Shown one piece after another: positions 1 through 45,925 of a stretch of DNA of 45,925 nt (position 1 is the stretch's first letter; the number at the start of each line of letters is the position of its first letter). The notes beneath the pieces are model-generated. The model searched no databases, was not told where the DNA came from, and saw nothing but the letters and a program-made list of their open reading frames with translations. Source of the stretch: Betaproteobacteria bacterium (lineage in GTDB: Bacteria; Pseudomonadota; Gammaproteobacteria; Burkholderiales; JACQAP01); contig JANXVW010000033.1 in assembly GCA_025351455.1 (NCBI GenBank), positions 1-45,925 on the forward strand, written 5' to 3'. The translations under genes and the position numbers were made by a program.

Positions 1-1617
1 GGAGACGTCACCGGCGCGAAGTGGAGCGACAAAGGCGTGACGGCGGCACCGGGTTTCGGCGCCGCATTCAAGCAATTCGCCGAGGGCGGCTGGACCGGAC
101 TGGCTTGCGATCCGCAGTATGGCGGCCAAGGCTTGCCGCACATTCTTTCCACGCAGACTTCGGAAATGTGGAATTCGGCGAACATGTCGTTCTGCCTGTG
201 CCCGATGCTCACGGCAGGCGTGGTCGCTTCGCTGATGCGCCATGGCTCGGACGTACAAAAAGACACCTATCTGCCGAACCTGGTGACGGGAAAATGGACC
301 GGGACCATGAACCTGACTGAATCGCAAGCTGGTTCGGATCTTTCCGCAGTGCGTGCCCGGGCGATACCCCAAGGCGACCATTTCCGCATTTACGGCACCA
401 AGATATTCATCACCTGGGGCGAGCACGACATGGCGGAAAACATCGTGCACATGGTGCTTGCACGCACGCCGGATGCGCCGGAAGGCGTGAAAGGCATCTC
501 ATTATTCGTCGTGCCGAAATTCCTGGTCAACACCGATGGCAGCCTCGGCCAGCGCAACGATGTGAAATGCGTTTCCATCGAACACAAGCTGGGCATCCAC
601 GGTAGCCCGACCTGCGTGATGGCCTACGGCGACGCCGACGGCGCGGTCGGCTACCTCATCGGCGAGGAGAATCGCGGACTGGAATACATGTTTACCATGA
701 TGAATTTCGCGCGACTCGAAGTCGGCATTGAAGGCGTGGCGATCGCGGAACGCGCCTATCAGCATGCGCTCGACTACGCGCGCAGTCGTGTCCAGGGCAG
801 GGAGATCGGCGTCAAGAACGGCGATCGCGTCAGCATCATCCATCACCCGGACGTGCGCCGCATGCTCATGAGCATGAAGGCGCAGACGCAGGCCATGCGC
901 GCCCTGGCAACGCTGGCATCCGCCCATCTGGACAAGGCATTGCTGCATCCGGACAAGGCAGAGCGGGCCAAAAACCAGGCGATGTTCGATTTGTTGACGC
1001 CGGTGGTAAAGGGCTGGTGCACCGAACAGTCCATCGAAATCGCGTCAACGGGCGTGCAGATCCATGGCGGCATGGGTTTCGTTGAAGAAACCGGCGCGGC
1101 GCAGTATCTGCGGGATGCGCGCATCACGACGATCTACGAAGGCACCACCGGCATCCAGGCCAACGATCTGGTGGGCCGCAAGGTCGCCTATGAGAAGGGC
1201 GCCACCATCAAACTGCTCCTCGCGCAGATGCGAGGCTTCGATGCAGAAATTGCAAAGGTCGGCCATCCCGGTCTCGCCGTGATCCGGCGCTCGCTGGCCG
1301 AAGGGGTGGCCGCCTTGTCCGAAGCGACCGAATGGCTGCTCGCCACGTTCCCCGGCAATATGAAAGCGGCGTCCGCCGGGGCGGTCCCGTTTTTGAAACT
1401 GTTCGGTACCGTGGCCGGCGGCTGGCAAATGGCGCGGGCGGCATTGATCGCAAAAAATCGCCTGGATGAAAATAGCGAGGATTTCGATTTCTATCGCGCC
1501 AAGATCGGCACGGCGCGCTTTTATGCGGAACATATCCTTCCCCTGGCCGTGGCCTACAAGCAGGAAATCGTGCACGGCTCGAGCAGCGTGCTTGCGCTCG
1601 AAGAGGCCCAGTTCTGA
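1..1617 (+). CDS. acyl-CoA dehydrogenase, N-terminally truncated by window edge
   Basis: Frame is open from base 1; contains MNLTESQAGSDLSAVRARA, ARLEVGIEGVAIAERAYQHALDYARSRVQG and QIHGGMGFVEETGAAQYLRDARITTIYEGTTGIQANDL, typical acyl-CoA dehydrogenase signatures. Confidence 0.93.
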   Translation, partial: GDVTGAKWSDKGVTAAPGFGAAFKQFAEGGWTGLACDPQYGGQGLPHILSTQTSEMWNSANMSFCLCPMLTAGVVASLMRHGSDVQKDTYLPNLVTGKWTGTMNLTESQAGSDLSAVRARAIPQGDHFRIYGTKIFITWGEHDMAENIVHMVLARTPDAPEGVKGISLFVVPKFLVNTDGSLGQRNDVKCVSIEHKLGIHGSPTCVMAYGDADGAVGYLIGEENRGLEYMFTMMNFARLEVGIEGVAIAERAYQHALDYARSRVQGREIGVKNGDRVSIIHHPDVRRMLMSMKAQTQAMRALATLASAHLDKALLHPDKAERAKNQAMFDLLTPVVKGWCTEQSIEIASTGVQIHGGMGFVEETGAAQYLRDARITTIYEGTTGIQANDLVGRKVAYEKGATIKLLLAQMRGFDAEIAKVGHPGLAVIRRSLAEGVAALSEATEWLLATFPGNMKAASAGAVPFLKLFGTVAGGWQMARAALIAKNRLDENSEDFDFYRAKIGTARFYAEHILPLAVAYKQEIVHGSSSVLALEEAQF

Positions 1618-1655
1618 CGCAGCAGCGCGAAATGGCGCGCAACAGAAGGCGAGAT

Positions 1656-1689
1656 GAAACGCAGCCTTGAATGCTGCGTTTCTTTTTTT
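1656..1689 (+). terminator. Rho-independent terminator
   Basis: GAAACGCAGC-cttgaat-GCTGCGTTTC followed by TTTTTTT; 10-bp perfect stem after the acyl-CoA dehydrogenase stop. Confidence 0.85.
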
Positions 1690-1749
1690 GCGCCACCGCA
1701 ATTTTACTGCCATAGCAATTTTCCGTTGACAAGCCTTCCCTGCCTGACG

Positions 1750-1775
1750 ATGATTCAAACGTTCGTTTGAATCAT
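1750..1775. promoter_or_regulatory. Perfect inverted repeat, candidate TetR-family operator
   Basis: ATGATTCAAACG-tt-CGTTTGAATCAT: 12-bp perfect arms, 2-nt spacer, about 60 bp upstream of the likely TetR start codon. Confidence 0.75.
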
Positions 1776-1835
1776 CTTGTTGGCTGCATATTTTGGGAGA
1801 GGGCCGTTCCGGAAACGTGCCGGAATGCAAGTGCA

Positions 1836-2531
1836 ATGGCCGAAAACAGGAACCAGACAACCGATACCAGGCAGAAAATTCTTTGCGCTGCGGAGTCCCT
1901 GTTCATGCAGCAGGGCTACGTTGCGACTTCACTGCGGGGCATAACCGCCAAGGCCGGGGTCAATCTCGCAGCGGTCAATTATCATTTCGGTTGCAAGGAA
2001 GCGCTGATCCGCGAGGTGTTCGAGCGTCGCCTCGGCCCCCTGAATGCGGCGCGAATTGCCCATCTCGACAAACTGGAGGCCGCGGCCCGAGGGCGCCCGC
2101 TGGGTATCGAGCAGATCATCGAAGCCATCGTCGCGCCGGTCTTGCACGTCAGCAAGGAACCACGGCCCCGCGGGACGATTTCCCTGCAGCTGCTTGGCCG
2201 CGCCTTTTCCGAGCCCGCCGAGACCTTGCGCGAAATCCTTCCCGCCCAGTATCGCGAGGTGGTCATCCGCTTCAAGCAGGCGCTGACGAGGGCATTACCG
2301 GACATGCCGGACCAGGAACTGATCTGGCGCATGCACTTCATGTTCGGCACCTTGTCCTACACCATGACCGGCAATGACGCATTGAAGCTGATTGCAACCT
2401 GCAACCGGGAAGACGGCGACGACGCGGTTGCCATCATGCGCCGGTTGATTCCCTTTCTCGCCGCAGGATTGCGGGCGCCGCTGCCAGCCTTGCAAATAAA
2501 GCGCAGTTTGCCGGGTCGAAGAGCGGCATGA
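1836..2531 (+). CDS. TetR/AcrR-family transcriptional regulator
   Basis: TRQKILCAAESLFMQQGYVATSLRGITAKAGVNLAAVNYHFGCKEALIREVFERR is a classic TetR HTH. ATG at 1836 preferred because the listed ORF start at 1767 lies inside the palindrome. Confidence 0.9.
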   Translation: MAENRNQTTDTRQKILCAAESLFMQQGYVATSLRGITAKAGVNLAAVNYHFGCKEALIREVFERRLGPLNAARIAHLDKLEAAARGRPLGIEQIIEAIVAPVLHVSKEPRPRGTISLQLLGRAFSEPAETLREILPAQYREVVIRFKQALTRALPDMPDQELIWRMHFMFGTLSYTMTGNDALKLIATCNREDGDDAVAIMRRLIPFLAAGLRAPLPALQIKRSLPGRRAA

Positions 2532-2565
2532 AGCGCCACCACGAACTGGAAAGAGGGGCAAGAAC

Positions 2566-5058
2566 ATGAATGTCACGCTCTGGGTGGCCGCCGCCGCGGC
2601 CGCATTGTGGATACTCGCCTACACTCGCGCGGGGGCCGCGGCGTGGATCGTCGGCATCAGCGCTTACCTCGGGGCCTTGACGCTGTGGTCGGGAGCGGGC
2701 GGTGCGACAAAGGCGGGACTGTGGACGCTGTTCCTGATCGCCGCCGCTTTGCTGATGGTGCCGCAATTGCGCCGCGCACTGATCAGCGATCCGCTGCTCA
2801 ACTGGTTCCGCAAGGCGCTGCCGCGGGTTTCGCAGACCGAGCAGGAGGCGCTCGACGCCGGTACGGTTTGGTGGGATGGCGAACTGTTCAGCGGTCAGCC
2901 GGACTGGAACAAATTATTCGGCACGCCGAAGCCGCGGCTTACCCCGGACGAACAGGCTTTCCTCGACGGCCCGGTCGAAGAGCTCTGCCGGATGTGCGAC
3001 GACTGGGAAATCACACACGAGCTAAACGACCTGCCGCCGGAAGTCTGGCAGTTCATCAAGGATCGCGGTTTCCTCGGCATGATCATTCCACGCCAGTACG
3101 GCGGCTTGGGATTTTCCGCCTATGCGCACTCGCAAGTCGTGCAAAAACTGGCGACGCGCTGCGCCACGGCTTGCGTTTCGGTCATGGTGCCGAATTCACT
3201 GGGGCCGGCGGAACTGCTGCTGCATTACGGCACCGATGAACAGAAGAACCTGTACCTCCCGCGTCTGGCCAAAGGCCTGGAGATGCCCTGCTTTGCCTTG
3301 ACCGGTCCGGAAGCCGGTTCGGATGCAGGCTCGATTCCGGATTTCGGCGTGGTCTGCAAGGGCTTGCACGAGGGCCGCGAAGTGACCGGCATCCGCCTGA
3401 CCTGGGAAAAGCGCTACATCACGCTCGGGCCGGTGGCCACGCTCCTCGGACTCGCATTCAAGTTGCACGATCCCGACGGCCTGCTGGGCGGCAAGGAGGA
3501 CATCGGCATTACGCTCGCTTTGATCCCGACCAGGCATCCCGGCGTGAACATCGGCCGGCGGCATTTTCCGCTGAATGCCTCGTTCATGAACGGGCCCAAC
3601 TCCGGCAAGGATGTCTTCATCCCGATGGACTGGGTCATCGGCGGGCGGGAATATGCCGGACAGGGCTGGCGCATGCTCATGGAGTGCCTTGCAGCCGGAC
3701 GCTCCATCTCGCTGCCATCGTCGAGCGCCGGCGCGGCCAAGCTGGCGCTGCGCACGACCAGCGCGTACAGCCGGGTTCGCAGCCAGTTCAAGATATCCAT
3801 CGGCAAGTTCGAGGGCATCGAAGAAGCGATGGCGCGCATTGCCGGCAATACCTATGCGATCGATGCCGCACGGACCATGACCGCGGGGGCGATCGACCTC
3901 GGCGAAAAACCCTCGGTGATTTCGGCCATTGTCAAATACCACTGCACCGAGCGCGCACGCCAGGTGATCAACGACGCAATGGATGTGCACGGCGGCAAGG
4001 GCATCTGCCTCGGTCCGAATAATTATCTTGGCCGCGCCTATCAGCAGATTCCGATCGGGATCACCGTGGAAGGCGCGAACATCCTGACACGCAGCATGAT
4101 GATCTTCGGTCAGGGCGCGATTCGCTGCCATCCCTATGTCTTGCGGGAAATCGCGGCCACGCGCAACGAAGATCCGAAGGGGGCCGGGGACGACTTCGAC
4201 GAGGCCTTCTGGGACCACGTGCGCTTTGTCGTCTGCAACGCGGCGCGGTCGTTGTGGCAGGGCGTGACCGGCGCAAAAATGATCAGCGTGCCCGGCGCAC
4301 CGGAACTGCGTTCGTACACGCGCCAGCTCACGCGCCTGTGCGCAGGCTTCGCCTTCGCGGCCGACGTGGCAATGCTGTTCCTCGGCGGCGACCTGAAGCG
4401 CCGCGAGAAACTGTCCGCCCGCCTGGGCGATATCCTCAGCCAGCTCTACATCGCATCGACTGTCCTGAAACGCTTCGAGGACGATGGCCGGCCGCGCGCC
4501 GACCTGCCGCTGGTGAAATGGGCACTGGAAGACTGCCTGAACCGGATCCAGGACGCGTTCTACGGCGTGTTCGAGAATTTCCCGAGCCGCGTCACCGGCT
4601 GGTTGTTGCGTGTGATGGTGTTTCCGTTCGGAAAATCCTTTGCACCGCCCAGGGACCATCTGGGTCACCAGATAGCCAAGTTGATGCTGGAATCCTCGCC
4701 GACGCGAGAGCGCGTGACCTCCAATGTGTTCGTAATGCGCCATGAAGACGATCCGGTAGGGCGCCTGGAACTGGCCTTGCTGGCCGCGCCGGCCGGCGAA
4801 GCAACGGAAGGCAAGATCCGCAGCGCGATGAAGGCGGGCGTGATCACAGGTTTGACCGAGTCTGCACGCATTGCATTCGCCGTGGAGAAAGGCATCATCA
4901 GCGCAGCTGAGGCGGCCCAGTTCCGGCAATTCAGTGCATTGCGCCACGGCTGCATCATGGTCGACGATTTCCCGCACGACATCGGCCGCCTGCAGGCATC
5001 GCGCGAGCCGGCAAGTGTGACCTCGTTCGGCAGCGCCTCCCACAAGACCGCAGCATGA
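2566..5058 (+). CDS. fadE: FadE-type acyl-CoA dehydrogenase with N-terminal membrane segment
   Basis: 830 aa; hydrophobic N-terminus, then FIKDRGFLGMIIPRQYGGLGFSAYAHSQVVQKLATRCATACVSVMVPNSLGPAELLLHYG and ALTGPEAGSDAGSIPDFG, resembling long FadE proteins. Confidence 0.9.
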   Translation: MNVTLWVAAAAAALWILAYTRAGAAAWIVGISAYLGALTLWSGAGGATKAGLWTLFLIAAALLMVPQLRRALISDPLLNWFRKALPRVSQTEQEALDAGTVWWDGELFSGQPDWNKLFGTPKPRLTPDEQAFLDGPVEELCRMCDDWEITHELNDLPPEVWQFIKDRGFLGMIIPRQYGGLGFSAYAHSQVVQKLATRCATACVSVMVPNSLGPAELLLHYGTDEQKNLYLPRLAKGLEMPCFALTGPEAGSDAGSIPDFGVVCKGLHEGREVTGIRLTWEKRYITLGPVATLLGLAFKLHDPDGLLGGKEDIGITLALIPTRHPGVNIGRRHFPLNASFMNGPNSGKDVFIPMDWVIGGREYAGQGWRMLMECLAAGRSISLPSSSAGAAKLALRTTSAYSRVRSQFKISIGKFEGIEEAMARIAGNTYAIDAARTMTAGAIDLGEKPSVISAIVKYHCTERARQVINDAMDVHGGKGICLGPNNYLGRAYQQIPIGITVEGANILTRSMMIFGQGAIRCHPYVLREIAATRNEDPKGAGDDFDEAFWDHVRFVVCNAARSLWQGVTGAKMISVPGAPELRSYTRQLTRLCAGFAFAADVAMLFLGGDLKRREKLSARLGDILSQLYIASTVLKRFEDDGRPRADLPLVKWALEDCLNRIQDAFYGVFENFPSRVTGWLLRVMVFPFGKSFAPPRDHLGHQIAKLMLESSPTRERVTSNVFVMRHEDDPVGRLELALLAAPAGEATEGKIRSAMKAGVITGLTESARIAFAVEKGIISAAEAAQFRQFSALRHGCIMVDDFPHDIGRLQASREPASVTSFGSASHKTAA

Positions 5059-5837
5059 GCGAAGTCGTAAAGCTTTCCGTGGCGGGTGGCGTTGCCACCA
5101 TCGTGCTCAATCGGCCACACGTGATGAACGCGATGGATGGCGAGATGATGCTGCAATTGCGTCCCGTTGCTGAAGCGGTGGAGAAAGATCCGGCCGTCCG
5201 CGCCGTCGTTTTGCGCGGCGAAGGCGCGGCATTCATGGCCGGTGGAGACGTGGCGGTCTTTCATCGGCATCTCGCTGAGCTGCCCGAACTGATCGTGACC
5301 TGGGGGCGCGAAATGCACTCGGCCTTCCTGGCGCTGCGGCGCATGGGCAAGCCGGTTCTCGCCAGCGTGCATGGCGCGGTGGCCGGCGCCGGCTTCAGCC
5401 TGATGTGCGCCGCCGACCTTGCGATCGCCGCTTCCGATACCCGTTTCACGCTCGCGTACGCAAACATCGGCGCCAGTCCGGACGGCGGCAGCACTTATTT
5501 CCTGCCCCGGCTCGTCGGCTACAAGAAAACCATGGAATTGATCATGCTGCCGGACCGCTTCGACGCCGAGGCCGCGCGCCAGCACGGCTTGGTGAACTGG
5601 GTAGTACCAGGCGACAAGCTTGCCGAGGAGACCGCCCGCATTGCCCAGCGCCTCGCTGCGGGACCGACGCATGCCTACGCGGAAGCCAAGCGGCTGGTCA
5701 ATCAGTCCCTGGATCCGATGGCCGCGCAAATGGAGCAGGAACTGCAGGCGTTCTCCCGTTGCGCGCGCGGCGCCGACTTGAAAGAAGGCGTGACGGCGTT
5801 CGTCGAAAAGCGCAAGCCGGTTTTCAAAGGTGCGTGA
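5055..5837 (+). CDS. enoyl-CoA hydratase/isomerase family protein
   Basis: VATIVLNRPHVMNAMDGEMM, GAGFSLMCAADLAIAASDTRFTLAYANIGASPDGGSTYFLPRLVG; overlaps the fadE stop by 4 nt. Confidence 0.92.
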   Translation: MSEVVKLSVAGGVATIVLNRPHVMNAMDGEMMLQLRPVAEAVEKDPAVRAVVLRGEGAAFMAGGDVAVFHRHLAELPELIVTWGREMHSAFLALRRMGKPVLASVHGAVAGAGFSLMCAADLAIAASDTRFTLAYANIGASPDGGSTYFLPRLVGYKKTMELIMLPDRFDAEAARQHGLVNWVVPGDKLAEETARIAQRLAAGPTHAYAEAKRLVNQSLDPMAAQMEQELQAFSRCARGADLKEGVTAFVEKRKPVFKGA

Positions 5838-5852
5838 AAGCGTTGAACGAGG

Positions 5853-6677
5853 TTGATTTTGGCTGATTTGAAAAATAAGACAGTATTCATCACCGGGGCC
5901 ACGCGAGGAATCGGGCGCGAAATTGCATTGCGCTTCGCCCGTGACGGCGCCAACATCGTAGTGACCGGCAAGACGGCGGAGCCCAACCCCAAAATGGCGG
6001 GCACGATCCATTCGACTGCCCGCGAAGTGGAGGAAGCCGGCGGTCGCGCGCTTGCGCTGCAAGTCGATGTGCGCGACGAGAATGCGGTTGCGGCGGCGGT
6101 CAAAGCGGCTGCAGACGAGTTCGGTGGCATCGACATCCTGGTCAACAACGCCAGCGCCCTAAGCATCACGGGCACCATGGCCACGCCCGCGAAGCGCTAT
6201 GACCTGATGAACCAGATCAACGCGCGCGGCACATTCATCTGCTCGCAGGCCTGCATTCCCTACCTGTCCAAGTCAAGCAATCCGCACATCCTCACCCTGT
6301 CCCCGCCGCTGAACCTGAACCCGAAATGGTTCAAGGAGCACGTCGCTTACACCATGGCGAAATACGGCATGAGCATGTGCACGCTCGGCATGTCCGCCGA
6401 GTTTGCGGACCAGGGCATCGCGGTAAATTCACTGTGGCCGCGCACTACCATTGCCACCGCGGCGGTTGAGGTATTTTTTCCGCAGGCGCTCGCAGGGAGC
6501 CGCAAGCCGGCCATTATGGCGGACGCGGCCCACGCCATCGTGGTCCGCGACAGCCGCAGTGTCACCGGGCGCTTTTTCATCGATGAAGAAGTCCTGCGCG
6601 CACAGGGGGTCACGGATTTCGCACACTACGCGGTAACGCCGGGGGCGCGGCTCTTCCCGGATATTTTTCTCGACTGA
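5853..6677 (+). CDS. short-chain dehydrogenase/reductase (HSDL2-like)
   Basis: KTVFITGATRGIGREIALRFARDGANIVVTGKTAEPNPKMAGTIHSTAREVEEAGGRALALQVDVRDE; NNAS and YTMAKYGMS motifs. TTG start, exact start uncertain. Confidence 0.88.
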   Translation: MILADLKNKTVFITGATRGIGREIALRFARDGANIVVTGKTAEPNPKMAGTIHSTAREVEEAGGRALALQVDVRDENAVAAAVKAAADEFGGIDILVNNASALSITGTMATPAKRYDLMNQINARGTFICSQACIPYLSKSSNPHILTLSPPLNLNPKWFKEHVAYTMAKYGMSMCTLGMSAEFADQGIAVNSLWPRTTIATAAVEVFFPQALAGSRKPAIMADAAHAIVVRDSRSVTGRFFIDEEVLRAQGVTDFAHYAVTPGARLFPDIFLD

Positions 6678-6712
6678 TCCGCACACCAAGAAAATCGACA
6701 GGAGGAATCGTC

Positions 6713-8515
6713 ATGGCGCAGAAAGGCGACGTCATCGCCACGCAGATTGCGAAAACCCTGGACGGACTTTTCCAGGAACGCGTGCGCCGGTCGGCCGCCG
6801 CGGTGGCGTACAGGAATTTCGACGAGCCGGATGGATGGAAAGACTACACCTGGGGCGATGTCGAGAAATTGGTGGCGCGCTGGCAGGCGGGGTTCGAAGC
6901 GGACGGGCTGCAGCCGGGAGACCGGGTTGCGATCATGCTGCGTAACAGTGTCAACTGGATCGTATTCGATCAGGCCGCCATGGGCCTGGATCTGGTTACG
7001 GTTCCGCTATACACGTCGGATCGTCCCGACAACATCGCCTACATACTGCACGATTCAGGCGCGAAAGTGCTGGTGTTCGAAAATGCAGATCAATGGACGG
7101 CATTCAACGAAGTCCAGGACCAGCTTGCCGGCCTGAAGCGCGTGCTTTGCATCAATCCGATGTCAGGGGCGTCCCCGGACGCGCGCGTAAACAGCCTTGC
7201 CGACTGGCTGCCGCAGACCGCGGGCGCCGTTAAACACGTTAATCTGGACAGCACGAAACTGACGAGCATCATTTATACCTCGGGCACCACCGGAAAACCC
7301 AAGGGCGTCATGTTGTCGCACCGAAACATGCTCGAGAATGCAGCCGCAGCATCGCAGTGCTTTGAAATAACGCCGAGCGATCTCTTCCTGTCGTTCCTGC
7401 CGATGTCGCATACGCTCGAACGTACCGCGGGCTGCTATCTGACAATGATGACGGGCGCGACCGTGGCCTATGCCCGTTCGATTGCGCTGCTCGGCGAAGA
7501 TCTGGTCGCGGTCCGGCCGACGATCATGATCTCGGTACCGCGAATTTATGAGCGCGTATACGGCAGCATCAAGACCCGGCTTGCGGAAGGTCCAGCCTTT
7601 CGCAAAAAACTGTTTGAGTTTGCAGTCGAGGTCGGCTGGGCGAGATTCGAACACCAGCAGGGCAGGGGACCGTGGAAACCATCCTTCCTGTTATGGCCGA
7701 TCCTGGACCGGCTGGTCGCCGGCAAAGTCATGGCCCGCCTCGGCGGACGCTTGCGCGCGGCGGTGAGTGGCGGCGCGGCGCTGGCGCCCGATATCGCAAG
7801 ACTGTTTGTCGGGCTTGGCCTGCCTATTCTGCAAGGTTACGGACTGACGGAAACCAGTCCGGTGGTCAGCACCAACCGGCTGAACGACAACATTCCCGCC
7901 AGCATCGGCAAGCCGGTTCCCGGCGTGGAGGTCAAGCTGGGAGAAAAGGATGCTTTGCTGGTCAAAGGCCCCAATGTCATGCTCGGCTACTGGAATCTTC
8001 CGGATGCCACCAAGGCCATGTTCACCGCGGACGGCTGGCTGAATACCGGCGACACGGCACGCATCGACGAGACGGGCCATCTCTACATCACCGGCCGGCT
8101 GAAGGAAATCATCGTGATGTCCAACGGAGAAAAGATACCGCCGGTGGACATGGAGGCCGCGATCCTGCAGGACGGCCTCTTCGAGCAGGTCATGGTCATG
8201 GGCGAGGGCCGGCCTTACCTGGGCGCGTTCGTAGTGGTCAGCAAGGAGCAGTGGGCGAAGGTCGCTGGCCAGATTGGGTTGACAACTGGCGTGGGTGGCA
8301 TCATGCAGGACGAAGCCGCGCAGAGGGTCGTGCTGGATCGGGTGCAACGGCAGATCAAATCGTTTCCGGGTTACGCAAAAATCCATCGCGTGGCGGTGTG
8401 CGCCGAACCCTGGACGGTGGAAAACGGGCTGCTCACGCCGACCATGAAATTGAAACGGTCGAAAGTCATGGAAGTGCACAAGAAGGAGTTCGAGGACCTT
8501 TATGCCGGACACTGA
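6713..8515 (+). CDS. long-chain fatty-acid-CoA ligase / AMP-dependent synthetase
   Basis: SIIYTSGTTGKPKGVMLSHRNML, GYGLTETSPVVS and DGWLNTGDTARIDETGHLYITGRLKEIIVMSNGEKIPP. Confidence 0.93.
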   Translation: MAQKGDVIATQIAKTLDGLFQERVRRSAAAVAYRNFDEPDGWKDYTWGDVEKLVARWQAGFEADGLQPGDRVAIMLRNSVNWIVFDQAAMGLDLVTVPLYTSDRPDNIAYILHDSGAKVLVFENADQWTAFNEVQDQLAGLKRVLCINPMSGASPDARVNSLADWLPQTAGAVKHVNLDSTKLTSIIYTSGTTGKPKGVMLSHRNMLENAAAASQCFEITPSDLFLSFLPMSHTLERTAGCYLTMMTGATVAYARSIALLGEDLVAVRPTIMISVPRIYERVYGSIKTRLAEGPAFRKKLFEFAVEVGWARFEHQQGRGPWKPSFLLWPILDRLVAGKVMARLGGRLRAAVSGGAALAPDIARLFVGLGLPILQGYGLTETSPVVSTNRLNDNIPASIGKPVPGVEVKLGEKDALLVKGPNVMLGYWNLPDATKAMFTADGWLNTGDTARIDETGHLYITGRLKEIIVMSNGEKIPPVDMEAAILQDGLFEQVMVMGEGRPYLGAFVVVSKEQWAKVAGQIGLTTGVGGIMQDEAAQRVVLDRVQRQIKSFPGYAKIHRVAVCAEPWTVENGLLTPTMKLKRSKVMEVHKKEFEDLYAGH

Positions 8516-8921
8516 TCGCAGTCCAACACAACCGCAGGAAGCCGAAGCGTTGCTGGGGCGCCGCGAGCCGACGCTGCGCGTCGTGCCAATGCCTTCCGAT
8601 GCCAATTACACCGGCGACATCTTCGGCGGATGGATCATGTCGCAGGTCGACATTGCCGGCAGCATCCCCGCCATCGAGCTTGCCAAGGGACGGGTGGCGA
8701 CGATCGCCGTCAACTCTTTCCTTTTCAAGCAGCCGGTCATGATTGGCGACGTAGTGAGCTTTTACGCCCAGGTCGTGCGCGTGGGGCGTACTTCGATCAC
8801 GGTGGACGTCGAGGTTTTCGCACGCCGGCGGGTATTGCATGAAGTCGTCAAAGTGACCGAGGCGACCTTGACTTATGTGGCGGTGGACGACGAACGTCGC
8901 CCGCGGCCGATCATCGGATAA
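8502..8921 (+). CDS. acyl-CoA thioesterase (YciA-like hotdog)
   Basis: LRVVPMPSDANYTGDIFGGWIMSQVDIAGSIPAIELAKGRVATIAVNSFLFKQPVMIGDVVSFYAQVVRVGRTSITVDVEVFA. Confidence 0.88.
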   Translation: MPDTDRSPTQPQEAEALLGRREPTLRVVPMPSDANYTGDIFGGWIMSQVDIAGSIPAIELAKGRVATIAVNSFLFKQPVMIGDVVSFYAQVVRVGRTSITVDVEVFARRRVLHEVVKVTEATLTYVAVDDERRPRPIIG

Positions 8922-8985
8922 TTAACAAAACGGATTTCAGGTGGTTCGATGTGTTCGGAGTCATGTTTTCAACCAGGAGGGGAAA

Positions 8986-10284
8986 ATGCATAATAAATTT
9001 CAGGAAAATCTGATTGCACTGGCAGTGGCCTCGACATTGGCCGGCGCATCGACACTGGCCTCGGCGGCAGGATTTGCACTGATCGAACAGAGTGCCAGCG
9101 GCATGGGCAATGCCTTTGCCGGCGCTGCGGCGACGGCGGAAGACGCCAGCACGATCTTCTTCAATCCGGCGGGATTGACAAAACTGCAGGGAAAGCAGGC
9201 TACCTTTGCTGCGCACCTCGTAGACGTCAAAACCGAATTCTCCAACAGCGGAGCATCCACTGCGCCCGCGGCTATCGCTTCATTGGGGGGTAACGGCGGG
9301 AACGCCGGCAATGCGGTGGTGATTCCCAATGCCTACTTCTCCATGCCGTTGGGCGAAAGTCTGGTGCTCGGGTTGGGACTGAATTCCCCGTTCGGCCTAG
9401 CAACAGAGTATGACTCCACCTGGGTCGGGCGCTTCCAAGGCATCAAATCCGAGCTGATGACCTACAACATCAATCCGACGGTTGCCTACAAGGTCAATGA
9501 CATGATATCCGTGGGCGTGGGTGTCAACTATCAGCACCTGGACACGGAATTGACCAACAAGGTGAGCGGCGCAGCAATTAACCCGGTTTTCGCGGGGCAG
9601 GAGTTCAATGCGAAGCTCGAAGCCGACGACGATGGTTGGGGCTGGAATGCCGGCATCCTGGTTGATGCGGGATCGTCTACCCGTATTGGATTTAGCTATC
9701 GTTCGAAGATCGAATACAAGCTCGAAGGCACAGTCACCGTGACGAATCCAGCGGGAGCAACGTTTGCCCCGGCAAGCGGTGCGGCCACGGCCGATATAAC
9801 GGTGCCTGACACTTTCTCGCTTAGCCTTCTTCAGAAACTGAGTGATCGGCTCGATCTGGTGGCGGATGTGACTCTGACGCGCTGGAGCGAAATTCAGCAA
9901 ATCAGGATTGCAAATCCGGCAACCGGGGCGGCTCGCGATACCCTGGTATTGAACTTTGACGATACGTATCGCTACTCGCTGGGAATGAACTACAAGTTTT
10001 CCGACAGATTCATCGGAAAAATCGGAGTCGCGCTGGACCAGTCTCCGGTCAGCGATCGCGACCGTACTGTTCGTTTGCCCGACAATGACCGCAAGTGGGT
10101 GGCATTGGGTGGAAGTGTCAAGATCGGGAACTCCAGCAAAGTCGATTTCGGATACGCGCATTTGTTCGTCAGCGATACGGCCATCGACCAGAACCGGGGC
10201 AGCTCAGCCGGTTTCGGTCGCGTGGTCGGCAGTTACGATGCCTCGATCGACATTTTGAGCGCGCAATACAGCGTTAGTTTTTAA
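8986..10284 (+). CDS. FadL-family outer membrane long-chain fatty acid transporter
   Basis: Signal peptide then GFALIEQSASGMGNAFAGAAATAEDASTIFFNPAGLTKLQG; ends DASIDILSAQYSVSF, typical of FadL/OmpP1. Confidence 0.93.
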   Translation: MHNKFQENLIALAVASTLAGASTLASAAGFALIEQSASGMGNAFAGAAATAEDASTIFFNPAGLTKLQGKQATFAAHLVDVKTEFSNSGASTAPAAIASLGGNGGNAGNAVVIPNAYFSMPLGESLVLGLGLNSPFGLATEYDSTWVGRFQGIKSELMTYNINPTVAYKVNDMISVGVGVNYQHLDTELTNKVSGAAINPVFAGQEFNAKLEADDDGWGWNAGILVDAGSSTRIGFSYRSKIEYKLEGTVTVTNPAGATFAPASGAATADITVPDTFSLSLLQKLSDRLDLVADVTLTRWSEIQQIRIANPATGAARDTLVLNFDDTYRYSLGMNYKFSDRFIGKIGVALDQSPVSDRDRTVRLPDNDRKWVALGGSVKIGNSSKVDFGYAHLFVSDTAIDQNRGSSAGFGRVVGSYDASIDILSAQYSVSF

Positions 10285-10294
10285 GCCGCACAGA

Positions 10295-10325
10295 GGCGGC
10301 GGGCTTTGACCCGCCGCCGCTTCGA
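10295..10325 (+). terminator. Probable terminator hairpin
   Basis: GGCGGCGGG-ctttga-CCCGCCGCC just after the FadL stop; weak T-tract. Confidence 0.65.
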
Positions 10326-10374
10326 TTTTCTGCCGTGGGCTTGACCATGCCGCTGCATTGTTCAAGGAATCGCC

Positions 10375-12861
10375 ATGACCGTCCCATCCCGCTTCATCGT
10401 CCGCAAAGTCGCCGTCCTCGGCGCCGGCGTCATGGGAGCGCAAATCGCCGCCCATCTGGTCAATGCCGGGGTCGAGGCGATGCTGTTCGAGTTGCCGGCC
10501 AAGGAAGGCGATCCGAACGGCAACGTGCGCAAGGCCATTGATGGCCTGAAGAAGCTCGAGCCAAGTCCGCTGTCGGTGGCTTCCGGCGCCGATCATCTTC
10601 AGGCCGCGAATTACGATCAGGGGCTGGAATTGCTGAAGGAGTGCGACATCGTCATCGAGGCGATCTCCGAACGCATGGACTGGAAGAAGGCGTTGTACGA
10701 GAAAGTCGCGCCCCATCTGGGTGAGCAGACTATTTTCGCCAGCAACACATCCGGCCTGTCGATCAACTCGCTGTCCGAAGCCATGCCGGCGCAGGTGCGC
10801 GCGCGCTTCTGCGGCGTGCATTTCTTCAATCCGCCGCGCTACATGCACCTGGTGGAACTCATACCCGGCCGGACCACCGATCCCGCGATCCTCGATCAGC
10901 TCGAGGAATTTCTGGTCACCACGCTGGGCAAGGGCGTCATTCGCGCGAAGGACACGCCTAATTTCATTGCCAACCGGGTCGGTGTATTTTCGATCCTCGC
11001 GGCTTTCCATCACACGCAGAAGTTCGGCCTGGGCTTCGATGAAGTGGATGCGTTGACCGGTTCGCTGATCGGTCGACCCAAAAGCGCCACGTATCGCACC
11101 GCCGACGTGGTTGGCCTGGATACGCTGGCGCACGTCGTCAATACCATGAGGGAGGCGTTGCCGAACGATCCGTGGCACAAGTACTACGATGCGCCCGAAT
11201 GGTTCAAGCAGCTCATCGAGCAGAAGGCGCTGGGACAAAAGTCGGGGCGCGGCGTCTATCGCAAGCAGGGCAGGGAGATCCAGGTCCTCGACCTGCAGAA
11301 GAAAGACTACCGGCCGTCCGCGGGGGAGGCCGACGAGTCGGTCGTTGCCATCCTGAAGAACAGGAACGTCGCGGAACGCTTCGCGCAACTGCGCGCGAGC
11401 CAGCATCCCCAGGCGCAATTCATGTGGGCTGCGTTGCGCGACATGTTGCACTACTGCGCCGTGCACCTTGAGGCGATCGCCGACAATTCGCGCGATCTGG
11501 ATTTCGCCGTGCGCTGGGGCTTCGGCTGGAACCAGGGGCCGTTCGAAATCTGGCAGGCGGCCGGCTGGCGGCAGATGGCGAAATGGATTGCGGACGACAT
11601 CGCAACGGGAAAGACCATGGCGTCCGCGCCTTTGCCGGACTGGGTAACCGAATCGGGGCGCGAAGGCGTCCACAAACCCCACGGCTCATGGAGCCCGGCA
11701 CAGCGCAACTACAAACCGCGTTCGACGCTGCCGGTCTACGGCCGCCAGCCGTTCCCCGACCGGCTTATCAGCGAAACAGCGGAATACGGTACAACCGTAT
11801 TCGAAACCGACGCCGTGCGCATGTGGAGCACGGGTGACGATATCGGCGTCATCAGCTTCAAGACGAAAATGCATGCCATCGGTGAAGATGTTCTCGACGG
11901 CGTCATGCAGGCCATCGACGAATCCGAGCGCCGCTTCAAGGGGCTGATCCTCTGGCAGACAGAACCGCCGTTCTCGGTCGGCGCCAACCTGTCCGGTGGC
12001 GGCAGCCGGAAAAGCGAACAGAAGCCGACAGCATTTGCGTCGATGATGAAGAAATTCAAGCGTGAGGCGGAGTCGGCGATTCTCAAAGCGGCTTTCAAAC
12101 TCAACGTCGCCGATTCGCTGATGGCTGGACGCCTGGAAAAAGTGGAGCAGGTCGTCGAACAGTTCCAGGCGACGTCGCAGGCGTTGCGCTACTCCATGGT
12201 TCCGACCGTCGCGGCGGTCGACGGCATGGCCCTGGGCGGCGGCTGCGAGTTCACCATGCATTGCGACCGTGCAGTTGTATCGCTCGAAAGTTACATCGGG
12301 TTGGTTGAAGCCGGCGTCGGGCTGCTGCCGGCTGGTGGCGGCTGCAAGGAGTTCGCCATGCGGGCCGCGGCGCAAGCCAAAGGCGGTGACGCGTTTCCTT
12401 TCCTCAAAAATTACTTCCAGAATGTGGCCACGGCGCAGGTGGGAAAAAGCGCGGAGCATTCGCGGGAACTGGGTTTTCTGCGGTCCAGTGACCGCATCGT
12501 GATGAACCGCTTCGAAGTGCTGCATGCCGCGAAGGCCGAACTCAATGCAATGGCAGAGGCCGGCTACCGACCACCGCTGCGGGCGCGGAGCATCCCGGCA
12601 GCGGGGCGCAGCGCGATCGCCACATTCAAGATGGCGATGGCCAACATGCTCGCCGGCCACTATATCTCGGACCACGATTACCTGATCGGCAGCAAGGTGG
12701 CCTTCGTCATGTGCGGCGGCGACGTCGAGCCCGGCACGCTGCTGACGGAAGACTGGTATCTCGACCTCGAGCGCCAGGCCTTCATGGAACTCATCGCGAC
12801 CGAAAAGACGCAGGCGCGGATCGAGCAAATGCTAAAGACGGGGAAACCCCTAAGGAATTAA
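10375..12861 (+). CDS. 3-hydroxyacyl-CoA dehydrogenase / enoyl-CoA hydratase multifunctional protein
   Basis: KVAVLGAGVMGAQIAAHLVNAG; FASNTSGLSINSLSEAMPAQVRARFCGVHFFNPPRYMHLVELIPG; C-terminal VAAVDGMALGGGCEFTMHCDRAVV. Confidence 0.93.
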   Translation: MTVPSRFIVRKVAVLGAGVMGAQIAAHLVNAGVEAMLFELPAKEGDPNGNVRKAIDGLKKLEPSPLSVASGADHLQAANYDQGLELLKECDIVIEAISERMDWKKALYEKVAPHLGEQTIFASNTSGLSINSLSEAMPAQVRARFCGVHFFNPPRYMHLVELIPGRTTDPAILDQLEEFLVTTLGKGVIRAKDTPNFIANRVGVFSILAAFHHTQKFGLGFDEVDALTGSLIGRPKSATYRTADVVGLDTLAHVVNTMREALPNDPWHKYYDAPEWFKQLIEQKALGQKSGRGVYRKQGREIQVLDLQKKDYRPSAGEADESVVAILKNRNVAERFAQLRASQHPQAQFMWAALRDMLHYCAVHLEAIADNSRDLDFAVRWGFGWNQGPFEIWQAAGWRQMAKWIADDIATGKTMASAPLPDWVTESGREGVHKPHGSWSPAQRNYKPRSTLPVYGRQPFPDRLISETAEYGTTVFETDAVRMWSTGDDIGVISFKTKMHAIGEDVLDGVMQAIDESERRFKGLILWQTEPPFSVGANLSGGGSRKSEQKPTAFASMMKKFKREAESAILKAAFKLNVADSLMAGRLEKVEQVVEQFQATSQALRYSMVPTVAAVDGMALGGGCEFTMHCDRAVVSLESYIGLVEAGVGLLPAGGGCKEFAMRAAAQAKGGDAFPFLKNYFQNVATAQVGKSAEHSRELGFLRSSDRIVMNRFEVLHAAKAELNAMAEAGYRPPLRARSIPAAGRSAIATFKMAMANMLAGHYISDHDYLIGSKVAFVMCGGDVEPGTLLTEDWYLDLERQAFMELIATEKTQARIEQMLKTGKPLRN

Positions 12862-12867
12862 TTTTGG

Positions 12868-13024
12868 CACCGCAAAGACGCAAAGGACGCGAAGGAAAAG
12901 AACAGTATGGTGTTCGATGCCACGTTTCAGGTCGCCCTTGCGATGAAGTCCGATTAACAATTGCCGAATCGATTCCGTTCCCGATATTCAGGTTTTCCTT
13001 CGCGTCCTTTGCGTCTTTGCGGTG
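12868..13024. repeat. Intergenic element bounded by perfect 32-bp inverted repeats
   Basis: CACCGCAAAGACGCAAAGGACGCGAAGGAAAA (12868-12899) and its exact reverse complement (12993-13024), with about 93 bp between. Confidence 0.95.
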
Positions 13025-13065
13025 AGAAGTGATTTACGGCAAGAATTGAATTGGAGAGGTAGAAC

Positions 13066-14268
13066 ATGTCGAAGCAAGTACAAGATGCTTTCATAGTGGC
13101 GGCTACACGGACGCCGGTGGGCAAAGCGCCGCGCGGAATGTTGAAGCATGCGCGGCCGGACGACATGCTCGCGCATGTTCTGAAAAGCGCGCTGGCGCAG
13201 GCGCCGGGGCTCGATCCGGCTGCAATAGACGACGTCATCGTCGGATGCGCGATGCCCGAAGCCGAGCAGGGCATGAACGTGGCGCGCATCGGCCTGCTGC
13301 TTGCCGGATTTCCGAACACGGTTTCCGGGGTCACGTTGAATCGCTTTTGTTCGTCTGGCCTGCAGGCTGTTGCAACGGCGGCTGATCGGATCCGCCTGGG
13401 CGAGGCCGATGTGATGATCGGCGCCGGCACCGAGAGCATGAGCATGATCCCGATGGGCGGCAACAAGATCGTCGCCAACGAACAGTTCTTCACCCGGGAC
13501 GAGAACATCGGCATCGCCTACGGCATGGGCATTACGGCGGAAAAAGTCGCCGAAAAATGGAAGGTCAGCCGCGAAGAACAGGACGAATTCGCTACCGAGT
13601 CGCATCGGCGCGCGCTGGCGGCGATCGAGAAGGGCGAATTCAAACAGGAGATCACGCCCTATACCCTCGACGAACACCTGCCCGACTTCGAACATCACCA
13701 GATCGTGACTCGCAGCAGGGTCCTCGCCATCGATGAGGGTCCGCGTGCTGGCACGACACCCGAAGTGCTTGCCAAGTTGGGGCCTGCCTTCGACGTGCGG
13801 GGTTCGGTCACGGCCGGGAATAGTTCGCAGACTTCGGACGGGGCTGCGGCGGTGATCCTGATGAGCGAGGCGGGGTTGAAGCGCTACAATCTGCAGCCGC
13901 TCGGGCGTTTCCTCGGTTTCGCGGTGGCGGGCGTGCCGCCGGAAATCATGGGCATCGGGCCCAAGTTCGCCATTCCCAAGGTGCTCAAGCAAGTCGGGCT
14001 GACGCTGGACAGCCTCGACTGGATCGAGTTGAACGAGGCGTTCGCTGCGCAGAGCCTTGCAGTGATCGGCGATATCGGCCTGGATCGCAGCAAGGTCAAT
14101 CCACTCGGTGGCGCGATCGCGCTTGGCCATCCGCTGGGGGCCACCGGCGCGATTCGCATCGCCACCCTTCTGCACGGCCTGCGACGGCGCAGGCAGAAAT
14201 ACGGCATGGTCACGATGTGCATCGGCACGGGAATGGGCGCCGCGGGCCTGTTCGAGTCGCTGCAATGA
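13066..14268 (+). CDS. acetyl-CoA acyltransferase (thiolase)
   Basis: AFIVAATRTPVGKAPRGML; VTLNRFCSSGLQAVATAADRI; GGAIALGHPLGATGAIRIATLLHGL and MCIGTGMGAAGLFE. Confidence 0.95.
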   Translation: MSKQVQDAFIVAATRTPVGKAPRGMLKHARPDDMLAHVLKSALAQAPGLDPAAIDDVIVGCAMPEAEQGMNVARIGLLLAGFPNTVSGVTLNRFCSSGLQAVATAADRIRLGEADVMIGAGTESMSMIPMGGNKIVANEQFFTRDENIGIAYGMGITAEKVAEKWKVSREEQDEFATESHRRALAAIEKGEFKQEITPYTLDEHLPDFEHHQIVTRSRVLAIDEGPRAGTTPEVLAKLGPAFDVRGSVTAGNSSQTSDGAAAVILMSEAGLKRYNLQPLGRFLGFAVAGVPPEIMGIGPKFAIPKVLKQVGLTLDSLDWIELNEAFAAQSLAVIGDIGLDRSKVNPLGGAIALGHPLGATGAIRIATLLHGLRRRRQKYGMVTMCIGTGMGAAGLFESLQ

Positions 14269-14840
14269 CTTCCGCGGGGCCGTGGCGGTCTGTTCAGCCG
14301 CGGGAATCCTTAAGGATCTGGCTGGTTCGGTTGGGCTTCAATTTTTTTCCGGCGTTTCGTGCGACCGGTGCGCGCGTCATCCATATTTCCGAAGACCGGC
14401 GCAAGTTACGCATCAAGCTGCCGCTCAATTTCCGCACACGAGATATTCACGGCACTCTGTTCGGCGGCGCGATGTACGCAGCGACCGACCCGCTGTACGC
14501 CATTCTCGTCAAGATTGCCCTCGGACCCCGGTACATCATCTGGGACAAGGCGGGGTCGATCCGCTACAAAAAGCCGGGCCGCTCTACGCTCTACGCCGAG
14601 TGCAGCCTGAGCGATTCGCAGGTGGTTTCGATGAAAAAGCGCCTCGAACTGGAGCCCTCGGTCGATCTGGTCTACGAGATCGAACTCATGGATGAACGCG
14701 GCGTGGTGCACGCGGTCGTGCATAAGACGATCTACGCCGCGCGTAAGGAAGTCTACAAGCTGCGCCAGGAGGCCGTGCACGCTGAAGGCCGCCCGGCTGG
14801 AATCCTGCGAGCAGGCACAGCAACAACTACAGGGGAGTAA
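14265..14840 (+). CDS. DUF4442/hotdog-fold thioesterase-like protein
   Basis: KLRIKLPLNFRTRDIHGTLFGGAMYAATDPLYAILVKIALGPRYIIWDKAGSIRYKKPGRSTLYAE; ATGA overlap with the thiolase stop. Confidence 0.75.
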   Translation: MTSAGPWRSVQPRESLRIWLVRLGFNFFPAFRATGARVIHISEDRRKLRIKLPLNFRTRDIHGTLFGGAMYAATDPLYAILVKIALGPRYIIWDKAGSIRYKKPGRSTLYAECSLSDSQVVSMKKRLELEPSVDLVYEIELMDERGVVHAVVHKTIYAARKEVYKLRQEAVHAEGRPAGILRAGTATTTGE

Positions 14841-14847
14841 AAGCAGT

Positions 14848-15990
14848 ATGTCGAAGATCATCCGGATCGAAGTATTCCAGGCCGATCTCAAGCCGCACGT
14901 GCAGCGCGGCGACGCAATCCAGTCCTTCCATACGCAGGAAACCCCGATGGTGCGTTTGTTCGCGGACGACGGAGCCGAAGGCACGGGTTACACCTACACC
15001 ATCGGTACCGGCGGTTCGTCGGTCGTCGCGCTCATCCGCGATCACCTCGGCCCACAACTGCTCGGGCGCGATCCGGCCATGGTCGAGCAGATCTGGAAGG
15101 ATTTGTTCTTTCATACCCATGCCACGGCGGTAGGCGCGATCACCAGCCTTGCGCTGTGCGCAATCGATTCAGCGCTGTGGGACATGCGCTGCAGAAAGGC
15201 CGGAATGCCGCTGCATGTGATGGCCGGCGGCGCACAGACAAAAGTCCCGATCTACGACACCGAAGGCGGCTGGCTGCATTTCCCGATTGCGCAGGTCATC
15301 GACAACGCGCTGGCCAACAAGGCGCGCGGCTTTCGTGGCGTAAAGGTCAAGGTCGGCAAGCCGCACGTGAGTGAAGATGTGAAGCGCCTCGCCGCGGTAC
15401 GCAAAGCAATCGGCGACGAGATGGAACTGATGGTGGACGCTAACCAGGGCTTCACGATCGCAGAGGCCATCCGGCGCGCGCGCCACTTCGAACAGTTCGA
15501 CCTCGCATGGTTCGAAGAGCCGCTTCCGGCCGAGGATCTGAACGGGCACGTCCTCCTGCAGCAATCGACTAGCCTGCCGATTGCAGTCGGCGAATCACTC
15601 TATTCCATCAGCCATTTCCGCGAATACATGCAACGCGGCGCCTGTTCCATCGTACAGACGGACGTGGCGCGCATCGGCGGTATTACGCCCTGGCTGAAGA
15701 GCGCGCACATTGCCGAGTCGTTCAATATGCCGATCTGCCCACATTACCTGATGGAATTGCACATCGGCCTGTGTGCCGCGGTGCCAAACTGTCCGTGGGT
15801 GGAAAACATTCCTCAGCTCGGCGTGATCATGAAGAACGAGATGAAGATCGAGAAGGGTTACGCCTACCCGTACGAAACACCGGGTTTGGGCATCGAGTGG
15901 AACTGGAAGGCGATCGATCGATTGCGAGTGGCGCCCCCTGCAGTCCTGCAGTCCGGCGCTTCGAATGCAGGCAAGAGGAGGGCGAAATGA
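14848..15990 (+). CDS. mandelate racemase/muconate lactonizing enzyme family (enolase superfamily)
   Basis: AITSLALCAIDSALWDMRCRKAGMPLHVMAGG, KVKVGK, LMVDANQGFTIAEAIRRARHFEQFDLAWFEEPL, AVGESLYS. Confidence 0.92.
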   Translation: MSKIIRIEVFQADLKPHVQRGDAIQSFHTQETPMVRLFADDGAEGTGYTYTIGTGGSSVVALIRDHLGPQLLGRDPAMVEQIWKDLFFHTHATAVGAITSLALCAIDSALWDMRCRKAGMPLHVMAGGAQTKVPIYDTEGGWLHFPIAQVIDNALANKARGFRGVKVKVGKPHVSEDVKRLAAVRKAIGDEMELMVDANQGFTIAEAIRRARHFEQFDLAWFEEPLPAEDLNGHVLLQQSTSLPIAVGESLYSISHFREYMQRGACSIVQTDVARIGGITPWLKSAHIAESFNMPICPHYLMELHIGLCAAVPNCPWVENIPQLGVIMKNEMKIEKGYAYPYETPGLGIEWNWKAIDRLRVAPPAVLQSGASNAGKRRAK

Positions 15991-16430
15991 AGGCGATGAA
16001 ATGCTTGTTTGTCACGGCAATACTCATGCTCGCGTCGAGTCTCGTTGCCGCCGCCGGTTCGCCGGTCGGCGTCTGGCGCAGCATCGACGACAAGACCAGG
16101 CAGGAGCGGTCGATCATCCGCATCACCGATGAAAACGGTGAACTCAAGGGCGTCGTGGAAAAAATCTTCGACCAGCCCGGCGACGATCCCGCGCACCTGT
16201 GCAAAGAGTGCAAGGACGAGCGCAAGGACAAGCCGATCATCGGTATGGCAATCCTGTGGGGATTGAAGAAGGACGGCGATGCATGGGCCGGCGGTGAAAT
16301 CCTCGATCCCAAGAACGGCAAGATCTATCGCTGCAAGATCACGCTTTCCGAAGATGGCAAGAGCCTGAACGTGCGTGGCTTCATCGGCATTTCGCTGATT
16401 GGACGCTCACAGACCTGGTACAGAGAATAG
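15987..16430 (+). CDS. DUF2147-family secreted protein
   Basis: Signal peptide then SPVGVWRSIDDKTRQERSIIRITDENGELKGVVEKIF and LNVRGFIGISLIGRSQTWYRE. Confidence 0.82.
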   Translation: MKAMKCLFVTAILMLASSLVAAAGSPVGVWRSIDDKTRQERSIIRITDENGELKGVVEKIFDQPGDDPAHLCKECKDERKDKPIIGMAILWGLKKDGDAWAGGEILDPKNGKIYRCKITLSEDGKSLNVRGFIGISLIGRSQTWYRE

Positions 16431-16597
16431 TCTCCCCCTCTCCCCAACCCTCTCCCGCGAGGGGAGAGGGAGCTCTGAAGCTGGGCCAGCCACGCGCGAT
16501 TGATACTCCTGACTTTGGCCTTTTTGAAATGCTCCTCCGACTCTTCTTTGACTTCAATCTCCCTCTCCCCTGGCGGGAGAGGGCCGGGGAGAGGGGG
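16431..16597. repeat. Inverted pair of GC-rich CTCTCCC/GGGAGAG repeats between convergent genes
   Basis: tctccccctctccccaaccctctcccgcgaggggagaggga (16431-16471) and a near reverse complement at about 16558-16597; each copy is itself hairpin-forming. Confidence 0.88.
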
Positions 16598-18223
16598 TCA
16601 CATATTCGGGTAGTTCGGCCCGCCGCCGCCTTCGGGGGCAACCCAGACGATGTTCTGCGTCGGGTCTTTGATGTCGCAGGTCTTGCAGTGAACACAGTTT
16701 TGCGCATTGATCTGCAGGCGCGGGCCCGACGGCTCAGTCACGATTTCGTACACCCCCGCAGGACAGTAGCGCTGCTCCGGCGCGTCATAGAGCGCGAGGT
16801 TCACGTTCACCGGCACCGAGGGGTCTTTCAGCGTCAGGTGTACGGGCTGGTCTTCCCCGTGGTTCGTGTTCGAAATAAATACCGATGACAGCCGGTCGAA
16901 AGTGACGACGCCGTCCGGCTTCGGATACGCGATCGGGCGGACCTCACTTTTGTTTTTCAGCGTTTCGTTATCGGCGTGGTCATGATGCAGCGTCCAGGGC
17001 GCCTTGCCACCAAACACGATCTGGTCGATGCCGACCATCGCCGTTCCGGTATACAAGCCTTTAGACATCCACGGCTTGAAGTTGCGCGCGCGGTGCAGTT
17101 CTTCGTGCAGCCAGCTCGTGGCGAATTTCTCGGGGTACGAGGTCAATTCATCCCCGCTGCGATTGGCTGCCAGTGCGTCGATTGCCGCATCCGCGGCGAG
17201 CATGCCGGACTTGATGGCGGCATGGCTGCCCTTGATGCGTGACGCATTCAGGAACCCGGCGTTATCACCGATGAGTCCGCCCCCTGGAAAAACCAGTTTT
17301 GGCAGCGACTGCAAGCCGCCCGCGGCAATCGCCCGCGCGCCGTACGAAATGCGCTTGCCGCCCTCGAGGAAGGGCCGAATCGAAGGATGCGTTTTGTAGC
17401 GCTGGAATTCCTCAAAGGGACTCAAGTACGGGTTGGTATAGCCCAGGCCGACGACGAACCCGATGCACACCAGGTTGTCTTCCATGTGATAAAGGAAGGA
17501 GCCGCCATAGGTGCCGGTGTCGAGCGGCCAGCCCGCGGTATGGATCACCAGCCCGCTCTGGTGTTTTTCCGACTGGATGTGCCAGAGCTCCTTCAGCCCG
17601 ATGCCGTAGACCTGCGGATCCCGGCCTTCGTCGAGTTTGTATTTCGCCTGCAGTTGCCGGCCGAGCTGGCCGCGGCAGCCTTCCGCAAAAAACGTGTACT
17701 TCGCGTGCAATTCCATGCCGGGCTGGTAGTTGAGACCTGGTTCGCCGTCCTTGCCGACGCCCATATCACCCGTCGCCACGCCCCTCACCGAACCGCGCTC
17801 GTCATAGAGCACTTCGGATGCGGCAAATCCCGGAAAGATTTCGACGCCGAGCCCTTCGGCCTGTTGCGCCAGCCACCGGCATACATTGCCCAGGCTCACC
17901 ACGTAGTTGCCGTGATTGCGGAAGCACGCCGGGAGCAGAAAGTTCGGCACTCTGAAGGCACTGCGTTCGCCCAGGAACAGAAAACGATCTTCCGTCACCG
18001 GGGCGTTCAACGGCGCATCCATGGCCTGCCAGTCGGGAAACAATTCCGCCAGCGCGCGCGGATCCATGACAGCGCCGGACAGGATATGCGCGCCGACCTC
18101 GGAGCCTTTCTCGATCACGCAAACCGAAGCCTCGCTGCCGCGCTCGGCGGCGATCTGCTTCAGGCGGATTGCACAGGCGAGCCCCGCGGGACCTGCGCCC
18201 ACGACGACCACGTCATATTGCAT
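16598..18223 (-). CDS. electron transfer flavoprotein-ubiquinone oxidoreductase
   Basis: MQYDVVVVGAGPAGLACAIRLKQ; C-terminal YCPAGVYEIVTEPSGPRLQINAQNCVHCKTCDIKDPTQNIVWVAPEGGGGPNYPNM (4Fe-4S). Start assigned at MQYDV. Confidence 0.95.
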   Translation of the reverse strand: MQYDVVVVGAGPAGLACAIRLKQIAAERGSEASVCVIEKGSEVGAHILSGAVMDPRALAELFPDWQAMDAPLNAPVTEDRFLFLGERSAFRVPNFLLPACFRNHGNYVVSLGNVCRWLAQQAEGLGVEIFPGFAASEVLYDERGSVRGVATGDMGVGKDGEPGLNYQPGMELHAKYTFFAEGCRGQLGRQLQAKYKLDEGRDPQVYGIGLKELWHIQSEKHQSGLVIHTAGWPLDTGTYGGSFLYHMEDNLVCIGFVVGLGYTNPYLSPFEEFQRYKTHPSIRPFLEGGKRISYGARAIAAGGLQSLPKLVFPGGGLIGDNAGFLNASRIKGSHAAIKSGMLAADAAIDALAANRSGDELTSYPEKFATSWLHEELHRARNFKPWMSKGLYTGTAMVGIDQIVFGGKAPWTLHHDHADNETLKNKSEVRPIAYPKPDGVVTFDRLSSVFISNTNHGEDQPVHLTLKDPSVPVNVNLALYDAPEQRYCPAGVYEIVTEPSGPRLQINAQNCVHCKTCDIKDPTQNIVWVAPEGGGGPNYPNM

Positions 18224-18351
18224 CGACTCGCGTTCTGCCAAACCGGTCTCCTTGCTGGCGGGCGTGAAATACCCTCTGTTAAAATTGCGCGACGTCACCA
18301 ATGATAAACGCTTTCGCATGCCGCCAGAACGGCTTGCCGGGTCAGACCACA

Positions 18352-18771
18352 ATGAAAAAAGAAGAAGGCAGGCTGGTTCGCGTGGATCGGGTGCCGATGC
18401 GCTGGGGAGAGATGGATGCGCTCGGTCACATGAACAACGTCTCCTACTTCCGCTATTTCGAACAGGCACGGATCTCCTGGTTCGACGCGCTCAAAATCGA
18501 CTATCGCCCGGGATCCGAAGGCCCCATCCTCGGTACCCTGAGTTGCAAATACGTGAAGCCCGCGGTTTATCCGGCCGACATCGAGATTGCGACCTACGTA
18601 GGCAATCCGGGCCGCAGCAGTTTCATGATGTTCCATGAAATGTATCCGGCCGGGGAGCCCGCGGTGCTCTACGCGGAGGCAGCAGCGGTGATGGTGTGGA
18701 TCGACATCTCGCAGGGAAAATCGCGCCCGCTGCCGGACTGGATGCGCAAGGAACTGAAGAGGGCCACCTAG
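18352..18771 (+). CDS. YbgC/4-hydroxybenzoyl-CoA-type thioesterase
   Basis: VDRVPMRWGEMDALGHMNNVSYFRYFEQARISWFDAL hotdog-fold signature. Confidence 0.88.
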   Translation: MKKEEGRLVRVDRVPMRWGEMDALGHMNNVSYFRYFEQARISWFDALKIDYRPGSEGPILGTLSCKYVKPAVYPADIEIATYVGNPGRSSFMMFHEMYPAGEPAVLYAEAAAVMVWIDISQGKSRPLPDWMRKELKRAT

Positions 18772-19514
18772 GCGTTGACAACCGAACCTGATACGTCGCG
18801 GCTGTCGGGTCCAATCAGGTAGAGATAGGTCGGCATCAGGGCTTCGGGCGGGCGTTGCGACGCGGCAACTTCTCCCGGATGCGTTTTCGCGCGCGAAGGC
18901 GAAGCCACCGGGCCGGGAATGACTGCGTTGGCGCGCAGGTGGGGGAACTCCTGCCATTCGGCCGACTGGATTTTCATCAGCGCCTCCAGCCCGGCCTTGG
19001 AAACGGCATAGCCGCCCCAGAAAGCGGCCGGCACGTGGCCATGGCTCTCCAGCGTGAAAATCACTGAAGCATCCACGGACGTTTTCAGCAGCCGCATGCA
19101 AGCTTGTGTCAGCGCGAAAGGCGCGATCAGGTTGACGCGCAGCATCCGGTTCCACTCCTCAACGCTTTGGTGTTCGAGGGGCGATAGTTTCTCGACGTGC
19201 GCCGCGTTGTGCAGGATGCCGTCGAGCCGGCCAAGCTGCGATTCGATCGCGTAAGCCAGCGCGTCGTAATCGCGCGTTGTCGCCTTGTCGAGATCGAGGG
19301 GAATGGCTGCTGGTTGCGCGTGGCCATTGGCTTCGATTTCGTCGTACACCTTTTCCAGTGCGGCCACGTCGCGCCCATGCAACGCCACTGTTGCGCCGTG
19401 CGCCGCAAATGTCAGCGCGGCAATCCGTCCAAGTCCCCGGCTGGCGCCGGTAACAAGGATGACGCGGTCTTTGAGCAAATCGGCGCGTGGGTGATAGTCC
19501 TTCATCTCAGGCAT
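18768..19514 (-). CDS. SDR family oxidoreductase (YciK-like)
   Basis: LKDRVILVTGASRGLGRIAALTFAAHGATVALHGRD; YAVSKAGLEALMKIQSAEW. Confidence 0.88.
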   Translation of the reverse strand: MPEMKDYHPRADLLKDRVILVTGASRGLGRIAALTFAAHGATVALHGRDVAALEKVYDEIEANGHAQPAAIPLDLDKATTRDYDALAYAIESQLGRLDGILHNAAHVEKLSPLEHQSVEEWNRMLRVNLIAPFALTQACMRLLKTSVDASVIFTLESHGHVPAAFWGGYAVSKAGLEALMKIQSAEWQEFPHLRANAVIPGPVASPSRAKTHPGEVAASQRPPEALMPTYLYLIGPDSRDVSGSVVNA

Positions 19515-20874
19515 TCTGCAATATCAGGTTGGCGGCGCGTATGCCACTGCGCACCGCGGATTCGATCGTGGCCGGATAGTCTGAGGCCGTGTAATCGCCT
19601 GCCAGGTACAGGCCGGCGACGGGTGTGAGATTGTCGGGACGCAGCAGTCCGGGCGTGCATGAGAAGGTTGCGCGTTTTTCGGCGATGACCTGGTGCCACA
19701 GCGGCTCGCCGAGCGCGGGAAAATTCTCCGCCAGTTCGGCATGGACCGCCCGTGCAAGGTCGTCGTGGGCGAGTCCCTGGTGCGCGCCGCTGGCGGAAAT
19801 CACCACGCCGATCAATCCGTGCTGGCCGCAAAGCTGGCCACGGTCGAACAGCCACTGGGAATAGCCGGTCTCCATGCCGCCCATTCGAAACGGCAGGCGC
19901 GCTTCCCGGCCGTATTGCAGGTAAACCGAGTAGATCGGTTGATAGGTGAACTGGTCGATCATCCGTGCGATCGGCGCGAGTTCCGTGTATGGAGCGAGCA
20001 ATGCGCCGGCACGATGCGGAGATACCGCAAGGATCACGTGGCGGAAATATTCGCCCTCGACAGCAAGCGCGAAGCCGTCATCTTTACGCTCAATCGCATC
20101 CACGGTGACGCCGAGCCGAACGTTGCCGCCATGGGATTCCACGAAACGCGCCGCGCGGTCGGGAAAAAGGGCCGAGAAGTCGAGGGTGGGCAACAGCAGG
20201 TCGCTGTCCGCGCGGCTGCCGTTCAGGCTGTCGCGTAAAACATTCAGGAATATCTTGGCAGAGGCCTGCGACGGCGGCGTGTTCAACGCCGATACGCAAA
20301 GCGGATTCCAGAGGAATCGCGAGACTTTTTCCGGTTGTCGCTTCGAGCGCAGCAGTTGCGCGACGTTCATATCGCCGGCCAGACGAAACTTGCTGCGCCG
20401 CGCCCACGCCATGAAACGCACGGCGGCAAAGCGGTCGCCCAAGCCAAGCCCTTGCGCGCGCAACAACGCGGACAGCAGATGCAGCGGCGCCGGGAGAGGC
20501 GCGGTCCGCAAGCGAAAAACCGGATGAATGGTAAGTTCCAGCGGCAATCTGAGCAGGCCAGGAGGATCGCCGGGCTCTTTGACCAACTCTATGAGCCGCA
20601 AAGTTTCCTTATAGGCGCCAAGCAGGATATGCAGGCCGTTGTCGAGCCGCGTGCGCTCGGTTTCGACGCGTCTTGCACGACCGCCCAGCACCCGGCTCGC
20701 TTCGAACACCGTGACCGGCGCGCCGCCATGCGCAAGCTGTGCCGCGGCCGCCATGCCAGCATAACCGCCACCGATAACGGCGACGCGCGGACGCGCGCGG
20801 CCGTATGACGAGTGACGGGTGACGGGTGACGATACCGTGCCCGAGACCCGGTTAACAGGTTTGTCATGTGTCAC
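19507..20874 (-). CDS. hpnE: squalene-associated FAD-dependent desaturase (HpnE-like)
   Basis: RVAVIGGGYAGMAAAAQLAHGGAPVTVFEASRVLGGRARRVETERTRLDNGLHILLGAYKETLRLI, directly downstream of two squalene/phytoene synthase genes. Start codon uncertain. Confidence 0.88.
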   Translation of the reverse strand: MTHDKPVNRVSGTVSSPVTRHSSYGRARPRVAVIGGGYAGMAAAAQLAHGGAPVTVFEASRVLGGRARRVETERTRLDNGLHILLGAYKETLRLIELVKEPGDPPGLLRLPLELTIHPVFRLRTAPLPAPLHLLSALLRAQGLGLGDRFAAVRFMAWARRSKFRLAGDMNVAQLLRSKRQPEKVSRFLWNPLCVSALNTPPSQASAKIFLNVLRDSLNGSRADSDLLLPTLDFSALFPDRAARFVESHGGNVRLGVTVDAIERKDDGFALAVEGEYFRHVILAVSPHRAGALLAPYTELAPIARMIDQFTYQPIYSVYLQYGREARLPFRMGGMETGYSQWLFDRGQLCGQHGLIGVVISASGAHQGLAHDDLARAVHAELAENFPALGEPLWHQVIAEKRATFSCTPGLLRPDNLTPVAGLYLAGDYTASDYPATIESAVRSGIRAANLILQNA

Positions 20875-20880
20875 TCGTCA
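20807..20880. repeat. Short GTGACGG-type heptamer repeats with inverted arm
   Basis: tatgacg agtgacg ggtgacg ggtgacg, then tgtcactcgtcacctgtcaccgg in inverse orientation. Confidence 0.8.
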
Positions 20881-20892
20881 CCTGTCACCGGT

Positions 20893-21726
20893 TTACGCCG
20901 TCAACCACGTTCGCCACGCAATCCACAATTTACGGATCGGCGTGAGCGACGTACGCCGGTCGAGCACCCTGCATCCGCTGCTGCGAATTTCCTTGAGCAC
21001 GGTCTGGTAGATCGCGGCCATGACCAGGCCGGGACGTTGCGATTTGCGATCTTCACTCGGCAGCGACGCGAAGGCTTGTGCGTAATATTTTTCGGCCCTT
21101 TCGATCTGGTATTCGATCAGCTGCCTCAGTTTCTCGCTTTCGTTCAAATGAACGATGTCCGAGGCGGACAGGCCGAAGCGTTCAAGTTCGTCGAGCGGCA
21201 GGTAGACGCGACCGCGGCGGGCATCCTCGCCGATATCGCGAATGATGTTGGTGAGCTGAAAAGCCGTGCCGAGGTTTTCGGCAAATTTGAGCGTGGCGGG
21301 ATTGCGGTAACCGAAGATCTCGGCGGCCATCAGGCCGACAGCGCCGGCGACGCGGTAGCAGTAGGACTGCAGCGTGGCGAAATCCGGATAGCGGTTGTAG
21401 CGCAGATCCATTTCCATGCCGTCAATGATGTCCTGGAAATGGTTCTGCGGAAGATTGAAGGCCCGTACCACCGGGATGAGTGCTTGCGCGACCGGGTGCT
21501 GCGCCGAGCCCGTGAATGTGCCGGCGATCTCGTGGCGCCACCATGCGAGCTTGGTGCGCGCGACGTCGGCATCTGCGCATTCGTCTACGACGTCGTCGAC
21601 CTCCCGGCAGAATGCATACAGTGCGGTGATCGCGCGTCGGCGCTCGGGGGGCAGGAACAGAAAGCTGTAGTAAAAGCTCGACCCGCTTTTCGCGGCCTTA
21701 TCCTGGCAATATTGTGCGGGTGTCAT
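20893..21726 (-). CDS. hpnD: presqualene diphosphate synthase (HpnD-like)
   Basis: SSFYYSFLFLPPERRRAITALYAFCREVDDVVDE; AFQLTNIIRDIGEDARRGRVYLPLDELERFG. Confidence 0.9.
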   Translation of the reverse strand: MTPAQYCQDKAAKSGSSFYYSFLFLPPERRRAITALYAFCREVDDVVDECADADVARTKLAWWRHEIAGTFTGSAQHPVAQALIPVVRAFNLPQNHFQDIIDGMEMDLRYNRYPDFATLQSYCYRVAGAVGLMAAEIFGYRNPATLKFAENLGTAFQLTNIIRDIGEDARRGRVYLPLDELERFGLSASDIVHLNESEKLRQLIEYQIERAEKYYAQAFASLPSEDRKSQRPGLVMAAIYQTVLKEIRSSGCRVLDRRTSLTPIRKLWIAWRTWLTA

Positions 21727-22538
21727 GGGTAGGCGAGCAGGCAACGGTGGAGCATCAGCATCCAGTCGAACAAACCGAGAACCGGGCGATGGCGAAACAC
21801 GTCGCCGCCGCTGGCCTGCAGTTTTTCGAGGATGCGGTTTCCGCCCATCACGATCATGCGCAATTCGAGTCCGATACGACCGGGCAAAGTACGGCCGAGC
21901 GGCGCTCCCGTCAACAGCATCCTTCGCGTGCGATCGATCTGGAACAGCATCAGGTCGCGCCAGTTTCCACCGGCGTCGCGCTGCGCAATCTGGGCCTCCG
22001 TCACGGCGTATTTTGCCATCTCGTCGGCCGGAAGATAGATGCGGTCCTTGAGGTAATCGACTGGGACGTCCTGCCAAAAGTTGATCAGCTGCAGGCTCGT
22101 GCAAATGTTGTCGGACCAGGCCAGGCTGCGCGGATCAGTCGCGTGGTAAAGGTGGAGCAGCAGCCGGCCCACCGGGTTGGCCGAACGCCTGCAGTAGTCC
22201 ATGACTTCGCCGAAGTCCGCATAGCGCGCCTTCATCACATCCTGGGAGAAGGCCGACAACAGGTCGCGGAACAAGCCGATCGGCAGGGCGAATTCACCGA
22301 TGATGCCCGCCAGGTCGACGAACAATGGCGACTCGGGCGTTGCGCCCTGTTCGATCAAATCGAGTTGTCCGGCGAAGCCCGCCAGGTTGGCGAGCCTCAC
22401 CGCGGGCGGCCAGTCGCCTTCGTCAGCGAAGTCGTCCGCCTGACGGGCGAAGGCGTAGATCAATTCCACTGGACGCCTCAATCGGCCGGGCAACAGCACG
22501 GAGGCGACCGGAAAGTTCTCGTAGTGGTTTACCGCCAT
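21723..22538 (-). CDS. hpnC: squalene synthase HpnC-like
   Basis: NHYENFPVASVLLPGRLRRPVELIYAFARQADDFADEGDW; SLQLINFWQDVPVDYLKDRIYLPADEM; overlaps hpnD by 4 nt. Confidence 0.9.
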   Translation of the reverse strand: MAVNHYENFPVASVLLPGRLRRPVELIYAFARQADDFADEGDWPPAVRLANLAGFAGQLDLIEQGATPESPLFVDLAGIIGEFALPIGLFRDLLSAFSQDVMKARYADFGEVMDYCRRSANPVGRLLLHLYHATDPRSLAWSDNICTSLQLINFWQDVPVDYLKDRIYLPADEMAKYAVTEAQIAQRDAGGNWRDLMLFQIDRTRRMLLTGAPLGRTLPGRIGLELRMIVMGGNRILEKLQASGGDVFRHRPVLGLFDWMLMLHRCLLAYP

Positions 22539-22640
22539 CGTGATAAGTTAAGGCGAGACAGGGAGTTAGGCCTGCATTCGCGCCCGTGGCGCGGCGCTTT
22601 TCGGGTGACGGCGGGGGGGCATTATATTAGAATGCGGGCA

Positions 22641-22727
22641 GCGCGAGAGTGGCGGAATTGGTAGACGCACCAGATTTAGGTTCTGGCGCCGAGAGGCGTG
22701 AGAGTTCGAGTCTCTCCTCCCGCACCA
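22641..22727 (+). tRNA. tRNA-Leu (anticodon TAG)
   Basis: 87-nt class II tRNA with long variable arm, CCAGATTTAGGTTCTGG anticodon arm, GAGAG-TTCGAGT-CTCTC T-arm, encoded CCA. Acceptor has an apparent C4:C69 mismatch. Confidence 0.93.
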
Positions 22728-22788
22728 TGACCGCCGAAAAGACCACGCCATCTATGTCACCCAACACCAACCGGAAAAACGGAATTTG

Positions 22789-24096
22789 ATGCAAGCCAAT
22801 CTGGAAACCCTGAGTTCGCTCGAGCGACGCCTGTCCGTGACTTTGCCGCTCGACAAGGTCAATACCGAAGTCGAATCCCGCCTCAAACGCCTGGCCCGTA
22901 CCGTGAAGCTGCATGGCTTCCGGCCCGGCAAAGTACCGATGAAAATCGTCGAACAGCAGTTCGGCGGTCAGGTGCGCCAGGAAGTGCTCGGCGACGCCGT
23001 GCAGCAGAGCTTCGGCGAGGCGGTCAAGGAAAAGAATCTGCGGGTTGCCGGTTATCCGCGCATCGAAGTCAAACCCGGTGACACACCGGAGCACCTGTTC
23101 GAATATATCGCCACCTTCGAGGTCTACCCCGAGGTGGCCGTCGGCGAACTCGCGCAGGTCAGGATCGAGCGGCCGGTCGTGGATATCAACGATACCGAAG
23201 TGGACAAGACCATCGAAATCTTACGCAAGCAGCGCACGCACTACCATGTCGTGGATCGTGCCGCCCAGTCGGGAGACCAGATCCGCATGGATTATCGCGG
23301 CACACTTGGCGGGCAACCGTTCGACGGCGGCACCGGCACGGACCAGAATACCTTGCTCGGCGGCGGACAGTTGCTTCCCGATTTCGAGAAACACCTTATC
23401 GGCATGAAGGCTGGGGAGAGCAGCGCGTTCGACCTGCACTTTCCCGACGATTACCACGGCAAGGAAGTTGCTGGAAAAGTCGCGCATTTCGAGGTTCAGC
23501 TCAAGGAAGTGCAGCAACCGCATGTGCCCGAGGCCGATGCGGCGTTTGCCAAATCACTGGGCGTGGCCGACGGCGACCTGGGGAAAATGCGCGCGGACGT
23601 GAAAGCCAACCTCGAGCGTGAGGTCAAGCGTCGCGCCGAGACACGGGTCAAGGACCAGGTCATGAAATCCCTGCTGGAGGCGACCAAGGTCGAAGTGCCA
23701 CGGGCGCTGCTCGACATGGAAATCGAGCGGCTGATGCAGACCATGCGCCATGACCTCGCACAGCGGGGCCTCAAGGCGGACCAGATTCCGATGCCCAGGG
23801 AGGCGTTCGAACCCGAGGCGGTCCGCCGCGTGAGCCTGGGGCTGATCCTTGCCGAGATGGTCAAGCTGCACAAGCTCGAGGCGAAACCGGATCAGATCAA
23901 GTCGGTCATTCAGGAGTACGCTCAGAGTTACGAGAAGCCGGAAGAGGTCATGCGCTGGTACTACCAGCAGCCAGAGCGGCTGCGCGAAGTCGAGTCCATC
24001 GTCCTGGAAGACAACGTAGTGAAATGGGCGCTGTCGAATGCCAAGGTCGAAGACAAGCCGACCCCCTTCGACGACCTCATGGGGAACGCACAATGA
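22789..24096 (+). CDS. tig: trigger factor
   Basis: [71 protein letters not shown]; synteny with clpP-clpX-lon. Confidence 0.96.
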
Positions 24097-24740
24097 TGAC
24101 AATGCACGATCGCATTTACCCGCAACCGCAGGGCCTGGGCCTTGTGCCGATGGTTATCGAGCAAAGTGGCCGCGGCGAGCGCGCATACGACATTTACTCG
24201 CGGCTGCTCAAGGAACGAGTGGTGTTCCTGGTCGGGCCGGTCACGGAAATGACCGCCAACCTGATCGTCGCGCAGCTGCTTTTCCTGGAGTCGGAGAATC
24301 CCGAAAAGGACATTTCCTTCTACATCAATTCGCCGGGCGGTTCGGTGTCGGCTGGCCTCGCGGTTTACGACACGATGCAGTTCATCAAACCCGACGTAAG
24401 CACGCTGTGCATCGGACAAGCGGCCAGCATGGGCGCTTTCCTGCTCGCAGCCGGCGCCAAGGGCAAGCGCTTCGCTCTTCCGAACTCGCGGGTCATGATC
24501 CACCAGCCCATGGGAGGCTTTCAGGGCCAGGCTTCGGACATCGAGATCCACGCCCGCGAAATTCTCTACCTGCGCGCCCGCCTGAATGATTTGATGGCAA
24601 AGCACACAGGGCAGAAGGCCGACACGATCGAGCGCGATACGGATCGTGACAATTTCCTCAGCGCCGAAGAGTCGGTAAAGTACGGCCTGGTGGACAAGGT
24701 TTTGCTTAGCCGCAGCGAGACCGCCGCCGCCGCAGTTTGA
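24093..24740 (+). CDS. clpP: ATP-dependent Clp protease proteolytic subunit
   Basis: [70 protein letters not shown]. Confidence 0.97.
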
Positions 24741-24796
24741 GCTTGGCAGCCTGAGTCCGGCACAGGGCCGGCAGATGGGTTGAACGAAAGGGAAAT

Positions 24797-26062
24797 ATGT
24801 CTGAGAAACCTGGTGGCGAAAAGCTTCTTTACTGCTCTTTCTGCGGCAAGAGCCAGCACGAGGTCCGCAAGCTGATCGCCGGTCCGTCGGTTTTCATTTG
24901 CGACGAGTGCATCGAGCTGTGCAATGACATCATCCGCGAGGAAAGCCACGCAGAGACCGCCGGCAAGGGCGTCAAGTCTGACCTGCCGGTTCCGCATGAT
25001 ATCCGCGAGAGCCTGGACCAGTACGTTATCGGCCAGGACATCGCAAAAAAAATCCTGTCGGTTGCCGTCTACAATCACTACAAGCGCCTCAAGACGGTGC
25101 AGAAGAAGGACGACGTCGAACTTGCCAAGAGCAACATCCTGCTGATCGGTCCCACGGGATCCGGCAAGACGCTGCTGGCGCAGACCCTGGCGCGCCTGCT
25201 GAACGTGCCATTTGTCATGGCCGATGCGACCACCCTTACCGAAGCCGGCTATGTGGGCGAGGATGTCGAGAACATCATCCAGAAGCTGCTGCAGAAGTGC
25301 GACTATGATGTAGAAAAGGCACAGCGCGGCATTGTCTACATCGACGAAATCGACAAAATCTCGCGCAAGTCCGACAACCCTTCGATCACCAGGGATGTCT
25401 CCGGCGAAGGCGTGCAGCAGGCGCTGCTCAAGCTGATCGAGGGCACCATCGCATCGGTTCCGCCGCAAGGGGGCCGCAAGCACCCGAACCAGGAATTCGT
25501 GCAGGTCGATACGACGAACATCCTGTTCATCTGCGGCGGGGCGTTCGACGGCCTCGACCGGATCATCCGCGCCCGCTCCGACAAGGGCGGCATCGGCTTC
25601 GGTGCGGAAGTCAAAAGCAAGGACAACCGCAAGGACATCGGCGAGGTGTTGCGCGGCGTCGAGCCCGAAGACCTGATCAAGTACGGTCTGATCCCCGAAT
25701 TCGTCGGCCGTCTGCCGGTTGTGGCCACGCTGGATGAGCTGGACGAGGCCGCGCTGATCCAAATTCTGACCGAACCGAAAAATGCATTGCTCAAGCAGTA
25801 TCAGCGCATGTTCAGTATGGAAGGCGTCGAACTCGAGGTGCGCACCGAGGCCCTGAAAGCCGTTGCCCTGAAGGCGCTGGCCAGGCGGACCGGCGCGCGC
25901 GGCCTGCGCTCGATCCTTGAGCATGTCCTGCTCGACATCATGTACGACTTGCCCTCGCTCAACAATGTCGAGAAAGTGGTCGTTGATGAGAGCATGATCA
26001 AAGGGGATACTCAGCCGATACTGCTGTATTCAGATCAGCCGAAAGTTGCGGGTTCTGCTTGA
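24797..26062 (+). CDS. clpX: ATP-dependent Clp protease ATP-binding subunit ClpX
   Basis: N-terminal zinc-binding [77 protein letters not shown]. Confidence 0.98.
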
Positions 26063-26136
26063 CGAAACGGCGCACACGCAACCCTCCACAGGCATCCGTT
26101 CGCAGGAAGTCAACGTTTTGCAAGGGGTTTTCGTTT

Positions 26137-26163
26137 GGTTGAAATAGCTGAACGCTACCCCAC
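26137..26163 (+). promoter_or_regulatory. Candidate sigma-32 (heat-shock) promoter upstream of lon
   Basis: ggTTGAAA-N13-CCCCAC, close to the sigma-32 consensus CTTGAAA-N11-16-CCCCAT, 34 bp upstream of the lon ATG. Confidence 0.65.
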
Positions 26164-26196
26164 CTTAGATCGTACTGATGCCACTTTGGGTGAAAA

Positions 26197-28608
26197 ATGA
26201 CCTATCCCGCTGATCCTGCCGAAAACGCCGTCGTCTACCCGCTGCTTCCCCTGCGGGATGTGGTGGTTTTCCCGCACATGGTTATTCCGCTCTTCGTCGG
26301 GCGCCCGAAATCGATCAAGGCGCTGGAAACGGCGATGGAATCGGGCAAGAGCATCCTGTTAGTGGCTCAGAAGTCGGCCGCCAAGGATGAGCCTTCCCCG
26401 GAAGACCTTTACGAAATCGGCAGCATTGCCAACATCCTGCAGATGCTGAAACTGCCCGATGGCACCGTGAAGGTGTTGGTCGAGGGCGTGCAGCGCGCGC
26501 GTGTGGTCTCAGTCACGGATGAGAAAACGCACTACGTGGCGGAGGCCGTGCCGATTCCGGCGGACGCAATCGAATCCACCGAAGTCGAAGCCATGCGCCG
26601 GGCGATGCTCACGCAATTCGACCAGTACGTGAAGCTCAACAAGAAAATTCCGCCGGAGATCCTGACCTCCTTGTCGGGCATTGATGAGCCGGGCCGGCTT
26701 GCCGACACAGTTGCCGCGCATCTGCCGCTGAAGCTCGACCAGAAGCAGGCTGTGCTGGAGATGTTCGAGGTCAAGAAGCGCCTCGAGCACCTGTTGTCGC
26801 TGATGGAGGCCGAACTCGACATCCTGCAGGTTGAGCGTCGCATCCGTGGGCGCGTCAAGCGTCAGATGGAGAAGAGCCAGCGCGAGTACTACCTGAACGA
26901 ACAGGTCAAGGCGATCCAGAAGGAACTCGGCGATATGGAAGAGGGCGCCGACCTCGACGAGATGGAAAAGCGCATCAAGGCTGCCCACATGCCTAAGGAA
27001 GCCAGGACCAAGGCCGAATCGGAATTGAAGAAGTTGCGTCTGATGTCGCCGATGTCCGCGGAAGCGACCGTCGTGCGTAACTACATCGAGACCATGGTCG
27101 GCCTGCCGTGGAAGAAGAAAAGCAAGATCAGCAACGATCTGATCAAGGCTCAGGATGTCCTCGACGCCGACCACTATGGCCTGGACAAGGTCAAGGAACG
27201 CATCGTCGAGTATCTCGCGGTCCAGCAACGCGTGGACAAGCTCAAGGCACCTATCCTGTGCCTGGTTGGCCCCCCCGGAGTGGGCAAGACCTCGCTCGGC
27301 CAGTCGATCGCGCGGTCCACCAACCGTAAATTCACGCGGATGTCGCTCGGCGGCGTGCGCGATGAAGCGGAGATCCGCGGCCATCGCCGGACTTACATCG
27401 GCTCCATGCCGGGCAAGCTGCTGCAGAACATGACCAAGGTCGGGGTGCGCAATCCGCTGTTCCTGCTCGACGAAGTCGACAAGATGGGACAGGATTTTCG
27501 CGGCGATCCGGCCTCGGCTTTGCTCGAAGTGCTCGATCCGGAGCAGAACGACAAGTTCGTCGATCATTACATCGAGGTCGAATACGATCTGTCCGACGTG
27601 ATGTTTGTTGCCACGGCGAACACCATGAACATCCCCGCACCGCTGCTCGACCGCATGGAAGTGATCCGGCTGTCCGGCTATACCGAGGACGAAAAGATCA
27701 ACATCGCCATGCGCTATCTCCTGCCCAAGCAAGTGAAGAACAACGGGCTGAGGGACGGTGAGATCTCTGTTTCGGAAAGTGCGATACGCGACATTGTCCG
27801 CTATTACACCCGCGAAGCCGGCGTGCGCAGCCTGGAGCGCGAAATCTCCAAGATCTGCCGCAAGGTGGTGAAGTCGCTGCTGACCAAGAAGCGCGATACG
27901 CGCATCACGGTATCAGCGCGCAATCTCGATCACTATCTCGGGGTGCGTCGCTTCACTTACGGCCTCGCGGAGAAAAACAACCAGGTCGGACAAGTGACCG
28001 GACTGGCGTGGACGGAAGTGGGCGGCGAACTGCTGACCATCGAAGCAGTGGTGATGCCCGGCAAAGGCAACATCCAGCGCACCGGCTCGCTTGGCGATGT
28101 CATGAAAGAATCGGTGGAAGCCGCGCGTTCCGTCGTTCGTTCACGCGCCGCCCGCCTTGGCGTGAGGGACGACGCGTTCGAGAAAAGCGACATCCACGTG
28201 CACGTTCCGGAAGGCGCGACGCCCAAGGATGGTCCGTCCGCCGGAGCGGCGATGACCACCGCACTGGTATCGGCGCTCACTGGTATCCCTGTCAGGGCGG
28301 ATGTGGCCATGACCGGTGAAATTACCTTGCGCGGCGAAGTCCTCGCCATTGGCGGCCTCAAGGAAAAGCTGCTGGCGGCGCATCGTGGCGGCATCAAAAC
28401 GGTGCTGATTCCGGAAGAAAACGTCAAGGATCTCGCCGAGATTCCGGACAACGTCAAGAATCGCCTCGACATCCATCCGGTGAAGTGGATCGACCAGGTG
28501 CTGGAACTGGCGCTCGAGCGCAAGCCGGAGCCGTTGCCGGAAAAGCCAGAAGCCGTCGCGATCCCGAAGGTGGATCCGAGTGAAGCGGTAGGCGCCGTCA
28601 AACATTGA
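26197..28608 (+). CDS. lon: ATP-dependent Lon protease
   Basis: [73 protein letters not shown] catalytic Ser region. Confidence 0.98.
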
Positions 28609-28622
28609 GGGCATGCAAGGCG

Positions 28623-28658
28623 AAAAACGGGAATGCGACCAGCATTCCCGTTTTTTTT
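28623..28658 (+). terminator. Rho-independent terminator after lon
   Basis: aaaaacgggaatgc-gacca-gcattcccgtttttttt; 14-bp stem and T-tract. Confidence 0.92.
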
Positions 28659-28839
28659 GTGCGGTGTTCCTCATTGCTCATGCGCGCCATCGATCGGAAA
28701 CTTGCTTGACACGCGGATTTTCGCCTTGCTATAAAGCACGTCCGGGGATCAAAAGACCAAAAAAATTCCTCTGTCTTCGGCCCGCAGTCGAAAGCAGTTG
28801 CCTGAATTCCTATAACGAAATAGCGAAAGGGGAAGTCTA

Positions 28840-29112
28840 GTGAATAAATTCGAACTCATTGAGGCCATCGCGAAGTCTGCCGATATTTCCAAGGCAGCCG
28901 CTGGCCGCGCGCTCGACGGCGCAGTGGCCGCGATCCAGGTTTCGCTGAAAAAAGGCGGCATGGTCACGTTGGTCGGATTCGGTACGTTCTATGTCGGCAA
29001 GCGAGCCGCGCGCAGTGGACGTAATCCGCGCACGGGCGCCGCGATCAAGATCAAGGCGGCGAAAGTGCCCAAGTTCCGCGCTGGCAAAGCCCTCAAGGAT
29101 GCAGTAAACTAG
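28840..29112 (+). CDS. hupB: DNA-binding protein HU
   Basis: [69 protein letters not shown] start. Confidence 0.96.
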
Positions 29113-29256
29113 CGCGCTTCGTTAGGCCGCATCGACTGACTTCACGTGAGTCAGGGACAGGAAACCGTGCAGCGTCGCATAGGCAGGTAGTAAGCGGCGG
29201 CGCTGCAGTAACAGGCGGGGCACCAGGCATACATGTCAACAATACATGTCACATAT

Positions 29257-29332
29257 GGGTGCTTAGCTCAGTTGGTAGAGCGTCGCCCTTACAAGGCGAA
29301 TGTCGGGGGTTCGAGCCCCTCAGCACCCACCA
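29257..29332 (+). tRNA. tRNA-Val (anticodon TAC)
   Basis: 76-nt cloverleaf gggtgct...cgcccTTACAAggcg...ggggg TTCGAGC cccct cagcaccc acca. Confidence 0.97.
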
Positions 29333-29356
29333 GCGGAACTTAACGCGCAGGACCAA

Positions 29357-29433
29357 GGAGTGGTAGTTCAGTTGGTTAGAATACCGGCCTGTCACGCCGG
29401 GGGTCGCGGGTTCGAGTCCCGTCCACTCCGCCA
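29357..29433 (+). tRNA. tRNA-Asp (anticodon GTC)
   Basis: 77-nt cloverleaf ggagtgg...cggcctGTCacgccgg...cgggTTCGAGTcccg tccactcc gcca. Confidence 0.97.
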
Positions 29434-29441
29434 GACCCTGG

Positions 29442-29466
29442 AAGGCGAACGCAAGTTCGCCTTTTT
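29442..29466 (+). terminator. Terminator of tRNA-Val/tRNA-Asp unit
   Basis: GGCGAAC-gcaa-GTTCGCC-TTTTT. Confidence 0.88.
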
Positions 29467-29558
29467 CATTTTCAAGCCCGGGTACCCGCGCATCCGCATG
29501 GGCTCCGGTTCGGGCATACTCTCGCCTTTCGCATAATCTGTGGACTCAGGACTGGACC

Positions 29559-31463
29559 ATGTACGATTTCGTATACAAGCACAAACGCTGGCTGCAGATC
29601 GCGCTGCTGGTACTCATCGTTCCGCCGTTTGCCCTGTTCGGCATCGATTTCTATTTTCGCAATACCGATACCGCCGGATCGCTGGCCAAGATCGGTGATG
29701 CGCGCATCTCCGAAGTTGAATATTCCCAGGCGCTGCGCCAGGCCCAGGACAAGATGCGCGAGATGATGAAGGGAAATCCGGATCCGACGCTGCTCAATAG
29801 CCCGCAGCTCAAGGAATCGGTGCTCAATGAACTCATCGAACGCAAGATCACCATTTCGCACGCCGCACGGGCCGGCATGACGATATCGGATGCCGAACTG
29901 CAGAAGATGATCGCCGCGGTCGAAGCGTTCCACGACGACCAGGGCAAATTCTCGCGCGAGCGGTATCGCCAGTTGTTGCAGGGACAGGGATTGACGCCGG
30001 CCACCTTCGAGAACCAGGTGCGCACGAACATCATGCTCGAGCAGGTGCGGGGCGTTTATTCCGGCTCCGCCTTCGTGCCGGATTCCGTCGCGGACCGGTT
30101 GTTGAAAATCCGCGAGCAGGAGCGGGAAGTCAGCCAGGTCCTGTTCAGCCCCGCCGACTACAGCAAGCAGGTGAAAATCTCTGATCCCGACGCCGAAAAA
30201 TACTACGCGGAGCACAAGGGCGACTTTGTCGTGCCGGAGCGGGTCAAGATCGAATTCGTCGTGCTTTCCCTGGAGGCGTATCAGCGCGGAATCGAAGTCA
30301 GTGACGAGGAAATCAAGAAATTCTATCTGGACAACCAGAGCCGTTATCAGACAGCTGAAGAACGCCGTGCCAGCCACATCCTGATTCCCGCCGCCGCATC
30401 GGTTACACCGGAAGAAAAAGCCAAGGCCAAGGCGCTGGCCGAGGATTTGTTCAAGCAGGCAAAAGCGAACCCGAAAAAAATCGGTGAACTAGCAGCGAAA
30501 TTTTCCAAGGATCCCGGGTCCGCGGAGAAAGGCGGCGACCTGGGTTTCTTCGGGCGCGGCTTGATGGTCAAGCCCTTCGATGAGGCTGCCTTCGCGATGA
30601 AGGTCGGCGATGTCGCCGGTCCGGTGGAAACGCAGTACGGTTTCCACATCATCCGCCTCGATGCGATCAAGGCGGTGCAGACCACGCCGCTGGAATCGGT
30701 CAAGGCGCAGATCGTTGAGGAGATTCGCAAGCCAAAAGTGGTCAAGGCGTTCGCGGAAGCGGCCGACAATTTCAACAACCTGGTGTACGAGCAATTCGAC
30801 AGCCTGCAGCCCGCGGTGACCGCGCTCAAGCTGACATTGCAGAAGAGCGACTGGTTGAGCCGCACGGGGGGCAATCCGAATCCGCTGCTCAATAACGACA
30901 AGCTGCTGGCGGCGCTGTTCTCGGATGAGGTGCTCAAGAACAAGCACAATACCTCGGCGATCGAAGTCCAGCCGAACATGCTGCTGGCTGCGCGCGTCGT
31001 CGAGCACAAGCCTTCCGAAGGAATGCCGCTCGACCAGGTGCGCAAGGATATCGTCCAACATCTGGCGGACCAGGCGGCGACCAAGCTGGCCGAGAGCGAA
31101 GGCCGGGCAGCGCTGGAAAAGCTGAAGAAAGGCGAGACCGTGGCGATGTCATGGTCCGCGTCGCAGACGGTCACCCTGCAAAAGCGACAAGGCCTGCACC
31201 CGGAAGCGGCGCAATCCGTATTCGGCGCCGATACGGCCAAGCTGCCCGCGTATGCCGGGGTGCCGGTTTCCCAGGGCCGCTTCGTGATCTATCGCATCAC
31301 CAAGGTTAAAGACATCACCGAAACCACCCCTGAGCAGCGCAAGGCGCTGGCGAAGCAGTTGGCCCAGATGATCGGGCAGGAGCAGTACATCGCCTACCTG
31401 GCCAGCCTGCGCGAGCACGCCGACGTCAAGATAGACAAGAAGAAGCTGGAACAGGGGTCGTAA
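29559..31463 (+). CDS. ppiD: PpiD-like SurA N-terminal/peptidylprolyl isomerase periplasmic chaperone
   Basis: MYDFVYKHKRWLQIALLVLIVPPFALFGIDFYFRNTD membrane anchor; parvulin domain AEERRASHILIPAAA...GDLGFFGRGLMVKPFDEAAFAMKVGDVAGPVETQYGFHIIRLD. Confidence 0.93.
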   Translation: MYDFVYKHKRWLQIALLVLIVPPFALFGIDFYFRNTDTAGSLAKIGDARISEVEYSQALRQAQDKMREMMKGNPDPTLLNSPQLKESVLNELIERKITISHAARAGMTISDAELQKMIAAVEAFHDDQGKFSRERYRQLLQGQGLTPATFENQVRTNIMLEQVRGVYSGSAFVPDSVADRLLKIREQEREVSQVLFSPADYSKQVKISDPDAEKYYAEHKGDFVVPERVKIEFVVLSLEAYQRGIEVSDEEIKKFYLDNQSRYQTAEERRASHILIPAAASVTPEEKAKAKALAEDLFKQAKANPKKIGELAAKFSKDPGSAEKGGDLGFFGRGLMVKPFDEAAFAMKVGDVAGPVETQYGFHIIRLDAIKAVQTTPLESVKAQIVEEIRKPKVVKAFAEAADNFNNLVYEQFDSLQPAVTALKLTLQKSDWLSRTGGNPNPLLNNDKLLAALFSDEVLKNKHNTSAIEVQPNMLLAARVVEHKPSEGMPLDQVRKDIVQHLADQAATKLAESEGRAALEKLKKGETVAMSWSASQTVTLQKRQGLHPEAAQSVFGADTAKLPAYAGVPVSQGRFVIYRITKVKDITETTPEQRKALAKQLAQMIGQEQYIAYLASLREHADVKIDKKKLEQGS

Positions 31464-31617
31464 ATGGCGTGACTGTCGTGACGGGAAACCGGTGACTACG
31501 TGACTCGCGTGACTACCGTGACTATCGGATAGCAGGCTTGAATGAAAAGGGCTCGCTAGTGCGAGCCCTTATGCGTTTGCGGCAGTCACGATAGTCACGG
31601 ATTTTCCGTCACGGCCT
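31463..31617. repeat. Intergenic CGTGACT-type degenerate repeats with inverted arm
   Basis: gtgactgtcgtgacggg...gtgactacgtgactcgcgtgactaccgtgactatcgg then cagtcacgatagtcacgg...ccgtcacgg. Confidence 0.78.
31547..31570. terminator. Bidirectional hairpin between convergent ppiD and fabI
   Basis: AAGGGCTCGC-tagt-GCGAGCCCTT, perfect 10-bp stem. Confidence 0.82.
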
Positions 31618-32403
31618 TCATTCGATCTGGCCGACCGCCGTGGTATTGAAACCGGCATCGACGTAAGTGATTTCTCCGGTGATGCCGCTGGCAAGATCGC
31701 TGCACAGGAACGCCGCTGTGTTGCCGACTTCATCGATGGTCACGTTGCGACGCAGCGGCGATTGCTTTTCCGAGAATGCGAGCAGCTTGCCGAAGCTCCC
31801 GATACCCGCGGCCGCCAGCGTCTTGATCGGACCCGCGGAGATGGCGTTCACACGAATGCCCCTTGGTCCGAGGCTCTGGGCCATGTAACGCACGTTGGCT
31901 TCGAGGCTGGCCTTGGCGAGCCCCATCACGTTATAGCTGGGAAAAGAACGTTCTGCGCCAAGATAGGTCAATGTGAGCAGCGCGGCGCTGCGGCCCTGCA
32001 TCATCGGCAGTCCGGCCTTGGCCAGAGCGGCGAAACTGTACGAACTGACATCATGGGCGATGCGGAACGCTTCGCGGGTGACGGAATCCAGGTAATCCCC
32101 GGCGAGCGCTTCGCGCGGGGCAAAGGCGATCGAATGGATGATCCCATCGAGGCCCTTCCACTGGTTGCCGAGTTGGGCGAACAAGGCATCGATTTCGCCG
32201 TCGCTGGCCACATCGCACGGCAGCACCAATTTGCTGTCGAACTCGCCAGCCAGGTCGACCACGCGGTCCTTGATTCGCTCGCCCTGGTAGCTGAACGCAA
32301 GCTGCGCGCCCTCGCGGTGCATTGCCTTGGCGATGCCATAAGCGATGGATCGGCTGCTGAGCAGGCCGGTGATCAGGATATTTTTGTTCTGGAGAAATGC
32401 CAT
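31618..32403 (-). CDS. fabI: enoyl-[acyl-carrier-protein] reductase (NADH)
   Basis: [64 protein letters not shown]. Confidence 0.97.
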
Positions 32404-32509
32404 GGTGGATTCCCTTTGGAGTCTTGCGCATTATAGCGAAACGTCCCGTAACGCCGTTGCCGCACTGCAAGACAATTAACGGTCCGGTAATCCGCTACAC
32501 TTCGATGCA

Positions 32510-34675
32510 ATGAAAGGCATCATAACAATCCTGGCCCTGGTGCTGCCGGCATCGCTCGGCGCGTGCAGCGGACCTTGGAACGATCCCTATCCTGCGCAGG
32601 AGGCTGGCAAGAATATCCTCTACTCGTCGTTTTCCGAGCGGCCCAAGCATCTCGACCCGGTGCAGTCCTACGCCGAAAATGAAGCGGTTTTCACGGCGCA
32701 GATCTACATGCCGCCGCTGCAGTACCACTACCTCAAGCGGCCGTACGAACTGACTACGCTGGCGGCCACCGAAGTGCCGAAGCCGACTTACTACGACGCC
32801 GCCGACCGCAAATTGCCGGAGACCGCAGGGGGCGCCAAGGTTGCGTACAGCGTTTACGAAATCCATATCCAAGCCGGGATCATGTACCAGCCTCATCCGG
32901 CTTTCGCCAAGGACGAGAACGGAAAATACCGCTATCACCAGCTCAAACGCGAAGACCTGAAGGATGTTTACGAATTGCGCGATTTCAAATACACCGGCAC
33001 GCGGGAATTGGTAGCCGACGACTACGCTTTCCAGATCCGCCGCCTCGCCCATCCGAAACTGCATTCCCCGATCTTCGGGCTGATCAGCGAGTACGTCGTC
33101 GGCCTGAAGGACTACGCGGCCAAGTTGCAGGAAGCAACCAAGGCGCCGTCGGCCGACGGCTACCTGGACCTGCTGCAATTTCCCCTCGACGGCGTGCAGG
33201 TCGTCGACGCCCATACCTATCGGATCAAGCTCAAGGGTAAATACCCGCAGTTCGTCTACTGGCTCGCAATGCCTTTCTTCGCGCCGATTCCCTGGGAGGC
33301 CGAGCGTTTCTACTCGCAACCGGGCATGTCCGAGGGAAAGAATCTTTCGCTCGACTGGTATCCGGTTGGCACTGGCGCCTACATGCTTACCGTCAATGAT
33401 CCGAATCGCATCATGGTCATGGAGCGTAATCCCAATTTTGCCGGCGAGCCGTATCCGTCCGAAGGAGAAGACGGCGACAAGGCGGCCGGTCTGCTCGACG
33501 ATGCGGGGAAAATGATGCCGTTCATCGACAAGGCGGTATTTAGCCTGGAAAAGGAAAGCATTCCGTACTGGAACAAATTTCTGCAGGGTTACTACGATGC
33601 CTCCGGCATCACCTCCGACAGCTTTGACCAGACTGTGCAGATCACATCCAGCGGCGACGTCACGCTGGCGGACGAAATGCGCAAGCAGGACATCGTCCTG
33701 CAGACGTCCGTGGCGACTTCGGTGATGTACATGGGATTCAACATGATCGATCCGGTCGTCGGCGGCGATTCGGAGCGCACGCGCAAGCTGCGCCAGGCCA
33801 TTTCCATTGCCGTCGACCAGGAAGAATTCATTTCAATTTTCACCAATGGCCGGGGCATACCGGGGCAGGGCCCGATTCCGCCGGGCATATTCGGCCATCG
33901 CGAAGGATTGGGAGAAATCAATCCCTACGTGTATGACTGGGTCAACAGCAAGCCGGAGCGCAAGCCGATTGCGTTTGCCAAGAAACTGCTGGCCGAGGCG
34001 GGCTACCCGAACGGGATAGACAAGGCAAGCGGCAAACCGCTGGTCATCTACTTCGATACCACGATGAGCGGGGTGGGCGGCAAGTCGCGCATCGACTGGC
34101 TGACCAAGCAGTTCCAGAAGATCGATTTGCAACTGGTGGTGCGCAACACCGACTTCAACCGTTTCCAGGACAAGATTCGCAAAGGTACGGCGCAGCTGTT
34201 TTTCTTCGGCTGGAATGCAGACTACCCGGATCCGGAAAACTTCCTGTTCCTGCTATACGGACCGCAATCGCGCATCAAGAGCGGAGAGAATGCCGCCAAC
34301 TATCAGAACCCGGAATACGACCGCATGTTCGAACGCATGCAGGTCATGGAAAACGGGCCGGAGCGCCAGGCGCTCATCGACCAGATGGTCGAGATCCTGC
34401 GCCGCGATGCGCCCTGGGTGTACATGCTCTATCCGAAGGATTACACGCTGGCGCATGCCTGGGTCTACAACCGCAAGCCCAACAAGATGGCCAACAACGG
34501 GCTTAAGTACCAGCGCATCGATCCGCAGTTGCGCCAGAAGAAGCGTGCCGAGTGGAATCATCCTGTGGTCTGGCCGATCATTGTCCTGCTGGCCGTGCTG
34601 GCGCTCGTCCTGACCCCCGCCGTGCAATCCTACCGCAGGCGCGAGCGCGCCGGCGGCAAGCTGCTGCCGGCATGA
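32510..34675 (+). CDS. extracellular solute-binding protein family 5 (peptide ABC transporter), lipoprotein with C-terminal TM segment
   Basis: LPASLGACSGPW lipobox; SBP_bac_5-like body (YPVGTGAYMLTVNDPNRIMVMERNPNF, FFGWNADYPDPENFLFLLYGP); C-terminal VVWPIIVLLAVLALVLTPAVQSYRRRERAGG. Confidence 0.88.
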   Translation: MKGIITILALVLPASLGACSGPWNDPYPAQEAGKNILYSSFSERPKHLDPVQSYAENEAVFTAQIYMPPLQYHYLKRPYELTTLAATEVPKPTYYDAADRKLPETAGGAKVAYSVYEIHIQAGIMYQPHPAFAKDENGKYRYHQLKREDLKDVYELRDFKYTGTRELVADDYAFQIRRLAHPKLHSPIFGLISEYVVGLKDYAAKLQEATKAPSADGYLDLLQFPLDGVQVVDAHTYRIKLKGKYPQFVYWLAMPFFAPIPWEAERFYSQPGMSEGKNLSLDWYPVGTGAYMLTVNDPNRIMVMERNPNFAGEPYPSEGEDGDKAAGLLDDAGKMMPFIDKAVFSLEKESIPYWNKFLQGYYDASGITSDSFDQTVQITSSGDVTLADEMRKQDIVLQTSVATSVMYMGFNMIDPVVGGDSERTRKLRQAISIAVDQEEFISIFTNGRGIPGQGPIPPGIFGHREGLGEINPYVYDWVNSKPERKPIAFAKKLLAEAGYPNGIDKASGKPLVIYFDTTMSGVGGKSRIDWLTKQFQKIDLQLVVRNTDFNRFQDKIRKGTAQLFFFGWNADYPDPENFLFLLYGPQSRIKSGENAANYQNPEYDRMFERMQVMENGPERQALIDQMVEILRRDAPWVYMLYPKDYTLAHAWVYNRKPNKMANNGLKYQRIDPQLRQKKRAEWNHPVVWPIIVLLAVLALVLTPAVQSYRRRERAGGKLLPA

Positions 34676-34685
34676 GACAACGGTC

Positions 34686-35666
34686 ATGATTGCTTTTCTC
34701 GTCCGGCGGATTCTTTATGCGATTCCGATCCTGATCGGCGTCAACGTGCTGACCTTCCTGCTGTTCTTCATCGTCAACTCGCCTGACGACATGGCGCGCA
34801 TGCAACTCGGCCAGAAGCGCGTCAGCGACGAGGCGGTGGTGAAATGGAAGCAGGAGCGGGGTTACGACAAGCCCAGCTTTTTCGACGCGCAAGCCAGCGG
34901 CATCCGCAAGATCACCAACACGATTTTTTTCGAGAAATCGGTGCCTCTGTTCTGGTTCGACTTCGGACGCGCCGAAGCGGACGGGCGCGACATTGCCCAT
35001 GAAATCCGCAGCCGGATGTGGCCGAGTCTGGCGATTGCGCTGCCGGTCTTCATCGTCGGCATGCTGTCCTATATCACCTTCGCCCTGCTGATGGCGTTCT
35101 TCCGCGCCACTTACATTGACATTGCCGGCATCCTGCTATGTATTTTTGCCATGTCGGTGTCGGGCCTGTTCTACATCATCGGCGGGCAATATGTAATCAG
35201 CAAGCTGTGGAATCTGGTACCGATCTCGGGCTACGTAGGAGGATTGAACGCCTGGAAGTTCCTGGTGCTTCCCGTGGTCATCGGCATTGTCGGTGGAGTG
35301 GGGGCCAGCGCGCGCTGGTACCGGACCATTTTTATCGAGGAAATCAATCGCGACTACGTGCGTACCGCGCGGGCGAAAGGACTGTCGGAATGGCGCGTGC
35401 TGTTCCGCCACGTGCTGCATAACGCGATGATTCCCATTCTGACGGGTGCGGTCGTGGCAATTCCCTTGCTGTTTCTCGGCAGTTTGATTACCGAATCATT
35501 CTTTTCGATACCGGGACTGGGCAGCTATACCATCGATGCAATCAGCCAGCAGGATTTCTCCGTGGTGCGGGCCATGGTTTTCCTCGGCTCGGTGCTGTAC
35601 ATAATCGGCCTGATCCTGACCGACATTTCCTACACGGTGGCGGATCCTCGCATAAGGCTGCAATGA
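34686..35666 (+). CDS. ABC transporter permease (DppB/YejB-like)
   Basis: MIAFLVRRILYAIPILIGVNVLTFLLFFIV; EINRDYVRTARAKGLSEWRVLFRHVLHNAMIPILT. Confidence 0.93.
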   Translation: MIAFLVRRILYAIPILIGVNVLTFLLFFIVNSPDDMARMQLGQKRVSDEAVVKWKQERGYDKPSFFDAQASGIRKITNTIFFEKSVPLFWFDFGRAEADGRDIAHEIRSRMWPSLAIALPVFIVGMLSYITFALLMAFFRATYIDIAGILLCIFAMSVSGLFYIIGGQYVISKLWNLVPISGYVGGLNAWKFLVLPVVIGIVGGVGASARWYRTIFIEEINRDYVRTARAKGLSEWRVLFRHVLHNAMIPILTGAVVAIPLLFLGSLITESFFSIPGLGSYTIDAISQQDFSVVRAMVFLGSVLYIIGLILTDISYTVADPRIRLQ

Positions 35667-37132
35667 ATCTTCCGTTCAAACCGGTCATCCTGACTACCGA
35701 CGCACTGATTTTCGTGCTGTTTGCCGTGGTCGCCATCTCGGCCTGGTACATCAGCCGGCATCAGCATTTGCTTGCACCCTGGAAGAAGGTGGCGCGCAGC
35801 CGCAGCGGCATGATCGCCGCCGTGATCCTGTTGGTCTTTGTTACCGTCGGCCTGCTGGACTCGCTGCATTTCCGGCCCGTCCTGCCCGGTGATGCCGCCG
35901 TGGGTAAGGCGAATTACGCGGTCGACGTGATGTCCGTGTTCGATGTGATTGCCGCTCCGCTCAAACGCAAGCAGGAAAAGACCTATTCCGCGCCGCTGTC
36001 CGCTTATCTGTTCGCCAAGGAGACCGTGGAACTGCCGGACGGCAGCGAGGCGCGCGTGTTTCCGCGGCTGACATATGGCGGCGCACATTTGAAGGACCCG
36101 GCGACCGAGCAGACTCCCGACATCGTCAAGCGCATAGTCGCCGGCGTTGCGATCGCGGCGTTGGCGTGGAATATCCTGCTGCTCTGCGTGACATTCTGGC
36201 TGTCTCATCGGCATGGGCACAGCGTGCGGGATACCTGGTCGGCCATCTGGAAAGGACATACGGAAATGCCGTGGCGCGAGATGCTCGTCACCAATGGAGT
36301 GGTGTTTCTCGTGTTCGTGCCGATGATGGTCTTGTCCGCCGGATATCATGTGCTGGGCACGGACAAGGTCGGCCAGGATGTGTTTTACCTGACACTCAAG
36401 AGCATCCGCACCGGTCTGGTCATCGGGACGCTCACGACGCTGGTCATGCTGCCATTCGCACTCCTGCTCGGCATCCTCGCGGGTTATCTGCGCGGCTGGG
36501 TGGACGATATCATCCAGTATCTGTACACCACACTCAATTCGATTCCCGGCGTGCTGTTGATTGCCGCCTCCGTGCTGATCTTGCAAGGTGTCATCGACCG
36601 CCATCAGGACTGGTTCCAGACGGCAAGCGAACGGGCGGATGCGCGATTGTTCCTGTTGTGCATGATCCTCGGCGTGACCAGCTGGACCGGCTTGTGCCGC
36701 CTGCTGCGCGGCGAGTCGCTCAAGCTGCGCGAACTGGATTACATCCAGGCGGCGCGGGCATTCGGGGTGTCCGATTACAGGATCATCACTCGTCACATCC
36801 TGCCGAACGTGATGCACATCGTGCTGATCGCCATCGTTATGGATTTCAGCGGCCTGATCCTGGCGGAGGCGGTGCTGTCCTACGTCGGCGTCGGCGTGGA
36901 TCCGACCATGAACAGTTTCGGCACCATGATCAATTCGGCGCGCATGGAGATGGCGCGCGATCCCATGGTGTGGTGGTCGCTTGCGTCGGCCTTTGCCTTC
37001 ATGCTGCTGCTGGTCCTCTCGGCGAACCTTTTCGCCGATGCCGTGCGTGATGCTTTTGATCCGCGCATCCGCGGCCGCCTGGCTTCGCCGGGGTTCCTTT
37101 CCAAATACCTGCCGGCGACGCCCGGTCGCTGA
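35663..37132 (+). CDS. ABC transporter permease (DppC/YejE-like) with enlarged N-terminal region
   Basis: LRELDYIQAARAFGVSDYRIITRHILPNVMHIVLIAIVMDFSGLILAEAVLSYVGVGVDPTMNSFGTMI EAA-loop permease; 489 aa. Confidence 0.92.
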   Translation: MNLPFKPVILTTDALIFVLFAVVAISAWYISRHQHLLAPWKKVARSRSGMIAAVILLVFVTVGLLDSLHFRPVLPGDAAVGKANYAVDVMSVFDVIAAPLKRKQEKTYSAPLSAYLFAKETVELPDGSEARVFPRLTYGGAHLKDPATEQTPDIVKRIVAGVAIAALAWNILLLCVTFWLSHRHGHSVRDTWSAIWKGHTEMPWREMLVTNGVVFLVFVPMMVLSAGYHVLGTDKVGQDVFYLTLKSIRTGLVIGTLTTLVMLPFALLLGILAGYLRGWVDDIIQYLYTTLNSIPGVLLIAASVLILQGVIDRHQDWFQTASERADARLFLLCMILGVTSWTGLCRLLRGESLKLRELDYIQAARAFGVSDYRIITRHILPNVMHIVLIAIVMDFSGLILAEAVLSYVGVGVDPTMNSFGTMINSARMEMARDPMVWWSLASAFAFMLLLVLSANLFADAVRDAFDPRIRGRLASPGFLSKYLPATPGR

Positions 37133-39006
37133 TGTCCATGACCCCTGCCATCTTGCAAGTCGAGAATCTGCGCACGTGGCTGTCGGGCAGCGAGGGCATC
37201 GTGCATGCGGTGGACGGCGTGTCGTTCTCGGTCGCCCGTGGCGAAACCTTTGCGCTGCTTGGCGAATCCGGTTGCGGCAAATCCATGACGGCGCTGTCGA
37301 TTGCCCGACTCTTGCCGGATGCGGGCCGTATCTCGGCGGGCACGGTGCGACTGGACGGCCAGGACCTTCTGCAGCTTCCGGAAGCGGCAATGCGCGACGT
37401 GCGCGGCAGCCGCATCGGCATGATCTTCCAGGAGCCAGGCACCAGCCTGAATCCGGTGATGACCGTCGGAGCGCAGATCGGTGAAGTATTGCTGCAGCAC
37501 ACGGCGCTGCGCGGCAGCGCGGCCGATGCCCGGGTGCTGGAACTGCTCGACGCAGTGGGATTGCCCGATCCGAAAAGCCGAATACTCGAATACCCGTTCC
37601 AGCTCTCCGGCGGCATGAAGCAACGCGTCATGATCGCGATAGCGCTGGCATGCGAACCCCGCTTGCTGATCGCGGACGAGCCGACTACTGCGCTCGACGT
37701 GACGATCCAGGCCCAGGTACTCGACCTGCTGCGCAACCTGCAGAAAAAGATGGGCATGTCGATCCTGCTGATCACCCACGACCTGGGCGTGGTCTCGGAA
37801 ATGGCGCATCACGTCGCCGTCATGTATGCGGGCGAGATCGTAGAAACCGCAAGGCACGATGAATTCTTCCGCAATCCGGCGCACCCGTACTCGCGAAAGT
37901 TGTTTGCATCTTTACCCGACCGGCAGACCAGGGACCGCTCGCTGGCGGTGATTCGCGGCCGCGTTCCTTCCCTGGCCAGCGAATTCCGTGGATGCCGCTT
38001 CGCGGATCGTTGCGATTTCGCATGGGATCTTTGCAAAAACACGAGCCCGGACTGGAGTGCCGTGGAAAGCGGCCACGGCGTGCGCTGCCACCTGTTCAGC
38101 GAAAAAAAGGAAGTTCCGGATGCAGCGACGACCGCGTTCGCTTCCGGGGCGGGATTGTCCGCGGCCTGCGGGCCGATGCATCCGGAGACCGGCATGCCGT
38201 TGCTGGCGGTTGACGACCTCAAGGTTTACTTCCCCATACGCAAGGGCATCTTCAAGCATGTTGTCGGCCATGTGAAGGCCGTCGACGGAGTGTCGCTCTC
38301 CCTGCGGGCGGGGCGGACGCTGGCACTGGTTGGCGAATCGGGGTCCGGCAAGACCACGGTCGGCAAGGGAATCGTGCAACTGCTGCCGCTCGCCGGTGGC
38401 AGTGTGAGTCTCGGCGGCGTGGATCTCGCAACGTTGTCCGGAAGCGACTTGCGCGGACGGCGCCGTGATTTCCAGATCATTTTCCAGGACCCGTACAGCT
38501 CGCTTAATCCGCGCATGCGCGTGCTCGACATCATCGAGGAGGGCATGATCGCCCTCGGCGTGGGCGGCGACAGACGTGCTCGCGCGACAAGGGTCGAAGA
38601 AATAATGGTGCAGGTCGGCCTGGGCGCGGAGATGAAATACCGCTATCCGCATGAATTTTCCGGCGGCCAGCGTCAGCGCATTGCGATCGCGCGTGCGCTC
38701 GCAGTCGAGCCCAAATTGATCGTCTGCGATGAACCGACCAGCGCGCTCGACGTGTCTGTGCAGGCGCAGATACTGAACCTGTTGCGCGATCTGCAGAGCC
38801 GGCTTTGCATCGCCTACCTCTTCATCACGCATAACATGTCGGTCGTCGAATATCTGGCGGACGAAGTGGCCGTCATGTATCTCGGAAAAATCGTCGAGCA
38901 GGGCAGCGCCGACGAGGTTCTGCACAACCCGCAGCATGCCTATACGAAGGCGTTGCTGTCAGCCGTACCGAGAGTGGAAAAGGAAGCGCCGATCGCTTCC
39001 ATATGA
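37132..39006 (+). CDS. duplicated ABC transporter ATP-binding protein (YejF/DppD-DppF fusion-like)
   Basis: Two ATPase cassettes: LLGESGCGKSMTALSIARLL...LSGGMKQRVMIAIALACEPRLLIADEPTTALDV and LVGESGSGKTTVGKGI...FSGGQRQRIAIARALAVEPKLIVCDEPTSALDV. Confidence 0.95.
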   Translation: MSMTPAILQVENLRTWLSGSEGIVHAVDGVSFSVARGETFALLGESGCGKSMTALSIARLLPDAGRISAGTVRLDGQDLLQLPEAAMRDVRGSRIGMIFQEPGTSLNPVMTVGAQIGEVLLQHTALRGSAADARVLELLDAVGLPDPKSRILEYPFQLSGGMKQRVMIAIALACEPRLLIADEPTTALDVTIQAQVLDLLRNLQKKMGMSILLITHDLGVVSEMAHHVAVMYAGEIVETARHDEFFRNPAHPYSRKLFASLPDRQTRDRSLAVIRGRVPSLASEFRGCRFADRCDFAWDLCKNTSPDWSAVESGHGVRCHLFSEKKEVPDAATTAFASGAGLSAACGPMHPETGMPLLAVDDLKVYFPIRKGIFKHVVGHVKAVDGVSLSLRAGRTLALVGESGSGKTTVGKGIVQLLPLAGGSVSLGGVDLATLSGSDLRGRRRDFQIIFQDPYSSLNPRMRVLDIIEEGMIALGVGGDRRARATRVEEIMVQVGLGAEMKYRYPHEFSGGQRQRIAIARALAVEPKLIVCDEPTSALDVSVQAQILNLLRDLQSRLCIAYLFITHNMSVVEYLADEVAVMYLGKIVEQGSADEVLHNPQHAYTKALLSAVPRVEKEAPIASI

Positions 39007-39022
39007 GGTTGATGCAGTTGGG

Positions 39023-40429
39023 TCAGCGGCGGGCGATACGCGGATTGCTGTAGATCGTCACGCGCTGGCCTATGCGCAGGTTGTTGCCCGACAGGTGGTT
39101 CCATTCTTTCAGGGCGGCCACCGTGACGCGGTGTTTCAATGCGATGAGGTAGAGGCTGTCGCCGTTCTTTACGCGATAGACTACGCGGCTACCGTATAAA
39201 TCCTCGGGTGCCTGAAATTCCGGACTGTTCCAGGTTTCATCCAGGTTCGAAGCATTGGCGTCTTCATTCATCGGCACCAGCAACGACCGGCCGGGTCGAA
39301 CCGCGACATGATGGTTGATCCCGTTGATCTCCCGCAAGCGTGCTGGCGTGATGCCGAATTTCGCGGCGACCGAATCCGGATTCTCGTTCTTCTTCAGCGT
39401 ATAGGTCTGCCACGACACCAGGGGCTGGTCATAGTCCTTCAGGTTGGCTGAGAAAATACCCGCCTTTTCGACCGGCAGCAGGAGGGTGCGCGATCCATTC
39501 GACATGATGACCGGACGCGTATGGCCGGGATTGAGCGAGCGGAAGTCATCGACCGACATTTCCGCCAGTCGCGCGGCGACCTGCATGTCGATGTGCTCCG
39601 GGGTCGATACGGCCGTGAAATACGGCTGGTTGGGGATGTCTTCGAGCGGGAAGCTCAACAGCGCTGGTTTCATGATGATGTTCTTCACCGCCTGCAGCTT
39701 GGGCAGGTAGTTGCGCGTCTCGCGCGGCATCCGCAGGTTAAGGTAGCTGGTTGGCTTGCGCTTCGCCCGGTTGCTTGCGATGGCGCGACGCACGCCGTTC
39801 TCGCCCCAGTTGTACGCCGCCAGAGCCAACTGCCAGTCATCGAATTCCGCATGCAATTTTTCCAGGTAGTCCAGCGCGGCGCCGGTGGCGGTGAGTACAT
39901 CGCGGCGTCCGTCGTACCACCAGTTCTGCTGCAGCCCGTAGCGTTTTCCGGTGGAAGGCATGAACTGCCATATCCCGACGGCGCGGGCGCGCGAATAGGC
40001 TATAGGGTTGTAGGCGCTCTCGATCATCGGCAGCAGCGCCACTTCCATCGGCATGTGGCGCTTGTCGATTTCCTCGACGATGTAATACAGATAAAGGCGG
40101 CTGCGCTCGATCATGCGCTGGAAGTAATCGGGGTGATTCAGGAACCAGGCCTCGTGGCGCGCAACGAGTTGGCTGTCGAGCATGGGCAGGGCGAAGCCGT
40201 CGCGCACGCGTTTCCACAGGCTCTCCGGTGCAGGCGTAAGCGGCGTGACAGTAAGGGGCGTTTCAGGTTGCGCTTCCACCGGCGCATCCAGTTTCAACTC
40301 ATTGCGTGCGGGTGCCGGTGGCGACGTCGGGTCCGTGGGCGTCTGGACGGCGACAGGTACGTCAGCCTGGAGTGGGGAGGTTGCTGCAAAGATGCAGACA
40401 CCGGCGAGAATCGCAAGTAATTTCTTCAT
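39023..40429 (-). CDS. mltD: membrane-bound lytic murein transglycosylase D-like (SLT + LysM)
   Basis: MPMEVALLPMIESAYNPIAYSRARAVGIWQFMPSTGKRYGLQQNWWYDGRRDVLTATGAALDYLEKLH; C-terminal YRVKNGDSLYLIALKHRVTVAALKEWNHLSGNNLRIGQRVTIY LysM. Confidence 0.93.
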   Translation of the reverse strand: MKKLLAILAGVCIFAATSPLQADVPVAVQTPTDPTSPPAPARNELKLDAPVEAQPETPLTVTPLTPAPESLWKRVRDGFALPMLDSQLVARHEAWFLNHPDYFQRMIERSRLYLYYIVEEIDKRHMPMEVALLPMIESAYNPIAYSRARAVGIWQFMPSTGKRYGLQQNWWYDGRRDVLTATGAALDYLEKLHAEFDDWQLALAAYNWGENGVRRAIASNRAKRKPTSYLNLRMPRETRNYLPKLQAVKNIIMKPALLSFPLEDIPNQPYFTAVSTPEHIDMQVAARLAEMSVDDFRSLNPGHTRPVIMSNGSRTLLLPVEKAGIFSANLKDYDQPLVSWQTYTLKKNENPDSVAAKFGITPARLREINGINHHVAVRPGRSLLVPMNEDANASNLDETWNSPEFQAPEDLYGSRVVYRVKNGDSLYLIALKHRVTVAALKEWNHLSGNNLRIGQRVTIYSNPRIARR

Positions 40430-40483
40430 TTACCAATGCAAGATATTGATATTTATTGGTATCTTAGCAGAGGATTCAGCCTA

Positions 40484-40501
40484 GTCAAGGTAAACCTTGA
40501 C
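40484..40501. promoter_or_regulatory. Short perfect inverted repeat in gloB-mltD gap (operator or weak hairpin)
   Basis: GTCAAGGT-aa-ACCTTGAC; no T-tract. Confidence 0.35.
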
Positions 40502-40541
40502 CCAAGCGGGCAACGCGCATCTGACCCCACGGAAACGAGGG

Positions 40542-41312
40542 CTAAAAGCTGTCCTTCCATTGGCGCAAGGTCGTGAACACGTCGACCGAACCGGATAGCG
40601 CACGCCCCGCGCGACGGCTGGCCGACGCGGCCACGGCAGGGTCCCCTCCACGCATGAAGGGATTGGCCGCCAGTTCCAATGCGATGGTCGAGGGCAGAGA
40701 AGGATGGCCGGCCGCGAGTGCGGCCCGGGCCGAGGCTTCGCGCCGGTCTAAGGCAGGGTTGTCCGGATCCGCGGCGCGGGCAAAACGCAGATTCGAAAGT
40801 GTGTATTCGTGGGCGCAATACACCAGCGTGTCGCCGGGGAGTGCTGCAAATTTCGCGAGCGACGAGTGCATTTGCGCCGCCGTGCCTTCGAACAATCGCC
40901 CGCAACCGCAGGAAAACAGCGTGTCGCCGCAGAACAGCACGCCTTCGCCGTAGTAGGCGATGTGCCCCGCAGTGTGGCCTGGGACATCTAGCACGCCCAG
41001 AGTGAGGCCCACACCGGGGACTTCAATGGTGTCTCCCTCCTTGAGCGCTCTGGTGATGCCGGGAATTTTCTCGCGCGCCGGGCCGAATACCGGTACGTTA
41101 TACTTCGCGAGCAGCCTGGTGTTGCCGCCGACGTGATCGCCATGGTGGTGGGTGGTCAGGATCGCCGCGAGCTGCAGTTTTTCGCTGGACAGATATTCGA
41201 GGACCGGCTCGGCGTCGCCCGGGTCCACGACAACGGCGACGGCGCCCGTGCGCACGCACCAGATATAGTTGTCCTGGAATGCGCGGATGGGAACGATGGT
41301 GATGGTATTCAT
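40542..41312 (-). CDS. gloB: hydroxyacylglutathione hydrolase (glyoxalase II)
   Basis: TTHHHGDHVGGNTRLL metallo-beta-lactamase motif; GHTAGHIAYYGEGVLFCGDTLFSCGCGRLFEG; YCAHEYTLSNLRFA. Confidence 0.96.
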   Translation of the reverse strand: MNTITIVPIRAFQDNYIWCVRTGAVAVVVDPGDAEPVLEYLSSEKLQLAAILTTHHHGDHVGGNTRLLAKYNVPVFGPAREKIPGITRALKEGDTIEVPGVGLTLGVLDVPGHTAGHIAYYGEGVLFCGDTLFSCGCGRLFEGTAAQMHSSLAKFAALPGDTLVYCAHEYTLSNLRFARAADPDNPALDRREASARAALAAGHPSLPSTIALELAANPFMRGGDPAVAASASRRAGRALSGSVDVFTTLRQWKDSF

Positions 41313-41340
41313 GCGGGTATCTTTTATTTTATAAAACTGA

Positions 41341-42114
41341 ATGTCAATCAACGCCGCGCCCGTCAGTCTCTCCGAATGGTTTTCCACGCCGCTGGGCGCA
41401 CGCCTCCTTGACATCGAACTGAACTACTTCGACCGCGAACTCGCTGATGTGTTCGGATTCAACGCAATCCAGCTCGGCCTTCCGGAATACCCATACTTGC
41501 GTGCCAATCGTATTACGTTTCGCTGCGTGACGGGCTGCGACGGCCCGGTCGGCGTGCGTTCCGATCCGTGTGCATTGCCGCTGCAGACCGCGTCGATCGA
41601 TCTTGTCGTATTGCCGCATACCCTGGAATTCAGCAGCAATCCACACCAGGTGCTGCGCGAGGTTTCGCGGGTCCTGATGCCGGAGGGGCACGTGGTGCTG
41701 TCGGGATTCAATCCGTGGAGCCTGTGGGGCGCGCGCCGCCTCACCGCGCGGCGCGAAGGTGCCTATCCATGGTGCGGTCAGTTCATTAATCTGCCGCGGA
41801 TCAAGGACTGGATGGCATTGCTCGGATTTGAACTCGCCGGCGGACGCATGTGCAGCTACGCGCCGCCATTGGCCAGCGAAAAATGGTCGCGTCGCTGGAG
41901 CTTCATGGAATCGGCGGGGGATCGCTGGTGGCCGTTTGCCGGCGGCGTTTACTACCTGCACGGCATCAAACGGGTCCAGGGGATGCGCCTGATCACGCCG
42001 CAGTGGAAGGCAGTGCAGGTGAAGAAGAAAGCGCTGGCCGCGGTGCCGCACAAAACCAACGGGCGCGACGACGCGATGGCGGCGCGGACCAATCATGCCG
42101 GAGATCCGCAGTGA
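41341..42114 (+). CDS. SAM-dependent methyltransferase, divergent from gloB
   Basis: [55 protein letters not shown]. Confidence 0.85.
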
Positions 42115-42569
42115 ACGAAGTGGTCAATATCTATACCGATGGCGCTTGCAAGGGCAATCCCGGACCGGGCGGCTGGGGGGTCTGGATGAAATGGGCCGAC
42201 CACGAAAAGGAGTTCTGCGGCGGCGAAGCGGAAACGACGAACAACCGCATGGAAATGATGGCGGTGATCGAAGCCCTGGCTTCGCTCAAGCGCAGTTGCA
42301 CGGTGCGCCTGCATACCGATTCGAAGTACGTGCACGACGGCATCTCGACCTGGATACACAATTGGAAACGACGGGGCTGGCTTACCGCCGATAAAAAGCC
42401 CGTGAAGAATGTCGATCTGTGGAAACGATTGGATGAGCTGGTCCGAGGCCATGAAGTCGAGTGGGTCTGGGTCAAGGGACACGCCGGCAATCCCGGCAAC
42501 GAGAAAGCCGATGAGCTCGCGAACCTCGGCGTGGAGGAGGCGCTTCGCGCAGGGGCGAAGAAGCAGTGA
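42111..42569 (+). CDS. rnhA: ribonuclease HI
   Basis: [71 protein letters not shown] start overlapping the upstream stop. Confidence 0.97.
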
Positions 42570-42741
42570 TTGGTAATGAGTGAAGCGGCAGTGATTGGTA
42601 ATTGGTGATTGGTGATTAGTAAAAGGTACCGACAAAAATGCAAAAAAGTTTTATTCTTTAATCGCCAATCGCCAATCGCCAATCGCCAATCGCCAATCGC
42701 CAATCGCCAATCGCCAATCGCCAATCACCAATCACTGCTTC
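42560..42741. repeat. Heptamer-repeat element bounded by perfect 15-bp inverted repeats between rnhA and dnaQ
   Basis: GAAGCAGTGATTGGT (42560-42574) and ACCAATCACTGCTTC (42727-42741); nine perfect tandem ATCGCCA units at 42661-42723 plus one ATCACCA variant. Confidence 0.95.
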
Positions 42742-43449
42742 ATGCGCCAGATCTTCCTCGACACGGAAACGACCGGCCTCGATCCCGCACTGGGCCATCG
42801 CATAATCGAAATCGCAGCGGTGGAAATCGTGAACCGCCGCTTCTCCGACCGGCACTTCCACCAGTACGTGAACCCGGGACGTGACATCGACGCCGGCGCG
42901 CTGGAGGTGCACGGCATCACCAGTGAATTCCTCGCCGACAAACCGAAGTTTCGCGACGTGGCGAAAGACATGCTCGAATTCATCGAAGGCGCCGAGTTGA
43001 TCATCCACAACGCACCGTTCGACGTCGCGTTCCTTAATCACGAACTCGCATTGTTGGAACTGCAGGCACTCAATGTTTACTGCCCGAATGTAACTGACAC
43101 GCTGAAAATGGCGAAAGGCCTGCATCCGGGAAAGCGCAATTCGCTCGATGCATTGTGCGAACGCTACCAGATCGACAATTCCGCGCGTGCGCTGCACGGT
43201 GCGCTGCTGGATGCGCGTCTGCTGGCGGAAGTTTATCTGTCCATGACGCGAGGACAGGACAGTCTCCTGATGGACATCATCGAACCTTCTTCCGACGCCC
43301 CGGATGCGACTTTCGCGGCGGCCAGTTTGGATCTGATTGTGCAACGCGCCACGCCAGACGAGCTGCGGGATCATGAGCGTTATCTGGAGGATATAAACAA
43401 GGGCGCCAAAGTAGCCTGCTTGTGGACGGCACTGGAACAGGCCGATTGA
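42742..43449 (+). CDS. dnaQ: DNA polymerase III epsilon subunit (3'-5' proofreading exonuclease)
   Basis: MRQIFLDTETTGLDPALGHRIIEIAAVEIVNRRFSDRHFHQYVNPGRDIDAGALEVHGIT; IIHNAPFDVAFLNHEL; HGALLDARLLAEVYLSMTRGQ. Confidence 0.97.
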   Translation: MRQIFLDTETTGLDPALGHRIIEIAAVEIVNRRFSDRHFHQYVNPGRDIDAGALEVHGITSEFLADKPKFRDVAKDMLEFIEGAELIIHNAPFDVAFLNHELALLELQALNVYCPNVTDTLKMAKGLHPGKRNSLDALCERYQIDNSARALHGALLDARLLAEVYLSMTRGQDSLLMDIIEPSSDAPDATFAAASLDLIVQRATPDELRDHERYLEDINKGAKVACLWTALEQAD

Positions 43450-43519
43450 CAGGTAAAAATCAACGCCTCAATTGATTTTCGTCCCGATCCGCGTGGTCCA
43501 AGGTCGAAAATCGAGGGGC

Positions 43520-44287
43520 GGCTCTCGCCGGCAATGTGATTCTTCAACCGATAACCAGCTCCGGTTCCCTGGTGGATGGAATTAATCTCCGTATTACCAC
43601 GCCGGGAACATTGCTGATCGATGGCACTAATATAGTCCCGCCAAATTGCTGGCAAGCGGGACGGTCAGTATCAGCGCAGATGCGGTCTCCGTAAATGTCG
43701 GCAGATTTTCCGGGGTCGATCCGGCGTTCCTCAATCTGACCGCCACGGGAGAACTCGTTATCCAAGGCGGGTCCACGTCCTCGGGGGTTGCCACGGTTGC
43801 GGCAAACACCGTGAATATCACTGCGTCGAACTTCGTCATCCAGGGCGGCAGCAGTACCGGCAGTTATGCGGGAATTATTGGCGGAACCGGTAGTAGTAGG
43901 GGGACAGTCGTAAACAACATCACTTTGGCCCCCGGTGCAGGAGTGGATGCCGATGCGTTAATCGGTACGACAGGAGGCAGCCTCCTGGTTTTCGCATCAA
44001 GTTGCATCGGTTGTACCGTGCTTGCTTCCGATCCGCTGGCCAATCAGGCGATCGACGGTGGATTGTTTGGTGCGCCGGTTAATCTTGTGCTGCCGGGCTT
44101 TGTGCAGCCGAGCGGCCTGCCCGCCATTGAAATCGATACCAGCATCATCTATGCAGCGACGCTGGCGGAATCCGGCGGCGCAGCGAACACGTCCTATTCC
44201 GATGAGGACGAGGGCGAGAAGCAAGGTGTGAAGGAGGAGGGCAAGAATGATGGCAAACCGAAACGCAGCCTGCCGATGTGCATTTAG
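43520..44287 (+). pseudogene. C-terminal remnant of a TPS/filamentous-hemagglutinin-like exoprotein
   Basis: Repetitive beta-rich passenger-like sequence in two frames: AGNVILQPITSSGSLVDGINLRITTPGTLLIDGTNIVPPN, then LLASGTVSISADAVSVNVG...LVIQGGSTSSGVATVAANTVNITASNFVIQGGSS; frame shift near 43643; no N-terminal TPS domain present. Confidence 0.62.
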
Positions 44288-44553
44288 CGCGCTGCTGATC
44301 GCGGCGCTGCTCATCGGCCTCGACCGCCTGCGCCGCGTCGGCCGGTGAGGTCACGCGCGTCAGCGGCGCTCTGCTGGCCCGCAAAGCCGATGGTTCGAGC
44401 ACCCGTATCGAGTCATTTGCCTACGACCAGACCAATCCGGGAAAGGATTCCGCGTTGTTCAGCTTGCTCAAGGGCGGGCTGCGCACGATCACGGGCGCCA
44501 TCGGCAAACGCAAATCCGACGCCTATCAATTGCGCACCACGGTGGCCATTTAA
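44250..44553 (+). pseudogene. FecR-domain-like protein, frameshifted and truncated
   Basis: MANRNAACRCAFSALLIAALLIG signal-like start, then frame change to AGEVTRVSGALLARKADGSSTRIESFAYDQTNPGKDSALFSLLKGGLRTITGAIGKRKSDAYQLRTTVAI*. Confidence 0.6.
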
Positions 44554-44770
44554 AATCCTGTCGGTCGGCTAATTCGGTTTCGTGCGGAATAACTCTGTAG
44601 CGATGATCTTCGCCCCACCCGACCAGGGTGTGACCAACAATATGCCGGGTTTCAACAGCGGGCCTGCGTCAGGCAGGAACGCCGAGTGTGCCGTGCAATA
44701 GGATTTGTAATCCTGTCCTGACACGCCACGTGAGGTTCCAGTGGGCGCCGAGGGTGTCCGGCGCGGCGCG

Positions 44771-45472
44771 TTACCGCGGTGGCGGAGCCAATTCAAAGGT
44801 GACATTGCAGGAAACCGCAACGCGCGGCCGCGTTCCGCGGTAAGCATTCACGTAATGGAGCACCCATCCCGGAAAAACCAGCAGCCTTCCTGTACTTGGC
44901 CGGGCCGTGAAGGTCTTGCCTAGCAGGTCGAGCCCAGGAATCGGTAGGCCCCCGTGTCGCGGATCCACGAGGGCGAGCAATCCCGAATCGGGATGGATCG
45001 CCTCGTCTGCGTCCCCCGCATCCGGGTAGTACACCGTCGACCAATGCGCGTTCGCATGATCGTGCGGGATCGTATAGTCGCCGTTGCGCATCACCATTGC
45101 CCACGCGTGCACGCCCACGCGCATCGCCGGCAGCCCCCGATCACTTTCCTTCGCGAGACGGTCCATCGTCTCGCGTACCCGCATCACGATGTACTGGATG
45201 AGCGCACGAAAACTCGCGTCCGGACGCAGCGCAAGGTCGGTTTGCGAATGCCAGCCGCCGACGTTGCTGCGGCTGATGGAAGGGACGGAAACGGATTCGG
45301 CTACGAGACGCGCAGTAACGTCGCGGTTGACTGCATCCATGTCGGACGAAGACTCATACATGGAAACCGGAGTGGCAAAAAGCGGGACATGGCTTGCGAC
45401 CGATGCGCCGGTGAGCGCGGTCCCGCCTGAGGGAGAAAAACCACGCTGACCTACAGCCGTTGCAAGATTCAT
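44771..45472 (-). CDS. putative 2OG-Fe(II) oxygenase family protein
   Basis: SNVGGWHSQTDLALRPDASFRALIQYIVMRV; YTIPHDHANAHWSTVYYPDAGDADEAIHPDSGLLALVDPRHG; TGRLLVFPGWVLHYVNAYRGTRPRVAVSCNVTF. Confidence 0.75.
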   Translation of the reverse strand: MNLATAVGQRGFSPSGGTALTGASVASHVPLFATPVSMYESSSDMDAVNRDVTARLVAESVSVPSISRSNVGGWHSQTDLALRPDASFRALIQYIVMRVRETMDRLAKESDRGLPAMRVGVHAWAMVMRNGDYTIPHDHANAHWSTVYYPDAGDADEAIHPDSGLLALVDPRHGGLPIPGLDLLGKTFTARPSTGRLLVFPGWVLHYVNAYRGTRPRVAVSCNVTFELAPPPR

Positions 45473-45678
45473 CCGCGTGAGCTTGCATTTTCGAGGGCGA
45501 AAAAATCTTGAACGATCTTGCGCACTTGCCGGATGACACGCGCGGAAAAAATCATTGCGCGGATTGGCTGTTGTCGGATTGCGACGAGGAAATATGTATT
45601 ACAGGATGAAATATTTCCGCGAGCGAATCAGCATTTGCAATTCGCGACGGGATCGGGCGGGAACTGATTGATCAGTGC

Positions 45679-45706
45679 TGGTGGGTGGTACTGGGATCGA
45701 ACCAGT
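45679..45706 (-). repeat. Partial tRNA 3' end (T-arm + acceptor strand + CCA), candidate att site
   Basis: Reverse strand ACTGG-TTCGATC-CCAGT-ACCACCC-A-CCA; perfect 5-bp T-stem, no D- or anticodon arm upstream. Confidence 0.82.
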
Positions 45707-45753
45707 GCTACCCACCCGCAAACCCAGTACTGGCGCGGTTCTCCAGAGGGTGC

Positions 45754-45782
45754 TGTGTCATAGAATGGCGTTGTGTCATAGA
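45754..45782. repeat. Direct repeat, possible integrase arm-type or accessory sites
   Basis: TGTGTCATAGA at 45754-45764 and 45772-45782, 18 bp apart. Confidence 0.5.
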
Positions 45783-45790
45783 TTCGGGGT

Positions 45791-45925
45791 TTAGACCCTG
45801 TCCGGACGGCGCCGGTAGGCCCGTTCCGTCATGCGTGAATCGACGTGGGCGAGCAGCTTGCGGGCGTGTTCCAGGCTCTCGGCGTCGCTGCCGACCTTGG
45901 CCCGCAGATCATGTTCGGTGAAGCG
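45791..45925 (-). CDS. C-terminus of phage-type tyrosine recombinase/integrase (cut by window edge)
   Basis: RFTEHDLRAKVGSDAESLEHARKLLAHVDSRMTERAYRRRPDRV*: HDLR box, LLAHVDSRMTERAY with catalytic H and Y positions. Confidence 0.85.
   Translation of the reverse strand, partial: RFTEHDLRAKVGSDAESLEHARKLLAHVDSRMTERAYRRRPDRV

Follow-up and report, generated by a model that had tools for sequence, protein, structure and literature searches.

The integrase module of Xanthomonas phage PBR31 (MT119766.1), together with its IMG/VR relatives, is the closest described counterpart of the DNA junction studied here. In this module, a DUF4224-type gene precedes a tyrosine integrase gene, a tRNA 3' end follows it on the same strand, and 10-bp direct repeats with a 19-bp period lie nearby. 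For the genes that may accompany our junction, the nearest description is that of Bell et al. (2020; PMC7641849), who reported (PIN)-GNAT-EVE/ASCH/AAA_17 operons. In their description, the form with a PIN domain neighbours defence systems, type I restriction-modification among them, and the form without it occurs in prophages; according to that paper, no module of these systems had been experimentally characterised. In addition, Escherichia phage PhiR47_2 (PV340567.1) encodes GevT and GevA, annotated as toxin and antitoxin. Literature searches for GevT and for the PADLOC entry PDC-M11 (see below) returned nothing relevant.

The window, by which we mean the whole contig analysed here (G000:C330, 45,925 nt), carries a same-family integrase and a similar arrangement at its right end. 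With high confidence, we read this end as the attR of a phage-like element that entered the 3' end of tRNA-Val(CAC) by ordinary site-specific integration using a PBR31-family integrase, with a second contig, C228, as an inferred part of the element.

The attachment-site core and the integrase tail

A 28-nt block on the minus strand (ACTGGTTCGATCCCAGTACCACCCACCA; 45679..45706) comprises the T-arm, 3' acceptor strand, and CCA of tRNA-Val(CAC) and matches the 3' end found in relatives exactly, being identical to that of many betaproteobacteria. It is present as a single copy in the window and in the genome (0 occurrences in 100 shuffles), and we take it to be the attachment-site core, of attR type. 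The preliminary description had recognised a minus-strand tRNA fragment running from the T-stem to CCA, as the exact 28-mer confirms, but had considered it to lack a 5' half. In fact, an 11-nt sequence, GGGTGGGTAGC (45707..45717, minus strand), directly abuts the T-arm and, compared with the intact tRNAs of relatives, matches nucleotides 1 to 11 of tRNA-Val(CAC) at 10 of 11 positions. Within one mismatch, the only other such 11-mer in the whole window is the start of a real tRNA-Val(TAC) at 29257.

Fused in this way, the 11 nt of the 5' end and the 28 nt of the 3' end make up a 39-nt unit equivalent to the tRNA without nucleotides 12 to 47, and the same unit, including the 5'-end copy, is conserved in a genome of the same genus (G003). 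From its sequence, the unit is predicted to form a 39-nt acceptor/T-arm minihelix; the folding energy around it is not exceptional (z, -1.36). In one scenario, which we regard as improbable, the element carries its own minihelix just behind the integrase, its att site also acts on the integrase transcript as a tRNA-like RNA processing signal, and a PIN-GNAT-EVE/ASCH/AAA_17 module is spread by the element via a tRNA-Val hotspot. On a viral contig with a different integrase, GGGTGGGTAG is located upstream of the same tRNA 3' end (L152:689-784).

The frame at 45791..45925 (minus strand) encodes the C-terminal 44 codons and the stop (TAA, 45791-45793) of a PBR31-family tyrosine integrase, the remainder of the gene being cut off by the contig end at 45925, beyond which nothing is readable within the window. 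The 44 residues (RFTEHDLRAKV...LLAHVDSRMTERAYRRRPDRV) include HDLR, LLAH, and the likely catalytic Tyr in RAYRR. Residues 2 to 44 match phage integrases, with 63% identity to the PBR31 integrase over 43 residues, which confirms the earlier assignment of an integrase C terminus carrying HDLR. Likewise, the 84 bp measured between the integrase stop codon and the T-arm core agrees with the distance of about 85 bp given previously. Between the integrase gene and the core are two 11-bp direct repeats, TCTATGACACA, spaced 18 bp apart (copy 1, 45772..45782; copy 2, 45754..45764; both minus strand), which we infer to be arm-type integrase binding sites; in relatives, such repeats have a 19-bp period.

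Using an alignment of three integrases, we scanned viral contigs and obtained 100 relatives, 80 of which were kept. Downstream of the integrase gene, many of these bear a pair of direct repeats with a period of 19 bp and then a tRNA 3' end. The 19-bp period holds for most relatives in which repeats were found, with a range of 18 to 20 bp in the conserved layout of integrase gene, repeats, and tRNA 3' end; the 18-bp period at 45754-45782 is shared by the window and G003, as opposed to the prevailing 19 bp in the rest of the family. Where a tRNA end is recognisable in the relatives, it mostly faces the integrase gene; in the window, G003, PBR31, and three viral contigs, it reads with that gene. 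On a Micavibrio contig (L093:1167-1454), the tail of a related integrase contains an in-frame stop and faces a complete valine tRNA with the same 3' end as the window. A viral contig with the doubled repeat of the window (L239) was dismissed as a chance match, as it has neither a tRNA nor any integrase of the PBR31 family. No match to the window junction was found in plasmid DNA. Apart from our own genome, one of 399 in the order has a full-length copy of the integrase with 60% identity and another a C-terminal piece with 58%; at this similarity, the family is uncommon within the order.

Contig C228 and its probable link to the window

The PBR31 integrase query finds two places in the genome, the tail in the window and an N-terminal piece at G000:C228:3-152 (minus strand). 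It found none of the PF00589 matches elsewhere in the genome, so these other proteins are not close members of the PBR31 family. C228, which comprises 3139 bases and starts inside its N-terminal integrase fragment, is in our judgement probably the adjoining part of the window's element, reached across a contig gap of about 0.8 kb. The genome contains a single N-terminal fragment of the family and a single C-terminal one; each lies at the end of a contig and is directed towards the gap. The pairing of DUF4224 and integrase genes in relatives (see below) also speaks for the link.

It is conceivable that the junction is real but that C228 stems from a second, unrelated element or from a contaminant, in which case the cargo beside the window would be unknown. 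C228 is short and comes from a bin with 3.4% contamination, and its tetranucleotide distance falls slightly outside the window's own range. Moreover, the N- and C-terminal pieces have different best relatives, and a half-gene rank-correlation test across 42 family members gave a rho of -0.43 for the N-terminal piece of C228 versus the C-terminal piece of the window, which would fit separate origins. True same-gene pairs ranged from -0.22 to 0.64 in this test, and the value for C228 and the window is also lower than that of every different-gene pair; in this test the two pieces do not resemble the two ends of a single unrecombined gene. The test is therefore unfavourable to the link without favouring the alternative; in addition, phage integrases are mosaic, which would break such a correlation. 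Against separate origins speak the single pair of fragments facing the gap, the scarcity of the family at this similarity in the order, and the fact that the nearest N-terminal relatives include integrases with ATGACACA or CTATGACCCA repeats resembling those of the window. On balance, we consider a separate origin of C228 possible but unlikely.

The insertion locus in related genomes

To the left of the junction, the window contains host backbone, including a dnaQ-like exonuclease gene (42742..43449, plus strand), which marks the tRNA-Val(CAC)/gltX locus in relatives, and a 2OG-Fe(II) oxygenase gene (PF13759; 44771..45472, minus strand) with orthologs in G003 and G002. At the L075 locus, gltX, an intact tRNA-Val(CAC), and dnaQ-rnhA-MT-gloB-mltD occur together and the site is unoccupied. 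The site is likewise unoccupied in G002 and other betaproteobacteria, where a complete tRNA-Val(CAC) separates gltX from the side bearing dnaQ and the 2OG-oxygenase gene. In G002, tRNA-Val(CAC)-gltX is located about 10 kb from mltD-gloB-MT-rnhA-dnaQ-2OG, with a transposase-like gene and transport genes (identities read from the ORFs) and no recognised integrase in the interval from the oxygenase gene to the tRNA. The corresponding contig of G003 (G003:C202) is collinear with window positions 34968-45537 and has the same att site and integrase tail, also ending inside the integrase gene. Between the window and G003, the att/integrase region is 93% identical, and most of the backbone is about 78 to 82% identical. 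Considered together, the G003 junction and the unoccupied loci of L075 and G002 identify the window junction as the integrase-side end of an insertion at tRNA-Val(CAC).

The preliminary description had proposed insertion by a tyrosine integrase at a tRNA 3' end, and these orthologous loci support that view. It had also placed the intact tRNA to the right of the window. The orientation logic behind this holds, since with the core on the integrase strand it is the integrase-side junction that keeps the truncated copy; the intact tRNA itself was not found in our own assembly, and only the relatives back its predicted position. A search of this assembly likewise failed to find the 5' half of tRNA-Val(CAC) and gltX, and the far junction is therefore unseen.

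Could the window instead hold a decayed remnant, most of the element having been deleted to leave an integrase tail and an att copy with nothing to the right? Only 44 integrase codons are visible before the contig stops, and neither G002 nor G001 has an integrase at the tRNA-Val(CAC) locus, as this would allow. However, the tail has an open frame that matches intact integrases over its whole length, the repeats are undamaged, and the same arrangement is kept in G003 with an identity above that of the backbone, so that we judge a remnant very improbable. Even less probable, in our view, is the idea that the 39-nt unit is a tRNA pseudogene that arose through an internal deletion and has nothing to do with the integrase beside it. 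This could account for its 11 nt of 5' end and 28 nt of 3' end, but the unit sits behind the integrase gene and repeats, where other family members have tRNA 3' ends, and relatives have the tRNA-Val(CAC) locus at the orthologous place in the chromosome.

In the site-specific integration that we favour, the target would have been the tRNA-Val(CAC) gene at its 3' end, a gene that in relatives is flanked by gltX on one side and the dnaQ/2OG-oxygenase genes on the other. The integrase would have occupied the pair of 11-bp arm-type repeats together with the T-arm core, and element and chromosome would then have recombined. The crossover presumably made the tRNA at the far (right) junction whole again and left the truncated copy in the window. 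This reading draws on the observed identity of the core, the integrase tail, the repeats, and the unoccupied and occupied orthologous loci; on this reading, the crossover would have fallen within the core, and the element may still be mobile. G003 has further copies of the tRNA-Val 3' end on short contigs, which suggests a hotspot. One of these copies is located beside a TIR-domain gene (L200:990-2282), suggesting that other elements with defence-like cargo use the same tRNA.

The genes of C228 and their described counterparts

The preliminary description had pointed to the cargo as a promising place to look for a system. An operon resembling PDC-M11 was indeed found on C228, and its place in the element depends on the link across the contig gap. 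Following the integrase fragment, C228 encodes a DUF4224 protein, presumed to be an excisionase, an AAA_17 ATPase, an ASCH protein, and a 492-residue PIN-GNAT-EVE protein. A DUF4224 gene also precedes the integrase gene in PBR31, L233, and G206. The PADLOC profiles PDC-M11A and PDC-M11B match C228 with E values of 1.9e-137 and 4.9e-46, respectively; among Pfam domains, GNAT (7.5e-5) passes its cut-off, and EVE and PIN_3 are detected only below theirs. By these profile matches, the set is PADLOC's PDC-M11, until now catalogued solely as a candidate for anti-virus defence. If C228 belongs to the element, its cargo would probably act as a (PIN)-GNAT-EVE/ASCH module of toxin-antitoxin-like or defensive type, protecting either the host or the element itself.

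G217, G337, and G216 share this order of the three genes. In G337, the set resides inside a type I restriction-modification operon, between hsdS and hsdM and on the same strand as hsdR (L192:6761-14954), and in G216 it is near hsdR. In G217, the PIN-GNAT-EVE/ASCH/ATPase set is followed in tandem by a PIN-less GNAT-EVE and ASCH pair (L190:6398-10271). No relative of the C228 PIN-GNAT-EVE protein was found in the viral contigs scanned.

In conclusion, our analysis fixes the insertion site of a mobile element, tRNA-Val(CAC) beside gltX, in a little-known betaproteobacterial genus. It also reveals a layout that recurs among members of a widespread family of phage integrases, and it suggests that a candidate defence module has a mobile carrier. 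The junction is an ordinary one, and the proposed cargo is plausible and moderately interesting.

Relative to PBR31, the window has a different core, a shorter T-arm-to-CCA block of tRNA-Val(CAC) where the phage has a tRNA-Ser-like one, and a repeat period of 18 bp instead of 19 bp. PBR31 is also a complete phage genome, whereas no phage structural genes were found on C228. GevT and GevA resemble the C228 genes in that a GNAT-EVE-type protein is followed by a small partner gene, but GevT has no PIN domain and its aligned identity to the C228 protein is 28%. The operons of Bell et al. (PMC7641849), corresponding to PDC-M11, encode the same three proteins as C228; their PIN-bearing form lies beside defence systems, however, whereas that of C228 directly follows an integrase/DUF4224 pair. 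Prophage psiM100 has an annotated full-length PIN-bearing relative (27%), and a prophage setting for the PIN-bearing form is thus not unprecedented.
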